Origin: a virus
Direction: 5' to 3' (one strand)
Length of the DNA: 64,000 nt
Virus record (IMG/VR): IMGVR_UViG_3300048838_000238
Location: 1-64,000 of that record
How positions within the stretch are numbered: the stretch's first letter is position 1; every line of letters begins with the position of its first letter. Under the pieces are notes generated by a model that worked only from the letters and a program-made list of their open reading frames with translations, did not search any database and had not been told where the DNA came from. Positions 1 through 64,000 of the stretch are shown in pieces. Position numbers and translations under genes: made by a program.

Positions 1-189
1 CCGAGTTGGACGCGGCACCTCTGTAGCCCGAGTTGGACGCGGCACCGCTGTAGCCCGAGTTGGACGCGGCACCTCTGTAGCCCGAGTTGGACGCGGCACC
101 GCTGTAGCCCGAGTTGGACGCGGCACCTCTGTAGCCCGAGTTGGACGCGGCACCGCTGTAGCCCGAGTTGGACGCGGCACCGCTGGAGT
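1..189 (-). repeat. 27-bp tandem repeat, seven units, coding
   Basis: Seven head-to-tail 27-bp units begin CCGAGTTGG on the plus strand. Units alternate between CACCTCTG and CACCGCTG, giving a 54-bp higher-order period. The unit is a multiple of three and encodes GAASNSGY plus S or R on the minus strand. There are no spacers. The array continues beyond the window. Confidence 0.95.
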
Positions 190-589
190 AATGCTCGATC
201 CACGCATCGCGACCAGAACCAATGAAGTGCATCGCTGCCCACCACGAGCCGCAGAATTCCACCACGCAATCCACTTCGTCCGGTGTGTCAGACGCGACTT
301 TTGACTTTCCTTCAACTTCGATTACCTGCGAAGCTGGCGCAGAAAATACAATCCACTTGCCAGAGTAGTCCGGCTCCTTGCCCTGACCGTTTCCGATTCC
401 CCACGGCCAGCCGACCAGGCCACCCGATTCGCAAGTCGGATTCCGGCTGCAACTCAGTGGCTTTACCGGACCACTTTCCGGCCACGCAAACCCGTTATAT
501 GAAGTGCCGTCCGCATTCACGCACTTCAGGAGCATCACCCGCTCACCGCCGTTCGTCCATTGATGGACTGGGATTTTCTCTTGTGTCAT
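1..589 (-). CDS. DUF7666-like repeat protein, 3' end outside window
   Basis: The frame opens with ATG at 589, preceded by GGAG, and stays open to the window edge, so the C-terminus is missing. The first ~140 residues contain several Trp and Cys residues and the stretch SKVASDTPDEVDCVVEFCGS. They are followed by a 9-residue repeat, GAASNSGYS alternating with GAASNSGYR, seven copies so far. Phage proteins with a DUF7666-type head and a GAASATG-like repeat tail are the closest family I recall; the repeat probably forms a regular solenoid. Function is unknown; a virion surface or secreted role is possible. It is the last gene seen of the unit behind the promoter at 899-937. Confidence 0.7.
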   Translation of the reverse strand, partial: MTQEKIPVHQWTNGGERVMLLKCVNADGTSYNGFAWPESGPVKPLSCSRNPTCESGGLVGWPWGIGNGQGKEPDYSGKWIVFSAPASQVIEVEGKSKVASDTPDEVDCVVEFCGSWWAAMHFIGSGRDAWIEHYSSGAASNSGYSGAASNSGYRGAASNSGYSGAASNSGYRGAASNSGYSGAASNSGYRGAASNS

Positions 590-635
590 GGATCACTCCG
601 TTGTTTTGAAAATGTCAGCGATACAGAACATGCCA

Positions 636-863
636 CTAACTGGCTTCTACCGGAACCCAGGCTCTCGATTCCGCGAACCATCGTGCTACGCGCACTTCCC
701 GGTACTCGCCGGGTGGCAGGTCCGGATTCTCCAAAGCGACTCGTGGAATCCAAATCGGGCTCACCATCCCGTTATCAACCGGTTTTAGGCCGATGGCCTT
801 AGTTGACGACGACAGGACTGTCTTCATCATCTCTTCGAAGTCGACAGTAACGTACTTGGACAT
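636..863 (-). CDS. Small hypothetical protein (75 aa)
   Basis: First gene behind the promoter/operator at 899-937, with a very good ribosome site (GGAGGT) before ATG at 863. It is soluble and mildly basic, with no motif I recognise. The promoter, RBS and 46-bp gap to the next gene support a real two-gene unit with the repeat protein downstream. Confidence 0.65.
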   Translation of the reverse strand: MSKYVTVDFEEMMKTVLSSSTKAIGLKPVDNGMVSPIWIPRVALENPDLPPGEYREVRVARWFAESRAWVPVEAS

Positions 864-898
864 GGCTTTTACCTCCGGTTGAGTTGTGTTCTCTACCA

Positions 899-937
899 GG
901 TATTCGCCGCCGCGTGGACTATATTGGAGTGATATAG
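899..937 (-). promoter_or_regulatory. FliA-like promoter with operator over the -35
   Basis: Read on the minus strand: CCAATATAG, 10 nt, GGCGAATACC. The 19-bp palindrome CTATATC/5 nt/AATATAG (919-937) overlaps the -35 box, unlike most copies, where it follows the -10. It lies just after the stop of the nucleotidase gene and drives 636-863. Confidence 0.75.
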
Positions 938-938
938 G

Positions 939-1493
939 CTAAAAATCTAGCAGAAATTCGCGGAGCAAGTCCAGTAGGCGCGGTTCGTCTGAATGGCGAT
1001 CGTTCCACGGGCGCGGCGCGAGCCAGACGCGGCCACCGAATCTCTGGAATTCTCGACAGTTTCCAGCGTAGTCGTCGATCAGCAGCGACTCGGGAGAAGC
1101 ACAGAACCACTTCGGAGGCGCGCCGGCGCGGCTCCTGCAACTCAGCAGCACCGGGATCTCGGGGTAGTGCCGCTCGGCCCAGGCCCGCTTTCCGTCGGCG
1201 CAGCCCTGATACTTGGTCGGAGAAGTCAGAAAGCAGACGCCGTCCTTGCCGAACGTCCGCAGTGCCAGATCTACGATCCGATCGGCTTCCTCGGTCTTTG
1301 GCAGACCGGCCCAGAAGTCTTGATCCAGCGGCCCCCAGAATGTTTCAGAGTCCATGCCAACCAGCGGACACGGATCATAGACGAGTTCGCCGCGATGTCC
1401 TCCGACTCGATACGGACACGGCAGCTTGTGAAACTCGCTTGCGCCGCGCATCACGTCCGCGACTACGCCGTCCATGTCAAGCAAGCATTTCAT
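939..1493 (-). CDS. HAD-family 5'(3')-deoxyribonucleotidase-like protein
   Basis: 184 residues opening with the HAD motif I signature DMDGVVAD at residues 7-14, where the first Asp would be the nucleophile. LLIDDYAGN near residue 137 fits the C-terminal acidic HAD motif. Size and motifs match the NT5C-type deoxyribonucleotidases common in phages, which dephosphorylate dNMPs. ATG at 1493 follows GGAG and is 3 nt past the stop of the diphosphohydrolase gene, so the two probably act together on nucleotide pools. Substrate is not readable from sequence. Confidence 0.75.
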   Translation of the reverse strand: MKCLLDMDGVVADVMRGASEFHKLPCPYRVGGHRGELVYDPCPLVGMDSETFWGPLDQDFWAGLPKTEEADRIVDLALRTFGKDGVCFLTSPTKYQGCADGKRAWAERHYPEIPVLLSCRSRAGAPPKWFCASPESLLIDDYAGNCREFQRFGGRVWLAPRPWNDRHSDEPRLLDLLREFLLDF

Positions 1494-1496
1494 CGG

Positions 1497-1943
1497 CTAC
1501 TCCGTTGTCGGCGGTGGTTCCGGCGGTGCCGGGGCGGCGACTGACTCGAATGGGAACAACCGGGGATCGAAAGGAATGTCCAGGAGTTCAGCAGGTAGCT
1601 TACCTTCTTTGACCCAGATTGTGGTCTGAATCGCGCAGGCGACATTCCACATCGCCATCGGCAAGTGCGGCTCGTCTTGCCAACCAGAGACTGCCTTGGC
1701 AAGGTGCCGCGAAGCGCTGTCGAGATAGCGAGAAATCGGGATACCGGCTTCCCAGTTACGGTCGCCGTACTTCAGACAGCCGGTTTCGTAGACGCAGGCC
1801 AGTTGATGCAACGCGCCGTAGGGTACGAGGTCGAAGCGGCCTTTGCCTAACTGGACGTCGCGTACCGCGCCGGTGCCGAACTCTTGCCGCTCGCCTGAAT
1901 CCTTGAACTGCATCGCGAGAACAGCCGCCTCTAATTCCGTCAT
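1497..1943 (-). CDS. dATP/dGTP diphosphohydrolase-type domain protein
   Basis: 148 residues from ATG 1943, which overlaps the preceding stop as ATGA. The core, with KGRFDLVP, YGALHQLACVYETG and KYGDRNWEAG, matches the DUF5664/PF18909 family ('dATP/dGTP diphosphohydrolase, N-terminal'), an all-alpha NTP-pyrophosphohydrolase-like group. Some members (MazZ) work in 2-aminoadenine phages. The C-terminal ~25 residues are Pro/Glu-rich. It sits directly before the deoxyribonucleotidase gene. Family assignment is firm; the preferred nucleotide is unknown. Confidence 0.75.
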   Translation of the reverse strand: MTELEAAVLAMQFKDSGERQEFGTGAVRDVQLGKGRFDLVPYGALHQLACVYETGCLKYGDRNWEAGIPISRYLDSASRHLAKAVSGWQDEPHLPMAMWNVACAIQTTIWVKEGKLPAELLDIPFDPRLFPFESVAAPAPPEPPPTTE

Positions 1944-2065
1944 GTCCCAAGTTCCACCATCCAAAGTTGAATCAGCACAGTTGCCAAGATGAATATAGCA
2001 AGCCCTTGCGGAGTGATCGGCGGCAGCCGTCCGCAGTCGTCCGTCACAATTAAATCCACCGTCAT
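1940..2065 (-). CDS. 41-aa membrane peptide
   Basis: ATG at 2065 overlaps the phosphoesterase stop (ATGA), and its own TGA overlaps the next ATG (ATGA). The product has a charged N-terminus and one hydrophobic helix (GLAIFILATVLIQLWMVEL). The double stop-start coupling argues for translation; function unknown. Confidence 0.65.
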   Translation of the reverse strand: MTVDLIVTDDCGRLPPITPQGLAIFILATVLIQLWMVELGT

Positions 2066-3222
2066 CGCAGCGCCTCGACATTCACTGTCGTGCGGGCGCA
2101 CTCGCCGTGATCGCGATTAAAGACGATGCTGCAAATGTCCCGTGGCGAACGGTAGCCAGCACCGTGCGCATAATTGTCGCCGGGGATCAGCGTCCGAAAG
2201 CTCTCGATCTTTTGCGAGCCAATGTCTTTGCGAGTGTCATGGTGGACATGCCCGGTCAGCCACCGTCGATGCTTGCACCGGCCCCACGCTTCGGCCTTGT
2301 CTTCGCACATCACTCGATACAACGCTTCCGGCTTGCACTGGTGTCCGTGGTGAATGCCGATGAGATTCTGCCCGAATTCGTACCAGTGAAAAACGTCAGG
2401 GGAAGTGTCTACGGTTAGTCGAGGATCTCGGCTGTAATAGCCCTCGATGACCATACTCAGCATGATTGAGGTCTGGTCGTCGTGATTGCCGATCTCATTG
2501 ATGACGTGGACTTTCTTGTGCTTCTCCAACGCGCGGTCGATCAGATACCGCATGATGGTGACGCCGACGCGAGTCACCTTGGCCCACCGCGTATCGACGT
2601 CCAAGTGGTGACCGCTCCGGCGAGTCAGATTCTCAGTCGTGTCCGTGTGGAACCAATCGCCAAGATTTACGATCAGCGCCTGATCGGCAGCGGGAGTTGC
2701 TGCCAATACTTGGTCGAACCCGTTTGTCATCAACTGAGTTGCGATCTTCAGGTCGTAATCTTCTCCAGCATCTTCATCCCAGCAGTAGAGCCCGATATGG
2801 GCATCGCCGATCGGATAGACCGCCAACTTATCTTTGACCGTCACCTTCGGCTGCTTTGATCGTTTGGCCGGCTTCACCGACTGGCAGATCGAAGTGGCCA
2901 GTTCTTCGGAGAAGATCTTCAGCCGGTCTTGATCGGCGGTCGTCTTCACCCATTGGAGCTTCTGGACGCCGTCTGCGTCGTACAGCGTCGAAGTGCCTTT
3001 GACGTAGTGCGTCTCGGGACACATCTTCGTCATGTCGTGCTCTGGCGACCAGCCTTGCAGTGCTGCCTTTTTCTTCACCGCCGCGTAGTGCCGATGAGCT
3101 GCCGCCTTGTCGATGCCCAGCTTCTTGCCGATCTGTGCGTAACTCATCACGCCGACCAGAGCACACACTTCGCGTTGCCGCTCCGTGGTGGCGAAGTCAC
3201 TCAGATCGCTGACGGCTGCCAT
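2062..3222 (-). CDS. HTH plus calcineurin-like metallophosphoesterase
   Basis: 386 residues. Residues ~10-55 look like a helix-turn-helix (TTERQREVCALVGVMSYAQI, then GKKLGIDKAAAHRHY). The rest carries the metallophosphoesterase motifs in order: GDAHIG (~138), NLGDWFH (~185), GNHD (~247), HHGH (~292) and GHVHH (~324), which bind two metals. Phage proteins of this build are annotated as DNA repair exonuclease/phosphoesterase. Target could be nucleic acid or a small phosphoester. A 30-bp gap separates it from the metalloprotease-like gene; it is coupled to the membrane peptide downstream. Confidence 0.8.
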   Translation of the reverse strand: MAAVSDLSDFATTERQREVCALVGVMSYAQIGKKLGIDKAAAHRHYAAVKKKAALQGWSPEHDMTKMCPETHYVKGTSTLYDADGVQKLQWVKTTADQDRLKIFSEELATSICQSVKPAKRSKQPKVTVKDKLAVYPIGDAHIGLYCWDEDAGEDYDLKIATQLMTNGFDQVLAATPAADQALIVNLGDWFHTDTTENLTRRSGHHLDVDTRWAKVTRVGVTIMRYLIDRALEKHKKVHVINEIGNHDDQTSIMLSMVIEGYYSRDPRLTVDTSPDVFHWYEFGQNLIGIHHGHQCKPEALYRVMCEDKAEAWGRCKHRRWLTGHVHHDTRKDIGSQKIESFRTLIPGDNYAHGAGYRSPRDICSIVFNRDHGECARTTVNVEALR

Positions 3223-3252
3223 ACTGCTGATTCCGTTCAGGTCGGGGGGTCG

Positions 3253-3546
3253 TCACTCTTGCTTCGCGGCTTGCTTCGTGTTCGTGTAGCCGAGCCGGGT
3301 CAATGCGCGAGCCATGTCCTTCGCTACTCCTCCGACCCATTCTTCGCTGCGGTGCCAATCAGCAGCATGTAGCATCTCGTGGAGCAACACTTCTAGTTGG
3401 TCCTCTCCACGCAGTCCGGATAATACTCGCAGTGATTTATTGATCGCTTCGGGAGGGTCGCAATCGCCGCGTTTTGGATCCTCCGCAGATCCCAAAGTCG
3501 GCACAAATCGCAGCGACCAAAACTTTCCGAGTATCCTGATCCTCAT
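3253..3546 (-). CDS. SprT-like small zinc metalloprotease candidate
   Basis: 97 residues with HEMLHAADWH (~57-66), an HExxH zinc/catalytic motif. ATG at 3546 is preferred because GAGGTG lies 7 nt before it; a GTG start three codons upstream is possible. Short HExxH proteins of this kind are SprT-like. No signal peptide, so probably cytoplasmic. Its 21-bp distance to the membrane protein gene ties it to the 3253-7809 cassette. Confidence 0.6.
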   Translation of the reverse strand: MRIRILGKFWSLRFVPTLGSAEDPKRGDCDPPEAINKSLRVLSGLRGEDQLEVLLHEMLHAADWHRSEEWVGGVAKDMARALTRLGYTNTKQAAKQE

Positions 3547-3575
3547 GCGAAACACCTCGCCACGGCAGGATGCGA

Positions 3576-3935
3576 CTATGTGCTCTGTTCGTTTCTTAGG
3601 ACGCTCTGCATTCTGTCGAGATGAGCGCGAACTTGCTCGCGACGTTCTTCGGGAGTCATTTCCTCTAGCGCCCTAGCAAGATGCCCGGCGGCTTGATGCT
3701 GTCGGGCGTTATGCTCGCCGTCCGCCGCCACCTGACGGCTGATATCATTCAGCACAAACGTGTTCATCGTTTGCGTCTGAATCGAATGGTCCATCATGGT
3801 GTTCTGTTTAGAAAACCACGTCGGGATGTACTTCAGGCAGATAAAGAGGAATACGACGAACAGCGACCATAGGGGCGCGTCTTCGCGCAAGAACGATGTC
3901 CACGAGAACGGGTCGACTCCTGCGAGTATGAACAT
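3576..3935 (-). CDS. Single-span membrane protein (holin-like candidate)
   Basis: ATG 3935 with GAGG upstream gives 119 residues. One strong transmembrane helix (SLFVVFLFICLKYIP, ~24-42) is followed by a charged cytoplasmic-type helix with an EEMTPEERREQVRAHLDRM stretch. Size and topology fit holin or spanin-associated proteins, and it neighbours secreted and peptidase genes, but no family is recognised. The lysis role is an inference. Confidence 0.6.
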   Translation of the reverse strand: MFILAGVDPFSWTSFLREDAPLWSLFVVFLFICLKYIPTWFSKQNTMMDHSIQTQTMNTFVLNDISRQVAADGEHNARQHQAAGHLARALEEMTPEERREQVRAHLDRMQSVLRNEQST

Positions 3936-3975
3936 TGGCGCTGCCTCGTATCTGCCTTTAGAGTTGAGCGATTGA

Positions 3976-4455
3976 TTACCGGCGTCGCCCGAACAGACGG
4001 CCGAGAATTGGGAAGCGGTTTCCTGGTCCTCGGTTGGCAAAGAACCTCCGCTGGCCGCTACTGGACGAATTGGGTGTTACGACAATTCGCCGTCCGAACA
4101 AGCCTCGTCGAACCTGCGATTTCCCAGCATACGATGACCGCGAGACTACTCCGCAACTCCCAGACGTACAAACCGCATCGCTTCGCATGTTCACGAACTG
4201 CGTATCAACCGGACCATCGATCGGCACGAACTTGCCTTGGTCCGTGATACTTGGGCTCGCGGCCTTCGGTTCGGCAAGTCGCTGCTCGATCGACTCCAGC
4301 CTCTCCAAGATTTGCAGCATTGCAGCCGATCCAGCCGAGTCTTCGGATGCGAACGTCGGCTGTGATGCAGCTTGCGTTTCGGTGGACTGATCCTGCGACA
4401 GGAAGTGCGCTCCGAACATCGAAGCACAGACGGCAAGGATTGCAAAGTTTCTCAT
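3976..4455 (-). CDS. Secreted Arg-rich protein with coiled coil
   Basis: 159 residues; ATG after GGAG at 4455. The N-terminus (RNFAILAVCASMFGAHFL) is a likely signal peptide. Then come Ser/Ala-rich sequence, a short heptad region (MLQILERLESIEQRLAEP), a Cys pair (CTSGSC) and a strongly basic tail ending GRLFGRRR. Unrecognised. It could act in the periplasm or on the cell envelope within the putative lysis cassette. Confidence 0.6.
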   Translation of the reverse strand: MRNFAILAVCASMFGAHFLSQDQSTETQAASQPTFASEDSAGSAAMLQILERLESIEQRLAEPKAASPSITDQGKFVPIDGPVDTQFVNMRSDAVCTSGSCGVVSRSSYAGKSQVRRGLFGRRIVVTPNSSSSGQRRFFANRGPGNRFPILGRLFGRRR

Positions 4456-4507
4456 CAGTTCAGGTTCTCCAAGGGCTAAATTTAGTTGACCGGATAGACG
4501 CGACTAA

Positions 4508-6550
4508 TTATGCAGCCACTCCAAGTCCATCCAGTTGCAAGAACTGCTCTTTCGTCAATAGAGTGACTCCAGCTTGGCTTCCGCACGGCTCCCACGGCTT
4601 GGCAAGATTCGGTGGCAGCATAACCTCACGGCAGCACCACGCGCCGCCTGTGCCCATCTTCCCTGGCGAGTCGTAAAGATAACCATCTTCCCCACGTCCG
4701 TGGCCGTATGAGTCGAGATACTTGCAGATCGCTTGGTTCTTATTCCAAACCGCCTGCAAGCCTGCGATTGAATGCCCGCTACGTCCGTAGCAAACTCCCC
4801 AACCACGAATCAGCGCGGACACGAATTGCTCGTACGATTCGATCGCGTACCATTCCACAACCGTGAACCATTGAGCGATGTCTTCCCAGCCAGCCTTAAA
4901 GTAACTTCGCCCGTTCCCGGAAATGAACGGCGTATTTTGGTGAACGCAGAAGTCACCGAACATCGCAATGTTACGCGGGTTCTTCTCGGGGAGCTGGCCA
5001 TTCCCGCGAACGCCAGCCTTGAGGATCTGCAAGGCACCCCACATCGTTGATCCGCTACCACGGCGAGTCGTTACGCGACAGTAGCTCGACATCGGCGAGC
5101 ACTTGACGGACCACTTCTCGCCGATCTGCTTGTTGCGCATCGTATCGCGGACAACTTCCGCAGCGTTATGCACGCAGTTATGAACTCCAATCCCCTCGGC
5201 AACGTAGGAGTTGTCGCCTTCCACTTCCATGTTATAGACGTCGCCCGTGAATGCTTCCGTTTCAACGGATCGAACTCGTCTCCACACATGCTTGTCTTCG
5301 CGACGAAAGAATCGACCGTTGCCGACATCCTTTTTTCTCGGTGTCTTCCTGAACATGACGTCCCATCGCGGAAGTCGTTTCTTGACACCATGACTTGCCT
5401 TTGGATTCGACAAGCGAATCTGAGGATTGTAACCAAGGGCGTTTGCGATATCCCACATTGCCAACGCTAGATCGCGAGACACCGTGACACCCTGCCAATT
5501 GTCGTCGTAAGTTCGGTCGTGACCGTCTCCTGACATCCAGCCAAACAGCAGCGACTCGACGAATTCGGCTGGGCCGCTAAGCAAGTCCGCGTGGGGCTTC
5601 TTATTTCCAGCGCCACCGGGACCACATAGCGACTCAAATAGCCTAGCCCATTGAGTGCCTTGAACATGAACTTTACATGTGTTGGCACACTCGCGAATTT
5701 GAATCCGCCCTTCTACGCCCCACGCATCTCGCAGTAAATCCACCAGTTCTTGCGCCAAAGTGTCACGTTCTGTGATCGAGAACGTCCACGTAACCTGACC
5801 CTTATTTGTCGATCCCTCAGATAAGAACAGGCCGAAGATTCTCCCTGCGGCTGCGTCCAATGAAATCAAGTCGGGAACAACGTGCTTTGTGTACTCGATG
5901 CACGTCTTATCTTTCGCAAGAGGGCCTGTGTTGAATTTCCTTTTCCCGTACGTTTCCCTCGTCGCATAATGACGCTTCAGAACGGTCAGATGCGCAGACG
6001 TCTGCAAGACGCTACTCGACACAGGCAAGTAACGAGGTATGGCAACAAAGTCACCAGACTTGATGTCACCAGCCTTAACGTATCCATGATCCGTTAACAC
6101 CGGATGTTCCTTGGTCATCTTCAATCCGCGATGACCAAAAAGCTTCATATTTACCAGCTCTTTTGGTTCATGCCTGATGAACAGATGAGTGACGCGGCCG
6201 ATGTTCCTTTCGGCAGTCAACACCTTCTCTCCAAGCCTGATTTCGTCGATCGGCTTGTTCGATCCGTCCGCCATTCGAACGCGAGTTCCCTTCGGAAAGC
6301 AGCTTGACTCCGGGGCCTGATTGTTCCGCGCCTTGCGGAAAAACGGCAACGCGGTTTTCTCACGCTCCGCCTGCTCGATGCGGTCTTTCCATTCGTCACG
6401 AGGCACGAGCCAGTCTGAACTGAAACTCGGCGCGGCCGACATTTCGGCTGGGTCGATGATGAGCCCGCAAAAACCTGGGATGGCCTTTGCGTCCCGATCA
6501 AAGTCGACGTCAATCAGATTCGGATTGACTTGGAATAAATCAATTGCCAT
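4508..6550 (-). CDS. Papain-like cysteine peptidase with an intein
   Basis: 680 residues, of which 84-458 form an intein. The 305-residue mature protein reads ...NNQAPESS + CVHNAAEVV..., which looks like the papain-fold oxyanion Gln and catalytic Cys. Later VCYGRSGHSIAG supplies a candidate His, and LDSYGHGRGEDGY resembles the NSWGxxWGxxGY block with Asp for Asn. No signal peptide. Its position among membrane and secreted proteins suggests lysis or cell-wall/protein processing, but that is inferred. ATG 6550 overlaps the upstream stop by 11 bp. Confidence 0.75.
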   Translation of the reverse strand: MAIDLFQVNPNLIDVDFDRDAKAIPGFCGLIIDPAEMSAAPSFSSDWLVPRDEWKDRIEQAEREKTALPFFRKARNNQAPESSCFPKGTRVRMADGSNKPIDEIRLGEKVLTAERNIGRVTHLFIRHEPKELVNMKLFGHRGLKMTKEHPVLTDHGYVKAGDIKSGDFVAIPRYLPVSSSVLQTSAHLTVLKRHYATRETYGKRKFNTGPLAKDKTCIEYTKHVVPDLISLDAAAGRIFGLFLSEGSTNKGQVTWTFSITERDTLAQELVDLLRDAWGVEGRIQIRECANTCKVHVQGTQWARLFESLCGPGGAGNKKPHADLLSGPAEFVESLLFGWMSGDGHDRTYDDNWQGVTVSRDLALAMWDIANALGYNPQIRLSNPKASHGVKKRLPRWDVMFRKTPRKKDVGNGRFFRREDKHVWRRVRSVETEAFTGDVYNMEVEGDNSYVAEGIGVHNCVHNAAEVVRDTMRNKQIGEKWSVKCSPMSSYCRVTTRRGSGSTMWGALQILKAGVRGNGQLPEKNPRNIAMFGDFCVHQNTPFISGNGRSYFKAGWEDIAQWFTVVEWYAIESYEQFVSALIRGWGVCYGRSGHSIAGLQAVWNKNQAICKYLDSYGHGRGEDGYLYDSPGKMGTGGAWCCREVMLPPNLAKPWEPCGSQAGVTLLTKEQFLQLDGLGVAA
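5177..6301 (-). other. Intein with LAGLIDADG endonuclease
   Basis: 375 residues inside the peptidase gene. Block A is CFPKGTRVRMADGS with N-terminal Cys; block B contains TKEHPVL; block F is VYNMEVEGDNSYVAEG; block G is GIGVHN followed by extein Cys. All residues needed for splicing (Cys1, block B Thr/His, His-Asn, Cys+1) are present. The centre has two LAGLIDADG-like motifs, GRIFGLFLSEGS (~236) and LLFGWMSGDGH (~334), so it may be an active homing endonuclease. Confidence 0.93.
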
Positions 6551-6941
6551 TTACCCACCCCACCATTTCTTCGCTTTTTGCAGGCATGGCGACGGAACGC
6601 AAAACAGCGCCGGTGTCGCCAATAAGAACAATCGCCTTGCCGCCGTACTTTTTGGATTCATCGACGATCGCCGGACCTTGCTCTATGGAGCCAATCGACT
6701 CTGGCGTGTCGTCGATCTTGACCACGACGTCATACTTTTGGCGAAGGATCTCAGTCGCTTTCGTGACTTCAACGTCCAAGTCGATGTCCGGCGCGTCGTT
6801 TTCCAATACAAACGCCACGATTGACACAGACTCAGGACCGACGCTCGGCCACGGCATATCAATCCGATCGGTCTGTACCGCCCAAGTGCCGGTCCATAGC
6901 AGGATCAGCAACAGGACGATCAGGTTGTTACGGTTTAGCAC
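6540..6941 (-). CDS. Membrane-anchored hypothetical protein (133 aa)
   Basis: N-terminal hydrophobic helix (NLIVLLLILLWTGTWAVQ) then an alpha/beta-looking soluble domain with strands VSIVAFVLEN and KAIVLIGDTGAVLRSV and a helix (EVTKATEILRQKYDVVVKID). The fold hints at a thioredoxin-like or small Rossmann layout without active-site Cys. Overlaps genes on both sides (14 bp upstream, 11 bp downstream), so it is part of one translation-coupled unit. Confidence 0.6.
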   Translation of the reverse strand: MLNRNNLIVLLLILLWTGTWAVQTDRIDMPWPSVGPESVSIVAFVLENDAPDIDLDVEVTKATEILRQKYDVVVKIDDTPESIGSIEQGPAIVDESKKYGGKAIVLIGDTGAVLRSVAMPAKSEEMVGWVNGN

Positions 6942-7419
6942 GCTTCACCTTTCCGACTTGCACGCCGTTCTCGTTCACGACCACGGAAATATCGAAGTCT
7001 GGGTGCGCTACCGCCACGGCGTTCGCGCAGGCCACGAGGCTGGCAATGTCGCTGTGATGCTCTACAGGATCGATCAGCTCGTCGAGATCCGGCCCCGGCG
7101 CGATCGGAGACGTCGGCAGCGACAGCAGCGACAAGATGTAAGTGATCAGGTCTTGCGGCGACTTCGGTTCAGTGACAGGCGCAGGCAAAGGTTCATCCGG
7201 TGACACCGGCGGCGGCTTGCGTAGCAACTGATCCAACAGACTCGGCAGGAGCTTCAACAGATCGGTCGGCAACGGGTTCGTTGTTGGACTGGTTGTCGAT
7301 GGCTTCAGCACGTTCAGGATGTTCTGCAAAACCGTCTTGTCGTTCGTCGGCTTGGCGAACAGCCCTAGGATTACCGTGCCGATAAGCGGCACCGCGTAAG
7401 TGCTCAATAGAGACAACAT
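6928..7419 (-). CDS. Membrane-anchored Pro/Leu-rich hypothetical protein
   Basis: 163 residues, ATG after GGAAGGAAC. N-terminal hydrophobic segment (YAVPLIGTVILGLFA), a Pro/Thr linker, Leu-rich helices (LLKLLPSLLDQLL) and an acidic C-terminal domain. No family recognised. First of three overlapping genes leading to the peptidase. Confidence 0.6.
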   Translation of the reverse strand: MLSLLSTYAVPLIGTVILGLFAKPTNDKTVLQNILNVLKPSTTSPTTNPLPTDLLKLLPSLLDQLLRKPPPVSPDEPLPAPVTEPKSPQDLITYILSLLSLPTSPIAPGPDLDELIDPVEHHSDIASLVACANAVAVAHPDFDISVVVNENGVQVGKVKRAKP

Positions 7420-7509
7420 CTGTCAGGTTCCTTCCTTGTCGCGGTCACGCCGCGAAGTGCGTTACGCTGCGCTCCGTGCAGCCATCTTCCTACTTGTTGA
7501 GTGCCATCC

Positions 7510-7809
7510 CTAAACGGTGATCCCGCGAGCCCGGAACAGTGCCTTGACGGCTCCCGGAATCTGGGCGCGAAGGAACGGATCGATGATGCTCCGCTCGATG
7601 AACTCGGGGATGTACGGCAGATCGATAATGACCGCGAAGTGATCGAAGGCTTGCTCGGCAGCCGAGACCAGCGGCGCATAGTCGCTGGCATCCAGATTGC
7701 CGTCCGCCAAGACTTCGGCGACCACCTCCCACAACGATCCGACGTTGAGAATTCCTGCCTCCTGGACACGCCCCTTGAGTCGATCCTGGAGCGATTCGAA
7801 TAGATTCAT
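7510..7809 (-). CDS. Hypothetical protein (99 aa), first of membrane cassette
   Basis: All-helical soluble protein with NVGSLWEVVAEVLADGNLDA, typical of small planctomycete phage proteins preceding membrane genes. It lies 85 bp below the free-standing operator palindrome at 7894-7912, so that site may control the 3253-7809 cassette. Unrecognised. Confidence 0.6.
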   Translation of the reverse strand: MNLFESLQDRLKGRVQEAGILNVGSLWEVVAEVLADGNLDASDYAPLVSAAEQAFDHFAVIIDLPYIPEFIERSIIDPFLRAQIPGAVKALFRARGITV

Positions 7810-7893
7810 CTTGAATTCCGTTTCGTGATGTGCTGCGTATTTCCTGCGAAATCACTGTGCAATCATCACGATACCAGCCGAATGCGGTGGTGG

Positions 7894-7912
7894 TTATATC
7901 GGCGCGATATAA
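7894..7912. promoter_or_regulatory. Free-standing 19-bp operator palindrome
   Basis: TTATATC, GGCGC, GATATAA: perfect 7-bp arms with the same 5-nt spacer as the other copies, but no FliA-like -10/-35 beside it. It is in the 170-bp intergenic stretch before the gene at 7510-7809, which otherwise holds nothing I recognise. Confidence 0.75.
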
Positions 7913-7979
7913 GCCCTTTGGATACCGCAGTTTCGGTGCGGTCGGATGGCGCGATCAGTGCCCGTGGATCGCGAGATTT

Positions 7980-8081
7980 CTATTGCGGCGCAACGGTTAG
8001 CAGCCAAATAGCTTGAGTTTCTGCCACTTCTCGGAGTAAATCCGCATCATCGCGGTGGACCCATCCGCCGCCGTTATTCAT
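7980..8081 (-). CDS. 33-aa peptide coupled to upstream gene
   Basis: The ATG at 8081 sits inside the end of the upstream gene (ATGAATAA, where TAA is that gene's stop). Encodes a 33-residue soluble peptide with WVHRDDADLLREVAETQAIW. The overlap suggests coupled translation; function unknown. Confidence 0.45.
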   Translation of the reverse strand: MNNGGGWVHRDDADLLREVAETQAIWLLTVAPQ

Positions 8082-8496
8082 CGTCATCGTAGTGTTTTGC
8101 CATTTCTGCCACGATTCGATCGCTCGCCAGATACCGTCTGAGGTCGGCTTTGATATCGGACTGGTCGGCCAGCCATGTCAGGTACGACAACGGGATGTCG
8201 CTGAACTTAGCGCCCTTATGCGTGCCGAACGTGCATTCTCGCTGTTCGAATGCCTTGCTTTCTGCGTCGGTCATTTTGGCTTGCCGCTCGGACTGCGGCG
8301 CTGGCGTCTCCACGGTTGATCCGATCTTCTCAGCGATCTTGGCGGCCAGAAGGCTCCAAAACCGCGTCACGAACTCGGGGGTGCCGATCGCTTCCGCGCA
8401 CTCGCTTTCGGCAAACGCAAATATCTCGTCCGCCAGTATGCGAGACCGGATGCGTTCGACAGTGATGCTGGTAGGTTCAGTTTCGATCTGTGCCAT
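8074..8496 (-). CDS. DUF3820/ExoX C-terminal-like protein
   Basis: 140 residues, ATG after GAGGATAC. The C-terminal part CTFGTHKGAKFSDIP-LSYLTWL matches the 'FGKHKGxxxxDIPxxYLxWL' module of DUF3820 proteins and of the exodeoxyribonuclease X C-terminus, a likely DNA-associated module. The N-terminal ~70 residues are helical. Phages often carry it near replication genes; exact role unknown. Confidence 0.65.
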   Translation of the reverse strand: MAQIETEPTSITVERIRSRILADEIFAFAESECAEAIGTPEFVTRFWSLLAAKIAEKIGSTVETPAPQSERQAKMTDAESKAFEQRECTFGTHKGAKFSDIPLSYLTWLADQSDIKADLRRYLASDRIVAEMAKHYDDDE

Positions 8497-8499
8497 AGT

Positions 8500-8763
8500 T
8501 CAGTATCCTCGTTCCTTCAGCCATTCGATTTCAGCGGCCAGCGCCTCGGATCTCAGACCGAACGGACCAAGAACTACTCCCGGTTCAACCGGTGAAAGAT
8601 CAGCGGTCCAGCCGCCTCCGACCGCTGGTTCAACATGCGACACGCGCCGAACAGACGCTCGACCTAAGTTCAGAAGTTCCGACAATTCGTCTGAGTAGAT
8701 GAACTGCAATTGGCCGTTTTCGTCGATCACTAGGTCGTGGGATTTTATGGCGGTTGTTGTCAT
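8500..8763 (-). CDS. Small hypothetical protein (87 aa)
   Basis: Compact alpha/beta protein, with strand LVIDENGQLQFIY and ending LGPFGLRSEALAAEIEWL, a tail seen in many planctomycete and phage small proteins. It starts only 4 bp after the -10 of the promoter at 8768-8796, so the mRNA may be almost leaderless. Confidence 0.6.
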   Translation of the reverse strand: MTTTAIKSHDLVIDENGQLQFIYSDELSELLNLGRASVRRVSHVEPAVGGGWTADLSPVEPGVVLGPFGLRSEALAAEIEWLKERGY

Positions 8764-8767
8764 GGAA

Positions 8768-8796
8768 GTTATTCGCCGCGATCGCGGTTTTCTTTG
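8768..8796 (-). promoter_or_regulatory. FliA-like promoter, weak -35, no operator
   Basis: Minus strand: CAAAGAAAA, 10 nt, GGCGAATAAC, then 4 nt to the ATG at 8763. The -35 matches poorly. The spacer holds the palindrome CCGCGATCGCGG. No CTATATC operator is present. Confidence 0.5.
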
Positions 8797-9006
8797 TTAG
8801 TGGCAATGTCCAGCGGGTTCTGCGGTGCGATCGTTCCATGCGCGAGTCACGCGATCATTCGTGTTCCAAAGGTTTACTCCCGGTTTTCTAGGTGGACCAA
8901 GAGCAAGACAGTCGAGACACAACACGCGGCGCACTTCGCTGAACTTCTTTTTGCGAATCTCGGCTCTGATACTGCCGCAAAACGGGCATGGATTTGGCAT
9001 CGCCAT
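8797..9006 (-). CDS. Lar-like zinc-ribbon protein
   Basis: 69 residues: CPFCG at 7-11, then CLDC (~30), GPPR and AWNDR near the end. This spacing matches the small Lar-type restriction-alleviation/zinc-ribbon family found in many phages. Lar modulates type I restriction in Rac prophage; most relatives are untested, so an anti-restriction role is inference. Confidence 0.65.
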   Translation of the reverse strand: MAMPNPCPFCGSIRAEIRKKKFSEVRRVLCLDCLALGPPRKPGVNLWNTNDRVTRAWNDRTAEPAGHCH

Positions 9007-9045
9007 AAGGTTTCTCGCGTGCTAGATGCAATGTGATCGTCGGAA

Positions 9046-10182
9046 CTAATCGCGGCTAAGCGGCATCACCACGTACTTGTAACCGTCCAACTCAAACAGC
9101 ACGGCGCTGTCGCCGTCTCGGATGTGCATCGCGATCCCTGAGTCGCCGGCCACCTTCAGAAACTCCGCCACGAAAGTGTGGTCCAGAGTGATCGTTATGG
9201 GCTCGACTCCGTCTTGGCCGACAATCGGCAATTCAACGTGAGACTTCCCGACTTCCGCTGTATCGCAGGAGACCTCTAGCGTGCCGTCCGAGAACGTGAA
9301 TTCCATGCCTTTCGATTCTTGCGTGGCCACAATGGCGGCTTGCCTGACCGCCGATAACAGCACTGCCGCTGGCAAGTCGATGGTGCGGCAGCCGTCCGTG
9401 CTCGGTAGCACGTCGCGCCACTTCGGAAACTTTCCTTCGACCAGCCGCGAATAGAGCCGCACTCCAGCCGCCACGACGACAATGTGGTTTTCGTACACCG
9501 CGAGCGTGGCCTCGCCTGAATCCGGCAAGACTCGTTGGATCGCGCGTAGTGCCTTGCCGGGCACGATGGTCGTCAGCACGCTTGGCCCGCGTTCTTTCGC
9601 TGCTGCCGCCAGAGGCGCGGTGACTCGCGTTACCGCCAAACGTCTGCCGTCGGTCGCGACTCCCACTAACTCGTCATTGTCTCGGTCCAGCAGCACGCCA
9701 CCCAGTGCATACCGTGACGAGGTTTCATCGCACGCGAAGATCGTCCGCGAGATGAGTTGCCGCAGCGGTCCCGCCGGAACTTGGCAGCACTCGCCATCTT
9801 CGGTTCCAGTCGCGACATTCGGAAATTCATCCGGGTCCATCGTCGGCAGTTTCAGCTGGCTCCGCTCGCCGGATACCGTCAGAGGATCGCCGATCTCTCC
9901 GCTGTCGAGCGTCATGGATTCATCGCGGCATTCGCCGATCATCTTGGTGAACTCAGCTGGCGGCAGCAGCATCGCGCCGCACTGGTCGCCGGATACCTCG
10001 CATCCTTCGACCTCGATACTGACACCAATTTCCAAGTCAGTTGCATTCAGCGTCACGCCCTCTGGGCCGACGATCAACTTGACTTTGGACAGAATCGGCT
10101 TGGGGCAGTTCTTGGATGCCGCTACTGAGGCGGCCACGGCGAATGCCTTTTGCATCTTGGATCGGTTAAACGTGAGTCGCAT
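9046..10182 (-). CDS. dnaN: DNA polymerase III beta sliding clamp
   Basis: 378 residues, full length for a bacterial beta clamp with three repeated domains. Diagnostic stretches: LSKVKLIVGPEGVTLNATDL in domain 1, RYALGGVLLD and VATDGRRLAVTR in domain 2, and SDGTLEVSCDTAEVGKSHVE in domain 3, with C-terminus YVVMPLSRD. It forms the processivity ring for DNA polymerase and docks QxxLF peptides; several phage proteins here carry such peptides. No polymerase is in the window. ATG 10182 follows GGAAC and overlaps the upstream gene by 17 bp. Confidence 0.95.
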   Translation of the reverse strand: MRLTFNRSKMQKAFAVAASVAASKNCPKPILSKVKLIVGPEGVTLNATDLEIGVSIEVEGCEVSGDQCGAMLLPPAEFTKMIGECRDESMTLDSGEIGDPLTVSGERSQLKLPTMDPDEFPNVATGTEDGECCQVPAGPLRQLISRTIFACDETSSRYALGGVLLDRDNDELVGVATDGRRLAVTRVTAPLAAAAKERGPSVLTTIVPGKALRAIQRVLPDSGEATLAVYENHIVVVAAGVRLYSRLVEGKFPKWRDVLPSTDGCRTIDLPAAVLLSAVRQAAIVATQESKGMEFTFSDGTLEVSCDTAEVGKSHVELPIVGQDGVEPITITLDHTFVAEFLKVAGDSGIAMHIRDGDSAVLFELDGYKYVVMPLSRD

Positions 10183-10375
10183 CGGATTTGTTCCTTGATT
10201 CGGAATTGTCTGGGTTTGGAATGGGGATATGTTTAATCGCGCAATACAGACACGCTACGGTCGCAATCACTTTCAGGAAGCCAAGGTCGTCTTCCGGCGA
10301 CCACGTCGCCGACTCGATTGCCAAAAGAATCCAACACACGGGATACGGGTGACTTAAAACAGAGAACACATTCAC
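10166..10375 (-). CDS. Small membrane protein (69 aa)
   Basis: GTG at 10375 overlaps the DUF2997 stop (GTGA). Two hydrophobic stretches (YPVCWILLAIES and LKVIATVACLYCAI) suggest a hairpin membrane protein with a hydrophilic tail. Overlaps the clamp gene start, so likely co-translated. Unrecognised. Confidence 0.5.
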   Translation of the reverse strand: MNVFSVLSHPYPVCWILLAIESATWSPEDDLGFLKVIATVACLYCAIKHIPIPNPDNSESRNKSDATHV

Positions 10376-10563
10376 CGCGATGCCCTTTGCTGATTAGCTT
10401 GACTAGCGGCCAATCGGTACTCGGGTGTCCTGACGTCGGATGTCTTGTTACCGATGGCCTTCTCGATGGCCTCGGTCAAGTTCTGGCAGCCGGGGCCGGA
10501 AACGCCTTTGACTTCGATAGTGGTTTGTCCGTCTTCGTCGATCAGCAGGTCTATGTGTGCCAT
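10372..10563 (-). CDS. DUF2997 family protein
   Basis: 63 residues with the family layout: strand IDLLIDEDGQTTIEVKGVSG, then PGCQNLTEAIEKAIG. DUF2997 genes travel with DUF1257 (Ycf35-like) and Ycf46-type AAA genes in cyanobacteria, plastids, planctomycetes and some phages; both partners are in this window (10871-11320 and 15964-17454). Biochemical role unknown. Confidence 0.8.
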   Translation of the reverse strand: MAHIDLLIDEDGQTTIEVKGVSGPGCQNLTEAIEKAIGNKTSDVRTPEYRLAASQANQQRASR

Positions 10564-10598
10564 GTTTCAAATTCCGATGGATGTTAGTTTCTTGGTCT

Positions 10599-10829
10599 TC
10601 AGATCAGAGGCACGACTCGTTCGATGACGAGATCGTCTGGAACGACGATGGCATCGCGAGCGTAAAGTTCCTCAAACAAATCCTCATCGACGTTTCCGGC
10701 GTCAATTGGAAGCCCTTGACTTGTCGCTGGCTCAATCAGACGCTTCCACTCATCGAGCGTCGCCATTACGACTTTGTCGCCGCCATCACGGTGGTAGTCC
10801 TCGAAGAAAATGTGAACGCTTTCAGGCAT
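10599..10829 (-). CDS. Small acidic hypothetical protein (76 aa)
   Basis: ATG 10829 is chosen because GGAACC precedes it. Acidic protein starting PESVHIFFEDYHRDGG, with two further acidic helices. Lies between the DUF2997 and DUF1257 genes and may belong to that cassette. Unrecognised. Confidence 0.6.
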   Translation of the reverse strand: MPESVHIFFEDYHRDGGDKVVMATLDEWKRLIEPATSQGLPIDAGNVDEDLFEELYARDAIVVPDDLVIERVVPLI

Positions 10830-10870
10830 TATCTTGGTTCCTTCTGTTAAGCTGTTGCTGGTTTTTTGAA

Positions 10871-11320
10871 CTACCGCAGTCTGCCGCCTGTCAAACGCAG
10901 CCGGACCTTGGTGCCTTCCTCGATTCTCTGGACGCGGTAGCCGAGCTTCGCAGCGGCCCTCGCCGCCTTCGACGTCGCCAGTGCCTGCTTGAGCTTCTTG
11001 CAGTTCTCGCCGACTTTCTCCTTCAGGCCCCAGCCGCCCATCCAGAAATCCCATAGCGGCACCAACTTGCCGTCTCGTTCGACAAGTCCGATCTCGTACT
11101 CGGCTCCCGTGCCGTCCTTGACGCGGATGGCGTGATCACACTTACCCAGGTCGGATTTCGTGAAGCCGTCCTGCAAAGGGTAATCGCCTACGCTAGTTCC
11201 GTACCACTTGTAAGTCTTCTGGCCTCGCATCAGCTCGCAGCCGATCAGCTCGCAAGCCAGCGCGACGTCATCGAGTTCATCCGGTCGGATTTCCAAGTCA
11301 ACTACGGCGACGTGCGACAT
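10871..11320 (-). CDS. DUF1257 (Ycf35-like) protein
   Basis: 149 residues. Opens SHVAVVDLEIRPDELDDV, then AIRVKDGTGAEYEIGLVER and the conserved Trp stretch LWDFWMGGWGL, with a C-terminal YRVQRIEEGTKVRLRLTG that matches the DUF1257/Ycf35 pattern. The family is widespread but uncharacterised; genomic partners are DUF2997 and Ycf46 AAA ATPases, as here. Confidence 0.8.
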   Translation of the reverse strand: MSHVAVVDLEIRPDELDDVALACELIGCELMRGQKTYKWYGTSVGDYPLQDGFTKSDLGKCDHAIRVKDGTGAEYEIGLVERDGKLVPLWDFWMGGWGLKEKVGENCKKLKQALATSKAARAAAKLGYRVQRIEEGTKVRLRLTGGRLR

Positions 11321-11344
11321 CGGTTCTGTTCTCCTAAAGAGGCT

Positions 11345-11716
11345 TTAGCCGAAGAGGCTTGTTTGAATATGTCGTTTTGATATATGTGATTCGCCGGCAG
11401 TTGCTGGTTCTTGGGAAGGTTGTTCTTTAATTCTCGGTGCCGGTTTTGGTGCCGGTTTCGGATTCACCGCGACTGCCGCTACACCCAGGGGCTCGGTCGG
11501 CTGATCGCCTTGCGCCGCTTCCATGAGCCTACTGGACCGGCCTCCGTCGATCGACTCGTAAGCGATATGGCCGTTGCAATTCTTGCAGAGGATGTAGACC
11601 CAGCGCGGATTCTGCGCCGCTACTTTCTTCCAGTTCACCGGATCTCGGTGATTCAGGCAGATGCGGACTCCGCGTTGGCTAGCCAGCGTCACTGTTTTAT
11701 TTTGCTTCCGTGACAT
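11345..11716 (-). CDS. Zn-binding-like protein ending in clamp motif
   Basis: 123 residues. One CKNC pair plus Cys/His residues in the N-terminal half suggest zinc binding. A Pro/Ala-rich linker (KPAPKPAPR) follows. The last six residues, QTSLFG, fit the beta-clamp-binding consensus QxxLF on a flexible tail. Binding to the phage clamp encoded ~1.2 kb downstream is an inference. No enzymatic family recognised. Confidence 0.6.
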   Translation of the reverse strand: MSRKQNKTVTLASQRGVRICLNHRDPVNWKKVAAQNPRWVYILCKNCNGHIAYESIDGGRSSRLMEAAQGDQPTEPLGVAAVAVNPKPAPKPAPRIKEQPSQEPATAGESHISKRHIQTSLFG

Positions 11717-11728
11717 CGTATCGTTCTG

Positions 11729-12805
11729 TTAAGCGGTAAAGAGCGACCGTTGTTGTGTACGCTCTTTAGCCAGTGTGATGTACTCTTGGTTCAGCTCGAT
11801 TCCGATGCAGTTGCAGCCGAGTCGGTCGGCGACGTAGCCCGTCGTTCCGCTCCCAAAGAACGTGTCAAGAACCGTACCTCCTTCTGGGCATCCGGCCTTG
11901 ATGCAGGGCTCAATCAACTTTGGCGGGAAGGTCGCGAAGTGCGAGCCTTTGAACGACGCCACATTGACACTCCACACGGAACGACGATTTCTGTTCTCAG
12001 CGATGGCCCGCCTAGACAGTCCGCTGTTTCCGTTCGTGTTATTACATGGATGCTCAGCGGGGCCTCTCATTCGATTGCAAGTGACGGGCTCTTGAATCGC
12101 CTCATAATCAAAGTAGTACCTCGCCGACTTGCTCAACAAAAAGATGTACTCGTGAGACTTCACGCAGCGATCCTTGACAGGCTCGGGCATCACGTTCGTC
12201 TTGTTCCAAATGATATCTTGACGCAAATACCAACCGTCGGCCTGGAGCGCGAACGCGACACGCCACGGAATTCCGATCAGCGACTTCTGAGGGAGTCCAG
12301 TGCTAGTCCTATTGCGCCCGATTGCTGTCTCACCGTGCAATCCATCGGCATGCTTACCGCCCGTCTGACCTCCCCACTTCGTATCGTTCGCGTAACTGTC
12401 TCCGAGGTTCAGCCAAAGTGTTCCGTCGTCGCGCAGCACTCGCTTGACTTCTCGAAACACTTCAACGAGTTTTGCAACGTACTCGTCCGGAGTTTTCTCC
12501 AGGCCGAGCTGTTGATCGATAAGGACGGCCCCACAGTCGCCGCACACGCCACGATAACCATACTTCGCGACCACGGCAGCGCCGTCCTGCTTCGATCCGT
12601 TCAGGCCACTCCCGTCGCGTGCCCACATCGATTGATTCTTGCCATTCCTGACGTGTTCGCACTCCGCATCACCGCCCTGCCACTCCGCAGTTCCGTAATC
12701 GCGAAGCCCATAGTACGGAGGCGATGTCACGCAGCAATGTACCGATCCCGACTCGATAGTCGGAAGCACACTGCGGCAGTCCCCCTGGAGGATCGTGATT
12801 GTCAT
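11729..12805 (-). CDS. DNA methyltransferase (N4-cytosine/N6-adenine type)
   Basis: 358 residues. TSPPYYGLRDY (~28) is catalytic motif IV of the beta-type amino-methyltransferases; TSPPY favours N4-cytosine. DTFFGSGTTG (~317) is the SAM-binding motif I, and a CVTSPPYYG...CGDCG insertion holds a possible Cys pair. The motif order IV...I is the beta class. The C-terminus RTQQRSLFTA contains a QRSLF clamp-binding-like peptide, hinting at replication-coupled methylation. Probably protects phage DNA from restriction; no cognate endonuclease is adjacent. Confidence 0.85.
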   Translation of the reverse strand: MTITILQGDCRSVLPTIESGSVHCCVTSPPYYGLRDYGTAEWQGGDAECEHVRNGKNQSMWARDGSGLNGSKQDGAAVVAKYGYRGVCGDCGAVLIDQQLGLEKTPDEYVAKLVEVFREVKRVLRDDGTLWLNLGDSYANDTKWGGQTGGKHADGLHGETAIGRNRTSTGLPQKSLIGIPWRVAFALQADGWYLRQDIIWNKTNVMPEPVKDRCVKSHEYIFLLSKSARYYFDYEAIQEPVTCNRMRGPAEHPCNNTNGNSGLSRRAIAENRNRRSVWSVNVASFKGSHFATFPPKLIEPCIKAGCPEGGTVLDTFFGSGTTGYVADRLGCNCIGIELNQEYITLAKERTQQRSLFTA

Positions 12806-12998
12806 CGCCTACTTGATCCTCATGTGGTAACTCGAAAAACCGGACGGCTCGATGCGGGCCACACGTCCTCGCCGTCCTTACTCTCAGACAATGCCCAGGC
12901 CGAATTTCTTAGGACGGCCAACCCTATCCAAGCGGCGGACAAAACTCCGCGACCGCCGCATGGAACATGCAGGTATCAAAGATTGACTGAATGCAGCG

Positions 12999-13184
12999 CT
13001 AACCAAAGCCGGTCGGAAACTCCTGCATCGTTTCGATGAACTCAATTATCAGCGGGAAGTGTGGGCTGCGGTTTCCAGGTAACTCGGTTCTCTCCAGTAC
13101 AACCGCATGTGATTCTCGTTCGCCGTGCAGGCCGTAGTAGGTAATCTGAACAACCGCTCGAAAGCGAGTCCGCTTTGGTATCAC
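12999..13184 (-). CDS. Small hypothetical protein (61 aa)
   Basis: GTG at 13184 overlaps the upstream stop (GTGA), which favours translation. Beta-rich basic N-terminus (RFRAVVQITYYGLHGERES) and an IIEFIETMQEF helix. Unrecognised. The following 193 bp (12806-12998) has only very short ORFs and no clear signal. Confidence 0.5.
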   Translation of the reverse strand: MIPKRTRFRAVVQITYYGLHGERESHAVVLERTELPGNRSPHFPLIIEFIETMQEFPTGFG

Positions 13185-13735
13185 GTTACTGCGCCTCCTG
13201 TCTTCTCACGGACTTCGTTGGCGTGACGCTCAAGCTCGCAGCGCAAAACCTTTAACCACTCCACTCTCGTGATCTTTCTGCGTTCAGACTGCTTGAGATC
13301 GTAGTAGCCTCCAAAGCAGGATACCCGTACGTCAGGAGAACGCCCGACTTTATGATACGGCGCATTTTCCTCGCTGATCGGGCACCACCGCAGCAACCTC
13401 CTGGACGCCAGCAAGTTGGCGATATTACAGCTCCACGCGCCACAATTCACCGATATGAAACGGTCAAATGTCCCGATGCCGAAATCTAAGATGTGACTTA
13501 TCCACCACCCACTGCCGATTCCACATTCTACGGTGGAAGGCTCCTTGTACTGCCGACCACTATCCGCCGGATATCGCAGGTCGTAATCCAGCCGCGCGCG
13601 ATACGCCAGCCACTCTGGCAAAGTGAGAAGATCGTTCCATACCGTTCCGACATCACCATCTGAGTAGGCGTGTAACCACTGGCGAGATGACTTATCCTTG
13701 CCGTCGATTATTAACACGTCGCCGTGAGTTGACAT
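13181..13735 (-). CDS. Hypothetical protein (184 aa)
   Basis: ATG at 13735 preferred (GGAAAGGCAAGCGG precedes; the longer frame overlaps the next gene). Trp/Tyr/Cys-rich protein with VECGIGSGWWISHI, FISVNCGAWSCNI and VSCFGGYYDL. These suggest a compact fold with possible metal or disulfide Cys, but I recognise no family. Confidence 0.55.
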   Translation of the reverse strand: MSTHGDVLIIDGKDKSSRQWLHAYSDGDVGTVWNDLLTLPEWLAYRARLDYDLRYPADSGRQYKEPSTVECGIGSGWWISHILDFGIGTFDRFISVNCGAWSCNIANLLASRRLLRWCPISEENAPYHKVGRSPDVRVSCFGGYYDLKQSERRKITRVEWLKVLRCELERHANEVREKTGGAVT

Positions 13736-13748
13736 CCGCTTGCCTTTC

Positions 13749-14984
13749 CTAAACTTCGTCGTCAAAGGTGATCGCGCGAGTTGGGCGATCAATCAACATC
13801 GTTTCCATCCGGTCCTTCAAGTCGCGTAGGCCGTTGCTGATATGCAGCCGCGTGTCTTCGTCGCTGCGCAGCTTGGTCGGATCGACGCCGCCGACGAGCG
13901 CCTTGGCTTCCTGGACCAACTGGTCCAGCGCCGCGTTGCTGCCGATGTTCAACTGACCGAACCGGTCAAAGAAGTCCCGCAAGCCGCCTACAGCCGAGTC
14001 GCGGAACGTCTTGTGTTCCATCGTGGTCCGCTCAAAGCGGCAGCCGCATTCCGTGAGCCATGCGGCAGCCGCCTCTTTGTCGTCAAACTTAAATGTCGTT
14101 CTGCGGCCTTTCTCGGGAATCGCCGATACGTCGCCGTCGCGGACCTCGATCGCGCCAGCACGAGACAGCGCAGCGCGGCGATTGACTTCGGACAGCCGGT
14201 TATTAAGGGCTTCGACGTCGCTTGTGAACGCCGCCGTGGAACCGTCGGCAGACGGCAACTCCAATTCGATCGCTTCGGCTTGGGCTTCCAACTCGGCGGT
14301 AGAAGGTCCGTTCTGATAGACCCAGACTTCGACCGACTGCGGCTGCAACCGATCAAATAGGTGCTCGACCAGCCCTGAGAATTCATTGCTAAATGCTCGC
14401 TCTGTCATGGCAATCGCTTCGTCGAACTTGGCGGCGAGACGGGCTTCTTGCTGCGCGTACAGTTCCGGGTTCAGTTGCTTCAAGAAGTTTGGCGGCTTCA
14501 CCGATGGGAACTCCCAATCGACGCTGAACTCTTCTGCGATGTTGGTCGGATAGTCGGCCTCATCGAACAGAGAGCCCAGATCGGCTTCCGCCTGATTGCG
14601 GATTCCCTCGTAAGCTTCCTGCAAAGCTGCGGTCGCTTGATCCAGCTCCGCGCGGTAGACGACCATGCGAGAATTGAACTCGTCGATGCGGTCGCGGCGC
14701 AGCAGCCGAATACCAGACTCTGGATACGGGATTGTGGAGTTCTTCCAGAACTGATTGATCTGGTAGAACACGGCGCTGACCGCGAGATACGGCGCGCTCG
14801 ACGGATCGATCAGCCGCTTCGTGGCACGCAAGCTGTCGACCGATGCGCCAAAGGTCAGCGCGGCTTGCTGTGTCTTCTCCTTGGGCAGCGCCCGGCGGAC
14901 GCCAAACTTCTTGGTGCTGACCTTGGTGGCAGCGGTTTCCGCTTGCAGCTTGGTGGTCAGGTCTTGATCGAGTAGTTCCGGCAT
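13749..14984 (-). CDS. Coiled-coil protein resembling DUF3150
   Basis: 411 residues, largely helical. RLIDPSSAPYLAVSAVFYQI and WKNSTIPYPESGIRLLRRD resemble the start of DUF3150-type proteins that accompany AAA ATPases in phages and plasmids. A long helix 110-160, YPTNIAEEFSVDWEFP, and a C-terminal helical region follow. The permuted AAA ATPase gene is close (15964-17454), so the two may form a complex; inference only. It is the first gene after the promoter at 15010-15057. Confidence 0.6.
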   Translation of the reverse strand: MPELLDQDLTTKLQAETAATKVSTKKFGVRRALPKEKTQQAALTFGASVDSLRATKRLIDPSSAPYLAVSAVFYQINQFWKNSTIPYPESGIRLLRRDRIDEFNSRMVVYRAELDQATAALQEAYEGIRNQAEADLGSLFDEADYPTNIAEEFSVDWEFPSVKPPNFLKQLNPELYAQQEARLAAKFDEAIAMTERAFSNEFSGLVEHLFDRLQPQSVEVWVYQNGPSTAELEAQAEAIELELPSADGSTAAFTSDVEALNNRLSEVNRRAALSRAGAIEVRDGDVSAIPEKGRRTTFKFDDKEAAAAWLTECGCRFERTTMEHKTFRDSAVGGLRDFFDRFGQLNIGSNAALDQLVQEAKALVGGVDPTKLRSDEDTRLHISNGLRDLKDRMETMLIDRPTRAITFDDEV

Positions 14985-15009
14985 GGATCTGGTCCTTTCG
15001 TGTTCGGGA

Positions 15010-15057
15010 GTATAGCAGGGTGATATAGGTTATTCGCCTCGCGGGACGGAATCTTTA
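15010..15057 (-). promoter_or_regulatory. FliA-like promoter with downstream operator
   Basis: Minus strand: TAAAGATTC, 10 nt (spacer begins CGTCC), GGCGAATAAC, then the 19-bp operator CTATATC/5 nt/GCTATAC. TAAAGATT is close to the FliA -35 TAAAGTTT. Drives 13749-14984. Confidence 0.8.
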
Positions 15058-15086
15058 CTCTCGGCGATCGTTGCATTCAAGAGGCG

Positions 15087-15392
15087 CTAATAGTTTTCCT
15101 GCGCGAAGTCAGTATCGAAAACCGCGTCAGCCCACTCATCGGTCCCGTCATCCCATGCACTCAGAATGCACGAGGCGAATCGATACCCGCGTCCGTCTGG
15201 AACGACGCGAACAACCTCTTGCAGAATCGCCACAGCAACAGCCGGCTCGACAAGCCTCCAACGCTTTGCGAATATGTCAACGTCCATCACCTCTAGGGGT
15301 CCTTTGTCGTCGTACGAGTATTCGCCGAATGCCTTAATCGCTCCAGCGATAGCGACAGCAGCGGAAGCCGCTTCTGAATTTATGTCCAGCAT
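15087..15392 (-). CDS. Hypothetical protein (101 aa)
   Basis: ATG 15392 after GGAAAGGAATTG. Starts with an Ala-rich helix (SEAASAAVAIAGAIKAFG), then VVRVVPDGRGYRFASCILSA and an acidic tail. Second gene behind the promoter at 15574-15621; starts 3 nt after the preceding stop. Unrecognised. Confidence 0.6.
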   Translation of the reverse strand: MLDINSEAASAAVAIAGAIKAFGEYSYDDKGPLEVMDVDIFAKRWRLVEPAVAVAILQEVVRVVPDGRGYRFASCILSAWDDGTDEWADAVFDTDFAQENY

Positions 15393-15394
15393 CG

Positions 15395-15556
15395 TCAATT
15401 CCTTTCCGGTCGATCGTATCGAAGAACGCACATCGGAAACCGTCTCGCTAGGCTGACTCGCCAACCAGCGTCCCATAGTCGCCGGTTAGGCTCCGTGCCA
15501 AGCGAGTACGTTACGCCTCGATACTTCCACACGATTCGATTTAGAAACCAGTTCAT
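15395..15556 (-). CDS. Small basic protein (53 aa)
   Basis: First ORF after the promoter/operator at 15574-15621; ATG 15556, TGA 15395-15397, next start 15392. Basic and Trp/Arg-rich (NWFLNRIVWKYRGVTYSLG, LARRFPMCVLRYDRPERN). Ribosome site is weak (GAGCGAG). The tight fit between promoter and next gene supports it. Confidence 0.5.
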   Translation of the reverse strand: MNWFLNRIVWKYRGVTYSLGTEPNRRLWDAGWRVSLARRFPMCVLRYDRPERN

Positions 15557-15573
15557 TGCACTCGCTCGCTGAG

Positions 15574-15621
15574 TAGTATCAGTTCGATATAGGTTATTCG
15601 CCGCGTGAGACAGAATCTTTA
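15574..15621 (-). promoter_or_regulatory. FliA-like promoter with downstream operator
   Basis: Minus strand: TAAAGATTC, 10 nt, GGCGAATAAC directly abutting the operator CTATATC/GAACT/GATACTA. The -35 overlaps the stop of 15619-15930. Drives 15395-15556 and 15087-15392. Confidence 0.8.
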
Positions 15622-15930
15622 GCCGGTTTCTTCGCTATCGCTTGCGGCACCTTGCTCCACGACAGGCGGCGGATTAACGATCGCGTCGATGTTCGGGATC
15701 GTGGTATCGAGAAGTGCGGCCAGTGCTCGCAACTGCTCTCCCATTTTGGTTGCCTGCTTGGCTCTCTCGATGATACTGTTCACCGTCGCGAGGCGCTGGC
15801 ACGGGTCCGCTGAACATCCGACCGGCGGCCTGATGCGGCCGCCTAAGAATTCGTCCATTTCTTTCCAGGTCAATTCGACGATCGCATTGCCATAATCGCG
15901 ATCACTGGACGTGTACGCTATAACCTTCAT
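15619..15930 (-). CDS. Hypothetical protein (103 aa)
   Basis: ATG after CGGAGAAGCG. N-terminal strand/helix (VIAYTSSDRDYGNAIVELTW), a central Cys pair and helices, and an acidic tail ending DSEETG. Directly follows the AAA ATPase gene (33-bp gap), so probably its operon partner. Unrecognised. Confidence 0.6.
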   Translation of the reverse strand: MKVIAYTSSDRDYGNAIVELTWKEMDEFLGGRIRPPVGCSADPCQRLATVNSIIERAKQATKMGEQLRALAALLDTTIPNIDAIVNPPPVVEQGAASDSEETG

Positions 15931-15963
15931 CGCTTGCTTCTCCGTTACTTGGTTCTTGGGAAT

Positions 15964-17454
15964 CTACTCCAGTTCGATGGCCGCTCTTTGAGTCGGCTGG
16001 ATCATCTGTGCCGCGCCAGCCTTGCGGTAGAAACCGCGATATGACGCCGACAAGTACCGTCCGTCGCAACCGTCACGCAAAGCGTCGATTTGCTCGCCAG
16101 CACTGCGCGACACCGGCACGATGTAGTCCGCTGCTTGCTTGAGCGTGATCCCTTGCAGGTATGCCAGTTCACAGCAGTTCTCGATTTCGGCGCCGGTCCA
16201 GCCGCTGTCGACCGGCTTGTTCATGATGTACTTGCCGGGCAGCTCGTACTTGCCGATGTACATGGCCCAAATCGAGTCGCGCTCTTTATCGGTCGGCAAG
16301 TCAAAGAAAAACGTGCCGAGCTTAAACCTTCGGCGCAATTCTGGTTTGAGTGACTGAATGGAATTGCACGTTGCCACCCAGATCGCGTTACCGTTGGAAA
16401 CACTGGTGATGACCTTCAGCGCCTGTCGAATGGTCTTCTCTGATTCCCCGACGAGGCTTCCCTTGGCACTTCCCAGGTCTAACTGGATGGTCGGAACGCC
16501 CGCTTCGTTGCCGAGTGACTTCGCGACGGCGCTCTTGCCGGAACCGGCTGGTCCCAGGAAGATCGCGCCGCGGCTGCGCCGGTCCTGCATGTACGTCAGC
16601 AAGCAGCCGAGTTGGTCTTGCGAAACTCCAGACGTGTCGCCTTCGCCGCCGAGCGCCTTTTCGATCTCATCCAGGAAGATTATCGCGTTCGGGCGGGCCG
16701 GGCCGGATATGACGCGACCAAGGAATTCCTTGACGTTATCGTAGCCGCCGATGTCCTTGAACCGATTTCCTTCGCGCCACACACTGAGCGCCGGGCACTG
16801 TTCGATTTGCTGCCGCTTCCGCTCCCACAGGTCGTCGACATGAATACCTTCACGGGTGAAGCTCATCGCGATAGCCTGTTCAGCAGCAAACGCTGACAGC
16901 CCTTGTACGGCTTCGACGGCGCGAACTCGCGTTTCATCCGGCACCGGCACCTGCGCTGCGACCGATACCGAATCAACCACTTGACCGAGTTGCTCGCCGG
17001 TGGGGAGCGGATCGTCCAGGCATAACACGTCGTTTTGCAACTCGGCTGGCAACCGGAAGTCTGGACCAAGTAACACGAGCGTCCGCTTGTCACCCTTGAA
17101 TAAGTCGCGGACATTGCAGATCGCCTGCAAGAAGTCGACTTTCTCCAGGAAGCGATTTCCCATGTGGATGAAGAAGATCGTTTTGGCTGGCAGCCGTTCG
17201 CCGGCCAGAACTGCAAGCTGTTCGTTGCCAGCGGTCGCATCTGCTAGGTCGCCGACGGCGCCCACGGCCTCTAGTCCCAGGTCGTTAATCGCTTTCATGC
17301 CGCGCATCACGTCCCACTGGACGATTGGTGTATTGCCGTTGCTAACTTCCAGGATACGGTTAATGATCGCGGTCGGATCGGGGGTGCTGATTGCCATCAG
17401 CGGAACGGCTGCGTTACGGGCGGCTTTGAATTGTTTGAGAATATCGGCAGACAT
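15964..17454 (-). CDS. Ycf46-like AAA ATPase with permuted core
   Basis: 496 residues. Residues 1-230 match the Ycf46 N-terminal domain (PLMAISTPDP, KTIFFIHMGNRF, TLVLLGPDFRLPAELQ). The AAA core is rearranged: GGYDNVKEFL, then Walker B IIFLDEIEKALGG (258-270), then Walker A GPAGSGKSA (301-309), then LVGESEKTIRQAL, sensor-1-like VATCNS (360-365) and Arg residues ELRRRF. In normal Ycf46/AAA proteins Walker A comes first. Key residues all look intact, so an active ATPase is likely. Partners DUF1257 and DUF2997 are encoded downstream. Promoter at 17483-17530. Confidence 0.88.
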   Translation of the reverse strand: MSADILKQFKAARNAAVPLMAISTPDPTAIINRILEVSNGNTPIVQWDVMRGMKAINDLGLEAVGAVGDLADATAGNEQLAVLAGERLPAKTIFFIHMGNRFLEKVDFLQAICNVRDLFKGDKRTLVLLGPDFRLPAELQNDVLCLDDPLPTGEQLGQVVDSVSVAAQVPVPDETRVRAVEAVQGLSAFAAEQAIAMSFTREGIHVDDLWERKRQQIEQCPALSVWREGNRFKDIGGYDNVKEFLGRVISGPARPNAIIFLDEIEKALGGEGDTSGVSQDQLGCLLTYMQDRRSRGAIFLGPAGSGKSAVAKSLGNEAGVPTIQLDLGSAKGSLVGESEKTIRQALKVITSVSNGNAIWVATCNSIQSLKPELRRRFKLGTFFFDLPTDKERDSIWAMYIGKYELPGKYIMNKPVDSGWTGAEIENCCELAYLQGITLKQAADYIVPVSRSAGEQIDALRDGCDGRYLSASYRGFYRKAGAAQMIQPTQRAAIELE

Positions 17455-17482
17455 TGTGTTTCTCTCCGCGTTTTAGAACAAC

Positions 17483-17530
17483 CTACATCGTAGTGATATA
17501 TGTAGTTCGCCGCGAGATGCACGATATTGG
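17483..17530 (-). promoter_or_regulatory. FliA-like promoter with operator
   Basis: Minus strand: CCAATATCG, 10 nt, GGCGAACTAC, then operator ATATATC/ACTAC/GATGTAG. More degenerate than other copies. It lies between the helicase stop (17531) and the AAA ATPase start (17454). Confidence 0.65.
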
Positions 17531-18730
17531 TTATTTCATAACCACATTTGTCAGCAGCTTCCTGCCAGAATGAAATGCCCACGACTCGCCCCTCTTGCCG
17601 CCCGGCTTCAGCACCATATTGTCGATCCGTCCAAACTTCCTCACGAGGCCAACCATGTCGATCACCAGAGCCGACGGCTTGCGAGAATGCGTCCTGATGG
17701 CCCGGCCAACTTGTTGGTAGTAGACGGCCAATGACATAGTCGGTCGCGCCAGAATCACGCAATCGAGTTCCGGGTAGTCGAATCCGATCGAAAGCACTCC
17801 CACGTTTGCGACCGCCGGGATATCGCCAGCACGAAACCGACGAATGACATCGTCCCGTTCTAGCGGATTCGTTTCCGCAGCGACCACAGCCACGCCGGGC
17901 ACGTTATCCGCCAGAGACTTTGCTTCCTTGACGAATCGAGTGAAGATCAGCGGCTTGCGACCGCTCTGCATGGCAGACTTGGTTTCAGCAACTAGTCGTC
18001 CGAAAAAGTCTCTGCCCATCGACCGTTCGACAGAAGCGTCCGTGTAGTCGGCACCAGTCGAATTCGGCTTGAGCAAGCTCGTATCGATCGCCAGCGAATC
18101 CCGGTACTCCAGAGGGCAAAGATAGCCGTCAGCAAACAGGTCCGTGATTTGCGAGTAGTGAACCAGATCGCGGAAGATGCGAGGCCGCGTTCGCGTTAGA
18201 AACCTCAACTCGCTCCCGAATGAGTTGCTAGCCAGTCGAAACGGAGTCGCTGTCAATCCCAAGATGCGGCTGCCGGCCATCGCCGCAACGAAGTCGCGAT
18301 ACATGCCACCCTTCGGATTCACTAAGTGGCATTCGTCTATCAGGACGTACGGTATTCCCGAAAACTTTGCGACTGCCTTATGAACGCTTCCGATCGTGGC
18401 CAGCGTCACCGATCCGATTTGCTTGCTGCCAAAACTGGCTGAGTAGATTTTAGGACGGCATCCGTAGCTGGCCAACTTGGCGGCGTTCTGCTCTAAGATT
18501 TCCTTCGTCGGCTGAAAGACGAGCGTGTCGCCTGGCAAGCGATCCACGATGTTCGCGATCACAAGACTTTTGCCGCTTCCTGTCGGTGCAACAACGATAC
18601 CGTGCCTGTCACGTCGACCGTCGGCAAGGTAGTTCACCGATGACTCGACGGCATCCCTCTGATACGGACGTAGCGTGTACGTCTTGGCCTGCGAGCTGAT
18701 GTCGAACAGTTCTGCTTGCGATGTGGTCAT
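17531..18730 (-). CDS. Superfamily II DNA/RNA helicase
   Basis: 399 residues from ATG 18730, which overlaps the upstream stop as ATGA. Motifs: Q-like LRPYQRDAV, Walker A APTGSGKS (~50), DECH (~143), LTATPFR (~175) and motif VI QQVGRAIR (~355). Build resembles UvsW/RadD-like repair and branch-migration helicases. Residues 5-9 are QAELF, a clamp-binding-like motif on the N-terminal tail. Likely acts in replication or recombination. Confidence 0.85.
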   Translation of the reverse strand: MTTSQAELFDISSQAKTYTLRPYQRDAVESSVNYLADGRRDRHGIVVAPTGSGKSLVIANIVDRLPGDTLVFQPTKEILEQNAAKLASYGCRPKIYSASFGSKQIGSVTLATIGSVHKAVAKFSGIPYVLIDECHLVNPKGGMYRDFVAAMAGSRILGLTATPFRLASNSFGSELRFLTRTRPRIFRDLVHYSQITDLFADGYLCPLEYRDSLAIDTSLLKPNSTGADYTDASVERSMGRDFFGRLVAETKSAMQSGRKPLIFTRFVKEAKSLADNVPGVAVVAAETNPLERDDVIRRFRAGDIPAVANVGVLSIGFDYPELDCVILARPTMSLAVYYQQVGRAIRTHSRKPSALVIDMVGLVRKFGRIDNMVLKPGGKRGESWAFHSGRKLLTNVVMK

Positions 18731-19011
18731 TCGGAAACAACCTCCAGGATTGTCAGTGGCCACGGCATCATGTATTTGTGAGCCTTGTCGATCCGCATGT
18801 TCGCGCACCGTTCGAACCTGAACGAACTGGGCCGCTCCCGGCTAAAGCAGAGCGCCAAGAAGCTCTCACCGGACTGGTTTACCCGGATCGGACTGGTGAC
18901 ACGACTAGTTACTACTCCCTCGCTATCGGTGTAGTCAAAGAGTAGCACGACGTCGGTGTCGTTCTGAGTGCGCCGGACCATGCCGTGCATATTGCGGAGT
19001 TCAGGTTGCAT
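18727..19011 (-). CDS. Stand-alone WYL-like small protein
   Basis: 94 residues after AAGGAACACC. VLLFDYTDSEGVVTSR-VTSPIRV, SFLALCFSRERPSSFRFER and CANMRI follow the WYL-domain pattern (strand, R..P, LxAxCxxR, RxFRxxRI) without a DNA-binding N-terminus. WYL domains sense ligands, often nucleic acid, in repressors and helicase partners. It is stop-start coupled to the helicase gene, so a regulator or accessory of the helicase is possible. Confidence 0.55.
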   Translation of the reverse strand: MQPELRNMHGMVRRTQNDTDVVLLFDYTDSEGVVTSRVTSPIRVNQSGESFLALCFSRERPSSFRFERCANMRIDKAHKYMMPWPLTILEVVSE

Positions 19012-19525
19012 CTGGTGTTCCTTTCGGGCTGATTGGTCCGTAGAGCCTCAGTACGTTTCCGACTGCTCGAAGATCGGCAGTAGTAAATCCCTCGTGAAGT
19101 TCGACTAGGTTAAATAACGTGTGAGAAGCGGATATCATCACCTCGCATATCCAGAGTCCAGGTCCGCTCGGTCGGTCCATCCACTTCGGCGCGGCTTCAA
19201 CAAGAGAGTTAAGACGCATCAGTTCCGACTTAACCTCAATGGCATCGTCAGTAAACTCAGGAAGAAAGTCGGCGCTCACCATTAGGTCTAACTTGTGGAT
19301 TGCGCTCTTTGTGAGTTCGTGCATCGCGTTTAACCTTTCGGGGCTTGGGATCTCGCCTCTCAGGTGCTTGGCGACGATCTCTTTCACGTCGCTCAGATTC
19401 AGCCCCCCGACAGATCCTCTGTCATCGCACAGAAGGACACTGGAGACGGGACCAATTCCGTCTACTGTCGTGAAGATGGCGGCGGCAATCGCTTCTGCCG
19501 CCACGGCGATTTCTTCCTCGTTCAT
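19001..19525 (-). CDS. Hypothetical protein (174 aa)
   Basis: ATG after CTGGAGTAGCGAG. Mostly helical: Ala-rich N-terminus (EEIAVAAEAIAAAIFTTVDG), then VKEIVAKHLRGEIPSPERLN and a long middle helix pair. No recognised family. Overlaps the WYL-like gene by 11 bp. Confidence 0.55.
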   Translation of the reverse strand: MNEEEIAVAAEAIAAAIFTTVDGIGPVSSVLLCDDRGSVGGLNLSDVKEIVAKHLRGEIPSPERLNAMHELTKSAIHKLDLMVSADFLPEFTDDAIEVKSELMRLNSLVEAAPKWMDRPSGPGLWICEVMISASHTLFNLVELHEGFTTADLRAVGNVLRLYGPISPKGTPDAT

Positions 19526-19529
19526 CTCG

Positions 19530-19616
19530 CTACTCCAGTGTCAGCGCGGCGTAAACGACTACCGCCACTGCCAATAAGACGGTTACAACGCTAAGCACGA
19601 TCAAGATTACGGTCAC
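19530..19616 (-). CDS. 28-aa single-span membrane peptide
   Basis: GTG start 5 nt after AAAGGAGT. Almost entirely one transmembrane helix (ILIVLSVVTVLLAVAVVVYA). First ORF after the promoter at 19651-19689; its stop is 5 nt before the next ATG. Good RBS and position make it likely translated; function unknown. Confidence 0.55.
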   Translation of the reverse strand: MTVILIVLSVVTVLLAVAVVVYAALTLE

Positions 19617-19650
19617 GGGTGACTCCTTTCGAGGTTCTTTGTTCCTGCCA

Positions 19651-19689
19651 GTTATTCGCCGCGACCTGGCGTATATCGGAACGATATAG
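19651..19689 (-). promoter_or_regulatory. FliA-like promoter with operator over the -35
   Basis: Minus strand: operator CTATATC/GTTCC/GATATAC whose right arm forms the -35 (CCGATATAC), 10 nt, GGCGAATAAC. It sits inside the last codons of 19652-20074. Drives the membrane peptide, 19001, WYL-like and helicase genes. Confidence 0.75.
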
Positions 19690-20074
19690 TCTCAGTCCGA
19701 AAGAATTCCACAATGTGCCGCAGCACTTCCATTTCGTCAATGGAGTCGGCCGCGCGGCCGCGCAAGGTATTCAGCAAGACGCGGTCGTAATGCTCAAAAT
19801 CCACGAGCGCCTTGAGCGCGTACTGCCTGGCTAGAGGCCAGATCGCGTAGTCTCCGAATTCATCGTGATGGGCGCGGCACGGAAATAGCCAAGCAGCGCG
19901 TTCTTGATAAGCGGCTTCACGGATTCCGCTGCCACGGGTTATCTCGTGGATGTCGCTACCGCGAGATTTGCACCTCGGGACCGGGCAGCGAAAGAGCATG
20001 TCCGCGCGAAAGGTCTCTCTGGCGTCTTCCATCTGGCGGACTACCTTCCGGCGCTTAGTGCTTTGGTGCCGCAT
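19652..20074 (-). CDS. HNH-type endonuclease candidate
   Basis: 140 residues from ATG 20074. RCPVPRC, DIHEITRGS, LFPCRAHHDEFG follow the pattern of small phage HNH/NinG-like nucleases: a Cys pair, His-containing strand, then PCRxHHD. Phages use such proteins in recombination or packaging-linked nicking. The metal ligands are only inferred. Confidence 0.55.
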   Translation of the reverse strand: MRHQSTKRRKVVRQMEDARETFRADMLFRCPVPRCKSRGSDIHEITRGSGIREAAYQERAAWLFPCRAHHDEFGDYAIWPLARQYALKALVDFEHYDRVLLNTLRGRAADSIDEMEVLRHIVEFFRTETISFRYTPGRGE

Positions 20075-20441
20075 CGGATACCGCTCCCTTCTGCGCGTCG
20101 TACTGACGGATGCCCCACACGAGAGCGTGGCAGCACCAGAGGAAGCGGAATGTGTATTCGCGAAGCCGGTGCTCGCTGATGTCGATTTGAAAACCGTCGT
20201 GCTCGAATTCGTAGAGACGACTGCGAAAGGCGTCCTCACCATGCTCAGCGTAAAATTCCAAGTCTTCGTCATCAACAGCTTGCCGAACCGAGTCCGATGC
20301 CTCGCAGTCGTCTAGGTAGTCCCGCAGAACTTGCCGGGCGATATCTAGCGAATACTCTTCGATGCCGCTTCTATCGGATGCCTGGCACTTCTGCGCCCAA
20401 TAACTTTCATCGAACGCGATCGGTCGCCCTAGGCATGTCAT
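20055..20441 (-). CDS. Hypothetical protein (128 aa)
   Basis: ATG after AAGGACTG. Acidic, helical protein (SLDIARQVLRDYLDDCEASD) with an aromatic C-terminal half (YTFRFLWCCHALVWGI). Overlaps the HNH gene by 20 bp. Unrecognised. Confidence 0.55.
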   Translation of the reverse strand: MTCLGRPIAFDESYWAQKCQASDRSGIEEYSLDIARQVLRDYLDDCEASDSVRQAVDDEDLEFYAEHGEDAFRSRLYEFEHDGFQIDISEHRLREYTFRFLWCCHALVWGIRQYDAQKGAVSDAAPKH

Positions 20442-20445
20442 GGAT

Positions 20446-20736
20446 TCAGTCCTTTGTCTCGAATAGCGATGCTTGGGATTCCGTCCTGTCGGCGGCGCTC
20501 GCCTCTTTGGCCTTTTGCTTCTGCCGCTTCAGCACCCACTTAACGACGTCCTCTCGGATCAGCGAGTCGTCCGATGGGTTGTAGACGAAGTGTTTGCCTT
20601 GCACTTTACAGCCGCCGTAATGACGCGCTATCGACAGTTGCGTCCGGCTGACTTGTGCATAGGCGACGCTTTCATCCGCGCCGAACTCGGCCTTCAATTC
20701 GTCCTGGAACTCTTTCAGCGTTTCGATCGTTACCAC
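20446..20736 (-). CDS. DNA-associated small protein with clamp-like tail
   Basis: 96 residues. The fold looks like a small helical domain (LKEFQDELKAEFGADE) followed by HYGGCKVQGKHFVYNPSDD, a charged helix and a tail with QASLF ten residues from the end. QASLF fits the beta-clamp motif. No family recognised; a replication-associated role is inferred from the tail. Confidence 0.55.
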   Translation of the reverse strand: MVTIETLKEFQDELKAEFGADESVAYAQVSRTQLSIARHYGGCKVQGKHFVYNPSDDSLIREDVVKWVLKRQKQKAKEASAADRTESQASLFETKD

Positions 20737-20756
20737 GCGGTTATTGCCTTCCGTGT

Positions 20757-20960
20757 TCAGGGCTTCAATAGGGCGCGAACAGCACGGACGAGGTCGTGCT
20801 CCATGCCTCGGGGAGCCAGCCGATCGACAATCCGGATCAGCAGTTCCCGGTGTTCGCGCAGAGACGCGATCAGGATCTCTTTCTCTTCCAGAAGATCGGC
20901 GATTGACATTAACTGTTCGCCGGCAGCGCGGACTTCCTTGCTATCGCGTTCTTCATCCAT
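20757..20960 (-). CDS. Short coiled-coil protein (67 aa)
   Basis: ATG 20960 selected over a longer frame that overlaps the upstream gene. Charged helices (MSIADLLEEKEILIASLREH) with heptad pattern suggest a coiled-coil dimer. Unrecognised. Confidence 0.5.
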   Translation of the reverse strand: MDEERDSKEVRAAGEQLMSIADLLEEKEILIASLREHRELLIRIVDRLAPRGMEHDLVRAVRALLKP

Positions 20961-21004
20961 GTTTTCGATTTCCGTTTTCTGGCGGTGGGGGGGAAAGGAG
21001 GGTG

Positions 21005-22120
21005 TTAAATGCGGGGTGCTGATTCGGGCAGAATTCTCACTCGAAGGTCTTCCGGCCATTCGGACATATCGCCACCTTTTTTATCGCGCAGATTCAGCTT
21101 ACGGTGGCAGCCGTAGCCTTCCTCGGCGTTCGATCCGAGTTGCTTGACGAACACTGGCACCGACTCGGATTCGCACTGCATAACGATGTCGCTTATCCAT
21201 GTCGCACGGCATGGCCTCGCATTGTGTCCGCTCTCACCGCCGACGATCACCCAGTCGATAGCTCGACCGCCACGCTCGCCATCGCATCCGCACTCTGAGA
21301 TTGTTCCGTTGCAACATGGCGATGTGAGGTATTCGTCTAGATCAACTGGCCCCAATAACGGTTCGCAACTCAAGAACAACACCGGTGCCAGATCGCGGCA
21401 CTCGACCAACACGTTGATGCGTTTTTTGGCCTGCTCTTGGTTCTCGACCGAAGTCCCGAGCATGACGTTAGAACGATACCAATAGCCGCCACACTCACGA
21501 TTAAGCTCAAGATTTGCAGGCTGGCATCGCGCCCGACAATACCAACCCTCTTCATTCGGTAAGTATTCAAGCTCCGAACTACATGAACAGCACTTGCGTC
21601 CTTCCGGCAATCGCCTAGGAGTCATCCGCCGGATATTCTCCGGCCGCTTCGTCAGCAGCATGAAGATCAAGTTCTGACATTCGTCGAACAACGAGAACGC
21701 TTCCTCGCGAAGATCATTAATTGTCAGCCACCGCAGTTCGTCGTCGCACTTCGTGCATTTACAGGAAACGAGCAACGCTTGCGGCACACATCGCAATCCA
21801 CAAGCGTTCTGGCACGTCGCAACTCTTTCTCCGTTGTGATCCACGATCGGACCGTCAAACTCTTCAAAGAAGTCAGCTAAGTCGTTCACGAACACGGTAT
21901 CGACCCGCCCAGCAGCCTTGGCCTTTTTGTTCAGCTTGCGAATTAACGCTGGTCCGCCCTTGGTCCACTTACGAGGCTTGAGTTTGCCCCACACGTCGTT
22001 GCCGACACGCTTCTCAAATGACTCTGCGTAGCAGTGGGCGCAGCCGGCGCTGATCTTGGTACAGCCTTCCCAAAAGGACGCGGTGTGATCGGCCCACTGA
22101 ATCTTCGTATTCTCACCCAT
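21005..22120 (-). CDS. DUF5131 (phage Gp37/Gp68) family protein
   Basis: 371 residues from ATG 22120. Opens with TKIQWADHTASFWEGCTKIS and GCAHCYAES, the family's Cys signature, which resembles a radical-SAM-like iron-sulfur site. Then LTKRPENI, MLGTSVENQ, FLSCEPLLG and WVIVGGESG, all DUF5131 hallmarks. Includes an unusual Cys-rich insertion (CKCTKCDDE, CCSCSSE) that looks like extra zinc ribbons. Common in phages and plasmids; reaction unknown. Confidence 0.85.
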   Translation of the reverse strand: MGENTKIQWADHTASFWEGCTKISAGCAHCYAESFEKRVGNDVWGKLKPRKWTKGGPALIRKLNKKAKAAGRVDTVFVNDLADFFEEFDGPIVDHNGERVATCQNACGLRCVPQALLVSCKCTKCDDELRWLTINDLREEAFSLFDECQNLIFMLLTKRPENIRRMTPRRLPEGRKCCSCSSELEYLPNEEGWYCRARCQPANLELNRECGGYWYRSNVMLGTSVENQEQAKKRINVLVECRDLAPVLFLSCEPLLGPVDLDEYLTSPCCNGTISECGCDGERGGRAIDWVIVGGESGHNARPCRATWISDIVMQCESESVPVFVKQLGSNAEEGYGCHRKLNLRDKKGGDMSEWPEDLRVRILPESAPRI

Positions 22121-22124
22121 GACG

Positions 22125-23009
22125 TTACTTGCCTTTCGCTTTCTTGCGACGTTCGCGCTGTCCTGCTGGTGAGTACCAGTATGCAGGCGTGTTTCCGGCA
22201 CCTTCAAAGTACTCAACAGAGTCGGCTGCTAGTTTCTTCAGCGACTCCGGTGTGCCGTCCCGACCGAAGATGTTGAACGTCACGTCGCGCACATAAGTCG
22301 GTTTGAGTAGGTCTAGCAATGTCGCGCGGATCGCGACCTTCACTTTTTTTTGGAACTTCGTTTCACGCCATGCGATTTCGCGCTTGTTCATTTTCGGCAG
22401 TCGCACCTCGGGATGATGCTCTTTGATGAGTTCGCTGAGCCACCACATCATCTCCCACTGATTCTTGCGGCCGATGGCATTCCCTCGCTGGTCGATCTTG
22501 CGGCCGTCGGCGAGTTTCCAAGCGCCCCACACCATACCGTCTTCTGGATCGCCGGCCGCGTAGACGAGCGTATCCTCGTCACCTTCGACTTTGCCCTGTC
22601 CGAGTTGGTACAGATAGCGGCCCTTAGTGTTCCACCAGTTGGTGATTGCTTTACTTTTCCGCGCGATGTACGACTCTCGTCCAGGATCGGCGCTGAGTTG
22701 CTTCAAGACGTCCTTGGTACACCGAACGGCAAAGTGCAGATTTGACCCGCCCATGTAAGGCGTCACACACAGATAGAACCCCTTGATGGGAGTCGTCAGA
22801 TTCCAACTCATCAGATTCTTGTACGGATCGCTACCAGCGTTCGGCCATCCGAAGCGGCGAAGCATGTAGCAGCACAGCCACGGCCCTGGAATCTCGGTTC
22901 CGAATATCTCGTCGGCGATACCGCCCGGGTCGATCGTGCCGTTAGACGCGAACCCACTAAGTCGATCGCCTTGATCGTCGAGATACGTCTTAAATACTTT
23001 CCTTGGCAT
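22125..23009 (-). CDS. Hypothetical phage protein (294 aa)
   Basis: Trp-rich alpha/beta protein with FGWPNAGSDPYKNLMSWNLT and LCVTPYMGGSNLHFAVRC, and a lysine-rich C-terminus ending RKKAKGK. ATG at 23009 is 3 nt past the zinc-peptide stop, and the gene ends 5 nt before the DUF5131 start. No recognised family; basic tail would suit nucleic-acid contact. Confidence 0.6.
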   Translation of the reverse strand: MPRKVFKTYLDDQGDRLSGFASNGTIDPGGIADEIFGTEIPGPWLCCYMLRRFGWPNAGSDPYKNLMSWNLTTPIKGFYLCVTPYMGGSNLHFAVRCTKDVLKQLSADPGRESYIARKSKAITNWWNTKGRYLYQLGQGKVEGDEDTLVYAAGDPEDGMVWGAWKLADGRKIDQRGNAIGRKNQWEMMWWLSELIKEHHPEVRLPKMNKREIAWRETKFQKKVKVAIRATLLDLLKPTYVRDVTFNIFGRDGTPESLKKLAADSVEYFEGAGNTPAYWYSPAGQRERRKKAKGK

Positions 23010-23012
23010 CGA

Positions 23013-23144
23013 TTAATCTCCAGTTCCTAGTTCGCGTTCACAGTCTTCGCATCGCGGCCGCGTTGGCGGCACGAGGCAGCCGCAATCGCAACTCGATAAT
23101 CCAGATTCGTCGCCTACCGATACGTGAGTTTGTTCTCGCTCCAT
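23013..23144 (-). CDS. 43-aa zinc-ribbon-like peptide
   Basis: ATG 23144, 5 nt after the stop of the preceding mini-gene (TGAGGTGACACGG between). CDCGC and CEDC make a four-Cys set (CDCGCLVPPTRPRCEDC) typical of a tiny zinc ribbon. Ends 3 nt before the next ATG. Likely real; role unknown. Confidence 0.6.
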   Translation of the reverse strand: MEREQTHVSVGDESGLSSCDCGCLVPPTRPRCEDCERELGTGD

Positions 23145-23149
23145 CCGTG

Positions 23150-23248
23150 TCACCTCAGTTCGTAGAAGGTTAAACCGGTCTTAAAGTCCGCCGCGACTAA
23201 TCCGCTGGCGTCCGCGCCCGACTCGACGAATAAAGATCGCTGGGTCAT
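23150..23248 (-). CDS. 32-aa peptide with N-terminal clamp motif
   Basis: ATG 23248 overlaps the preceding stop (ATGA). The 32-residue product begins MTQRSLFVESGADASGL. Residues 3-7, QRSLF, fit the beta-clamp-binding consensus and match the tail of the phage DNA methyltransferase. Too short for an enzyme, so it could be a clamp decoy or adaptor. Tight coupling on both sides supports translation. Confidence 0.55.
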   Translation of the reverse strand: MTQRSLFVESGADASGLVAADFKTGLTFYELR

Positions 23249-23490
23249 TTCTTGAATCCTTTCCCGAAGATCGAATCAAACGCATCCATGATGAAGGCAG
23301 GAGGTTTTGTCGGTGTCTCGTTCATGGAGTTGCGCAGATCATCGAGTTCCGACTGAGCGCCCTCTAAGAACGCTTTACTGACTTGCCTTTTGAACGACGC
23401 CACTGAGAGCGTCATCTCGGATGATTCGCTGATGAGCGCCGGATTGCTACGACATAGGCGTTGCCAGTATTGCTCGAATTCTGCGCTCAT
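23245..23490 (-). CDS. Small hypothetical protein (81 aa)
   Basis: Helical protein (SAEFEQYWQRLCRSNPALIS) with a basic end (FGKGFKK). Coupled by ATGA to the 32-aa clamp-motif peptide. Unrecognised. Confidence 0.55.
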   Translation of the reverse strand: MSAEFEQYWQRLCRSNPALISESSEMTLSVASFKRQVSKAFLEGAQSELDDLRNSMNETPTKPPAFIMDAFDSIFGKGFKK

Positions 23491-23539
23491 GTGAATAACA
23501 CTCGTTGCCTGTTAGTGATCCAGACTTCCGAACCCCCGG

Positions 23540-23914
23540 CTAGAATTCTGTGCATACCCATCCGCCGCCGTCCTTTTTTGTCTGGCGCTTTTCTTGTCGG
23601 AACTTGAACATCCAAAACTTTTCAGCCGCGACCTTGATCTTCACGATACTCTTGTCGTCGATCGGCCCAGCACCTTTGACGTCTATAAATTCCATCGTTC
23701 CGTCAGGGAGCATAACGCCAAAGTCTGGCGTGAACGTGCAACGATCGCCGGTAAGTCGAAACGCGATCGGCTCAAACATCCACTCGACTATCTCGCCGGC
23801 CAGCTTGCGATCCTGAAGGATCTCCGCGTAGGCCGCTTCCGTGACATTCATTTCTCCTGGCTTATGTCGCTTGCCGTACTTCGAGCTATCCCGTCGGAAT
23901 GTGAATCGAGCCAT
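23540..23914 (-). CDS. PD-(D/E)XK-type nuclease (DUF1064-like)
   Basis: 124 residues. TFTPDFGVMLPDGTMEFIDVKG contains the PD...(D/E)xK core (D at PDF, then FIDVKG), and the layout matches DUF1064/phage resolvase-like proteins. Basic ends fit DNA binding. Expected role: structure-specific or recombination nuclease. First gene behind the promoter at 23940-23987. Confidence 0.65.
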   Translation of the reverse strand: MARFTFRRDSSKYGKRHKPGEMNVTEAAYAEILQDRKLAGEIVEWMFEPIAFRLTGDRCTFTPDFGVMLPDGTMEFIDVKGAGPIDDKSIVKIKVAAEKFWMFKFRQEKRQTKKDGGGWVCTEF

Positions 23915-23939
23915 GTTTTCCTTTACGCCTCCGTGCTGT

Positions 23940-23987
23940 CTATATCCTTACGATATAGGTCATTCGCCGCAAGACGGTGAATCTTGC
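23940..23987 (-). promoter_or_regulatory. FliA-like promoter with perfect operator
   Basis: Minus strand: GCAAGATTC, 10 nt, GGCGAATGAC, then CTATATC/GTAAG/GATATAG with perfect 7-bp arms. Overlaps the stop region of 23960-24556. Drives 23540-23914 and the small genes below it. Confidence 0.85.
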
Positions 23988-24556
23988 TGTTCGGCGGAAT
24001 TCTTTTTGATTTGCTCGACGAGCCGCTCAAAATCCTCGTCATGCAGTCCGTCCCAGTCGTAAGTCAGCGAGCCGTGGCGAGCGAAGAACGTCGTCAAAAC
24101 AGCGATCCTTCCGACAACGTGCAAGCACGGCACGACAAAGCAGCACAGCTTAGTTCGCTCGCACACAAACAGCGTTACTTTCCGGCCTCTATTGCACCAC
24201 TTCGCGTTCTTCAGCCACAACTTGTACTCGTCAAGAACCTTTGGATCGTGGTCGCTTCGGCGGCCACGCATCACCGCGCGCTTGATCCTACCGGCCACTT
24301 CTTCGCGGCTCTTTACTGAGTCCCGAGTCCGAAACAAATACTGGTCGATCGCGTGATCTGGTACGGTGATCAGATCCCATTCCGGCAAGATGCCGCTGAC
24401 GTCGAAAGGTGTCTGCGGATGCTCGCTGTCTGGGTGCTGCTGATGAATCGGTTGCTGTTGGCTCCGGTAGGCCATGCGGTCCAGGCGTTCCGCGCGGATG
24501 TTGCGGCCCTTCCGTTGGCGCTTTGAATTGGTGTTCCGTCGCATGGCTGGGCTCAC
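23960..24556 (-). CDS. Hypothetical protein (198 aa)
   Basis: GTG 24556 overlaps the upstream stop (GTGA). Very basic N-terminus, then a domain with VPDHAIDQYLFRTRDSVKSR, VTLFVCERTKLCCFVVPCL and VVGRIAVLTTFF that looks alpha/beta, somewhat toxin- or RNase-like. No family assigned. Lies in the replication gene run. Confidence 0.5.
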   Translation of the reverse strand: MSPAMRRNTNSKRQRKGRNIRAERLDRMAYRSQQQPIHQQHPDSEHPQTPFDVSGILPEWDLITVPDHAIDQYLFRTRDSVKSREEVAGRIKRAVMRGRRSDHDPKVLDEYKLWLKNAKWCNRGRKVTLFVCERTKLCCFVVPCLHVVGRIAVLTTFFARHGSLTYDWDGLHDEDFERLVEQIKKNSAEQQDSPSCGE

Positions 24557-25215
24557 TTTCCGTCGGCGGATGGGTTCTTCAATTCCAATTGCGGCACATT
24601 ATCCCTGTGGCCGACTCTCTGATGCGGTAACGCCAGCGGCGGCAAGCCGGTTTTCACCTTCTTCGCGCCGCCAAGATCAATCAGCTTTGTCGTTCCGTCT
24701 CCGTAGCGGACTTCATGGACCCCGACGTCCGATAGTCCGACCAGCGGACGACAGGCATCGCCGTTCACGCCGACTCGCATGAACGCCTGGTAGGTCTTGA
24801 TAAAATCTTGTTTTGCCCACTTGTCGAACTCTTCCTCGGTTTTACTCAGGAGCGCGACCCAGCCGCCCAGGTTCCGAATCGTGGCGTTAATTAGGCCGTC
24901 GTCAAAGTCGACGTGGTGATACGAGTTGTGTCCGGACGCGATCGCGTCACAGACGGCTTGCCAAGCGGCTACGGCGCGATCCTCGGGAGCCATTTCGCCG
25001 CAGAGTCGGCGAATCTCGACCGGCTTCGGCATGAATGTGAGGGTGTTAATCGCTCTCGTCGTCGCCTGCTCGATCGCCGTGACAGGAATATCCTGCAAGC
25101 CGAGTTGGTAGGCATTCAGCAGGGCGTCAGTCGGCTTCCTGTCGAACGTCTCGGCCAGCGCCAAGATGCACAGGTCGACAGAGTCCTGTTCAGTTTGCGG
25201 TCTGTTGATTTGCAC
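24553..25215 (-). CDS. Helicase-loader-like replication protein (DUF6475-like)
   Basis: 220 residues from GTG 25215 (GGAG 10 nt upstream). LALAETFDRKPTDALLNAYQ, FMPKPVEIRRLCGE and HVDFDDGLINATIRNLGGWV fit the DUF6475 pattern of phage replication accessory proteins. Sits directly after the replication-initiator-like gene with a 26-bp overlap, the usual place for a helicase loader. Function inferred from context and family. Confidence 0.6.
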   Translation of the reverse strand: MQINRPQTEQDSVDLCILALAETFDRKPTDALLNAYQLGLQDIPVTAIEQATTRAINTLTFMPKPVEIRRLCGEMAPEDRAVAAWQAVCDAIASGHNSYHHVDFDDGLINATIRNLGGWVALLSKTEEEFDKWAKQDFIKTYQAFMRVGVNGDACRPLVGLSDVGVHEVRYGDGTTKLIDLGGAKKVKTGLPPLALPHQRVGHRDNVPQLELKNPSADGK

Positions 25216-26122
25216 GATCGCGTCTCCGCTGTTCGAGTAATGCGTACGATCCACGAGGATCGGAAACGGGCTTCTGCGGTGGCTTGTGGAAGTTCTCGAT
25301 GAATCGCGCCACATGGCCCGACGTTCTCATGATCAACTCAAGAGTCTGGTAAACCGTGCCGCTTTCGTTCTCCCCGCAGTTGTGCGGTGTTACGTGGCAA
25401 CCGTCGATGGCATGTCGAAGGTCGTCGACCGAATATCCTTCCAGGAACCGATCTCGGATTTTGTTTCGCTCTTTGTCTCCAGGCTTGCTCTTGACGTGGT
25501 ACGTCTGGTAATGGGCCATGACGGCGCTGATCGCTTTCTGAATTTCCACCTTCGACAGCGTCTTGCCGTTCGCCGAATCAAGCTGTTCGCCGCTTCGGCA
25601 CGGAGTTCCGTTCTGTTCCGTTCCGTTCCCTTCCCTTCTATTCCCTTCTATTCCGTTCCCTTCCCTTCCATAGTCACTTACCTGCGGGATGGCCGCAGGA
25701 AGGTGCGGGATTGCCGCAGACTCTCCGCAGGTAGATGCAACGGCTTGTCCTGGTTGATCTTGCGAGATTTCCAGTTCCAGCCACTTGATATCCAGAAGTC
25801 TCCCGATTGCCACCGCGACGATAGCGGCAGGCAGCCTTGTGATCCGGCTTATAGACTGTGCGCAGTGTGGTGCGCCGCAGCTCCGCAGTAGGGTGCCGCG
25901 AGGCTCGCACTTAGATGCGACCTGCACGATAGCCACCCACGCACCTAAGTGCGCCGCGCCGTCGGGATGGTCCACAAGCTCGGTGTAGCCGTCGCCGTCG
26001 TGCTTGTTCGGGAACGGCACCCAGGACATTTGTTTCATATCGCGAGTCCTGTTGTTCTCAAAATGCGTATCCCAGCCAGCAATGCGAAGCACGCCTTCCA
26101 TGACCCAGACTCCGTTATCCAC
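25190..26122 (-). CDS. Phage replication initiator-like protein
   Basis: 310 residues. N-terminal ~100 residues look like a winged-helix initiator domain (GAWVAIVQVASK, RITRLPAAIVAVAIGRLLD). A low-complexity linker (GREGNGIEGNRREGNG) leads to a C-terminal helical domain ending with a basic tail. This build (wHTH, linker, C-domain) is typical of phage replisome organisers, whose gene often contains the origin. The linker DNA is a TTCC-type repeat tract. Confidence 0.55.
   Translation of the reverse strand: MDNGVWVMEGVLRIAGWDTHFENNRTRDMKQMSWVPFPNKHDGDGYTELVDHPDGAAHLGAWVAIVQVASKCEPRGTLLRSCGAPHCAQSISRITRLPAAIVAVAIGRLLDIKWLELEISQDQPGQAVASTCGESAAIPHLPAAIPQVSDYGREGNGIEGNRREGNGTEQNGTPCRSGEQLDSANGKTLSKVEIQKAISAVMAHYQTYHVKSKPGDKERNKIRDRFLEGYSVDDLRHAIDGCHVTPHNCGENESGTVYQTLELIMRTSGHVARFIENFHKPPQKPVSDPRGSYALLEQRRRDRANQQTAN
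25608..25672 (-). repeat. Pyrimidine-rich pentamer repeats in initiator gene
   Basis: About 65 bp of the plus strand consist of TTCCG, TTCCC and TTCTA units with near-pure strand asymmetry, encoding the Gly/Glu/Asn/Arg linker. Such short repeats inside an initiator gene could be initiator-binding iterons or a DNA-unwinding/purine-strand element. Confidence 0.7.
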
Positions 26123-26201
26123 GACGTCTCGCGACGCCTAATCCGTTCGGTGCCGTAATTCCCTGCCGCAGACGATCCGCGACTGATAGGTACAACTCCG
26201 T

Positions 26202-26666
26202 CTAATCCCAAACTCCAGCCGCATTCCCCATCGCGAACGCCAGCAGCCTTTCAGCGGCGTGCTGACTCATGGCGTCGCCAAGGACGTGCAATTCTGAAAA
26301 TCCCAATTCGTTCCGGCGCTTCAGTAGTTGGATCTTCTCGGCGCTGCCGGGCTCGAAAGACGTCGGCAGCGATTCCGCCAGAGTTTCTCCCGAGTCGCTG
26401 AGCCTCTGAACTCTCCTGCGAAGCGCCATGCTGCGATTCAATTGTCGGTAGTAGTCCCGGCACAACTCGCATCGCTTGATCGATTGGTCTTCGCGCAGCT
26501 CGCCACAACGGACGCACCGCTTCCTAGCGTCCCTAGACGCCGCCTGCCGGAGTTTGTAGTTCTGCTTTTGCTTCCGGCACGGCTTGCACATCTTGAACCC
26601 GGTTGGCGCTTCCTTCGCGCGACACCGCGTACACTTCGTCACGGGCACCTCCATGCACTCACGCAT
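26202..26666 (-). CDS. Zinc-finger protein with four CxxC pairs
   Basis: 154 residues from ATG 26666 (a TTG 8 codons upstream and an ATG 4 codons downstream are alternatives). CTRC, CKPC, CVRC and CELC form two zinc ribbons in the basic first ~85 residues; the remainder is helical. Likely nucleic-acid binding. Lies downstream of the palindrome at 26694-26725. Confidence 0.6.
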   Translation of the reverse strand: MRECMEVPVTKCTRCRAKEAPTGFKMCKPCRKQKQNYKLRQAASRDARKRCVRCGELREDQSIKRCELCRDYYRQLNRSMALRRRVQRLSDSGETLAESLPTSFEPGSAEKIQLLKRRNELGFSELHVLGDAMSQHAAERLLAFAMGNAAGVWD

Positions 26667-26745
26667 CAATCGTTGCTGTTGCGCGGCCAATAAACGACGG
26701 TCCTGTCGTACGATAGGACCGTCGTATTAGCCGCTGTTTCGTCAC
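26659..26745 (-). CDS. Possible 28-aa leader peptide through hairpin
   Basis: GTG 26745 has a strong AAAGGAG 10 nt upstream; the overlapping ATG is followed at once by TGA. The basic peptide (TKQRLIRRSYRTTGPSFIGR) is encoded across the palindrome at 26694-26725 and stops near the zinc-finger start. Could be a regulatory leader ORF. Confidence 0.35.
   Translation of the reverse strand: MTKQRLIRRSYRTTGPSFIGRATATIDA
26694..26725 (-). terminator. Large palindrome, terminator-like
   Basis: Arms ACGACGGTCCT and AGGACCGTCGT (11 bp, perfect) around a near-palindromic GTCGTACGAT, so almost 32 bp self-complementary. On the minus strand it is followed by TTTATT, a short U tract. It separates the HNH-like gene from the zinc-finger gene. 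Confidence 0.55.
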
Positions 26746-26788
26746 ATGGATTTGTCTCCTTTGAAGAGATACTTCCGAGTTGCTTTCG

Positions 26789-26977
26789 TCACTCCCAACC
26801 GCTATTGCAGTCCTCGCAGACGAGAATCAACCCGCGAGTTGGTGAGTGATCTTGGGTTAGCTTGTCGCGATCCATCCACCGACCGCAGTGTTCGCACTTG
26901 CATTCCACCGCGTCGCCGTCGATGTCACTCGGTAGTCTTCCGCGACTTGCGAGCGGTCTGTCTGGTATTTGTCGCAC
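26789..26977 (-). CDS. Mini HNH-like/zinc protein
   Basis: 62 residues. CKCEHCGRW, then DKLTQDHSPTRG and CEDCNSG: a CxxC...DH...CxxCN arrangement as in tiny HNH nucleases. ATG 26977 lies inside the upstream gene; a GTG just before the first Cys pair would give only the domain. Start uncertain. Confidence 0.5.
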   Translation of the reverse strand: MRQIPDRPLASRGRLPSDIDGDAVECKCEHCGRWMDRDKLTQDHSPTRGLILVCEDCNSGWE

Positions 26978-27116
26978 TTCGTTCCTCCAGTTTTCTGAGT
27001 TCTTCGTCGATCAAAAACGCGATGTACTTGTGCGCCAGTCGGAGGCGGCACAGTCGCTTCCGACCGCACGCCTTTCCGCACTGGCTACACAAGTCCGATG
27101 TCCCGGTGTCGCTCAT
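26925..27116 (-). CDS. Small Cys-rich protein (63 aa)
   Basis: ATG 27116 overlaps the ATPase stop (ATGA). CSQCGKAC and CRLR at the N-terminus suggest a zinc knuckle; then a helix (AFLIDEELRKLEERS) and a basic tail. Unrecognised. Confidence 0.55.
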   Translation of the reverse strand: MSDTGTSDLCSQCGKACGRKRLCRLRLAHKYIAFLIDEELRKLEERSATNTRQTARKSRKTTE

Positions 27117-28708
27117 GCCGCTTGCCCGTAAATCTCTGCCCGCAGTTCGCCGTCCGAGCATTCAGCGGTCAAGATCGTCACGCCGTACATTTCGGCCAGA
27201 TCGGCAACGTGGTCGCGGTTTCCGGGATCAAGGTCTTGCCAAGCGTCTTGGTCCAGAATTAACAATCTGGTGCCGTCGCCTTCCGCCTCTCCGACCGCCT
27301 TGGCGCCGATCCGAATCGCCTCTGTCCAGCGTTCGCCAACCGAGAGCCTCGCAAACGGTTCTTCGCGCTCGTCTCGCTTGACTAACCAGCGCCCGCCAGA
27401 GAATCGCAGGCCGTCGATCTTGACCGCTGCCGAGAGCAAACCATCGGCTTGATCGGCTGCTGTACGCAGGGATGCGGCGACGGCAGCGATGCCGGACGCT
27501 TCCTTTGCCAGCTTATCGGCAGACGCTTTAATCTCTTGAGCTTGCCGAATCTTGTAGCCGACGGATTCGCGCTCCCGAGCGACTGTCAAATCCTGCAAGG
27601 ACTTGTCGAGTTCCTCTTGGCTTGGTCCGGCAATCGTGTTCAGCGTGACGGTATCTTGCAGGGCCGCGATCGACGCCTCGGTTTCTTCGGCGCGCAGCAC
27701 GCGCTGTTCGGCCATCTTGCGGCGCGATTCAGCTTCGGCAAGCTGTTCCTTCGCCAATTGCAGCGAGGCTTCCGCCGCCTTCACGAGGTCTTGAAAGCCC
27801 GTCACTTCCTCTGCGGTTCTGGCCAAAACGGCTTTCTCGGCGTCCAGGGAAAGCCCGGTCGCCGCGCGATGTACCTTGAGCTTTTCAAGTTCTTCCTGTG
27901 CGGCCTTCGCGGCTTGCGATTGCCGCTCGGCAGACCGCCGCTGCTCGTCCAGGCTCGTGTGACGCTTCAGCGCCGCTTCCACGTCCCGTTGGAGTTCTTC
28001 GCGGTCCCACTCCTGAGTCAGGTCAAGGTTGCCAGCGTTGGCCATGTCCTGTTGCGTCCGTGCCGCGTCGGCCTTGGCTTTGGCGTCTTTCTCTTGACGC
28101 AGCGCAGCCTGCTGAACCGCCCTCTTGAACATCGCATTGATCGTCACGAGGTCGCCAGCCTCTTCGGCGGCTGCCAGTGCTTCGGCATCCACCAAATCGG
28201 TAGCAGCTTTTGGGATCAATTCGCGGAACCGCTCGAAGGGCACCGATGCGCCGGTGATCTGGACCAACGCCAAGAGCCGCTTAGCGTCCGCCGCTTCCGG
28301 GTCAATCAACCCAGGATCGACGATGGTGCTCAAGTCAAAGCGGTCCTCGATATGCACGACTTCCAGTTCTTCCGGTCGCGCGCCGCTGTGCCGAACCTGT
28401 TTGGCAATCGTGGTCCGGCCGCCGAAGGCTTCGACGTAGCCGGTCCCGAGCGAGTCGTTGGCCGTGAGGCTGGTGACTTTCATCCCTAGTCGCGTTCGGA
28501 CGGCATTCAAGCAGGTTGTCTTGCCAGAGCCGTTTTTGCCCTTCAAGACCACGACGCAGCCTTTCTCAGGGATCGGAATCGTGCGGTGGGTAACGAGCCC
28601 CAGGCCGTCGATTTCAATGACGGAAGTTGTGCCGACGTTTGGTAACGTCGGCTGTTGCTTTGAGTTTTTCTTCTTGGTGCTCGCACCGTTCGTTGTGGAC
28701 GTTGCCAT
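27113..28708 (-). CDS. SMC/RecF-type coiled-coil ATPase
   Basis: 531 residues. Walker A GKNGSGKTT (~57-65), ~250 residues of coiled coil (Ala/Glu/Lys/Arg heptads, ~200-420), an ABC-type signature LSVGERW (~447) and Walker B LLILDQDAW (~477). This is the RecF/SMC-like head-coil-head build, shorter than RecN or Rad50. Located between recT and initiator genes, so probably in recombination or replication. The start overlaps the CsrA-like stop. Confidence 0.8.
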   Translation of the reverse strand: MATSTTNGASTKKKNSKQQPTLPNVGTTSVIEIDGLGLVTHRTIPIPEKGCVVVLKGKNGSGKTTCLNAVRTRLGMKVTSLTANDSLGTGYVEAFGGRTTIAKQVRHSGARPEELEVVHIEDRFDLSTIVDPGLIDPEAADAKRLLALVQITGASVPFERFRELIPKAATDLVDAEALAAAEEAGDLVTINAMFKRAVQQAALRQEKDAKAKADAARTQQDMANAGNLDLTQEWDREELQRDVEAALKRHTSLDEQRRSAERQSQAAKAAQEELEKLKVHRAATGLSLDAEKAVLARTAEEVTGFQDLVKAAEASLQLAKEQLAEAESRRKMAEQRVLRAEETEASIAALQDTVTLNTIAGPSQEELDKSLQDLTVARERESVGYKIRQAQEIKASADKLAKEASGIAAVAASLRTAADQADGLLSAAVKIDGLRFSGGRWLVKRDEREEPFARLSVGERWTEAIRIGAKAVGEAEGDGTRLLILDQDAWQDLDPGNRDHVADLAEMYGVTILTAECSDGELRAEIYGQAA

Positions 28709-28941
28709 TAGGCGGCCTCCTGAGTAGGTGATGGAAGTGGGGATACAGTTGGTACTTGGGATTCGGTTGGTGTTTGGTCGGCGCTGGCCCGCTTATCGGT
28801 CACGCCGGGACGGCGCACGGGAACGTCCCGTGGTGCCGTGATCGACACACTCGATGAGCTGTGGCTGCGCCGTGTGATAACGACCGTCGCGCTGCCAATT
28901 TGGAGCTTCTCGCCGTCCTTGATGGTTAAGACCAATGCCAT
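28708..28941 (-). CDS. CsrA-like RNA-binding protein
   Basis: 77 residues from ATG 28941 (AAGGAATCC upstream). ALVLTIKDGEKLQIGSATVV, a loop, then VSITAPRDVPVRR follow CsrA (LVLTRKxGExxxIG...IxAPxxVxVxR). Residues known to contact RNA in CsrA, the first strand and the VxR end, are kept. A Ser/Pro/Thr-rich tail of ~28 residues is extra. CsrA dimers bind GGA in mRNA leaders, so it may tune host or phage translation. First gene after the promoter at 28975-29022. Confidence 0.75.
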   Translation of the reverse strand: MALVLTIKDGEKLQIGSATVVITRRSHSSSSVSITAPRDVPVRRPGVTDKRASADQTPTESQVPTVSPLPSPTQEAA

Positions 28942-28974
28942 GATTTGGATTCCTTCCAAAGCTTGAAGTGGGTA

Positions 28975-29022
28975 CTATATCTACACGATATAGGCTGTTC
29001 GCCGCAAGTCGGAATATCTTGG
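28975..29022 (-). promoter_or_regulatory. FliA-like promoter with perfect operator
   Basis: Minus strand: CCAAGATAT, 10 nt, GGCGAACAGC, then CTATATC/GTGTA/GATATAG with perfect arms. It separates recT (stop 29024) from the CsrA-like gene it drives. Confidence 0.82.
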
Positions 29023-29023
29023 A

Positions 29024-30157
29024 CTACTTTTTGGCGAGAACTTCTTGCTTCGCCGAAATCGCCCTCAAAGTGAGTTCTCGGCACTGACTATCAGACCAGT
29101 CTGTACGAGCCGCTAACGCTAGAGACAGCACGGCGTCAGCGGTTTTAGCCGCGCGGATCGTTCCGAACTTGCGCATCCAGTCGGCGAACGCGGCATCTCG
29201 CTCCGCATCGGCAAGCTGCTCTGGAGTCTCGCTATCGCCGACGGGCGAATTGGAAGCCGCAACTTCCCCGGTGACTTCCGGGGTAGCTTCGGTGGCAACC
29301 TGCTGGGTATCCTGCTGCGCAGCAAGATCGACCGCATCCGCGCTCACCTGACCATCCATCGTGCTGAAAGATCCGAACATCGCAGCGACGTCTTGATCGG
29401 TCAGGTCGCGACCAGCGCTGTGCAGATTGTCGGCCACTTCGTCTGCTGACCACGGAACGGAATCGGGAACATCCTCGACGAACGGATCGTCGTCGTTCTC
29501 GCGGATCGAACCGTCGCTCTGAGTCGCTGCCGCTTCGCCGGCCACGCCGCCGCCAGACGCGCCGCCAGATACCTCCTGCCGCCTGATAATGATCTTAGCC
29601 TCTTCCTCGGTCACGACGTTGCCGCCCAACGGCATAAACAGCCTTGCGCAATGCCGAAACGAAAAGTTCCCGAGCATGTGGACCGGCATCTTCTCGGTCC
29701 ACATCCCGGCTATCGCTTCGTACTCTGTACGGTAGGCGCGATAGGCGGCCGGATACTTGCGGTGCTTGCTGTAGATCCGCGTCTCGACACAGACCACGTC
29801 GCCGTCTGAGTCGGTGCGATGGAGCTGCCGGAAGCCGTCGTAATGATCGCAGCGGTCCAGAATCTTAACCCAGCCGTCGATCGTGACGACTGCTAGAGTC
29901 CGCCCTTCCGGCGTCCGCTTGACGTAGATTTCCCGCGCTATCGGGTCCAAGTCGAACTTCGCGATCAGCGCGATCCCTTGATTCAGCTCTTGATCGGTTA
30001 GCTCTGGCCCGTCGGATACCCATAGATCGCGCAGGTATTCGTAGACTGCTTCCGGCTTTACTCCGAGCACTTCGGCGGCATCGGTCAGCCATTTTTGGCG
30101 AGGGCTCTTGTCTTTTGCGGGGACTGCTTTGGCAGCCGCCGGTGTTTTTTGAATCAC
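29024..30157 (-). CDS. recT: RecT/Bet-family ssDNA annealing protein
   Basis: 377 residues from GTG 30157, 8 nt after AAAAGGA. LIAKFDLDPIAREIYVKRTP, VVTIDGWVKI and a YDGFRQ...YSKHRKYPA stretch match the phage RecT/Bet core. The C-terminal ~180 residues are an acidic, low-complexity extension ending in a small helical domain, longer than usual. It anneals single strands in phage recombination, with the exonuclease (32363-33118) and SSB. Confidence 0.85.
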   Translation of the reverse strand: MIQKTPAAAKAVPAKDKSPRQKWLTDAAEVLGVKPEAVYEYLRDLWVSDGPELTDQELNQGIALIAKFDLDPIAREIYVKRTPEGRTLAVVTIDGWVKILDRCDHYDGFRQLHRTDSDGDVVCVETRIYSKHRKYPAAYRAYRTEYEAIAGMWTEKMPVHMLGNFSFRHCARLFMPLGGNVVTEEEAKIIIRRQEVSGGASGGGVAGEAAATQSDGSIRENDDDPFVEDVPDSVPWSADEVADNLHSAGRDLTDQDVAAMFGSFSTMDGQVSADAVDLAAQQDTQQVATEATPEVTGEVAASNSPVGDSETPEQLADAERDAAFADWMRKFGTIRAAKTADAVLSLALAARTDWSDSQCRELTLRAISAKQEVLAKK

Positions 30158-30170
30158 GGCTATTGTCCTT

Positions 30171-30581
30171 TTACTGATTTGGTGGATTCGCAGCAAAGCA
30201 AACGCGCGTCACGTAGATCGAGACGCACTTCTGCGTCTCGTCGTCTTCGATCACAGCGACCGGGAACAACGCGACTTCCTCACCGCCACCGTTTGGCTGG
30301 TCAAAGTCGGTTCCCCACATTCGCAGAATTCCGCCGCGCCACTTCTGCGGTGGAATGGACGGCCCCGCTGGCTGATACCAACACGCCGATCCGATGCGAT
30401 TGGGATTCGACCACAAGGCGTCTCTCGTCACCGACACCCAGGAAGCGAACGCCTCCACAGCTTGTTGAAAGCGATCCACGTCCGACGTGAGCTGACTTGA
30501 TCCGCCAAACCTTTCCATCGCATGTTGCAGCGAGTAAGCCGCTCTTTCAAACGATTCGGAGTTCAAAATCGGATTGTTCAT
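30171..30581 (-). CDS. Hypothetical protein (136 aa)
   Basis: Starts NNPILNSESFERAAYSLQHA; Trp/Gly-rich centre (WYQPAG, PPQKWRGGILRMWG) and a beta-rich end. First gene after the promoter at 30599-30646 and just upstream of recT. Unrecognised. Confidence 0.55.
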   Translation of the reverse strand: MNNPILNSESFERAAYSLQHAMERFGGSSQLTSDVDRFQQAVEAFASWVSVTRDALWSNPNRIGSACWYQPAGPSIPPQKWRGGILRMWGTDFDQPNGGGEEVALFPVAVIEDDETQKCVSIYVTRVCFAANPPNQ

Positions 30582-30598
30582 GATGGTTCATTTCCTGG

Positions 30599-30646
30599 TT
30601 ATGTCATCTCGATATAGGTCATTCGCCGGTCGCGATTGAATCTTGG
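30599..30646 (-). promoter_or_regulatory. FliA-like promoter with operator
   Basis: Minus strand: CCAAGATTC (best -35 match), 10 nt, GGCGAATGAC, then CTATATC/GAGAT/GACATAA. Drives 30171-30581 and recT. Confidence 0.82.
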
Positions 30647-30654
30647 GATTCATT

Positions 30655-31095
30655 TTAGAAGGGAATGTCCTCGTCCGGCGGCCCGTCGTAAGCAGCCGGT
30701 TCGTCCTGCATTTCTCCGCGATCGCTGCGAGAAGATCCGTTCGACTGCCCCTGTCCGCTGCCGTCCCTCTTACCGCCAAGGAGTTGCAGCCGCTCGCCGA
30801 TAACCTTTAGTTTCGACCGCTTCTGGCCGTCAGATTCCCACTGATCGAACTTGAGCTTGCCTTCTATAAAGACAGGGTCGCCTTTGCGCAGATACTCGTT
30901 TGCGATCTCTGCGGTGCGAGCAAAAAGAGAAACGTCGACAAACACGGTCGACTCTACCCACTCACCTTGCTTGTTCTTATACCTCTCGTTGATCGCTAGA
31001 CCGATCTCAGCAACGGCGGTCCCGCTTTGAAGATACTTCAGCGTGATATCACGGGTGACATTCCCCATAATAGCCACTCGGTTGTACGACGGCAT
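30655..31095 (-). CDS. ssb: Single-stranded DNA-binding protein
   Basis: 146 residues from ATG 31095. OB-fold signature [39 protein letters not shown] and a Gly/Ser-rich linker to the acidic tip PPDEDIPF, which recruits partner proteins. Length matches phage SSBs. Confidence 0.95.
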
Positions 31096-31149
31096 ACGAT
31101 TTCCTTTCTGAAATAACGGGCGTAACTTCCTGTACGAAGCGATCAAATC

Positions 31150-31923
31150 TTAAGATTCAAGAACCTCGGTTATCAGGTACTGAGACTCTGACATTTGAGT
31201 CAGCACAGATTCAACGGCGAGACAATCCAGTCGCGAATCATCTGGCGTCCGAACCCATGTTTCCATGTCGATCCATATCCTTGCATCGCCAGCGGCAGCG
31301 GCAATGAGCGGCAGTTGCCTTGATAGATTCTTTGGCCCGAGACCGCCGGCGTATCCGCAGTAAGCTGGTTGCTCCACGCCTTCGCCATGCTCTCCAGGAA
31401 ACACGTCGATCATTTCCGGTTTCGGCCACTGCTTGGGAACGATGCCAGCGCCGCCGCTAACATCGAACAGCACGAAGCATCTCTCGAAGTCGTTTTCCAT
31501 CGCCGCTTCCATGTGCTTGTTGCCGGTCGCGCCGTCGAACTGGAAAATGAAGTCCTTGCCTTTGATGGTGTCCAATGCACTCGCGAACGCCTTGCCATCG
31601 CAGCGCGTCCGTTCGGCGTGAAAGTTCAGTTGCACGCGAGTGAAGCAATCCAGAAGACTTGGTGGAATCGCAAGTTCTCCGACAAGTAATTGCCGCACCC
31701 ATCGGCCACAAAGGTGAAGCGAAAGCGGCAAGCCGCCTCTTGCTATCGCGACCCCCTGTAGATCAGTGATCCACCTTGGCGACGGAAAGCGGTAGCGTCC
31801 CTGACTCGATTCAGAAGCCAAAATTCCCCACTCAACAAACGGGAATCGTTCCGTCATCCTCACAAGCCACTCGATGTCAGTTGAGTCGTCCGCTCCGGTG
31901 ATTGTTACTCGGTCAATTTTCAT
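31150..31923 (-). CDS. Hypothetical TIM-barrel-like phage protein
   Basis: 257 residues from ATG 31923. KIDRVTITGADDSTDIEWLV, FVEWGILASESSQGR, LSLHLCGRWVRQLL and CGYAGGLGPKNLSRQL read like a TIM barrel related to phosphoribosylanthranilate isomerase; similar phage proteins are annotated so. Classical catalytic Cys/Asp are not clearly present, and an amino-acid-synthesis role in this phage is doubtful. Confidence 0.55.
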   Translation of the reverse strand: MKIDRVTITGADDSTDIEWLVRMTERFPFVEWGILASESSQGRYRFPSPRWITDLQGVAIARGGLPLSLHLCGRWVRQLLVGELAIPPSLLDCFTRVQLNFHAERTRCDGKAFASALDTIKGKDFIFQFDGATGNKHMEAAMENDFERCFVLFDVSGGAGIVPKQWPKPEMIDVFPGEHGEGVEQPAYCGYAGGLGPKNLSRQLPLIAAAAGDARIWIDMETWVRTPDDSRLDCLAVESVLTQMSESQYLITEVLES

Positions 31924-31955
31924 AACTCTCAGGCTCCTTGTTGAACTTTCTGTTA

Positions 31956-32360
31956 TCAATCCCACTCTTGTCCGAACCCATCGAATGTTTCCACGATCGT
32001 CCCAGTCGCGCCTTCGCCGCCGGGAAGCTGCGTTCTGAATTTGCAACCAGCCACATCAAATCCTGAACCTGCCGCGTATTCGGCAAAGAGTTCGATCGCA
32101 GAGTGAAGTTGCATCTCTAGGATCTGCTGGTCGCATTCGTCGAAGGCGGCGATATTGCCATTGGCGTACAGCATCATCTCGGCAATGCGCCGACCGTTAG
32201 GAACGTCGCTATGCTCTTGCTCTGGAGGTGGCATCTCACCTAGCAGTTCGTCTATTTGTGCCTTGCAATCCTCGATTGAACTCCCCTGACCGCACCGTCG
32301 GTCTTCAGGTCCGTCGTAGTCGCGAGGTGCGTCTTTAACCTCATATTCCAGATAGTCCAT
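31956..32360 (-). CDS. Acidic hypothetical protein (134 aa)
   Basis: Very acidic throughout (VKDAPRDYDGPEDRRC, LLGEMPPPEQEHSD, CDQQILEMQLHSAIELF). Might mimic DNA or act as an adaptor, but that rests on charge only. ATG 32360 is used; an ATG two codons upstream also exists. Confidence 0.5.
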   Translation of the reverse strand: MDYLEYEVKDAPRDYDGPEDRRCGQGSSIEDCKAQIDELLGEMPPPEQEHSDVPNGRRIAEMMLYANGNIAAFDECDQQILEMQLHSAIELFAEYAAGSGFDVAGCKFRTQLPGGEGATGTIVETFDGFGQEWD

Positions 32361-32362
32361 GT

Positions 32363-33118
32363 TCACGCGGCCTTTACAAATTGAGGGTATTTTTCGGCGA
32401 TCTCACGCAACGCTCGTTCGCGCTCCGCTTCGGCGCGACGCCGCTCATGCAGCAAAGACGAGTAGGTTCGCGCCACATACGGATCTGACGACTGAACAAC
32501 TAGAAACCGATGCACAGGTTGAACTCGGTATTGCTGCCTCACACCTTCGCAGTAATGAACCTCTTGAATGCCATAGCCGAAATCGCGGTAGTGCTTTGAG
32601 AACACGTAGGCGATGTTGCGGTGGATTGTTTTCAAGTCCAGGACCAGTACGCGGCCTTCGCGGAAGATCAACTTATCGGGGCGGCATTTCAGCCAGAGCC
32701 CTGTCGCGGTGTGCCGCCACTTGATCGTCGTCTCAACTGGTCCGGGATCGCGCAGCCAGTCGCCGGCCTTCTTGAACAGCGAGTCGGACATCCTCCGCAC
32801 CGCTTCTAGTTCGTTGGACCGCAAGAGAAGCATGTCCGGGTTATCTGCGCGGAACGCATCCCAGACCTTGCCGCGACGGCTCTTGATGTACGGCGGAATC
32901 TCGCGAACAGTCTCTTTGAATTTAGCCGTTTCAAGAACTCTCGTGTGCGTAGCCGTGCCGATATCCAAGTAGCCTTTGCGCGGTTCGCGCTCCTTGCCTC
33001 CGAGTATCCACTTGTCGTGGAACTCAGTAGGTTTGAACAGGTAGTCCGAGAGCATCGAAGCGCTGATCGCGGTTCGATCGGCGTGGTACTGTTCGTTGGT
33101 GACGTTTTCGATTATCAC
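32363..33118 (-). CDS. PD-(D/E)XK (RecE/lambda-exo-like) exonuclease
   Basis: 251 residues from GTG 33118, overlapping the sigma stop (GTGA). GTATHTRVLE (~53), KCRPDKLIFREGRVLVLDLK (~155-174; D...D-L-K core) and IQEVHYCEGV (~192) follow the phage RecE/YqaJ-type exonuclease pattern. It degrades one strand of duplex ends to feed the RecT annealase. Co-transcribed with sigma. Confidence 0.8.
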   Translation of the reverse strand: MIIENVTNEQYHADRTAISASMLSDYLFKPTEFHDKWILGGKEREPRKGYLDIGTATHTRVLETAKFKETVREIPPYIKSRRGKVWDAFRADNPDMLLLRSNELEAVRRMSDSLFKKAGDWLRDPGPVETTIKWRHTATGLWLKCRPDKLIFREGRVLVLDLKTIHRNIAYVFSKHYRDFGYGIQEVHYCEGVRQQYRVQPVHRFLVVQSSDPYVARTYSSLLHERRRAEAERERALREIAEKYPQFVKAA

Positions 33119-33798
33119 GCTTCCACCGCCGTTTGCATTAACTCGCCGTCCGCCATTCTTCGCAGCCGCTCTCCGAGAATCGGCAACTCGTCTCTGATTC
33201 GCATGGCAACGTAGCACTGCGAACATCCGACTTGTTTTGCAATATCAACGAACGTCCAGTCGTACCGGAATCGAAGATCGATCATCGTGCGCATTGGTTC
33301 GCTAAGCGAAAGCAAAAGCCGATCAAAGCTATCTTCATCTTCCAAGACTTGCCTGTCGTACTCGCAGCCTTCGTCGGCGTAATCTTGCAAGATGGTCCAC
33401 TGCTGACCGCTGGTGCCTTGTACCTGATCGATGGAGGCGGTTTTCTGAAAGACTGCCATCGCTTCTTCGCGAGAAGCGATTCCCTTTGGCCGGCGGCAGC
33501 CGCTCGGAACCAGTTCGCGCAGAAAGTCCGCCACCGCACCATCGATCTGACCCGTCAAGAACGTCGACACCGTGCCGCTTTCGCGCCGGTATCGGTCGAT
33601 CGCGCCCAGTAACCTGATAACCACAACCTGCGATGCGTCATTTATGTTGTCGCCGAAGACGCGACGCGCTGCGCGATAGCGAATCGTCGGCCACCAGTAT
33701 TGAATCAGTTGATCGCGAGCTTGCATGTCGCCGGCCTGCGCCTTGAGGATAAGATCAAGATCCCGATCTGCGTTTGACTTGATCTTCTCTTTCGCCAT
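33115..33798 (-). CDS. Sigma-70 family factor, FliA/WhiG-like
   Basis: 227 residues from ATG 33798 (AAGGAAG upstream). Region 2: AGDMQARDQLIQYWWPTIRY to GAIDRYRRESGTVSTFL. FLTGQIDGAVADFLREL, then CRRPKGIA resembles the start of region 3 in FliA/WhiG (...R..DxLR...PR). Region 4 helix-turn-helix: MIDLRFRYDWTFVDIAKQVG then CSQCYVAMRI. It lacks region 1, as group-3 sigmas do. It should direct RNA polymerase to alternative promoters; 15 FliA-like sites in this window are the candidates. Two are upstream of its own leader. Confidence 0.82.
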   Translation of the reverse strand: MAKEKIKSNADRDLDLILKAQAGDMQARDQLIQYWWPTIRYRAARRVFGDNINDASQVVVIRLLGAIDRYRRESGTVSTFLTGQIDGAVADFLRELVPSGCRRPKGIASREEAMAVFQKTASIDQVQGTSGQQWTILQDYADEGCEYDRQVLEDEDSFDRLLLSLSEPMRTMIDLRFRYDWTFVDIAKQVGCSQCYVAMRIRDELPILGERLRRMADGELMQTAVEA

Positions 33799-33844
33799 CA
33801 CACTTCCTTGCAGGCAACAGGCACGCTTTCCTGCGCGAGCCACG

Positions 33845-33891
33845 ATGAAATAAAACGCTATGCGGCGCGACGCCATCCGCGCCGCATAGCG
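33845..33891 (-). terminator. Strong intrinsic terminator before sigma gene
   Basis: 14-bp perfect GC-rich stem, CGCTATGCGGCGCG at 33856-33869 and its complement at 33878-33891, 8-nt loop, followed on the minus strand by TTTTATTT. It lies between the tandem promoters (34081-34204) and the sigma start, so it must be bypassed for sigma expression. Confidence 0.85.
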
Positions 33892-34046
33892 AGAAGAGAA
33901 CTACCGCCCTCTTGCGAATCCTTCCATCGCCGATTGACAGTCCATGAGACACGCGCCATCCGGTTCCCTCCGCGCGCTTCGGCGATTCCACTTAACAGGA
34001 CAGAAGTCTTGGTCGCGCTCCTTGCGGTTTCTCGGTCAGTTTCCAT
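33858..34046 (-). CDS. Leader ORF overlapping the terminator
   Basis: 62 codons, ATG 34046, stop inside the far arm of the terminator stem. Basic product (RETARSATKTSVLLSGIAEA and an Arg-rich end). Weak ribosome site. A ribosome translating to the stop would melt the hairpin, so this may be a leader peptide coupling translation to read-through. It may not be a functional protein. Confidence 0.4.
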   Translation of the reverse strand: METDRETARSATKTSVLLSGIAEARGGNRMARVSWTVNRRWKDSQEGGSSLLAMRRGWRRAA

Positions 34047-34080
34047 ACTCGTCTGCCGACTCCCGTCCCGTGTTCCAATG

Positions 34081-34128
34081 CTATGTCAGTGTGATATAGG
34101 CTATTCGCAGCGACTCGGGGAATCTTGG
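34081..34128 (-). promoter_or_regulatory. Sigma-gene promoter 1, FliA-like, with operator
   Basis: Minus strand: CCAAGATTC, 10 nt, TGCGAATAGC, then CTATATC/ACACT/GACATAG. Transcription would run into the leader ORF, terminator and sigma gene. Confidence 0.82.
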
Positions 34129-34149
34129 ATTGAGTTTTCAGGAATTTCC

Positions 34150-34204
34150 CTATATCAAGGTGACATAGCTTACGAACTATTCGCTGCGCGTCAACATATC
34201 TTTG
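34150..34204 (-). promoter_or_regulatory. Sigma-gene promoter 2, FliA-like, with operator
   Basis: Minus strand: CAAAGATAT, 10 nt, AGCGAATAGT, then seven extra bases before the operator CTATGTC/ACCTT/GATATAG. Second of a tandem pair. Confidence 0.72.
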
Positions 34205-34228
34205 GTCGAACTTGCAAGATTGCGGTTT

Positions 34229-35359
34229 TTATTCTTGAACAGCCGCGCCGAACAGCCATCCGCGAACGTGATCGGCGACAGCGCGCAACCGCCGATCTTC
34301 AATGTTCTCGCGATACATGCCTGATATCGTGTTGTCCGAATGCCCCATGATGGCGCGAGTCGACAAGTAATCGCCGTGCTGGTCGCCGATCGTCTGGAAG
34401 CCGTGACGTAATGCGTAGAAGCCGCGATTCGCCTCATAGACATCTTGGGACACGCAGAGCTTTTTGAACTCCGCCGACAAAGGATTTGCTTTGGAATCGG
34501 TGAACCAGCATTGGCCGCGCTTCGTGCGGAACACCAGCGGATCGGTGTCGGACTTGCGTGATTCGAGCGCCGCCTGCAACGCCCCGACTGTCTCGGGCCA
34601 CAATGGGCAGCGCCGCGCAATCCCGGTCTTCGGCCTCGGGTAGTCGATCCAGCCGTTTTGCATGTCAAGAGCGCTCACCGGAAGTTGCCCGCAGTCCCCG
34701 TTCCCGAACCCGCAGTTGATCGCTAGCAGGATCATGGCTTTCATCTGGACGTCGGCGGCAGCGATCAGCTTGCGAATCTCGACTGCGTTGAACAGTTTGC
34801 TTCCGGCCTTAGCCTTTTCGCGCCTGGTGACCCTCTTGGCAGGCCGTTTGAAATCCCCGAACCGGACTGGCTTATCGATCAACCCGTTCTCAAACCCATA
34901 CCTCAGAATCACCCGACAGCGAGTGACTTCGTTCCCTAGACTGGTCGCGTTCATGGTCTTCGACAAGGCGCGGCGGAGCTTCATCAAATCATGCGGCTGC
35001 AACTCCTGAACCACGGATGCCTTACCGAGATGCTCGATCATCCGTTCGCACGACTTGTAGTAGTCGTCATACGTCCGGTGGGCAAGTTCGCCACCGTCAC
35101 GCTTACTCTTCGCGTTCGTCATGAACGAGTTACAGAGCGTCATTAGGTCGCAGGCATCGCCGTCGAAGATCCGTGGTGACCGCCCGGACAGAAGATCGTC
35201 CTTGACGCGCAGCCATTCGGCTAAAGCTTTATCAGGGTCCGTGCCGAAGTAGAAGTCGCGGCCTCGAATCCGCTTGCGATACTGACCGGTCTTGTGGAGT
35301 CCCAACGGGAACTTATCGGCCCGCTTGCCCTTACCTGCTTCCGGATTAGAATTGTCCAT
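34229..35359 (-). CDS. int: Tyrosine recombinase (phage integrase)
   Basis: 376 residues from ATG 35359; the longer frame to 35479 runs through att arm repeats and is unlikely. Core-binding domain ~80-180, catalytic domain 200-370. PRPKTG gives the beta-hairpin Lys, YALRHGF the second Arg (Tyr replaces the usual His), MGHSD the His and MYREN the nucleophile Tyr. The first conserved Arg (GLRxGE) is replaced in CGFGNGDCGQL, as in the planctomycete integrase group I know. It integrates at the tRNA-Asn-derived site next to it. Confidence 0.88.
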   Translation of the reverse strand: MDNSNPEAGKGKRADKFPLGLHKTGQYRKRIRGRDFYFGTDPDKALAEWLRVKDDLLSGRSPRIFDGDACDLMTLCNSFMTNAKSKRDGGELAHRTYDDYYKSCERMIEHLGKASVVQELQPHDLMKLRRALSKTMNATSLGNEVTRCRVILRYGFENGLIDKPVRFGDFKRPAKRVTRREKAKAGSKLFNAVEIRKLIAAADVQMKAMILLAINCGFGNGDCGQLPVSALDMQNGWIDYPRPKTGIARRCPLWPETVGALQAALESRKSDTDPLVFRTKRGQCWFTDSKANPLSAEFKKLCVSQDVYEANRGFYALRHGFQTIGDQHGDYLSTRAIMGHSDNTISGMYRENIEDRRLRAVADHVRGWLFGAAVQE

Positions 35360-35640
35360 TGTCGACCGCTCGCATGGTAGAAAAGTGGTACTAGGGTAGC
35401 TTTTAGGGTAGCGACAAAAATACCAAGTAGACGTTTTACCTGCAAGACAACGACGAAAACCAATAAAAACAAGCATCAAACGACTTCATTCCCCTGTAGC
35501 TCAGTCGGTAGAGCAGCGGACTGTTAAACTACTTAGCCGATGAGACAGGCTTGATTTCCCAAGGAAAACGCCTCATCTGGTCTCACCGATCCCGGTCAAA
35601 TCAGTCGAAAAGTGGTAGGCTACCACCGATGAACGACTGT
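35360..35640 (+). other. attP region with tRNA-Asn 5' half
   Basis: 35490-35527 is identical in layout to the 5' half of tRNA-Asn: acceptor TCCCCTG, D arm GCTC...GAGC and anticodon loop CTGTTAA (anticodon GTT). Homology stops after the loop and no 3' half follows. The 11-mer GAAAAGTGGTA occurs on both sides (35380-35390, 35607-35617), and TAGGGTAGC twice at 35392-35412, as expected of arm-type integrase sites. Phage genes lie on both sides, so this is attP. Confidence 0.75.
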
Positions 35641-35931
35641 TCAGAGTGACGACTGTATGTGATTCAAGATGCGTTCCACATCGGTCCTGTCAAGTCCGAC
35701 CGTCACTTGTATACCGAACAGATACCAACTCTCAATCGGCTGCTTGTTCATTAACCGGCCGTTGAAGTCTCGCGTTATCCGATCGTAAAAGCGAACCCAC
35801 TTTATCGGATAATGACCATTGTGAAACTTCCCCAGTACAAGCACCTCGTCTGATGCTGTCGACATAGGCCGGACAGCGTCTAGTTCGCGCAGCCATTCTG
35901 ACGTTCCACAACATGGGTCGTCCTTAGCCAT
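35641..35931 (-). CDS. Hypothetical protein (96 aa)
   Basis: Mixed alpha/beta protein: EVLVLGKFHNGHYPIKWVRF, then WYLFGIQVTVGL and a C-terminal helix. Last gene before attP; overlaps the preceding gene by 8 bp. Unrecognised. Confidence 0.55.
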   Translation of the reverse strand: MAKDDPCCGTSEWLRELDAVRPMSTASDEVLVLGKFHNGHYPIKWVRFYDRITRDFNGRLMNKQPIESWYLFGIQVTVGLDRTDVERILNHIQSSL

Positions 35932-36088
35932 TGCGCGACCTCAATCTCTGTACCATGCCTCGTTGCTTGTTGTACGAGTACACCGTGCGGATAATTTCCG
36001 GCAGAGCGTCGATGACTCCGGCCTTCTGCGCCTTTTGGATCAATCGCCGCTTTCTCGCAATATCCAGCCGCTTGACGCTTCGGTGCAT
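35924..36088 (-). CDS. Small basic protein (54 aa)
   Basis: ATG 36088 with GGAGACG before it. Almost all helix and strongly basic (SVKRLDIARKRRLIQKAQKA), as expected for a small DNA-binding protein; its place near att would fit a recombination directionality factor, but this is a guess. Confidence 0.55.
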   Translation of the reverse strand: MHRSVKRLDIARKRRLIQKAQKAGVIDALPEIIRTVYSYNKQRGMVQRLRSRNG

Positions 36089-36090
36089 GA

Positions 36091-36315
36091 TCACGTCTCC
36101 TTGAGCCAGTTGTTCCGCACGCCGCGCATCCACGAATAAGCGTAGAGGAAGCACAGCGCGAAGATACCCCACTGACCAGCCACCCAGGCCGAGTAGAACC
36201 AGAACGGCTGACCAGCCAGTCCAAAGATACAAGCCCACTTCCGATAGTGCGGTCGCTCATCCTGGCTGAGCCAGATGGCAACTGCGCCGGTCATCGCGAT
36301 GGCGATCTGTTCCAT
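36091..36315 (-). CDS. Small membrane protein (74 aa)
   Basis: Two or three hydrophobic stretches (IAIAMTGAVAIWLS, FGLAGQPFWFYSAWVA, GIFALCFLYAYSW). Matches a recurring short phage membrane protein with a GQPFWxYSAWxAGQWG motif. Role unknown. Confidence 0.65.
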   Translation of the reverse strand: MEQIAIAMTGAVAIWLSQDERPHYRKWACIFGLAGQPFWFYSAWVAGQWGIFALCFLYAYSWMRGVRNNWLKET

Positions 36316-36319
36316 AGCC

Positions 36320-36577
36320 TCACTTGAAGAACTGAATTACGTCGCGTCTGACCTTGCGACGTTTCTTGACTGGAGTGGCCGGAGCGGCGACAGTGCGGAT
36401 GTCTTCAAACGCCTCCAGCGCCTCCGATGTTACGATGTACCGCGACCTCCCGGAAGTCTTGGTTCGGATATCGATCGCCGTTAGTTGCCCTGATCTGACT
36501 AGCGTCAAGACGTGGCTATGGCAGCAGCGCCACCGCTCTGCGATCTCTGCCAAGGTGTAAGAGGCTTGCGCGGTCAT
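36320..36577 (-). CDS. Excisionase-like HTH protein
   Basis: 85 residues; ATG overlaps the upstream stop (ATGA). YTLAEIAERWRCCHSHVLTL then VRSGQLTAIDI is a MerR/Xis-type winged HTH (HTH_17), followed by SGRSRYIVTSEALEAFE and a basic tail KKRRKVRR. Close to int and attP, so excisionase is the first guess; a general regulator is also possible. Confidence 0.65.
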   Translation of the reverse strand: MTAQASYTLAEIAERWRCCHSHVLTLVRSGQLTAIDIRTKTSGRSRYIVTSEALEAFEDIRTVAAPATPVKKRRKVRRDVIQFFK

Positions 36578-36954
36578 GCTGGACCTAGCTTTTTGATCGT
36601 GATCTTCCAGTTCCCGAGTTCGCTCTTTCCGTCCGTTGCTCCAACTAAGTCAACCGTCAAGTCAGTCGCACCGTTGCGGACCGCCTCGGAGATTAAAAAC
36701 ACCGCCGCCCCCGTTGCCTTTAGCGCGTGCTTTCCGTGATCGTCATCGCAAATAGCGGCGACCGCCTCCGGCAACGGCTTCGCCAAAACTGTCTCGCGAG
36801 CCTCGATTTCATGCCTCACCCAATCTTCGGTCACTCCAGGTGAGCCAAGAGAGATGCCATTTACGCACTTACCTGACAGAATCGCCTTTAGCGACCGTAA
36901 CTCTGACTCCAGTATCTTCCGGCCTTCTGTCTGAGTTGCGGTCGTCATCGGCAT
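36574..36954 (-). CDS. Hypothetical protein (126 aa)
   Basis: Starts PMTTATQTEGRKILESELRS (second ATG at residue 3 also possible). Contains AVAAICDDDHGKHALKATGA. Overlaps both neighbours. Unrecognised. Confidence 0.55.
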   Translation of the reverse strand: MPMTTATQTEGRKILESELRSLKAILSGKCVNGISLGSPGVTEDWVRHEIEARETVLAKPLPEAVAAICDDDHGKHALKATGAAVFLISEAVRNGATDLTVDLVGATDGKSELGNWKITIKKLGPA

Positions 36955-37097
36955 TCGTCCCTTCTGGAGTCCCGTTCGTAGTCCGCTTTATCGGCGCGGT
37001 CTTCGTCGTGTAGGCGGCGTTGCTCGCGCTCGTCCGCTTCGTCTTCTGCGTTGGAGGTTCGCCAAGCGTCATAGCTTGCAGGTAGTCCGTCTTGCAT
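36945..37097 (-). CDS. Small charged protein (50 aa)
   Basis: ATG 37097 with GAGGTAA ribosome site. Extremely charged: Asp/Glu/Arg-rich (AEDEADERE, RLHDEDRADKADYERD). Its stop lies inside the next gene's start region. Likely translated; function unknown. Confidence 0.55.
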   Translation of the reverse strand: MQDGLPASYDAWRTSNAEDEADEREQRRLHDEDRADKADYERDSRRDECR

Positions 37098-37119
37098 CGA
37101 TCTTTACCTCAGTAGAGTT

Positions 37120-37251
37120 TCAGTGACAGCGGCATAAACCGCCGTTGCTCGCGTATGGTCCGTTAGGTCCGACAGGATCATCGGATGTGTAATGCTCTCC
37201 TGGAATTGCGTACCATCCGTCGCCGTCCGGGTGCGTTACCAATTCCGCCAC
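37120..37251 (-). CDS. Possible 43-aa protein
   Basis: GTG 37251 with no clear ribosome site; the frame is open 14 codons further upstream. Protein-like composition with HPDGDGWYAIPGEHYTSDD and a C-terminal CRCH. Ends 22 bp before the next ATG. Confidence 0.4.
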   Translation of the reverse strand: MAELVTHPDGDGWYAIPGEHYTSDDPVGPNGPYASNGGLCRCH

Positions 37252-37375
37252 AGTCCCACATCGCGTGATGCCTCTTGGCTTGTACGGCGCTCAAACTCGC
37301 GACACTAGGCACCGTATCTGCTATCTCGTCACTCGCACCAGATCTATGCTTTTAGCGTGACGTGATTTGAAAAAG

Positions 37376-37448
37376 TTGCGGGCCTTGGAATCGCACCAAG
37401 TTTGCTCTGCTTATGAGACAGAGAAGATGACTACACCTACCGCCCGCA
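37376..37448 (-). tRNA. tRNA-Met(CAT)-like gene, degenerate D arm
   Basis: 73 nt. Acceptor stem TGCGGGC/GCCCGCA (7 bp perfect), anticodon arm TCTGT-CTCATAA-GCAGA with anticodon CAT, 5-nt variable loop, T arm CTTGG-TGCGATT-CCAAG, discriminator A. The D arm is abnormal: its loop is short and lacks GG, and T-loop position 55 is G. No CCA encoded. It follows 37453-37698 in the unit behind 37735-37773. Either a divergent phage tRNA or a decaying one. Confidence 0.6.
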
Positions 37449-37452
37449 ATAA

Positions 37453-37698
37453 CTACGCTGACTTTCGTGCCGCTATCGCCCGTCCCGTGGTTGTGTTCGG
37501 CAGACCAGACACAAGGTTTGCCGCGCTCTCGATATCCCACGTATCGTCAACAGAGATCGAATCCAGACCTACCGCGAACGCCTCCTGGCTGACTCTCCAG
37601 ACGAGGCAATCGAACTTCACCGCGCAGAATCCGACCTTCATCGATCGCAGCGCCTTCGTGATTCTCTCCAGTTTGTCGAGTTGTTGCTTAGTCTTCAC
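37453..37698 (-). CDS. Small hypothetical protein (81 aa)
   Basis: GTG 37698 with TGGAG upstream. Basic N-terminal helix (KTKQQLDKLERITKALRSMK) then a beta-rich middle and an acidic stretch. First gene after the promoter at 37735-37773, followed at once by the tRNA-like gene. Confidence 0.55.
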   Translation of the reverse strand: MKTKQQLDKLERITKALRSMKVGFCAVKFDCLVWRVSQEAFAVGLDSISVDDTWDIESAANLVSGLPNTTTGRAIAARKSA

Positions 37699-37734
37699 CT
37701 GTTGGCTCCATAAACTGGTTGTGTGTTGATACCA

Positions 37735-37773
37735 GTAATTCGCCCGTCGCAGAACTATATTGGATTGATATAG
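37735..37773 (-). promoter_or_regulatory. FliA-like promoter with operator over the -35
   Basis: Minus strand: operator CTATATC/AATCC/AATATAG supplies the -35 (CCAATATAG), 10 nt, GGCGAATTAC. Same architecture as the site at 899-937. Drives 37453-37698 and the tRNA-like gene. Confidence 0.75.
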
Positions 37774-37797
37774 CCGAATCGGGAAAAATTTTAAAGG

Positions 37798-38310
37798 CTA
37801 CCAATCGCCCAGTATGTCGTATCTGGCCAATATCCGACGGCAGTTGTCGTCCGTCACTATCGTCGACTGGTCCGGCGCGCGACCGACTAGACTAGCCAGC
37901 TTGCTTTCGTCGATTGGATCGTGGACGTGATACTTGCACGCGCCGGCCGGCCATAAGTAGGGTACGCTGATAATCACGCACTTCGTCGCGGCCGCGAAGA
38001 GGGCGGCGGAGAACTCTTGCGTTTCTTTGAGATGCTCGATGACTTGGCAGCACGTGACGACCGACACTGGCAAAGGGACGTGTTTGGCGCTGGTGGGCCA
38101 GTAGCCGCGCGCCGCTTGGACTCCTGGCAGATGCGGGCGGGCCTCGGGTCCGAGCGTCCACCGCTCGGCAAATGCGCCCCACGTCGCTACTGGCGTGTCC
38201 ATCGGGCCGATGTCGAGGATCGACTGTTGTGGTCCGAGTTCGTCAATCCATTGGCGGAGAACGCGGTAATAGTTGTAGTGCTTTCGCTGCTCGTAGTATC
38301 CTGGCATCAT
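37798..38310 (-). CDS. Class I SAM methyltransferase-like protein
   Basis: 170 residues; ATG overlaps the glycosyltransferase stop. SILDIGPMDTPVATW resembles SAM motif I and VVTCCQVIEHLKETQEF the Methyltransf_11-type 'xDxVIEHL' motif. Short for the family, so perhaps a minimal domain. Coupled to the glycosyltransferase gene, it may help modify a surface sugar. Confidence 0.65.
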   Translation of the reverse strand: MMPGYYEQRKHYNYYRVLRQWIDELGPQQSILDIGPMDTPVATWGAFAERWTLGPEARPHLPGVQAARGYWPTSAKHVPLPVSVVTCCQVIEHLKETQEFSAALFAAATKCVIISVPYLWPAGACKYHVHDPIDESKLASLVGRAPDQSTIVTDDNCRRILARYDILGDW

Positions 38311-39428
38311 TCGTCCTCGCGGCGGGAATGGATGTAGGTGCGTACCGCGTCCCGCAATTCATTCGGCGCGGCCGACGACCAACGCAGCATCCCGTTGGGG
38401 TCGCGCACGAGGTGCTTTTCAGGGTCGAATCGGTGGCGGCGCAGGGCCTCATGCCGCGACATATATTGACGATGTTTGCGCGATCCGTGATAGAGATGCA
38501 ATGCCGGTGAGTCGACGACCCCAACGCGGCCGTGCGTTAATTTGGTCAATCCGCGCGACCAGCGAAGCATGTGGGACCGATACTCATCGCCCCAACTTCG
38601 GATATCAATTGCTCGCGCGTCGCCGACTGCCGCCGCCGCCCAGACGACGTCTCCACCGCCAGTGATCGCCATGTCGTACATGCCGCCACATTTTGCGAGC
38701 GTCTCACGTCTAGCTGCCCATGCCATTCCAGGGAATGATCTGCGCGAGTCGGCGTTTGCTTGTCGGCGGACTCGATTGTCCCACGCCATGCTAGGTCGTG
38801 GCGGGTCTTCTGCCATTGGCTGATCGTCTGCGTCCAGATACGTAATCATCGACCAAGGCTGAACAACAGCATGCAAGTTGAGTTGCTGAAGGATCTGGTC
38901 GCCGATCCCAGGACGCTCGTAAACCACGTCCGCGTCAATCCAGACAGCACAGTCGTATTGATCCGGCAGTCGATCGATCGCGGCGTTTAGCAGTGATTCT
39001 TTGTGCCAAAACTGGGCGTCACCGTCGATTTTGAACTGCCAAGTGGAGTCAATTTCAGACCGCATTCCAGGAAACAGCCCTTCGGCGCAAAATAGCGGCA
39101 GCCCTTGCTCTCTGATAGCGCCTGCGAATCGCGGATAGATTTGAACGCGCCGCCGACTCCCGTGAGGATTAAAAAACGATGTAACAACGGCGAGATTCTT
39201 TGCCGGTGGACCAGTATGCGACGGTAGGTCAAGGGGATTTTCAGCCTGCGCCACGATTCTTGCCGCCGTCGCCTCCTTGGCGCGGGGCTGCGCCACAATC
39301 CTCGCTGCCGCCGCTTCCTTGGCGAGGGGCTTCAGCTTCCAAAACGAATCGGGGATTTTCGCTTGCCCCCGCGCTACCATCTGCATTAAGCGACCCGTGT
39401 CGGTGAGCCCTACGCCGATCTTTGCCAC
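38307..39428 (-). CDS. GT-A-type glycosyltransferase
   Basis: 373 residues from GTG 39428 (GGAGG upstream). After a 70-residue N-terminal tail with a tandem AKEA(A/T)AARIVAQ repeat comes LAVVTSFFNPHGSRRR, then DCAVWIDADVVYERPG with the DxD metal motif, MAWAARRETLAKCGGMYDMA and GGGDVVWAAAAVG. This is a GT-A fold enzyme using a nucleotide sugar. Phage glycosyltransferases modify host surface glycans or virion proteins. Overlaps the fibre paralogue by 19 bp. Confidence 0.75.
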   Translation of the reverse strand: MAKIGVGLTDTGRLMQMVARGQAKIPDSFWKLKPLAKEAAAARIVAQPRAKEATAARIVAQAENPLDLPSHTGPPAKNLAVVTSFFNPHGSRRRVQIYPRFAGAIREQGLPLFCAEGLFPGMRSEIDSTWQFKIDGDAQFWHKESLLNAAIDRLPDQYDCAVWIDADVVYERPGIGDQILQQLNLHAVVQPWSMITYLDADDQPMAEDPPRPSMAWDNRVRRQANADSRRSFPGMAWAARRETLAKCGGMYDMAITGGGDVVWAAAAVGDARAIDIRSWGDEYRSHMLRWSRGLTKLTHGRVGVVDSPALHLYHGSRKHRQYMSRHEALRRHRFDPEKHLVRDPNGMLRWSSAAPNELRDAVRTYIHSRREDE

Positions 39429-40396
39429 ACCGCGCCTCCTTGCGCTCTCATAATGAAGATGCCGTCCGTCAGATTGCAGTCTACCGCGCCGGTGTAACGA
39501 GGTACGACTTCGTCACCCGGTTTCAGTCTGAGCATGAACGATAGGCAGACGTGTAGCGTCTCGGCTTTGTGCCGCAAGAAGTTGTAGGCGCCATAGTCGC
39601 CGTCCCATGTATTGCCGAGTTTGAATGGTGTCGCGGTTTCCGATCCCGCGCGGCGGACGTTGATCTGTAACCCGCAAGCCAGCGACCGCTCAGACGAGGT
39701 TTGTTCTTCGATCGATAGCGTCGCGGCCACAGATCCGCAGTAGACTCCAGAGCGGACCACGCCATAAGATCCGATCGCGGCGTTTGGTCGGAACAGAAAT
39801 GCCGATCGGCTCCAAGCCGGAATGCCGCCCGTCGCTTCATCCGTCAGTAATTCCAAGCCGGAAGGAAAGAACAATCCGGCTGGCGCAAGCGAAGCCGCCG
39901 CGCACTTGGCCGCGATCGCGTGCCTCGCTATCAATCCGTTCGGCATGATCTTGGCCAACCATAGACCAGGATGCACTTCAGCTTTGCTGATGCACAGAAA
40001 GGCGTTCCCAGCGGGGTGGAGCTTCCAAGAGTCGTCAATGGGGCCGCATGGCAGGCCAGGACGGATGAGACTCTGCTTTGTAGAGTCGACCAATGCCCAC
40101 AGCGGCCAATCGCGCGAGAACTGCCCCTTGGCGTTCGCCGGTGTCGCGATGTGGTGGTTGACCGCGTAGAAGTTCGCGTCTTGCGCTTCGCAGGAATAGC
40201 TAGTAGGCCGGTAGCCGCTGTATAAAGTCAGACCGTTTACTGAGTCCCATTGGTGCTCGACATCACTGACGACGCCTTCCGCTGGTTCTTTGTGCGGAGG
40301 CAGCGCCACGAGTCCCCAGGCTGGGCAACTATGCCCGCTCTTGTTCTGCCAATCCTCGCTGCGCGCGTGAAAGAACTCTTTGTGAAAGGCTTTCAT
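39410..40396 (-). CDS. Putative fibre/baseplate protein, paralogue 3
   Basis: 328 residues. Opens with HKEFFHARSEDWQNKSGHSC then PAWGLVAL, the same N-terminal signature as the two genes upstream (aromatic-F..R..W..N.S...CPA.G). The rest is beta-rich with GVYCGSVAATLSIEE and GDYGAYNFLRH. Probably a tail-fibre or baseplate component with a shared attachment motif; no database family recalled. Confidence 0.65.
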   Translation of the reverse strand: MKAFHKEFFHARSEDWQNKSGHSCPAWGLVALPPHKEPAEGVVSDVEHQWDSVNGLTLYSGYRPTSYSCEAQDANFYAVNHHIATPANAKGQFSRDWPLWALVDSTKQSLIRPGLPCGPIDDSWKLHPAGNAFLCISKAEVHPGLWLAKIMPNGLIARHAIAAKCAAASLAPAGLFFPSGLELLTDEATGGIPAWSRSAFLFRPNAAIGSYGVVRSGVYCGSVAATLSIEEQTSSERSLACGLQINVRRAGSETATPFKLGNTWDGDYGAYNFLRHKAETLHVCLSFMLRLKPGDEVVPRYTGAVDCNLTDGIFIMRAQGGAVWQRSA

Positions 40397-41700
40397 ATTG
40401 ACGAGTGTCCTTCCCGACTGTCGCTAGGACCGATGTACTCGATCAGCAGAGATGGGTTATCGACCGTGGCGTCGTAGTATTGGTTTTGGCCGCCGGATCT
40501 GGGCAGCGCATCGTAGATTAATATCCGCACGGACAACTCGGCATCTCGTTGAACGCGGCAAGTGAACGGCATGTAAACCGATCGCTTCATGTCTTCATTG
40601 AAAGGAACAAACTGCGACTCGCCGATATCACCGCCAAGCCTGATTGCATATTCCGCCACTGGCTCACCAGGAATGTTTTGAGGATAGAATCTGATAGTTG
40701 ACGGAATAATGGCGTTAGCCGCATAATCACCCCAGTCGTCTTCTCCAGCATCCAGCGATATCCTTACAAGCAGCAGTCCTCCCTGCCTTGGCTCACCAGC
40801 GTATCCGTCATACGCCGACTTCAACAGCATTCCGACCGTGGCCTGAAAGACGCAGTCGTAGAATCCAGGCTCGTTAAGGCGGATTTTAGACACTACGGAA
40901 GCCCCAGAGTTCTCCGGATAGATGTCGCAGTTCCTTGGATTGGTTGGTACTCGCAGCCCGAAGGTATCCGCAAAATTGTAGTGCGCTGCATCGCCTTCGA
41001 AGGGGTCGCCGTCGTCGGTTAAGACCGTCTGTGTGTCGGCTTCCTTGACCGCGCACAATAGATCCGCTTGCGGCGACCGCCACGGCGCGATCAGCAGCAC
41101 GTCGCGATCTTTTATGCGAGGCTCGCTTTGAACGCCAAGGGAAGTGAATTGTCTTCCTGAATCGAATCGCTTCGCGCCAGTGCGGTATTGCGGTCCAGGT
41201 CCAATCCATTCAACGGTTTCATCTTGTGCTTCGCGAGTAACCTCCCACGAACCAGACTTCGGCGAGCATCGTTCTCCGACAAGGATCTGCGGCGAGTCTG
41301 GGTGTCGGAGAACCATCAGCGGCCAATCAAACGTGGCCAGACCGACCTTCCCTGGCTGTACAGCTAAGTGCGAATTTGCGGCGAACAGATCTCCCTGCCA
41401 TTCTTCGCGGTCCTGTGGTGGATCAGCGTAGCGACTCAGACTCAGCACACTGAGGGCAGCCCCGGAAATAAACGGGGTGCCCTGCAAATACAAATCATCC
41501 AGACCTTCGAATCCGACTCCACGACTCAAAACATTTACGTCGGTGTTGACGAAACGCCCTTCGAACGTTGTCGCGCGATCGATGAGACCGAAGGCCGGAC
41601 AGACTGTGTCGCTCATGTTCCTCCACAGCACCCAACGTCGCGATGCGAAGTAACCTTGATAGCGCGGTAACGCGATTCTCTGAGACACTCTGCTAGGCAT
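40393..41700 (-). CDS. Putative fibre/baseplate protein, paralogue 2
   Basis: 435 residues from ATG 41700, which overlaps the previous stop. GYFASRRWVLWRNMSDTVCP then AFGLIDR repeats the paralogue signature. C-terminal jelly-roll-like beta content (YMPFTCRVQRDAELSVRILI). Lies between paralogues 1 and 3 with stop-start overlaps, so made together. Confidence 0.65.
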   Translation of the reverse strand: MPSRVSQRIALPRYQGYFASRRWVLWRNMSDTVCPAFGLIDRATTFEGRFVNTDVNVLSRGVGFEGLDDLYLQGTPFISGAALSVLSLSRYADPPQDREEWQGDLFAANSHLAVQPGKVGLATFDWPLMVLRHPDSPQILVGERCSPKSGSWEVTREAQDETVEWIGPGPQYRTGAKRFDSGRQFTSLGVQSEPRIKDRDVLLIAPWRSPQADLLCAVKEADTQTVLTDDGDPFEGDAAHYNFADTFGLRVPTNPRNCDIYPENSGASVVSKIRLNEPGFYDCVFQATVGMLLKSAYDGYAGEPRQGGLLLVRISLDAGEDDWGDYAANAIIPSTIRFYPQNIPGEPVAEYAIRLGGDIGESQFVPFNEDMKRSVYMPFTCRVQRDAELSVRILIYDALPRSGGQNQYYDATVDNPSLLIEYIGPSDSREGHSSI

Positions 41701-42829
41701 CTTCGTACCTCGGCAGAGTCTGCGATTGCCACCGCATTTGCAGCGCAAAGTCCCACGGAAAGCGAACATCCGGAGACTCCAGAGTGTAGTCCAATCGGAC
41801 GTCGATCCAGGAGTTCGGTTGGAGTTGGATCAGAAATGGAAACTCTAGCGCGCGCGGATTGTATCTCGTCTCCACGCCGTCACCGTAGTACTCGTCTTCG
41901 GTGTTCGCGAGTCGACCGGCAAACGGCGTATCAGCTGGTCCGGACCCAGAGTCGTAGGTCATGGTCACAGCGAGCGAGGAGACACGCCGGTCATAATTAA
42001 CGAATACTAACGACCCCAGGATGTCGGCGTCAAACCGCACCGTTCCATAGTAGATTCCGCCATCACGAATCCAGAGACCTCGCGAGTCCTGCGGGTTATT
42101 GATGTCAAACTCTCGTGTCTGGGCGCCGTAGTTGTTGAAGTGCGGAAGAATTCGATTATCAATATCCGACTCAGAAATTCCACCAAACCGGCCCTCAGAA
42201 CCGGTCCAGCGTCCGTAACCAATGACCGACGAACCGCTGGGCATCTCCAACGCAGGGTAAGGCTCGTTTCGATTCGTCGTATGCAGCAAGATTATGTTCG
42301 GATCTTTCTGCTGACGAGCGCGAACAGATTGAGCGGCGTGACTACGAGGACCGCCCTGAGTCGCCGCCGCATACTTCACAGGAGACGAAATATAAGACGA
42401 GTTGTGCGACAAGCCGTCCGCCGTTCCTACCCACTTGCACTTGTGCCTGTAAAAGGCGTCGGTGAAGTAGTTGATCGGTCCTGGTCCGGTGTTGCCGGTC
42501 GTGCTACTGGTCGCCGCCAAGCACAGCGGGTGCATGGTCGCCAGTCCGCGTTTACCTGGCGCGACCGCGCCTAGTCCGTTAAACGCCAACAGCGCCGGAT
42601 TCTGCAACTCCTGACCATAGACATTAGGCACGGTCCCGTACCAAACTGGCTTCGATCCGTCCATGAAGAACGACTTTGGATCTTCGGTATCGTCGATCGT
42701 GAACGGCTTGAGTTGGATCATGCCGAGCGCGGGGCAGGTTTCGGCGCTCTCGTTCTGCCAATCGAACCAGCGCTGCGTCTGGAACCAGTCTTGGAAGCTC
42801 GTCGCGCGCGGCGTTAATGGACTGCTCAT
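41693..42829 (-). CDS. Putative fibre/baseplate protein, paralogue 1
   Basis: 378 residues from ATG 42829 (ATGA overlap). WFQTQRWFDWQNESAETCPA then LGMIQLK is the paralogue signature. Beta-rich body with DGGIYYGTVRFDADILG, parallel to GVYCGSV in paralogue 3, and WIDVRLDYTL near the end. Likely structural. Confidence 0.65.
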   Translation of the reverse strand: MSSPLTPRATSFQDWFQTQRWFDWQNESAETCPALGMIQLKPFTIDDTEDPKSFFMDGSKPVWYGTVPNVYGQELQNPALLAFNGLGAVAPGKRGLATMHPLCLAATSSTTGNTGPGPINYFTDAFYRHKCKWVGTADGLSHNSSYISSPVKYAAATQGGPRSHAAQSVRARQQKDPNIILLHTTNRNEPYPALEMPSGSSVIGYGRWTGSEGRFGGISESDIDNRILPHFNNYGAQTREFDINNPQDSRGLWIRDGGIYYGTVRFDADILGSLVFVNYDRRVSSLAVTMTYDSGSGPADTPFAGRLANTEDEYYGDGVETRYNPRALEFPFLIQLQPNSWIDVRLDYTLESPDVRFPWDFALQMRWQSQTLPRYEDA

Positions 42830-44535
42830 GCCGTCCCCGGCTTCTTGGGTGCGGTGCGATTGGCGGAATCTTTCTTGAGCAGTTCCGCGACTTCCGCTTG
42901 CTGCTTGCGCTCTTCGTAAGTGAGCGACATGAACGCTTGTTCGCGGTTGCGGCTGATCTGCGTTCTTGCATAGCCTTGTCCGTCGATCGTCCAAGTGATT
43001 TGATGCAACGCGCCGTCGAGGGTGATGTAGCGGAAACCGGCATAGCCACGCGCGCCTGGTCCGGTCATTTGAAACGACCGCAAGAGTTGGTCGATGTAGT
43101 ACAGGGCTTGCTGCTTGACTTCGGTCTTATTGTCGATCGTTTTCGAGGGACCGGCCGCCGACTTCTGTACCCAAATCTTCCGCTGGATATCGTTTCTCTC
43201 GATGTAGAACGGCTTGGTGCCGAGCTTCTGACCGGGCGGTGTGAACTCGACAAGTTCGCGCTTTACCGCGCCGGTCTTCTCGTCTTTGATATGCACGCCA
43301 GTTACCAGCCACAGTTTGGGCGGACGAACGTCTTGAGACGTGGAGTCGACCGCGCGGTCCGAATCGATGATCCCAGCCGAGTCGCCGAACAAAAACAGCG
43401 GCTCGTCGGTCATCACAATGCCGCGATCCTTGTCAATCGAAAAGCTGCCCTCGTACTTGGCTAGCCTTCCGTGCGGAGTATCGGCGGTCTTCTCGGGATC
43501 AAGCTTCAAGTCGCCTGGGAAAAACAGCCCCCACAACTCCGCCGGCATCGGCTCTTGGACTTCTTTCTTCGGCTCGAACTTCTTGATCTTCGACTTGGCG
43601 ACCCGCTCGTCCGTGAGCGGCAAGATGCGGTCGATGTCGTCCTCTTTGATCTTCTCCGGTTTCCCGTCTGCGGTAATGTCGATCGGCAGCTTCACGCGGA
43701 ACCATCGCCACACGCACTTTTGCGCCTGCTTGCGGTCTTCAGGCTTGACGACCTCGGGGAAGTCCGGCGGCATGGACGTCTTCCATCCGCCTTGCGGCTT
43801 GAAGCTCAAGTCGTCGACTAGATCAATTTCGCCTTCGGTGTCCGCGCCCACCGCTTCTAATTCGAGCCACTCCTCATAGACCGTTGGCCCCGCGCGGAAG
43901 ATGATCTTATCCGGCATTTCTGGCGGATTGATCGACAGCGAATCGGACTCCACGTCAAAGCCCATCGGCAGTTGCTGCCCTTCGCCGGACTTGGCTATCA
44001 AGATGCCATCCGACTGAGGGTCGTAAATCACTCGGCAGCCGAGACCGTCGACTAGCTCTTGCAGCGCGCGTGAAGGATTGCCGTTCCACTTCACGTAGGG
44101 CAGCGAATCGTTCGGCAGCTTCGAGACGTCGAACTTCTTCTCGCCCATTTCCTTCAGACAGAGTTCCGCGAGTTCGCGCGGCTTCTTCTTGGTCTTCTCG
44201 CGGACCTTATTGTCGGCGGATTCGCGGATGTTGTACTCGCCTTCGATCCAGCCGTAATCGCGCCACTTCCAGCGTCGATCCAAGATTGTCAAGGCCATGA
44301 ACTGGCGGCCGTCGGTGCCGGTTTCAAACGCTACCGAATCGAGCAAGCAGTCGCGCAGCGTAATCGCGTTGCCGCCGTAGATCACTCGAAGATTCGACCG
44401 CATCGGATAGGGGCCGGGCTGTGGCGCGCAGTAGATCACGTTCGCGCCGGGAGTCACGCCATGCGACACGGATACCGCGCCGTGCATGACGTAGCGGAAG
44501 CCACCAAACTCGAATAGTCCTTGCGGATCGGCCAA
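42826..44535 (-). CDS. Putative tail hub/baseplate protein
   Basis: 569 residues. MALTILDRRWKWRDYGWIEG, ELAELCLKEMGE, WNGNPSRALQELVDGLGCRV are the pattern of tail-hub-type proteins in planctomycete prophages. The middle contains long Lys/Glu/Pro-rich stretches and the C-terminus is a charged helix (LTYEERKQQAEVAELLKK). It lies between the adhesin and the fibre paralogues, the normal place for a hub. Assignment by context. Confidence 0.6.
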   Translation of the reverse strand: MADPQGLFEFGGFRYVMHGAVSVSHGVTPGANVIYCAPQPGPYPMRSNLRVIYGGNAITLRDCLLDSVAFETGTDGRQFMALTILDRRWKWRDYGWIEGEYNIRESADNKVREKTKKKPRELAELCLKEMGEKKFDVSKLPNDSLPYVKWNGNPSRALQELVDGLGCRVIYDPQSDGILIAKSGEGQQLPMGFDVESDSLSINPPEMPDKIIFRAGPTVYEEWLELEAVGADTEGEIDLVDDLSFKPQGGWKTSMPPDFPEVVKPEDRKQAQKCVWRWFRVKLPIDITADGKPEKIKEDDIDRILPLTDERVAKSKIKKFEPKKEVQEPMPAELWGLFFPGDLKLDPEKTADTPHGRLAKYEGSFSIDKDRGIVMTDEPLFLFGDSAGIIDSDRAVDSTSQDVRPPKLWLVTGVHIKDEKTGAVKRELVEFTPPGQKLGTKPFYIERNDIQRKIWVQKSAAGPSKTIDNKTEVKQQALYYIDQLLRSFQMTGPGARGYAGFRYITLDGALHQITWTIDGQGYARTQISRNREQAFMSLTYEERKQQAEVAELLKKDSANRTAPKKPGTA

Positions 44536-44578
44536 GACACCCTCCTTGCTATCCTGCTACCTGCAATCCAGATTTCTT

Positions 44579-47500
44579 CTAGCCGCGAACGTGACGCTTG
44601 TTCGCGCCACCCAGCACGCCGAACCGCGTCGTGTTGTACCACTGGATCGCGAACTCTCCGTCTTCCTGGGTCAGCGTCGTAATGCGATCCTGCAAGTCGA
44701 TGATTTCCACCGAGTCGCCGTAGGCCACGATCGGCGCGGACACCAATCGCTCTGCGATTTGAGTGGTGAAGTCAAGCTGCGCGGCGCGTGCAAGTTGCAC
44801 CGATCCGACTCGCCCCCACGTCCCCGCCGATGAGTAGGCGGTGTACCCGGTGGAGTCCAAACCGATCAGTTGGAACGAGTAATCGTCCACAACCTGAATC
44901 GTGAATTCGCGCTGATTGACCTCCAGCATTCCAGCGACTTCGGCGATGCGGATACTGTGACCGTTTGACAATCCGTGCGGCACGAAGGCCCGCGCCGAAT
45001 CGCCTACCGGATCAGTCGAGACAGTTCCGCCGTTGCGCCGCGCCCGGACGAAGTACAGATCGGCGGAGCTGTTGACTGATGTTTTCTTCCAATCCAGACC
45101 AGGTGCTGTCCAAGTGACATCGTACGAAGACGTGCCGGCCTTGAAGGCGGTGGTCCCATCCGAGATCCCCGCCAGCGCCACCCACTCGTCTCCGTCCCAG
45201 TATTCCCACGTCACGGTATAAGTGCCTGCGCCAGCCGTGCCTAAGTCGATAGCCAGCTTGCCGAATCGCTGTGCAAGGCCGAAGTAACAGGCATCGTCCG
45301 CGCCGACGCCAGCCGGGAAGATATCCCAGTCTCCAGTGCCAGCGTCGTTCGCGTCCGTCGTTTCGGTGACAAACGATTCGCCGCTGCTGTCCTCTTGCAG
45401 CACGATCGCGAGTTGGCTGGAGTAGCTTGTGACCACCGCCGGGCTGGCCTGAGTAATGCCCGAGATCGACCCGTATTGACCAAGTATTCCGGTCGTTTGC
45501 GCGAAGATCACGCCCGCCGTCGCGTCGATCGTGGTTACTTCCTTTGTGCCTTTCAGTAGCGTATCGCCGCCGTGGTTGTTCAGGGTGCCGAGACTGGCCG
45601 CGCAGATCAGCGCCCCGCCAGTCTTGTAGACCTCGTCAATTTCCGCATCGGCTCCGACCGTGACTTCCGCATCGGAACTGACGCTGCTTTGATAACTCAT
45701 CCACAGTTGCGAGACCGTGGCTACCTGCCCGTAGAAGTAGCCGAGACCGAGTTTGCCGCGCTGAATGCGAATGACGTTATCGGGGTGAGTGCCGCGCCAG
45801 TTAATGGCCGGCACGGAGCCGTCAACCGATGTCGAACTGGTATACACGTCGATCACGGTTTCGCGCTTGCCAGTATTGATCCTCGTCAAGCCCGATCCAG
45901 ACCCGCTACCTTCGCCGATTTCGATGATGAGCTGACCATCGTCCGCGCCGTCGCCGAGAACCAACTCGGTCGGTCGGTATTCGTAGTACAGTCCGGTATG
46001 CTGCTTGAGCCCGACCTCCCCGGTGTAGGTTGACTTTTGGATGTACTTCGCTGGCGGCGCTGCCGAGAAGTCGATGCCGTAGAGCAGCGACACGGTGGAG
46101 TTTTCCAGAAGCATCGTTTCGCCGGTTGTCGGGGCGTGACCGAGCGTCCAGTTTGCGGCTTCAGTGCCCCAGTTCGGACCTGTCGGCGACTGGGAAGTAG
46201 TCTGCGTGATTTCAGAAGCGCTCGCGCCGGTCAGCAATTCTCCATCGCCGGTGATGGCTTCGACGTTCGTCGCGGCAAGCGCCGATCCGAACGTGACCAC
46301 CACGGGCAAAGTCGGCAGCGGACCTCCCGTGCAAGTCACGTCGCCAGCGCCGATATTGCTCAAGGCTTCCAAGGCTGAATCGACAGCGGCGGCCGTGGCG
46401 TTGTAGGCGATCACGGAAGTGGTCTGTCCTGAATACGACAGCGTGAACGTGCCAGCATCTGGCGTTTTGTCGAAGGCAATCGATTGGATTTCATTGACCG
46501 GCGCGATACCGCCTTGAAGAGTCGAGACTGCCACGGTAGCGCCGGTGAGATTACTGCCATCTCCGGTCATCAGAACTACGTCGGTCAGCGCATAAGCGCC
46601 GGTGAACTCGACCAGCCAAGGCCCGCCGTTCGGACCTGTTACTGAGATGTCTCCTGGGACCGGTGTGGTGAGCGCCTCCAAGGCGAGTTGCACGTCCACC
46701 GCTGCCGCATCGAAAGCGATCGCGGCGGTTGTTTCGGAGTCAAAGGTGAGCGTAAACGTCCCGGCTTCAGGAGTTCCGTCGAAGCTCACTTGCTGGATTT
46801 CATTTTGTCCTTTGGAGTAAATGAAGAACGCTCCCGCGCTTGCGACAGAGTTCGCGCCGCTCTCGTCGTAGTCCTGAGCCGGCGCGCCAATCGCTACCAC
46901 GGTCCCTGTGATTGCCACAGATAGTCCGAACTGGTCTCCAGCAACCCTTCCATTTGTGCCGCTGCCGACCAACTTATCGGCGAGACTCCAAGTCGTGCCA
47001 CTGCGAGTGAAAGTGTACGCCGCTCCGGCGCCGCTCAGCAGGTTTGCCCCGGCAGCATCATAATCCTGGCCGAACGCTCCGACGATCGCCATGTCTCCTT
47101 CTACGGCCACTGAAATCCCAAAAACGTCCGCAGCGAGCCTACCATTCGTGCCGCTGCCAACGAGTTTTTGTTCGAGCGCCCAAGTCGATCCTGTTCTCAG
47201 GTACACGTATGCCGCGCCTGCTTCAGTCAGGGCATTAGCGCCTGCTTCGTCATATTGCTGCCGAGGGGCACCGACGATAGCCGTGTCGCCATCGATCGCT
47301 ACGCTTTCTCCGAACCTATCCCCTGCCACACGTCCGTTCGTGCCGCTGCCGACGATCTTTTGCTGAAGCGCCCAAGTCGAGCCGGTACGAAGATACACAT
47401 AGGCAGCGCCAGCGTTACTGGCAAGATTAGCGCCGGAGGCGTCATAATCCTGGAATGGTGCCCCGACGATGATGGTGTCGCCTGAGATCGCTACTCTAAA

Positions 47501-49087
47501 TCCGAAAACGTCTCCAGCGATCCGTCCGTTCGTGCCGCTGCCGACCAGTTTTTGTTGCAGCGTCCACGTCGATCCGGTGCGAGTAAATACAAAAGCCGCG
47601 CCGGCATCCGTCAAGGCGGTCGCGCCGGATGCGTCATAGTCCTGCCTTTGCGCGCCGACCACAATCGTGTCGCCAGAGATCGCCACCGACCACCCAAAGA
47701 AGTCGCCGCTCTGACGCCCGTTGGTGCCACTTCCTACGAGCTTTTGCTGCTTGGTCCATGTCGCTCCGCTGCGAGTGAATACATACACAGCCCCCGCATT
47801 GGCGAGAGAATCTTCGCCATCGGCGTCTAAATCTCCGTTGTACGCGCCAACGACCGCCGTGTCGCCGTCCACAGCGACCGCGAATCCGAAAGAATCGCTC
47901 GATTCGTCACTAACAAGTCGGTCCTGGTAAGCCCATGTCGATCCCTTTAAGAACACCACCGCCTCGTTGTCACCTCCAGCGACCGCAGTGTCGTCGTCAA
48001 TGTCGACGCCCGTGCCAAGTTGATCAGAGGCAGTCCTGTGCGGCGACGGCGCTACCAGCTTTTGTAAGTACCCAAGAGGCAGCGCTTCTTGAGTAGTCTC
48101 GATCTCAACGTCATATCCGCCGACGGTTAGACTTGCGCCGTCTCCGGTCATGGCCGCGACATTGGTTTCGGCCAACGCTTCCACAAACTCAACTGTCCAA
48201 GGTCCGCCGTCGGAGCCGGTGACTGTCACGTCAGACGCTACGCCGGCCGTCGTCGTACTGGGAACGACCGTTCCGCCTGTCGCATTGGAGTTATCGACCG
48301 TGACTTGCGTGCGGTTGGCGCGACCGAGGGACTTCTTGAAGGTGATTGTGATGGGGGTCGTATTTAGCGGTCCTCCGGCGCAGACGGCCTCATCGACTCC
48401 GATATTGCTCAGCGCTTCGAGTGCTGTTTCAAGGTTAGCGGCCGTCACATCGAAGGCGATCGTCGCGGCGGTCTGCCCCTCAAACGTCAAGTCAAATGTT
48501 CCTCCGGACGCGGTAGACGTCAGCGTCTGAACTTCGTTTGTGCCAGCGATATTCGATAGATCACACAGCGCATCGCGAACATCGTAGGCAGTAGCGTCAT
48601 AGGCGATGGCCGCTGTGACCTGTCCGTCGAATGTCAGTGCGAACGTGCCGCCTACCGCATCTGTATCCACGTCGATGTACTGAATCTCATTCTGCCCGGC
48701 CACGCCTTGCTGAGTGACTGTGACGACGACAGTCGCGACGATCGCATTGGACAGAGTCGCCGTGAAGGGTTTGCCGTCGTCCGGCCCGGTCAAAAGAATC
48801 GCCTCGATACCGTCGTCCCCGTCGTCGGATTCGTAGGTCATCTCGTTGAATTCGGCGATGTCTTCCGCGCCAGCGACCAGCGCCGCCAGCAGATTCGTCA
48901 TGGCGACTTGGTCGGTTGTCAGACTGGGCGCCGCGTCGATGTCGTCCTGCGTCAGCGTATAGGTGACGTCCTTGCGGTTGACGGTCGCGGTCCAGGTTTC
49001 GCCGACTTCCGCATCGACGATTACCCAGCGTTCGATTTGAGCCTTGGCCTGCGCGTCGCCGCGAAAACTGTTAATTACTTCGGGCAT
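44579..49087 (-). CDS. Giant virion adhesin with FG-GAP propeller
   Basis: 1502 residues. Residues 1-130 lack a signal peptide, as for a virion protein. 132-330: Ig-like repeats (NEIQxxx...GTFxLTFxGQ...LEALSNIG). 340-760: seven FG-GAP units (DxFGxSVAIxGDTxIVGA with GAAYVYxRTGSTWxLQQKLV), i.e. a complete seven-bladed beta-propeller. 762-980: two more Ig-like repeats. The C-terminal third has a beta-sandwich/helix-like region (NTGKRETVIDVYT, GDEWVALAGI). It probably binds the host surface. Preceded by the free-standing operator at 49124. Confidence 0.8.
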   Translation of the reverse strand: MPEVINSFRGDAQAKAQIERWVIVDAEVGETWTATVNRKDVTYTLTQDDIDAAPSLTTDQVAMTNLLAALVAGAEDIAEFNEMTYESDDGDDGIEAILLTGPDDGKPFTATLSNAIVATVVVTVTQQGVAGQNEIQYIDVDTDAVGGTFALTFDGQVTAAIAYDATAYDVRDALCDLSNIAGTNEVQTLTSTASGGTFDLTFEGQTAATIAFDVTAANLETALEALSNIGVDEAVCAGGPLNTTPITITFKKSLGRANRTQVTVDNSNATGGTVVPSTTTAGVASDVTVTGSDGGPWTVEFVEALAETNVAAMTGDGASLTVGGYDVEIETTQEALPLGYLQKLVAPSPHRTASDQLGTGVDIDDDTAVAGGDNEAVVFLKGSTWAYQDRLVSDESSDSFGFAVAVDGDTAVVGAYNGDLDADGEDSLANAGAVYVFTRSGATWTKQQKLVGSGTNGRQSGDFFGWSVAISGDTIVVGAQRQDYDASGATALTDAGAAFVFTRTGSTWTLQQKLVGSGTNGRIAGDVFGFRVAISGDTIIVGAPFQDYDASGANLASNAGAAYVYLRTGSTWALQQKIVGSGTNGRVAGDRFGESVAIDGDTAIVGAPRQQYDEAGANALTEAGAAYVYLRTGSTWALEQKLVGSGTNGRLAADVFGISVAVEGDMAIVGAFGQDYDAAGANLLSGAGAAYTFTRSGTTWSLADKLVGSGTNGRVAGDQFGLSVAITGTVVAIGAPAQDYDESGANSVASAGAFFIYSKGQNEIQQVSFDGTPEAGTFTLTFDSETTAAIAFDAAAVDVQLALEALTTPVPGDISVTGPNGGPWLVEFTGAYALTDVVLMTGDGSNLTGATVAVSTLQGGIAPVNEIQSIAFDKTPDAGTFTLSYSGQTTSVIAYNATAAAVDSALEALSNIGAGDVTCTGGPLPTLPVVVTFGSALAATNVEAITGDGELLTGASASEITQTTSQSPTGPNWGTEAANWTLGHAPTTGETMLLENSTVSLLYGIDFSAAPPAKYIQKSTYTGEVGLKQHTGLYYEYRPTELVLGDGADDGQLIIEIGEGSGSGSGLTRINTGKRETVIDVYTSSTSVDGSVPAINWRGTHPDNVIRIQRGKLGLGYFYGQVATVSQLWMSYQSSVSSDAEVTVGADAEIDEVYKTGGALICAASLGTLNNHGGDTLLKGTKEVTTIDATAGVIFAQTTGILGQYGSISGITQASPAVVTSYSSQLAIVLQEDSSGESFVTETTDANDAGTGDWDIFPAGVGADDACYFGLAQRFGKLAIDLGTAGAGTYTVTWEYWDGDEWVALAGISDGTTAFKAGTSSYDVTWTAPGLDWKKTSVNSSADLYFVRARRNGGTVSTDPVGDSARAFVPHGLSNGHSIRIAEVAGMLEVNQREFTIQVVDDYSFQLIGLDSTGYTAYSSAGTWGRVGSVQLARAAQLDFTTQIAERLVSAPIVAYGDSVEIIDLQDRITTLTQEDGEFAIQWYNTTRFGVLGGANKRHVRG
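46786..48069 (-). repeat. Seven FG-GAP repeats in the adhesin gene
   Basis: Coding DNA for residues ~340-766. Units are ~60-66 residues, with DNA near-identity between adjacent units around the phrase KLVGSGTNGR, repeated five times. This suggests recent internal duplication and gives recombination targets for changing blade identity. Confidence 0.75.
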
Positions 49088-49123
49088 CCGTGCCGCTCCG
49101 TCGATGATTCTGAGTGGTGAAAC

Positions 49124-49142
49124 CTATATCCCTAAGATATAG
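49124..49142. promoter_or_regulatory. Free-standing 19-bp operator palindrome
   Basis: CTATATC, CCTAA, GATATAG: perfect arms. 37 bp upstream of the adhesin ATG, with no FliA-like boxes. The rest of 49088-49193 shows no other signal. Confidence 0.8.
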
Positions 49143-49193
49143 CAAGACGAGGCTCGTGTGCGGCGGCTGGACGTGTCTAACTAGCGGTCCAGA

Positions 49194-49967
49194 TCACGGG
49201 TAGTTGTACCCCAGCCGGTGCGCTCTGCCATACAGCGAGGAACTGCTGACGTAGTTGTAGGTCCAGGAAATCGGCCAATCGACCCACGCCTGCTTGCCGT
49301 CGCTCGCGACCAGTCTGGGTGTCCCCTCGGTAACGAGCGGCACGGAACTGGCGAGCTTACTGGGCCAGATCGGCGGCGGGATGGGCGGATATCCATAGAG
49401 CCCGACCGCCGATCCCTGCTGGACGGCGCGTACGGCAGTGTATTGACGAAGAGTCTGTTCGACCGCTGGTCCGGTCAGCACGTCGATCGCGCCCCGCTGC
49501 CTGCCAGCTTCCGGCCATTGCACGGTTTCCTGGAACGATTTGACCAGATTTGCCAGCGACAGCGAGCCCGCTGCGTAGGGTATAGTTGCCTTGGCGACGA
49601 TCTGGCTCTGGCAATTCGTAACCAGCGACGCGCGACCTGGATCCGGAAAGTGCGGCGGCGAGATGATTTGCACCCCAGCTAGGGTATCGACCGTCTTTAG
49701 AGTCAAGTGCGTTTCGGTGCCGTTGGGGTGGCAGAAGATCAGATCGCGACCGCTGACCGAGTAGGCTGCTTGCAGAGCCGCCATTTGTGCTTTGATATCG
49801 GCCCGCCGTAACGCTTCGGTTGCCTTATGCGAGATTAGCCAGACCGTGATATTCCACGTTTCTTCTTCGGCCCACGCGGTGCCAGCATCCGTCAGCAGGG
49901 CTTGCCTCTGTGTGGTGACTCGCGTCGTGCCGACCGGGTGCGTGAAATTGCCGTATTTCAGGATCAT
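49194..49967 (-). CDS. Putative tail/baseplate protein
   Basis: 257 residues. ILKYGNFTHPVGTTRVTTQR is typical of small virion proteins; ETWNITVWLISHKATEALRR and VSGRDLIFCHPNGTETHLTL follow. Similar proteins accompany planctomycete prophage tails, but no fold is recognised. The ATG is 8 bp below an operator palindrome. Confidence 0.55.
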   Translation of the reverse strand: MILKYGNFTHPVGTTRVTTQRQALLTDAGTAWAEEETWNITVWLISHKATEALRRADIKAQMAALQAAYSVSGRDLIFCHPNGTETHLTLKTVDTLAGVQIISPPHFPDPGRASLVTNCQSQIVAKATIPYAAGSLSLANLVKSFQETVQWPEAGRQRGAIDVLTGPAVEQTLRQYTAVRAVQQGSAVGLYGYPPIPPPIWPSKLASSVPLVTEGTPRLVASDGKQAWVDWPISWTYNYVSSSSLYGRAHRLGYNYP

Positions 49968-49974
49968 GACGCGA

Positions 49975-49993
49975 TTATATCAGATCGCTATAG
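49975..49993. promoter_or_regulatory. Operator palindrome before tail gene
   Basis: TTATATC, AGATC, GCTATAG: one arm mismatch. Lies 8 bp before ATG 49967, where a bound repressor could block translation initiation DNA or a nearby promoter. No FliA-like boxes. Confidence 0.65.
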
Positions 49994-50015
49994 CCTGCCG
50001 ATGGCGCGGAAGCGG

Positions 50016-51746
50016 TCACGCGACGTGTCCAATCCTCAGTAGATTCGACGGCTCGATCCGATTAGACAGCCGAAACACTTCGGCGACGTAAGCCACGTCT
50101 TCGGGGTCTGGCTGGAGTTCTCGAACAGCCTCTTCAGCCGTGCGAATCCAACCAAGCAGTTTGCCGGCCTGGACGTTGATCGCCAAGATAACTCGCTTTG
50201 CCACGCGGATGTGTAAATTTCCGTTCTGGTATGCCTTGGCGTCCATCAGCGGCTCGCCGTCCTGGAGACATAGTTCGTTTTTCTTGCCAGACGTCCAGCG
50301 GTAGTTAGCTGGGCTGTCCATACAGGCAAACCCGAGATTGTTGGCGACGGTCACGAAGTCCGAAAGGAACTCTATCGACCGCCGCGACAGACCGTTTACA
50401 GCATCGAAGGAATACTGGCTGGTATTGATCCCTCCGAACCCCTCAATAACGAGCCGGTAGTCGATCTTGTATTGAGTCTCGTCTTCGTGGAGGTATCGCC
50501 AATTTCCCTTGGTGAACACCTTGTCGTTGCTCTTGTAGCGGTGGACGTTGGCGTGTTGCGCGAGTGACTTAAACAGTTCAACGAGCTGGTCGTCAAAATG
50601 ATCACTAGCCCACTTGGAAATCCATATCAGCATCGACCGGACATTGCCTTCCGTGAAGTCTACGACAGTTTTGTTTCTGAGCGATTCGAGGAACGCATTG
50701 CGTTGCTTAGTGGCAAGCCTCTTGGTGATGTCTTCTAAGTGCTCAAACAGGACTTGCCAGTATTTGTTCTTGAGACCGACGATCTTTGACCGCAGGCCGT
50801 CCAGGATGGCTTTTTTCGTGACGCCCAGTTCCTTTAGTAGCAACGGGTTGATTTTGACCACCTTCCGGTAAGTCTCGTACATCTCTGTCAACTCGGTATC
50901 GTAGGCATGGACAAGCGATTCGATGATATTGCCACCCTTAGCGACTTGCCGCAGCCAATCCTTATCCTCTTCGCACTCGTCGTCGATCTTACAATCGAAC
51001 TTATCCAGTTCTGGAAGCATCTCTTCAATAGCTGAATTGAATGCCGAGTCTTTGTCGCGGTCTCCCATATCGAAGAGAACGATCTCGACCTTGGCCCGTG
51101 CTCGCCGATCGGCAGTCTCAAAGTCGAACTTGCCCAGCGACTTTGGCTTTAGTTCGAACTGGTCGATCAACTCTTGAATCTTCTGGCTGTCGCGCCAGCG
51201 TCGCGGAATGACCAAGTACACCGACTTGGCGGCGCACTCGCGCAGGATGCGATACGCCCATTCCTCGTACTCGCTGTAGGGCGGATTGCAGAAGACGATA
51301 TCGACCTGTTTGTCGACCAGCGTTTGCTCGTGGAACTCAGTGCCGATCACGACTATATGCTTTGGCATGTTCGCCAAATGGATCATCGATTTTTCAACGG
51401 CGAACTGATCCAGTGTGATCGTGTTCCGTGAATGCTCGCCCTCGTCACTCAGCATCTCTTGCAGCTTGACCAGCGCCCGGCCGTCGCCAGCCCCGATGTC
51501 GAGGATATCTAGCGACCCGTGACGACGATAGGCACGATCGGCTTCTCGCCGGATACTCTTGGCGATGACAGCAAGGATCTCATCGGTCGTGGGATAAAAA
51601 GCGTAATCTTCTCCGTTGGCCTTCAGTTCGTCAACTCTGCGACGCGTTGCTGGCCGAGTGAATATCCGCACCGGTTTGCGTGTTGTCCTCAGATTTACTG
51701 GCGAGGCCAGTTTCGCAGTCGTGCGTGGATGTGGTGTTGCATTCAC
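50016..51746 (-). CDS. DUF4942-type DNA methylase
   Basis: 576 residues from GTG 51746 (GTGA overlap, GGAGAG upstream). LDILDIGAGDGRALVKL (~81) is SAM motif I; VDIVFCNPPYSEYEEW (~149) is the NPPY motif of N6-adenine methylases. The C-terminal half fits DUF4942 (KIDYRLVIEGFGG, NGNLHIRVAKRVILAINVQ). Likely modifies phage DNA. Confidence 0.82.
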   Translation of the reverse strand: MNATPHPRTTAKLASPVNLRTTRKPVRIFTRPATRRRVDELKANGEDYAFYPTTDEILAVIAKSIRREADRAYRRHGSLDILDIGAGDGRALVKLQEMLSDEGEHSRNTITLDQFAVEKSMIHLANMPKHIVVIGTEFHEQTLVDKQVDIVFCNPPYSEYEEWAYRILRECAAKSVYLVIPRRWRDSQKIQELIDQFELKPKSLGKFDFETADRRARAKVEIVLFDMGDRDKDSAFNSAIEEMLPELDKFDCKIDDECEEDKDWLRQVAKGGNIIESLVHAYDTELTEMYETYRKVVKINPLLLKELGVTKKAILDGLRSKIVGLKNKYWQVLFEHLEDITKRLATKQRNAFLESLRNKTVVDFTEGNVRSMLIWISKWASDHFDDQLVELFKSLAQHANVHRYKSNDKVFTKGNWRYLHEDETQYKIDYRLVIEGFGGINTSQYSFDAVNGLSRRSIEFLSDFVTVANNLGFACMDSPANYRWTSGKKNELCLQDGEPLMDAKAYQNGNLHIRVAKRVILAINVQAGKLLGWIRTAEEAVRELQPDPEDVAYVAEVFRLSNRIEPSNLLRIGHVA

Positions 51747-52258
51747 TGTAACTCTCCTCTGTCGGCCTCTGTGGCCGCTATGTTGTAGGCGTTACTTGCT
51801 TCGTCGATTGTGTAGAAGGTTCCAAGGAACTGTGTCTTGCCATTGACGTACAGGTTCGCCATGTACGGTTTTTTGTTTCTTAATGTGCGAGATACGCCAG
51901 TGGGTAGGCCGCTGGACTTTCCTCTGATGCGATAGCCCTCCGCTATGTTCTTTCTCTGTGAGATGATACGGAGGTTGGATAAACGATCGTCTGTGCAGTC
52001 GTTGTTTATATGGTCAACAACTTTGTCGTACCCTGCTGGTGAGTAACCTAGAAATGCCATCGCCACGAAGACGGCGACAGGCTGTTTTGTTGCCCTTCCT
52101 AGCGAAACATATCGCCGGTTATTCTTGCTGTTGACGTGAGGCGTCAGCATCACACCCTTGCGTTTCCTGCCATCCGCAAGCACGCGATCGATGCTTCGCA
52201 CATGTCCGTTATCGGATGCTTCGTAGCCGTGGAATCCTGGTATCAGTCTCCATCTCAT
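51743..52258 (-). CDS. HNH homing endonuclease (NUMOD4-HNH-AP2)
   Basis: 171 residues from ATG 52258. WRLIPGFHGYEASDNGHVRS is NUMOD4; VVDHINNDCTDDRLSNLRII is the HNH core; KTQFLGTFYTIDEASNAYNI is an AP2 domain. This is a standard free-standing phage homing endonuclease. It appears inserted between a short truncated ORF and the methylase gene. Confidence 0.88.
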   Translation of the reverse strand: MRWRLIPGFHGYEASDNGHVRSIDRVLADGRKRKGVMLTPHVNSKNNRRYVSLGRATKQPVAVFVAMAFLGYSPAGYDKVVDHINNDCTDDRLSNLRIISQRKNIAEGYRIRGKSSGLPTGVSRTLRNKKPYMANLYVNGKTQFLGTFYTIDEASNAYNIAATEADRGELQ

Positions 52259-52271
52259 CACGATGAACCTC

Positions 52272-52337
52272 TTAGAAGAAGTCCGCTTCAATGCAGGCGG
52301 ATGGTCTGTTTGTAAACGTGACCCAATACGGCATCAT
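52272..52337 (-). pseudogene. Truncated ORF before homing endonuclease
   Basis: 21 codons with AAGGG ribosome site: MMPYWVTFTNRPSACIEADF then F-stop. The sequence looks like the start of a small phage family (..WVTFxxxxxxCVEAxxxxxA..) cut off by the homing endonuclease gene. It may be a remnant. Confidence 0.4.
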
Positions 52338-52350
52338 GGCAATATCCCTT

Positions 52351-52605
52351 TCAGGAAGTGGCAGATAGTTCAACAGAAACTTCAGCAACTGGATGATTCT
52401 CCGGCAATCCGTGCTGAGCGCAGAAGCTCAGCCACAACTTGTATCCGTGGAGATTGATGAACTCGATCCGCGTGAGTGCGCGGAGTAATTCGAGCTGCTG
52501 AATGACTAGCTTGCGGCGACGATCGAAGATCAGGTACGACGGGGTGCCGCTGCGAAGCGAACATTCCTTCATCAGTTCGGCGAGTTGCTTTTCAAGTTCT
52601 TCCAT
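52351..52605 (-). CDS. Small helical protein (84 aa)
   Basis: EELEKQLAELMKECSLRSGT then SYLIFDRRRKLVIQQLELLR. Helical, charged; first gene after the promoter at 52627-52674. Unrecognised. Confidence 0.6.
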   Translation of the reverse strand: MEELEKQLAELMKECSLRSGTPSYLIFDRRRKLVIQQLELLRALTRIEFINLHGYKLWLSFCAQHGLPENHPVAEVSVELSATS

Positions 52606-52626
52606 CGTTCCGTCCTCGTGGCTTGG

Positions 52627-52674
52627 TTATATCTGATTGATATAGGTTATTCGCCGCGCGCTGAACAGTATTGG
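52627..52674 (-). promoter_or_regulatory. FliA-like promoter with operator
   Basis: Minus strand: CCAATACTG, 10 nt, GGCGAATAAC, then CTATATC/AATCA/GATATAA. Drives 52351-52605 and the endonuclease/methylase genes. Confidence 0.8.
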
Positions 52675-52720
52675 GACCGGCTGGTAAGAAATTGCCGGGA
52701 GAATCTGCAAGTCCCGACGC

Positions 52721-52759
52721 CTTATCCGGACACGAATGCGGACACCGTGTCCGGATAAG
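52721..52759 (-). terminator. 14-bp hairpin without U tract
   Basis: Perfect arms CTTATCCGGACACG (52721-52734) and its complement (52746-52759), 11-nt loop. It lies 11 bp after the stop of 52770-52946. No T run follows, so it may be a Rho-assisted terminator, a stability hairpin or a protein site. Confidence 0.5.
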
Positions 52760-52769
52760 CCTGTCGCAA

Positions 52770-52946
52770 CTACGGCTCCAGAGTTTCCCGGACAATATCC
52801 CGCAGTTCGCGGTTGCCTTCCAGTGCTGGCAGCACCTTCCACAGCACGCGACCGTAGAGGGTGATCGTGCCGTACAGCGATGCGATCAGCTCTCTGGACT
52901 CTTCGGGAGACTCAACCGACGGAAGAAAAGGACGTGCATTGCTCAT
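52770..52946 (-). CDS. Small hypothetical protein (58 aa)
   Basis: ATG 52946 (a longer frame lacks support). SNARPFLPSVESPEESRELI then LYGTITLYGRVLWKVLPAL, helical. Lies between a sigma-70-like promoter (53133-53160) and a hairpin, possibly a single-gene unit. Confidence 0.55.
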   Translation of the reverse strand: MSNARPFLPSVESPEESRELIASLYGTITLYGRVLWKVLPALEGNRELRDIVRETLEP

Positions 52947-53132
52947 AATTACACCTCGTTGTGAGGGTTCTGACCCGCCGGACACGTAGCACTATCAATG
53001 CCACGAGTCCTTTATTTTTCGAGGCGGCGGCCGACTGCGCGTCGGTGCTGATAGATTATCGCCGCAACTCTCGTAGCAATCACAAGTTAACGATCAACCG
53101 AAACTTGCGAACTAGCAGACCAGAAAAGAGCG

Positions 53133-53160
53133 ATCCTAGCGTTTAGTGTACGCTTGTCAA
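53133..53160 (-). promoter_or_regulatory. Candidate housekeeping sigma-70 promoter
   Basis: Minus strand: TTGACA, 16 nt, TAGGAT. The -35 is perfect and the -10 matches 4 of 6. It lies in the 272-bp gap before 52770-52946, where I see no FliA-like site, and could be an immediate-early or lysogenic promoter. Confidence 0.5.
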
Positions 53161-53218
53161 CTATCCAAGAATGGAAAGATTTACCGACTGGTTTGAATGG
53201 CGAGAAACTCCGGAATGC

Positions 53219-53611
53219 CTAGCGGTCGGCCAGCAGCGGCACACTTCCGCGATCATCTGGCGGTACGGAATCGTAGCCGCGTAGCCATTCGGATTCCTGC
53301 TCGGGCGATTCGGGACAACAGAGTATTCGATAGCAGCCTTGTAATGCGGCGAGTTGTCCGCATTCGTATGTCTTGTTGTGCGCGGCAAAGAACTCCGGCA
53401 CATTGCACGGCATCCAGGCCAGCACGTCTGTCGGTGGCCATTGCTGGTAGTCGTCCGGCTCGTATCGATGCAGAATCAAGCCGTCCAGGTCAACGAACGT
53501 TTGCGCGTAGTCGACGTGCGCACTTACGCCATCCCGCTCAATGACTGCGACCCAAATAGAATCTCCATCTCCTGGACGTTCAGACGTTGGCATCCATCTC
53601 GGTTTCGTCAT
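53219..53611 (-). CDS. Hypothetical protein (130 aa), DUF551-like
   Basis: ATG 53611. TKPRWMPTSERPGDGDSIWV then VLAWMPCNVPEFFAAHN: the start (WxPxSERxPxxxxxVxV) and later WMP resemble DUF551-type small phage proteins. Several Cys. Role unknown. Confidence 0.5.
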   Translation of the reverse strand: MTKPRWMPTSERPGDGDSIWVAVIERDGVSAHVDYAQTFVDLDGLILHRYEPDDYQQWPPTDVLAWMPCNVPEFFAAHNKTYECGQLAALQGCYRILCCPESPEQESEWLRGYDSVPPDDRGSVPLLADR

Positions 53612-53699
53612 CGGTTCGGATCTCCTTGTGCCGCATCTCGCGGCCACGGTTGGTGGTGTCGTTGCCAAGTTCACAGCGAGACGTGGGAAGTGTGCTGGA

Positions 53700-53963
53700 C
53701 TAGGATTGCTGCCACCCTGCCAATCCATCCTCAGCAGCCTCGGTGGCAGCCACAGCCTCAGCGACGATCTCTGGCCAGCGGTCGGATTCCCACCACTCAC
53801 CGTATGGTGTCAGATTGCCATCGCTGTCGTGTGTCAATTCGGTGCCGTGGTCGTAGGTCAGATCCCACGGGCCACAGTCCGCAGTGGGGACGTAGCCGTG
53901 CATGTCCGCTGACAGATTCTCGCCAAATGATCCGAGATTTGATTTGTGGAATGCGTTCATCAT
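53700..53963 (-). CDS. Small hypothetical protein (87 aa)
   Basis: NAFHKSNLGSFGENLSADMH, PTADCGPWDLTYDHGTEL and a C-terminal Ala/Glu helix. Cis-located with the small genes behind the promoter at 54684. Unrecognised. Confidence 0.55.
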   Translation of the reverse strand: MMNAFHKSNLGSFGENLSADMHGYVPTADCGPWDLTYDHGTELTHDSDGNLTPYGEWWESDRWPEIVAEAVAATEAAEDGLAGWQQS

Positions 53964-54030
53964 CCGTGTTTCTCCTCATGTTGAATTTACTCCCCGCTCA
54001 CTGCGAGACGGGGGTGGGTGGGTGGGGTAT

Positions 54031-54354
54031 TTAAGGTCCTGGTCCGCCAGTATGCTTTCCTCGCCGAATCGTTTTCTTGCCTCCGCCGCCGAGCGTAGCC
54101 CTCCTCACGCCCTTCGTTTTTGTCGCCTGCCTCGGCGGTGGAATCGGCGACGAGTCAGCCGGTGCGTGAGTGCCGCAGTACGCTCGCCAATCACCGCTTG
54201 ACTTGCTGACGTGCGTTACTTTTTTGCGGCAGACTTCGCACGCGGCTTTTAGGCGCGGATATCGACCGTGGCAGTCGAGGCATTCTTTCGCCGACGTGAT
54301 ACTATCTGCGGCGAGCATGTGAGATCCGCACTCAGGGCAGAGTAGGTGCCGCAT
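54031..54354 (-). CDS. Zinc-ribbon protein with basic tail (107 aa)
   Basis: ATG 54354 shares a base with the upstream TAA. CPEC, CLDC, CEVC and a later CGTH give two zinc ribbons; the tail is Lys/Arg/Gly-rich (KKTIRRGKHTGGPGP). Probably binds nucleic acid. Confidence 0.6.
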   Translation of the reverse strand: MRHLLCPECGSHMLAADSITSAKECLDCHGRYPRLKAACEVCRKKVTHVSKSSGDWRAYCGTHAPADSSPIPPPRQATKTKGVRRATLGGGGKKTIRRGKHTGGPGP

Positions 54355-54572
54355 TACACCGCCTCCACGTACTCGCCACCGGCAGCCGTCACGCCGTCCA
54401 GGGTATTCGGGCCGAGGTCGCCTTCCTCGATCGCGTCGTATGCCGACTGGACGGAGGCTTGGTCTGACGGGTCGCATACGATCCAGCCGACTGATCGCGA
54501 ACCGAATCCGAATTCCCCGACGATCACTTTTCCGGAATCTGTTACTTCGCGTGCTGTCATTTGCTTCGTCAT
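54354..54572 (-). CDS. Small hypothetical protein (72 aa)
   Basis: TKQMTAREVTDSGKVIVGEF then SVGWIVCDPSDQASVQSAYD and an acidic tail. First gene after the promoter at 54684-54719. Unrecognised. Confidence 0.55.
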   Translation of the reverse strand: MTKQMTAREVTDSGKVIVGEFGFGSRSVGWIVCDPSDQASVQSAYDAIEEGDLGPNTLDGVTAAGGEYVEAV

Positions 54573-54624
54573 CGTGTTTCTCCTCGTGTTAGTTGGTTTC
54601 GTTCTCGCCGGGCTTGTGACCGGC

Positions 54625-54643
54625 CTATATCACCTAGATATCA
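54625..54643. promoter_or_regulatory. Operator palindrome, one imperfect arm
   Basis: CTATATC, ACCTA, GATATCA, 53 bp before the ATG at 54572 and 41 bp below the promoter at 54684-54719. A remote position compared with most copies. Confidence 0.6.
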
Positions 54644-54683
54644 CCGCTTAGTTCTTGAAACTCCAGTCGGCGAGTTGCTTGCG

Positions 54684-54719
54684 TCTATAGGGTATTCGCC
54701 GCTGATATCAGGATCTTGG
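54684..54719 (-). promoter_or_regulatory. FliA-like promoter with half-operator
   Basis: Minus strand: CCAAGATCC, 10 nt, GGCGAATACC followed by the half-site CTATAGA. The full operator is displaced downstream at 54625. Drives 54354-54572 and lies back to back with the plus-strand moron. Confidence 0.7.
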
Positions 54720-54828
54720 TCGGAATTAGCGGTTCTTTCCAGTGACTGAACACTCGTTCATCTACATTCAGACCACCCACTTTTGCTATCATCACGAAAG
54801 ATACAGACGAACTCTACGGGAGACGAAC

Positions 54829-55770
54829 ATGAGACACCTTCATTTCCTGATAGTGACCGCGATTGCCGCGTCCGCGTTCGGTCAGGGGCTATCTCCAACA
54901 GACGCATATGTTGAAGCGCACCACCGGCACTACGAGGCGCGGCGTGCAGAACTCATAGAAAAGCTGGCCGAAGCGACCGCCGAATACCAGCCGATTCGCG
55001 ATGCCAAAGTTGATCGCCGCGCGGAGTCGCTGGCTGCCTTGACGGTAACTTTCGGAGAAGGTGCCGACGCCGTCCAGTGGTTTGAAGACGAAAATGATGC
55101 CGTCTACTTTAGAACAGCTCGCGAGAAACGCTCTGTCACCGAAAGGTACGAACGACTCTACATTGATCCACGAAAAAAGGAACTTGCCGACTTGCCATTG
55201 ACGTACACAGACGAGCGTCCGTCGATGCCGTTTTCTGGCTCGCACCCAGGAATCATCCGGTGGAAGCCTTACGTATTCCAGGTAATCGACGACGACGAAG
55301 TGCTTTTGCGAGTCTTCAAGGACACCATTTTGTACTTCAAAGGCGTAGCGACTGAAGGCATGGTTGACGGCGAGTACATCAACTTAGATGGAGCGTATCA
55401 CAGTACCGGCACAACAACCTACCAGACTGCCTCCGGTGGATCGAAGACTGTCCGTGTGATCGAGCCGTTCGATACGTCCTCGGCTGATGCCATTATCTCA
55501 GAAAAACACGTTGAATTCTTGGACCGTCTAACCGCCGAGATGAAGAAATTAACCGCCGCAAATAAGAAGGAGACGGCAGACATTCGCGAATCCCTTACCC
55601 GCGAATTCACCGACATCACCGGCACATTCAAAGTGAAAGCCGAATACGCCGGGTACGCTAGCGGAAACGTCCGTCTCAAAAAAGAGAACGGCGAAACCAT
55701 TAGCGTTCCACTGGCAAAGCTGTCGGATACCGACAGACGGTGGGTCGCTGAACAAACCGCGAGGGATTAA
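54829..55770 (+). CDS. Secreted SHD1-domain protein (moron)
   Basis: Only plus-strand gene. 313 residues from ATG 54829 (GGGAGACG upstream) with a signal peptide (RHLHFLIVTAIAASAFGQG). C-terminus REFTDITGTFKVKAEYAGYA, VRLKKENGETISVPLAKLSD is the planctomycete SHD1 (SLA1 homology) domain. The middle is coiled and beta-rich. Independent orientation between tail genes makes it a moron, perhaps altering the lysogen's envelope. Its stop shares TTAA with the convergent tape measure stop. Confidence 0.78.
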   Translation: MRHLHFLIVTAIAASAFGQGLSPTDAYVEAHHRHYEARRAELIEKLAEATAEYQPIRDAKVDRRAESLAALTVTFGEGADAVQWFEDENDAVYFRTAREKRSVTERYERLYIDPRKKELADLPLTYTDERPSMPFSGSHPGIIRWKPYVFQVIDDDEVLLRVFKDTILYFKGVATEGMVDGEYINLDGAYHSTGTTTYQTASGGSKTVRVIEPFDTSSADAIISEKHVEFLDRLTAEMKKLTAANKKETADIRESLTREFTDITGTFKVKAEYAGYASGNVRLKKENGETISVPLAKLSDTDRRWVAEQTARD

Positions 55771-58700
55771 CGCGGGATTCCGGCCTTGCGACTGGCGGTC
55801 ACTTGTGTAACTTGCAGGTTTCTCGTTTGCTTATCGGCTGCCAGCATCTTACTGACTTCTGCCAAGATCGCCTGATTATCTCGGTCGGTGTTCACGTTGA
55901 GGGCATTTTGGATCTGACGCAGCACCTCGTCGCGGTCTGTCACGACAGTGACATTGACGTCCGTTTTGGTTGTGACTTTCGCGGAAATCTCTTCTGCGAG
56001 TTTGTCGTGTGCTGGCCGCGACCGGGACTCGTGTTCCTGTACCGTGTTCCGGTTTTGGCTTTCTCTTGCGACAACCTCGTCCTGGAGCTGCCGCTTATTG
56101 CGGTCAGCGTCATTGGCGCGAGCACGTTCGTCGCCGCCGAGAATATCCTCGACTCGCCCGAAGCCGCCGGCGCGGGCCGACTGGTCGAAGCCTCGCCGCT
56201 GAATGTCTTCTCCCACCCGCAAGCCGCTTGAGCCTAAGATGTTCCGGTCTTCTCGCGACAAGCCGGAAGCGATCGCGTCACGCCGTCTATTCTCCGCATC
56301 CTCCAACTTCTGCTGCTCGTCGCCTGAGATCGGCATACCGGCTTGTTGTTTCGCCTTAATGGCATTGACCTCGCCATCGCGTTTCCGCTTCTCCTGCGAG
56401 GTTTGCGCGACATCGAACTGGACCATGTCCCTGGAGTTCATGGCTTTCGCCATGCGCTCTTTGGCCTTGGCGTGTCTTTCTTCCGCAGCCTTGATCTTCT
56501 CCTTGCGGTCTGGAGACTCTGTACTGGCCGCGCGGACCGCCTCTTGGGCCTCTTTGATACGTTTGGCCGCCGCTTGCCGAGCCGCGAACTGCTCTTTAGC
56601 AGCTTCTGGAGACTGTTTTTTATCAAAGCCGAAGGCGTCTTTCTTCTCCGACTCCTGCTTTTCTAGCAACTTCTTCTGAGCTTCCCGAGCCGCTTCCAAT
56701 TCGCCTTGTGCGTCCGTGAACTTATTGCCCTTGCCGGTCTTGAGCGTCTTCAGTGCGTCGCCAGATTCGGCCAATTCCTTTTGTGCTGCGGTGTACTCTG
56801 TTTTGGCTGCGCCGATCTTGTCGCGATCCGCCTTACTCATCCCGGTTCTGTCGAATTCCAAGCCTTCCTTGCGAACCCGCTCGGCAGCCAAAACAAGCTT
56901 TTTCTGGTCGGATACATCCATCTGCCCGAACTTCTGACGGGCGTTGTCGATGCGGCCGCGCTCCATCTCGGCTATCTGGCCGCGAAGTTCAATCTCGCGA
57001 TGCAAGTCCGCGATCGCCGCGCGATTGGCCGCAAGTTTGGCCTTGGTGATCTCGTTCTCGATCGCTAGTCGATCTTTGCCAGCCGCGATGGCCCTAGCGT
57101 GTGCATCCTGAATCTTCTGATCGGCTTCATCTCGCTTCCTGGTCAGTTCGTCCAGGGATTGTTTCTCGTTGTCAGACAGACCTTTTGCACTCTGTTTTTT
57201 CAGCTCCAGATTTCGGATATCCGCGTTGACGTTTCCGCTGCTGTTCAGGTCTTCGGTTTCTTGCTTGCGAATCTTAGCAAGATCGTTTAGTGCGTCCTGC
57301 TGCTTCTTAATCAGAAGCGTTCTTTTCTCCAGCATCTCCGGACTGAGGAAGTCAGCGCCGCTGTCCCGCCTCTGCTTCTCCAATCCCGCAATCTTCTGGC
57401 TTCGCGCCGCGAACTCCGCAGGATTCCGATCATGCTCTAGCGACCGCTTCTCGCCAGCGATCTTGCGATCCAAGGCGGATTGCTTATCCTCCTGATCCGC
57501 GTTAGCGACGAAGCGTTTAACGTCGTTTTCCTGGAAGCCTAGTTCGTCCCGCTGCTCGGTGCGCTGCCGTTCTAGGTCCATCTCGCGACGGTGCTGCTCT
57601 AGCTCCTTGAGCATCCGCTCTTTGGAATCGGCGCGAGCCTTCTCGGCGCGCTCGACTCTGGCGGACGTCGCTGTCAGGTCAGTGATTGCCTTGCCGAATC
57701 CGTTCAAACCAGGAATGAGCTTTCCAATTGGACTGATCAAGGCATCGATCGCCCCTGCGCGGGCCTCCGAAGACAGTCCAGTCTTGGCAGCCATTTTGTC
57801 GAGCATGGCCATGAACTTGACTTCCCCGGTGGCGATATTGTCTCCCACCGAGCCTTGCTTCATGCCGCCGCCGAAACCGCTACTGCTGATCCCCTTGGCA
57901 AAATCCTTAGTGACGATCCCGGCCAAGACCGAAGATGCCACCGCTGCGATCGCTGCCGCAACAGGAACACCAATAGTCGCGGCCGTCATGCCGCCGGTCG
58001 CCGCCCCGGCGCCAGCGGCACCAGCACCTGCCGCGCCAGTCGTGGCAGCGCCTGCCGCAGTCGCCGTCCCGGCCGCGCCCGCGCCGGTTAACGCGGATTT
58101 AGCCGCAGTCGCCGCGACGCCCGTCGCCGCGCCCTTGATGGCTGCATTACCGACTCCTCTCGTCGCCTCACCGGAGACAGCAGAACCGGCCGCGCCAGTC
58201 GCAGCCCCTGTAGTGAATCTGCCAGCCGCGATACCTGCCGCACTCGCGGTACCGGATGCCGCCGCGCGACCAGCCGCACTAGCCGCGAACCGAGTAGCGG
58301 CATTACCAGCCGCTCCCGCTGCGCCACCGCCGCCGCGCCCTGCGTTGAGCCGCATGTATGCCGCCGCCGCTGCGTTGGCGGCCACCGCTTCGCGCGCTAA
58401 CGCCGCTGTCATTGCCGTCGACTTCGTGCCTCCGATCGCACTAGCGGCACTAGCGGCATCCATCATGCTTCGAAGATTGGTCCAGACTCCAGAGAGCCTC
58501 TGAATCGATTGCATCCCGCCGACAACGACGTCGAACGTCCCTTGCAATTTCGCCAGACCCTTGACGAAATCCTCCATGTTCTCGTCGCCGACCAAGCCGA
58601 GCATCCCGATGCCACGGGCAAGCTGCATTACCGATGCGGTCGATTCAGCGAGCGAGCCCATTAGCGCCCGACGGCTGCTGGTGTACTGATTCTGGATAGC

Positions 58701-60116
58701 CTGCGCCTTGGCGACGGCTTCGACTTGCGCGGCTGATACGCTCGCTGCCGCTTCCCGTTCTGCGGCTGCCGATTCACGGGCCATCTTCGTCTGATTTGTA
58801 TAGAACTGCTTTTTCAGTCCTTCCCGTTTCTTTATGACGACTTCTTGCTCTTTGGCTGAAAGCTGCATGAACTTCGAATCGTCTACCAAGCCGGCGCGTT
58901 GAGCGTTCGCGACTCGCTTCTGCCACTCCAGCTTCCACTCGGCGGTTCGCTTGGCGATGTCCTTTTCTTCGCGTTCTCGTTCGCGAATCCGATCTAAGAT
59001 GCCCTGCTCTCTTTGCCGGTTGTCGTAGCGGTCCTCGCCTGCCTCGTCCTGCGCTGCCTGGCTGACGACGGGCCGCGTCGATCGGCCACGAGGTGCATTG
59101 CGTGACGTCGGCGATTCCGGCTGTCCTGTCGCCGCTGGAGGGCTTCCTGGAAGAGACGCAAGGATTCGCTTCTTGGCGTCGACCATCCGCTTAGTTTCGG
59201 CGATGCCGTGGTCCGCTTGTCCGGACTCGATGGCGCGGATTTTCCGATCGAGTTCAGCGGTCCATACTCCGTAGTCGCGAAGAATCCGCTTAATGCGATC
59301 CGTTTCCGATTCCTTGGTCGCGACCGCCGTGCTGCTCGGCGGAGGGACATTGGTAGGCGCGTCGTTTCTTGCAACGACGTCGACTCGATTTGCGGGGACG
59401 TTCGGCTTGCTCGGGGCCGGCTGAACGATCGGCGATTCCGGCAGAGAACCACGACCCGATTGGCTGCCGTACACTTCTGCCAAGATTCGTTTCTTCGCGT
59501 CGACCATCCGACGTGTTTCGGCGACGGCATGATCAGCCATGCCGGTTTCAATGGCGCGGATCTTCTGGTCGTGTTCGCCATAGGCAGCTTCGTGTTCGCG
59601 CAGTATCCGCTTCACTCTGTCGGTTTCTGCCTCGGGACCGCGTCCGCCGGCCGGCAAGTCCTGGACCTGCGGAACCCGATACTGATCACCCGGCTTGCTG
59701 GCGGCTGGCGTGCCCCGGTTGGCTGCTGTAACACTCGATTGTGGAACGCTGCGCTGCGGAGCATTCGCAAACGCCTTCATTTGATCGGTGGCGGACTGAA
59801 AGACAGATCGAATCTGCCCCACGACAGCCGCGCCGGTCGCCTCGATGGCACTCTTCGCGCCGTCTCTCGCCGCCCGGAATGCCGACAGTTGTTCGCGGCC
59901 GAAACCGCGATTCAGCAACTCGACTTCCCGCTTGATCTGATCGCTCGCGGACGTTGCGTGACGAGACACATCGCGCATCGAGGACGCGATTGTCTGCTGC
60001 GTGGCAGTGACCTGCTTGCCTAAGTCCGATAAGACTTTAGAGGTTGCCGGATGAGCCTCGACGCCAACCCGAAAAAGAACGTCCGCGCCGCCGCCTTTTG
60101 TTTTTTTCTTAGCCAT
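55767..60116 (-). CDS. Tail tape measure protein
   Basis: 1449 residues, the longest tail gene besides the adhesin. N-terminus holds two copies of a ~50-residue repeat (KRILRxxxxxxxEHDxKIRAIExGxADH...MVDAKKRILA). 600-760 is extreme Ala/Gly sequence with a hydrophobic stretch (IGVPVAAAIAAVASSVLAGI). 800-1300 is coiled coil (Lys/Glu/Gln/Arg). This matches tape measures, which set tail length and sit in the tube. Length times 1.5 A per residue would predict a tail near 217 nm (inference). It follows the chaperone genes. Confidence 0.85.
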   Translation of the reverse strand: MAKKKTKGGGADVLFRVGVEAHPATSKVLSDLGKQVTATQQTIASSMRDVSRHATSASDQIKREVELLNRGFGREQLSAFRAARDGAKSAIEATGAAVVGQIRSVFQSATDQMKAFANAPQRSVPQSSVTAANRGTPAASKPGDQYRVPQVQDLPAGGRGPEAETDRVKRILREHEAAYGEHDQKIRAIETGMADHAVAETRRMVDAKKRILAEVYGSQSGRGSLPESPIVQPAPSKPNVPANRVDVVARNDAPTNVPPPSSTAVATKESETDRIKRILRDYGVWTAELDRKIRAIESGQADHGIAETKRMVDAKKRILASLPGSPPAATGQPESPTSRNAPRGRSTRPVVSQAAQDEAGEDRYDNRQREQGILDRIREREREEKDIAKRTAEWKLEWQKRVANAQRAGLVDDSKFMQLSAKEQEVVIKKREGLKKQFYTNQTKMARESAAAEREAAASVSAAQVEAVAKAQAIQNQYTSSRRALMGSLAESTASVMQLARGIGMLGLVGDENMEDFVKGLAKLQGTFDVVVGGMQSIQRLSGVWTNLRSMMDAASAASAIGGTKSTAMTAALAREAVAANAAAAAYMRLNAGRGGGGAAGAAGNAATRFAASAAGRAAASGTASAAGIAAGRFTTGAATGAAGSAVSGEATRGVGNAAIKGAATGVAATAAKSALTGAGAAGTATAAGAATTGAAGAGAAGAGAATGGMTAATIGVPVAAAIAAVASSVLAGIVTKDFAKGISSSGFGGGMKQGSVGDNIATGEVKFMAMLDKMAAKTGLSSEARAGAIDALISPIGKLIPGLNGFGKAITDLTATSARVERAEKARADSKERMLKELEQHRREMDLERQRTEQRDELGFQENDVKRFVANADQEDKQSALDRKIAGEKRSLEHDRNPAEFAARSQKIAGLEKQRRDSGADFLSPEMLEKRTLLIKKQQDALNDLAKIRKQETEDLNSSGNVNADIRNLELKKQSAKGLSDNEKQSLDELTRKRDEADQKIQDAHARAIAAGKDRLAIENEITKAKLAANRAAIADLHREIELRGQIAEMERGRIDNARQKFGQMDVSDQKKLVLAAERVRKEGLEFDRTGMSKADRDKIGAAKTEYTAAQKELAESGDALKTLKTGKGNKFTDAQGELEAAREAQKKLLEKQESEKKDAFGFDKKQSPEAAKEQFAARQAAAKRIKEAQEAVRAASTESPDRKEKIKAAEERHAKAKERMAKAMNSRDMVQFDVAQTSQEKRKRDGEVNAIKAKQQAGMPISGDEQQKLEDAENRRRDAIASGLSREDRNILGSSGLRVGEDIQRRGFDQSARAGGFGRVEDILGGDERARANDADRNKRQLQDEVVARESQNRNTVQEHESRSRPAHDKLAEEISAKVTTKTDVNVTVVTDRDEVLRQIQNALNVNTDRDNQAILAEVSKMLAADKQTRNLQVTQVTASRKAGIPR

Positions 60117-60129
60117 TACGTGATTGTAT

Positions 60130-60201
60130 CACGAAGAAAAAAGCCGCCCGCGCCGCTGACTAACCTTACGGGGCCGGTTGCGATGCCGGCGCGGCGCGGG
60201 C
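60130..60201 (-). terminator. Terminator-like hairpin before tape measure
   Basis: Arms GCCCGCGCCGC (60146-60156) and its complement (60191-60201), 34-nt loop, followed on the minus strand by CTTTTTTCTT. A second palindrome CGTGAT-TGT-ATCACG (60119-60133) lies immediately before the tape measure ATG, which lacks a clear ribosome site. Confidence 0.6.
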
Positions 60202-60267
60202 TAAGGATCGCATCTATGCGGACCATCCGAGCGAGCGGGCCTTGTCCAGGATGGCGGACTCATCCGC

Positions 60268-60561
60268 CTAATCCCACCGCTGACGCTGTTGTTGCGCGAC
60301 ATGCTCGCGCTGCAACCGCACCTCGTACCACACCGGCTCCGTGACGTGGTGCCTGTGCTCCTGATGTGTGAGGGTGTTTCCTCCCAACACGTATTCACGG
60401 TCGCCGTCGACCGCTACCGAACCAATCAACTCGTGTGCGTGCCCAGTCCGCTCGCCTGCGATGCGAATGCCAACGCGGCCTTCCTGGACTTGCGCACCGG
60501 TCGGCAACTCGCCAACCGGAACCAACAACACGTCACCCTGCCTGATTGCCACTGCATTCAT
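60268..60561 (-). CDS. RQGDVLLVPV-type partner of DUF6745 protein
   Basis: 97 residues. VAIRQGDVLLVPVGELPTGA, ERTGHAHELIG and LTHQEHRHHV-TEPVWYEV match a small protein that neighbours DUF6745 genes in bacteria. Many His. One base separates it from the DUF6745-like gene, so they are probably translated together. Function unknown. Confidence 0.65.
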   Translation of the reverse strand: MNAVAIRQGDVLLVPVGELPTGAQVQEGRVGIRIAGERTGHAHELIGSVAVDGDREYVLGGNTLTHQEHRHHVTEPVWYEVRLQREHVAQQQRQRWD

Positions 60562-60562
60562 C

Positions 60563-61651
60563 TTAGCTCTCTCTTTCTGGACGGTACTCGTCCGGATTCA
60601 TTGAAAATGTCCATGCCACGGCAGCACGGATACGTTGTGATGCCGTCTCGCCAGAACGAAGCGGCATTGCGAATTGGGCTGGCACACCGATGCGGTGTTG
60701 CTGTCCGGTTGACGGGCAGCGGACACAGACTTGAGCCTGCGAGACTCGGGCCGTCGTCCCATCGACAGTACGATTAGTAATGATCGCGCCGTCATCGCTG
60801 GCACAAACCAACACCGGGTTCCATATGCTGATTGCGTCGTCTTCTCCGCGTGGACCGAGCCAGTCTAGTAGTCGCAAGTCATCACTATTAGACTCGCGAT
60901 CATGGTCGCCATCGCGGCGAGAAGAGAAGGTGCGGTAGACCGCGATCTGCTCGTACCAAGGTACCGCAGTCCAGTCTCTATTATCCCACAGGGATGCCTG
61001 GTGCTGCGTGCCGAACACGCGGGCCAGCGTGCCGATCGCAGCGCGGCGACCAGCATTGCGAGCGCCTAGTGGTCGATTTGTGTTGTATTCCTCATTGGCT
61101 TGCAACGCAAGATCCGCGAGTGCAACCCGCAGCCCCCAACCGGCCAAGATGCGATTAGCGGTGCGGCGCGCCTCACGTAGCCATCGCTCAGCCAGTCCAG
61201 GTGACTGGAATCGCTGAGCTACGTTTACTGGCGAAACCAAGCAAGCCGGGCTGCCAATTCCCCGCGGACTAATACCGCGAGTGAATACCGCCGACAGTAA
61301 AGGGTACTCCGGCACCGCCCGCAGCCACCCGCAGACGCGGCGGGCATGGGAGTAGACGCGGTCCACCTCACATAGAGTTGACTCGCTCCACCGTGCAGAC
61401 CAATGGCATGGCACGCCGCTAATCAGATACCCGTGTCCCCAGTTGCGGGGCAGCTTCTCTTGCATTTCACGCGGCCAGTACATGACCGCGTTCTCTAGCC
61501 ATCTCTCAATCACGGCTCGCCGAATGAATGGCGAGCGACTCGGAGACTGGGCGTGATGCCATCGGACATGCCGGCGACCGAATGCACCGGGCGTGCGAAC
61601 GGGGCGGTCTACAGATAGATGATCTCGGACTTCGGCGGTAAGTACACACAT
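60563..61651 (-). CDS. DUF6745-like protein
   Basis: 362 residues from ATG 61651 (GGAGTGAC upstream). The C-terminal signature QVCVRCPSTGQQHRIGVPAQ and AVAWTFSMNPDEYRPE matches the DUF6745 ending I recall (CPSTG...VPP...AVAWTFGMxPxxYxP). The N-terminal part is Arg/Trp-rich. It forms a conserved pair with the gene at 60268. In the phage it sits between the tail chaperone and tape measure, which is unusual. Confidence 0.6.
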   Translation of the reverse strand: MCVLTAEVRDHLSVDRPVRTPGAFGRRHVRWHHAQSPSRSPFIRRAVIERWLENAVMYWPREMQEKLPRNWGHGYLISGVPCHWSARWSESTLCEVDRVYSHARRVCGWLRAVPEYPLLSAVFTRGISPRGIGSPACLVSPVNVAQRFQSPGLAERWLREARRTANRILAGWGLRVALADLALQANEEYNTNRPLGARNAGRRAAIGTLARVFGTQHQASLWDNRDWTAVPWYEQIAVYRTFSSRRDGDHDRESNSDDLRLLDWLGPRGEDDAISIWNPVLVCASDDGAIITNRTVDGTTARVSQAQVCVRCPSTGQQHRIGVPAQFAMPLRSGETASQRIRAAVAWTFSMNPDEYRPERES

Positions 61652-61726
61652 CGTTGTCACTCCTTGTGGCTTCGCGGGCCACGGCTGCAACTCCATCAGT
61701 TGCCGATTTACGCTTGTTTCTTACAG

Positions 61727-61755
61727 GTAATTCGCCGCAATCCGGCGAATCTTGG
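61727..61755 (-). promoter_or_regulatory. FliA-like promoter without operator
   Basis: Minus strand: CCAAGATTC, 10 nt, GGCGAATTAC. No operator palindrome nearby. Drives the DUF6745 pair inside the tail gene region. Confidence 0.7.
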
Positions 61756-61817
61756 GAAGTTTTTTTCACGAAATCAGTGTACTATTCGCGAAACAGAACC
61801 GCCATCGCGCCGTCGGA

Positions 61818-61985
61818 TCACCGCAACAAGAGCAAGAGCCAAAGCAACCAACTTTGGTTATCTTCAGAGACCTTTTTGCCGACGCCGGCAAGATGGTCCG
61901 TTTTAGCGACTTCGTTCACCGGACGTGGCGGCGCTGCGGATGGCGATGAAAACTTGTCCTTTAATGGAGGTCCGTTGTGACCCAT
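61818..61985 (-). CDS. 55-aa protein with hydrophobic C-terminus
   Basis: ATG 61985 with GGAG 7 nt upstream. Hydrophilic body (GHNGPPLKDKFSSPSAAPPR) ending in SWLLWLLLLLR, a possible membrane anchor. Just after the chaperone GT stop. Function unknown. Confidence 0.55.
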   Translation of the reverse strand: MGHNGPPLKDKFSSPSAAPPRPVNEVAKTDHLAGVGKKVSEDNQSWLLWLLLLLR

Positions 61986-61997
61986 GATTAGCTCCAG

Positions 61998-62408
61998 CTA
62001 TTCGCGAAAGAGAACAGCCAGCGCCCCGGCTAGTTCGTTCGCGAGTTGCTTAGACCTCTGGCGAGAAAGCAGCGTCTCGCATATTTCAAATCCGCGACGG
62101 GTCCAAGCATCCCCTGGATCGGCCACGCCGCCGCCCATAGCGCGATGCTCGTAGTAGAGTTGCAGGAGCTGCTCGTTGCGCGCCGAGAGAACGTGAAGAT
62201 ACTCTCTCTCGGGTGACTCCTTGGGGCACTGAAATCCGCCCCGGCAAGGCGGTGGACCGTACTGGATGACGGGAAGCAACTCGCCGTCGCCTACCATGTA
62301 CGTCTCGCGCTCGCCGGTCTTCATGTTGAAGACGAACTTCTGGCACTCAGAGCAAGGGATATTGGCGATCTGCGGGCTGTTGATCCTGAGCAACAACCCG
62401 CCGATTAG
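61998..62408 (-). CDS. Tail assembly chaperone T part (-1 frame)
   Basis: Reads on from the slippery site at 62408-62414 in the -1 frame for 136 residues to TAG 61998. There is no good start codon of its own (only TTG at 62396). CSECQKFVF, GFQC and LQLYYEHRAMGGG are recognisable in the family. As in other siphoviruses, the fused GT protein, about 289 residues, would bind the tape measure. Confidence 0.75.
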   Translation of the reverse strand, partial: LIGGLLLRINSPQIANIPCSECQKFVFNMKTGERETYMVGDGELLPVIQYGPPPCRGGFQCPKESPEREYLHVLSARNEQLLQLYYEHRAMGGGVADPGDAWTRRGFEICETLLSRQRSKQLANELAGALAVLFRE

Positions 62409-62866
62409 TTTCCCTCTGCTCCCCGCTGCCGCTCGCCAGATACCGTAGTCCCGGCGATCGCCGCTTCCAGTTCCAAGTCAGCTTCGTCGGTGACTTGCTT
62501 CTGCGTCCATTCGGGATCTGGGTCGGAGATCTGGCTGCCGTAGATCACGATCGCGGCCAGCCGGTCCCAAATATCGAAGAACAGCGTCAAGATAAATTCG
62601 GCGGTAATCGGCGCTTCGCTGCCGTCTTTCAGTTTGATGTCCCAGGACTTGATCCGAGATGCCAAGGCGCGGGCAAAGAGCAAGTCTTGAGCGGCCGGCG
62701 ACTTACCGTGCATTGAACCAAGCAAGGTACTGCGCTCGGTGATCAGCGTCGGCCGATAGCGAAACTTCACCGCTGGGTGCAAGAACGGAGCTTCGGCGAC
62801 ATAGCCATGCAGACTCCAGCCGTCGTCACCAGGAGGGCTGTAGCACAGAGTATTTGGGCACGACAC
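62405..62866 (-). CDS. Tail assembly chaperone G
   Basis: 153 residues. YRPTLITERSTLLGSM, LFARALASRIKSWDI, AEFILTLFFDIWDRLAAIVI. It precedes the tape measure gene, and ends GAG GGA AAC TAA, exactly the phase needed for -1 slippage. It would help tail tube and tape measure assembly. 18 bp separate it from the upstream gene. Confidence 0.75.
   Translation of the reverse strand: MSCPNTLCYSPPGDDGWSLHGYVAEAPFLHPAVKFRYRPTLITERSTLLGSMHGKSPAAQDLLFARALASRIKSWDIKLKDGSEAPITAEFILTLFFDIWDRLAAIVIYGSQISDPDPEWTQKQVTDEADLELEAAIAGTTVSGERQRGAEGN
62408..62414 (-). promoter_or_regulatory. Programmed -1 frameshift site (G GGA AAC)
   Basis: Heptamer GGGAAAC in zero-frame phase G GGA AAC, followed by TAA. The -1 frame is open for 136 further codons. 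No pseudoknot was modelled. Confidence 0.8.
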
Positions 62867-62884
62867 GGTAGAGTTTCCCTTCAG

Positions 62885-63250
62885 CTATCGAGTGTCTTCG
62901 GCGCCAGTCTCGTCAGGTCCAGTCACAGCTTCTGCCACCGCTGGCGGCGCGAAGACTTTCGGTAGATCGCGGACCTTCTGGACCGGAACGTCAGCGACTG
63001 GCTTGATATTCGGCCGCGACTTGGGCTTTCGGTCCTTGAATTTTTGGCCCTTTGGCTTCTCCGGATCGACCGGTTTTGGAATCGGCTCGGTCATGGCCGT
63101 GATCGTCAGATAGATGCCGTCATCGCCGGAAACGTACTCCACGTCCGTGTACGCGGACGGATTCGAGAACGCGCGCCGGATGTTGCGGATAAGCTCATCC
63201 AGCTTCTCGCGCTTCCGTGGGTCGTCGTGGGCGATTCGGATCTTTTTCAT
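62885..63250 (-). CDS. Hypothetical protein (121 aa)
   Basis: KKIRIAHDDPRKREKLDELI then a beta-rich middle and a basic Pro-rich second half (PKGQKFKDRKPKSRP). Located between tail tube and chaperone genes, so perhaps a minor tail or assembly protein. Unrecognised. Confidence 0.55.
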   Translation of the reverse strand: MKKIRIAHDDPRKREKLDELIRNIRRAFSNPSAYTDVEYVSGDDGIYLTITAMTEPIPKPVDPEKPKGQKFKDRKPKSRPNIKPVADVPVQKVRDLPKVFAPPAVAEAVTGPDETGAEDTR

Positions 63251-63298
63251 GGCACACTCGGTCTGAGGTTTGAGCGACTAGCAACTAGCCGTTAGCTA

Positions 63299-64000
63299 TT
63301 ACACTGTCGCGTCGTTGATGATTTGGATCGCGTTCGGAATCGCGTCGCCGTCCAGCGTCCGCGCCGTGAACACCAGCCGCTGCCGAAGCTCGGTCGAACT
63401 GCCTTCCAAGCCTGGCAACTCGGGAGCGATCTGCAAGCACGGGAACAAGAACGACAAGCTGCGCCCGCCATTCGTGTAGACGATCGAGGCGGCCACGCCC
63501 GCGAGCGCGATTTCATTCAGGTCGATGTCGTTGGTGGTAAACGGCGAATCGCAAGAGAACGTGATATTACGTCCGCCTTGTGGCAGTTCCGTACGAGTCG
63601 AACTTGTGAAGAACCGCTCGGTATCGAGCATGTTGTCGACCATCACTTCGACGTTGTCGACTGGTCGCGCCGTGCCGTCGATCGTGATGACCGCTTGATT
63701 GTGGATGTACGGCTGCAAGATGCTCAGGTCTAGCGTCGGGAACGTGTCAGCCGATGCCTTGGCTTGCGTCAGCCCCTCCAGTTCCCAGTTGAGCCTCAAT
63801 AATTGCCCGGCGCTGGACGTGAACGTCGCCTTGGACGTCCGCATGTCAGTGTGGTTGTAGACCGCGATCTTGCGGTCAACCGTGAGCGGAAAGTATTGCG
63901 TCAGATACGCCGGATCAAGCGTATTTCCAGAGAACGCACCGCCGAAGATCAACGGCAGAATCGCCGTGAGTTCATCGGGTCGCGGCGCCCACGCCATCGC
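63299..64000 (-). CDS. Major tail (tube) protein, 5' end outside window
   Basis: At least 232 residues; the frame is open to the window edge and the ATG at 63997 may be internal. PDELTAILPLIFGG, FPLTVDRKIAVYNHTDMRTS, LRLNWELEGLTQAKAS, then strand-rich sequence; the layout matches siphovirus tail tube proteins, and chaperone and tape measure genes follow. Assembles into the tail tube. Confidence 0.65.
   Translation of the reverse strand, partial: AMAWAPRPDELTAILPLIFGGAFSGNTLDPAYLTQYFPLTVDRKIAVYNHTDMRTSKATFTSSAGQLLRLNWELEGLTQAKASADTFPTLDLSILQPYIHNQAVITIDGTARPVDNVEVMVDNMLDTERFFTSSTRTELPQGGRNITFSCDSPFTTNDIDLNEIALAGVAASIVYTNGGRSLSFLFPCLQIAPELPGLEGSSTELRQRLVFTARTLDGDAIPNAIQIINDATV

Follow-up and report, generated by a model that had tools for sequence, protein, structure and literature searches.

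A Ycf46-like viral protein with Walker B ahead of Walker A represents a new topological variant of AAA ATPases

Few protein machines have been studied as much as AAA ATPases, and the order of their motifs along the chain, with Walker A followed by Walker B and then by sensor 1, is treated as definitional. The standard AAA core is built on a parallel sheet with the strand order 5-1-4-3-2, in which the N-termini of the strands face away from the nucleotide. Natural reordering of motifs in a P-loop NTPase is known from YjeQ/RsgA and YlqF, which are circularly permuted GTPases that keep their active site. No report of a permuted AAA domain or of an altered Walker order was found in the part of the literature that was accessible to our search, which included PMC7824862 and PMC10853773 and left subscription journals mostly uncovered. 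Here we describe a Ycf46-like protein, encoded by a virus of bacteria, whose clade adds a new topological variant to the AAA ATPases. We are highly confident that this protein is a working ATPase, with its activity inferred, and that its core underwent rewiring, most likely a single time, within a lineage comprising phages and related mobile elements.

Motif and block order in the window protein

The window examined in this study is a stretch of 64,000 nucleotides that forms part of a virus record of 105,996 bases (IMGVR_UViG_3300048838_000238), in which the gene of interest is single-copy. This gene, at positions 15964..17454 on the minus strand, encodes a protein of 496 amino acids (P0001) that is identified as a permuted Ycf46-like AAA ATPase from its open reading frame (ORF), its relatives and an AlphaFold2 (AF2) model; relatives collinear with it are 36-53% identical. 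All parts of the protein discussed below are likewise given by their coordinates on the minus strand. The motif region at 16528-16686 corresponds to residues 257-309. Here, Walker B (A257-IIFLDEIEK-266, with D262 and E263; residues 257-265, AIIFLDEIE, at 16660..16686) precedes Walker A (G301-PAGSGKS-308, at 16531..16554). Downstream of both Walker motifs are sensor 1 (VATCN, with T362 and N364; residues 361-364, ATCN, at 16363..16374) and then RRRF at residues 374-377, of which RRR (374-376, at 16327..16335) is a candidate arginine finger. The initial annotation had proposed that Walker B comes before Walker A and that sensor 1 and an arginine-containing segment follow, and this chain order is borne out both by the ORF and by the order of the profile blocks described below.

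The Pfam AAA model (PF00004) matches the window protein with a score of 60.3 bits, where the cut-off is 21.2, in two separate stretches. The Walker A pattern GxxxxGK[ST], a Walker B of the form hhhhDE (IIFLDE) and the sensor 1 residue N364 are all present, but the canonical AAA order of A, B and sensor 1 is absent and is replaced by B, A and sensor 1. The protein is homologous to AAA proteins by descent and is a topological variant of the AAA fold. Its earlier labelling as a Ycf46 homologue is right in the broad sense, given that the top viral matches found with Foldseek are three proteins named ycf46 and that the best PHROG is phrog_8638, which normal-order relatives match from end to end. 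All regions of phrog_8638 are present in the window protein as well, but in four stretches rather than in one collinear match.

A profile hidden Markov model (HMM) of the normal order was built from eight phage homologues (HJ05, Catdawg, RHph_I4, L338C, Javan368, JP1, RcTiptonus and DLP5). This model matches the window protein in four blocks, which in chain order correspond to profile positions 15-282, 360-398, 298-358 and 400-530, with i-E-values of 1.8e-17, 4.5e-12, 1.4e-20 and 8e-13, respectively. By these scores, the scrambled block order is far beyond chance. Each block of the normal profile is found once, and together the blocks cover the profile except for positions 283-297, a short segment ahead of b1 that is without counterpart in the window protein (b denotes a strand and a a helix, numbered as in the normal AAA core).

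The first block contains an N-terminal domain of alternating strands and helices (residues 1-225, at 16780..17454), which is Ycf46-like and in its normal position. The N-terminal strap of the AAA domain (DIGG) and the first helix are also in their normal position according to the HMM and AF2 (residues 229-255, at 16690..16770), with this helix at residues 239-249, and the strap segment now continues into b3 rather than into b1. The two moved blocks, both delimited by profile and AF2, are b3-a3 (residues 256-293, at 16576..16689), with Walker B and the helix that follows it, and b1-a1-b2-a2 (residues 294-353, at 16396..16575), which contains Walker A and the segment GSLVGESE. The next part of the chain (residues 356-472, at 16039..16389; profile 400-530), comprising b4 with sensor 1, the arginine segment, b5 and the lid, is in its normal position. 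As judged from sequence, b1-a1-b2-a2 and b3-a3, which are neighbours in the core, have exchanged positions, and the rest of the chain is in place. The initial suggestion of a permuted core therefore stands with regard to the reordering, and is refined to an internal swap of two blocks instead of a permutation of the whole domain. Circular permutation of the AAA domain is ruled out, since the DIGG strap and the region from sensor 1 to the lid are at the original ends.

Recurrence and descent of the swapped order

Relatives were collected by scanning IMG/VR together with bacterial and archaeal genomes, and were classified by block order. The permuted order was found in 92 distinct proteins (<95% identical) and the normal order in 71 relatives. 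Permuted proteins are encoded on IMG/VR contigs, on contigs assigned to bacterial genomes and by the cultured Tunturiibacter phage Tunturi_3 (PP885686), whose gp103, annotated only as 'ATPase', has the permuted order and aligns over 98% of the window protein, used as the query, at 36.5% identity. By the similarity of this one protein, Tunturi_3 is the nearest cultured phage. A scan of the genome contigs with a single protein gave no hits, and an alignment-based scan gave 12 permuted loci on bacterial-genome contigs, including one on the complete chromosome of Nitrospira moscoviensis (L100). When matched to a profile made from the sister clade of normal order, 91 of 96 unique permuted proteins were split in the same manner (51-245 / 318-358 / 256-316 / 361-487), and the internal block edges vary little (interquartile range, 0 to 5 residues).

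These data bear on the possibility that the swapped order comes from a misassembled, chimeric or otherwise rearranged contig. Single metagenome contigs can indeed be chimeric. However, the order is shared, with the same breakpoints, by 92 distinct sequences from many metagenomes, from Tunturi_3 and from the N. moscoviensis chromosome, and ORFs remain open across both junctions. Furthermore, dN/dS is 0.04-0.11 in the 11 closest permuted pairs (at least 90% identical), which is far below 1. Because there are 92 distinct relatives, among them one in a cultured phage genome and one in a complete bacterial chromosome, we conclude that the order is not an assembly artefact, and we regard the chance that it is one as negligible. 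An absence of relatives that keep the order, which would have refuted the original proposal, is likewise not what the homologue search returned.

A tree inferred with IQ-TREE (71 rows, LG+C20, with columns placed in the normal order) requires one change between the two orders, at a split with support of 100/100, and unites the permuted proteins in one clade (100/100). This mixture-model tree was used because FastTree supports were inconsistent after re-rooting (0.91, 0.32, 0.04, 0.67 and 0.72). Among the normal-order proteins, a viral clade (L086, L256, L257 and L259) is nearest and joins the permuted clade with a moderate bootstrap of 84; its member L086 and the window protein have about 33% identity. 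Since the normal order is common to the wider AAA family, the swap is inferred to be the derived state. The block swap is best read as natural and probably of single origin. We infer that it would have arisen by duplication of the block from b1 to a3 and subsequent loss of the outer copies; no duplicated or intermediate cores (B-A-B or A-B-A-B) were found among the classified ORFs.

Two observations were made on other normal-order proteins. A sister-clade relative (L268, 4011-7253 of IMG/VR 3300044712_001462) has two of its catalytic motifs interrupted: the Walker B aspartate is split from the adjacent glutamate by a group I intron (RF00028, E 4.4e-18, 5084-5303), and an intein-like insert that starts with C-LAGG and ends with HN-C is located at sensor 1. 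On one Acidobacteriia contig (L117, 870-4811), two normal-order relatives lie close together on the same strand.

Predicted fold, catalytic residues and proposed mechanism

An AF2 model of the window protein, computed with 70 permuted sequences, has a pLDDT of 94.1 and a pTM of 0.88, and that of the normal-order sister L086 has a pLDDT of 88.4. The predicted elements of the window protein are b3 (257-261), a3 (277-291), b1 (295-300), a1 (307-318), b2 (322-325), a2 (335-353), b4 (357-363) and b5 (380-383). Those of L086 are b1 (255-260), a1 (266-277), b2 (281-284), a2 (296-310), b3 (314-318), a3 (338-352), b4 (357-363) and b5 (381-385). The core elements of the two models correspond one to one in a different order, and b4 occupies the same residues in both. 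A different strand connection had been expected for such a core, and this is what the profile blocks and AF2 yield, with b3-a3 now ahead of b1-a1-b2-a2 and both ahead of b4.

Covariation within the permuted clade was examined independently of AF2. By corrected mutual information, the pair 256-354 ranks first of 13,695 long-range pairs (9.9 SD); these residues, located before b3 and after a2, are nearly adjacent in the normal chain and 98 apart in the permuted chain. Couplings between a2 and a3 and between b3 and b4, which match the normal AAA core, are also among the top pairs. The covariation rests on only about 87 effective sequences, and the mutual-information ranking is without tree correction. 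The sheet is predicted to have the order 5-1-4-3-2, on which AF2 element correspondence and covariation agree, although this has not been measured directly and there is no solved structure. Foldseek, which is blind to non-sequential matches and served as a contrast only, found no library structure that superposes on the window protein over its full length. Its highest TMq, 0.69, is with ycf46 models of normal-order phage proteins, compared with 0.50 for Rix7, and the TMq to one SM1 ycf46 model is 0.63 for the permuted protein and 0.78 for the normal-order sister.

It could be argued that the protein consists of an ordinary AAA domain with a second, unrelated nucleotide motif, or that it carries remnants of two ATPase domains, as the two separate matches of the Pfam model might indicate. 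This reading is hard to reconcile with blocks that each occur once and tile the profile, apart from the short segment ahead of b1, and with an AF2 model that has a single set of core strands and helices instead of an ordinary fold plus an extra motif. No relative with a B-A-B arrangement or a duplicated core was found either. Because the four blocks tile the profile once and AF2 gives a single core, we consider an unrelated second motif to be highly improbable.

Under the preferred explanation, a rewired but otherwise complete AAA core, the chain would have been cut at three points, immediately before strands b1, b3 and b4. From the established fold, these points are inferred to be on the face of the sheet away from the nucleotide. 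The loops of Walker A, Walker B and sensor 1, which follow b1, b3 and b4, would be undisturbed because the cuts are at the N-termini of the strands. The new connections would amount to only two short linkers of about 3 residues each, from a3 to b1 and from a2 to b4. The position of the cuts away from the nucleotide would be the simplest reason why the swap is tolerated, and the chain would adopt the normal sheet, probably assemble into a ring, and bind and hydrolyse ATP, with both activity and ring formation inferred.

Rewired chains can favour domain swapping, and the arginine segment is altered in this same clade, so the fold might instead be completed only by strand exchange between subunits, with AAA cores shared between ring neighbours. 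In contrast to this expectation, AF2 predicts a compact, confident monomer, and linkers of about 3 residues suffice to skip one strand. We therefore view such an exchange as very unlikely.

Among the 92 permuted relatives, the Walker A lysine and serine/threonine, the Walker B aspartate and glutamate and the sensor 1 asparagine are all 100% conserved, and the sensor 1 threonine is 98% conserved. The residue preceding the catalytic lysine is glycine in 55% and alanine in 35%. Walker A variants unusual for AAA proteins include GPPGAAKS in L012 and GVPGVSKS in Tunturi_3. Normal-order relatives have two invariant arginines three columns apart (RxxR), of which the second is not conserved in the permuted clade; a single invariant arginine (100% in one column) is present there at a position neighbouring the normal pair. 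The initial claim that all functional residues remain is upheld for the five invariant catalytic positions; the RxxR pair, however, is altered.

These departures leave some room for a permuted core that is catalytically dead and now serves as a nucleotide-binding or structural subunit, for which the alanine before the lysine, the GVPGVSKS of Tunturi_3 and the unconserved second arginine could be cited. Inactive AAA domains usually lose the Walker B glutamate or the sensor residues. Here, by comparison, these catalytic residues are fully conserved and close pairs show a low dN/dS, and we judge a loss of catalysis to be unlikely. An active core is supported by the invariant residues and by purifying selection, in the absence of any activity measurement. 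Kinetics or inter-subunit coupling may differ, given the frequent alanine and the altered RxxR. We also entertain, tentatively and as the less probable outcome, that the rewiring is more than neutral: the joins of the Walker B helix to the Walker A strand and of a2 to sensor 1 could change the relay of nucleotide state, with the altered arginine pair and the relaxed Walker A glycine as compensation in a new inter-subunit coupling.

Gene neighbourhood and comparison with known systems

All four neighbour families associated with permuted loci are present in the window, each on the minus strand: a DUF3150-like partner of 411 amino acids (13749..14984; assigned by family membership, with a DUF3150 match of 1.3e-5 for a member), a DUF1257-like (Ycf35-like) gene (10871..11320; family HMM E 6e-49), a DUF2997 gene (10372..10563; E 1e-19) and a small conserved neighbour of unassigned function from a family of about 88-110 amino acids (8500..8763; E 1.5e-28). 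The DUF3150-like family occurs at 78 of 88 permuted loci and at 7 normal-order loci, and a DUF3150-like gene is also near the permuted gene of N. moscoviensis (L100); the DUF1257-like, DUF2997 and small unknown families occur at 47, 46 and 40 of the same 88. No mention of DUF3150 was found in the literature searched. The DUF1257 and DUF2997 neighbourhood is common to the window and many normal-order loci. The operon with DUF1257, DUF2997 and DUF3150-like genes is that of the nearest normal-order relatives as well, and the module is also found at normal-order loci L086, L107, L108, L113 and L115 and on a Manganitrophus plasmid. Two plasmid relatives that were checked (Manganitrophus L271 and Pseudanabaena L272) have the normal order. 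Because the module is shared, the permuted ATPase appears to have kept the function of the normal-order proteins related to it, and it would serve the same DUF1257/DUF2997/DUF3150-like module. Its cellular role is inferred to be that of a chaperone or remodelling ATPase.

More broadly, the module of Ycf46-like AAA ATPase, DUF1257, DUF2997 and DUF3150 is widespread in phages, cellular genomes and plasmids, and in the cyanobacterium Pseudanabaena (L272) the AAA, DUF1257 and DUF2997 genes adjoin an Hsp70 gene. Elsewhere in the window, a protein of 378 amino acids (9046-10182) resembles, by eye, a DNA polymerase III beta clamp, and its cluster is present at 5 other permuted loci. A large integrase (phrog_1, E 7e-28) is encoded at 34229-35479, and few recognisable PHROGs were otherwise found among the ten genes tested.

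These findings indicate that the ancient AAA fold tolerates altered chain connectivity in nature. The permuted clade offers a natural experiment on how far the AAA mechanism depends on that connectivity, with proteins of the L086 type as the normal-order comparison. It also exposes a blind spot, in that profiles built on motif order break such proteins into partial hits, and it connects a phage module of which little is known (Ycf46-like ATPase, DUF1257/Ycf35, DUF2997 and DUF3150) with an ATPase whose architecture can be mapped onto a tree.

The closest described systems are the normal-order phage Ycf46-like ATPases of phrog_8638 (L338C, RHph_I4, Catdawg and HJ05), which have in common with the window protein the N-terminal domain, the core elements, the lid, the C-terminal region and the module. 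They differ from it in having b1-a1-b2-a2 before b3-a3, an invariant RxxR after sensor 1 and a single collinear profile match. Classical AAA proteins (Cdc48/p97, Rix7 and FtsH) give the best matches in the PDB, both in sequence and in fold, and are alike in Walker A, Walker B, sensor 1, arginine segment and lid, but have the normal order, and the best sequential superposition on a PDB structure reaches a TM of only 0.50-0.52 (Rix7 and NVL). In YjeQ/RsgA and YlqF, it is the GTPase domain as a whole that is circularly permuted, whereas in the window protein internal blocks of the AAA domain are swapped while both of its ends remain fixed.
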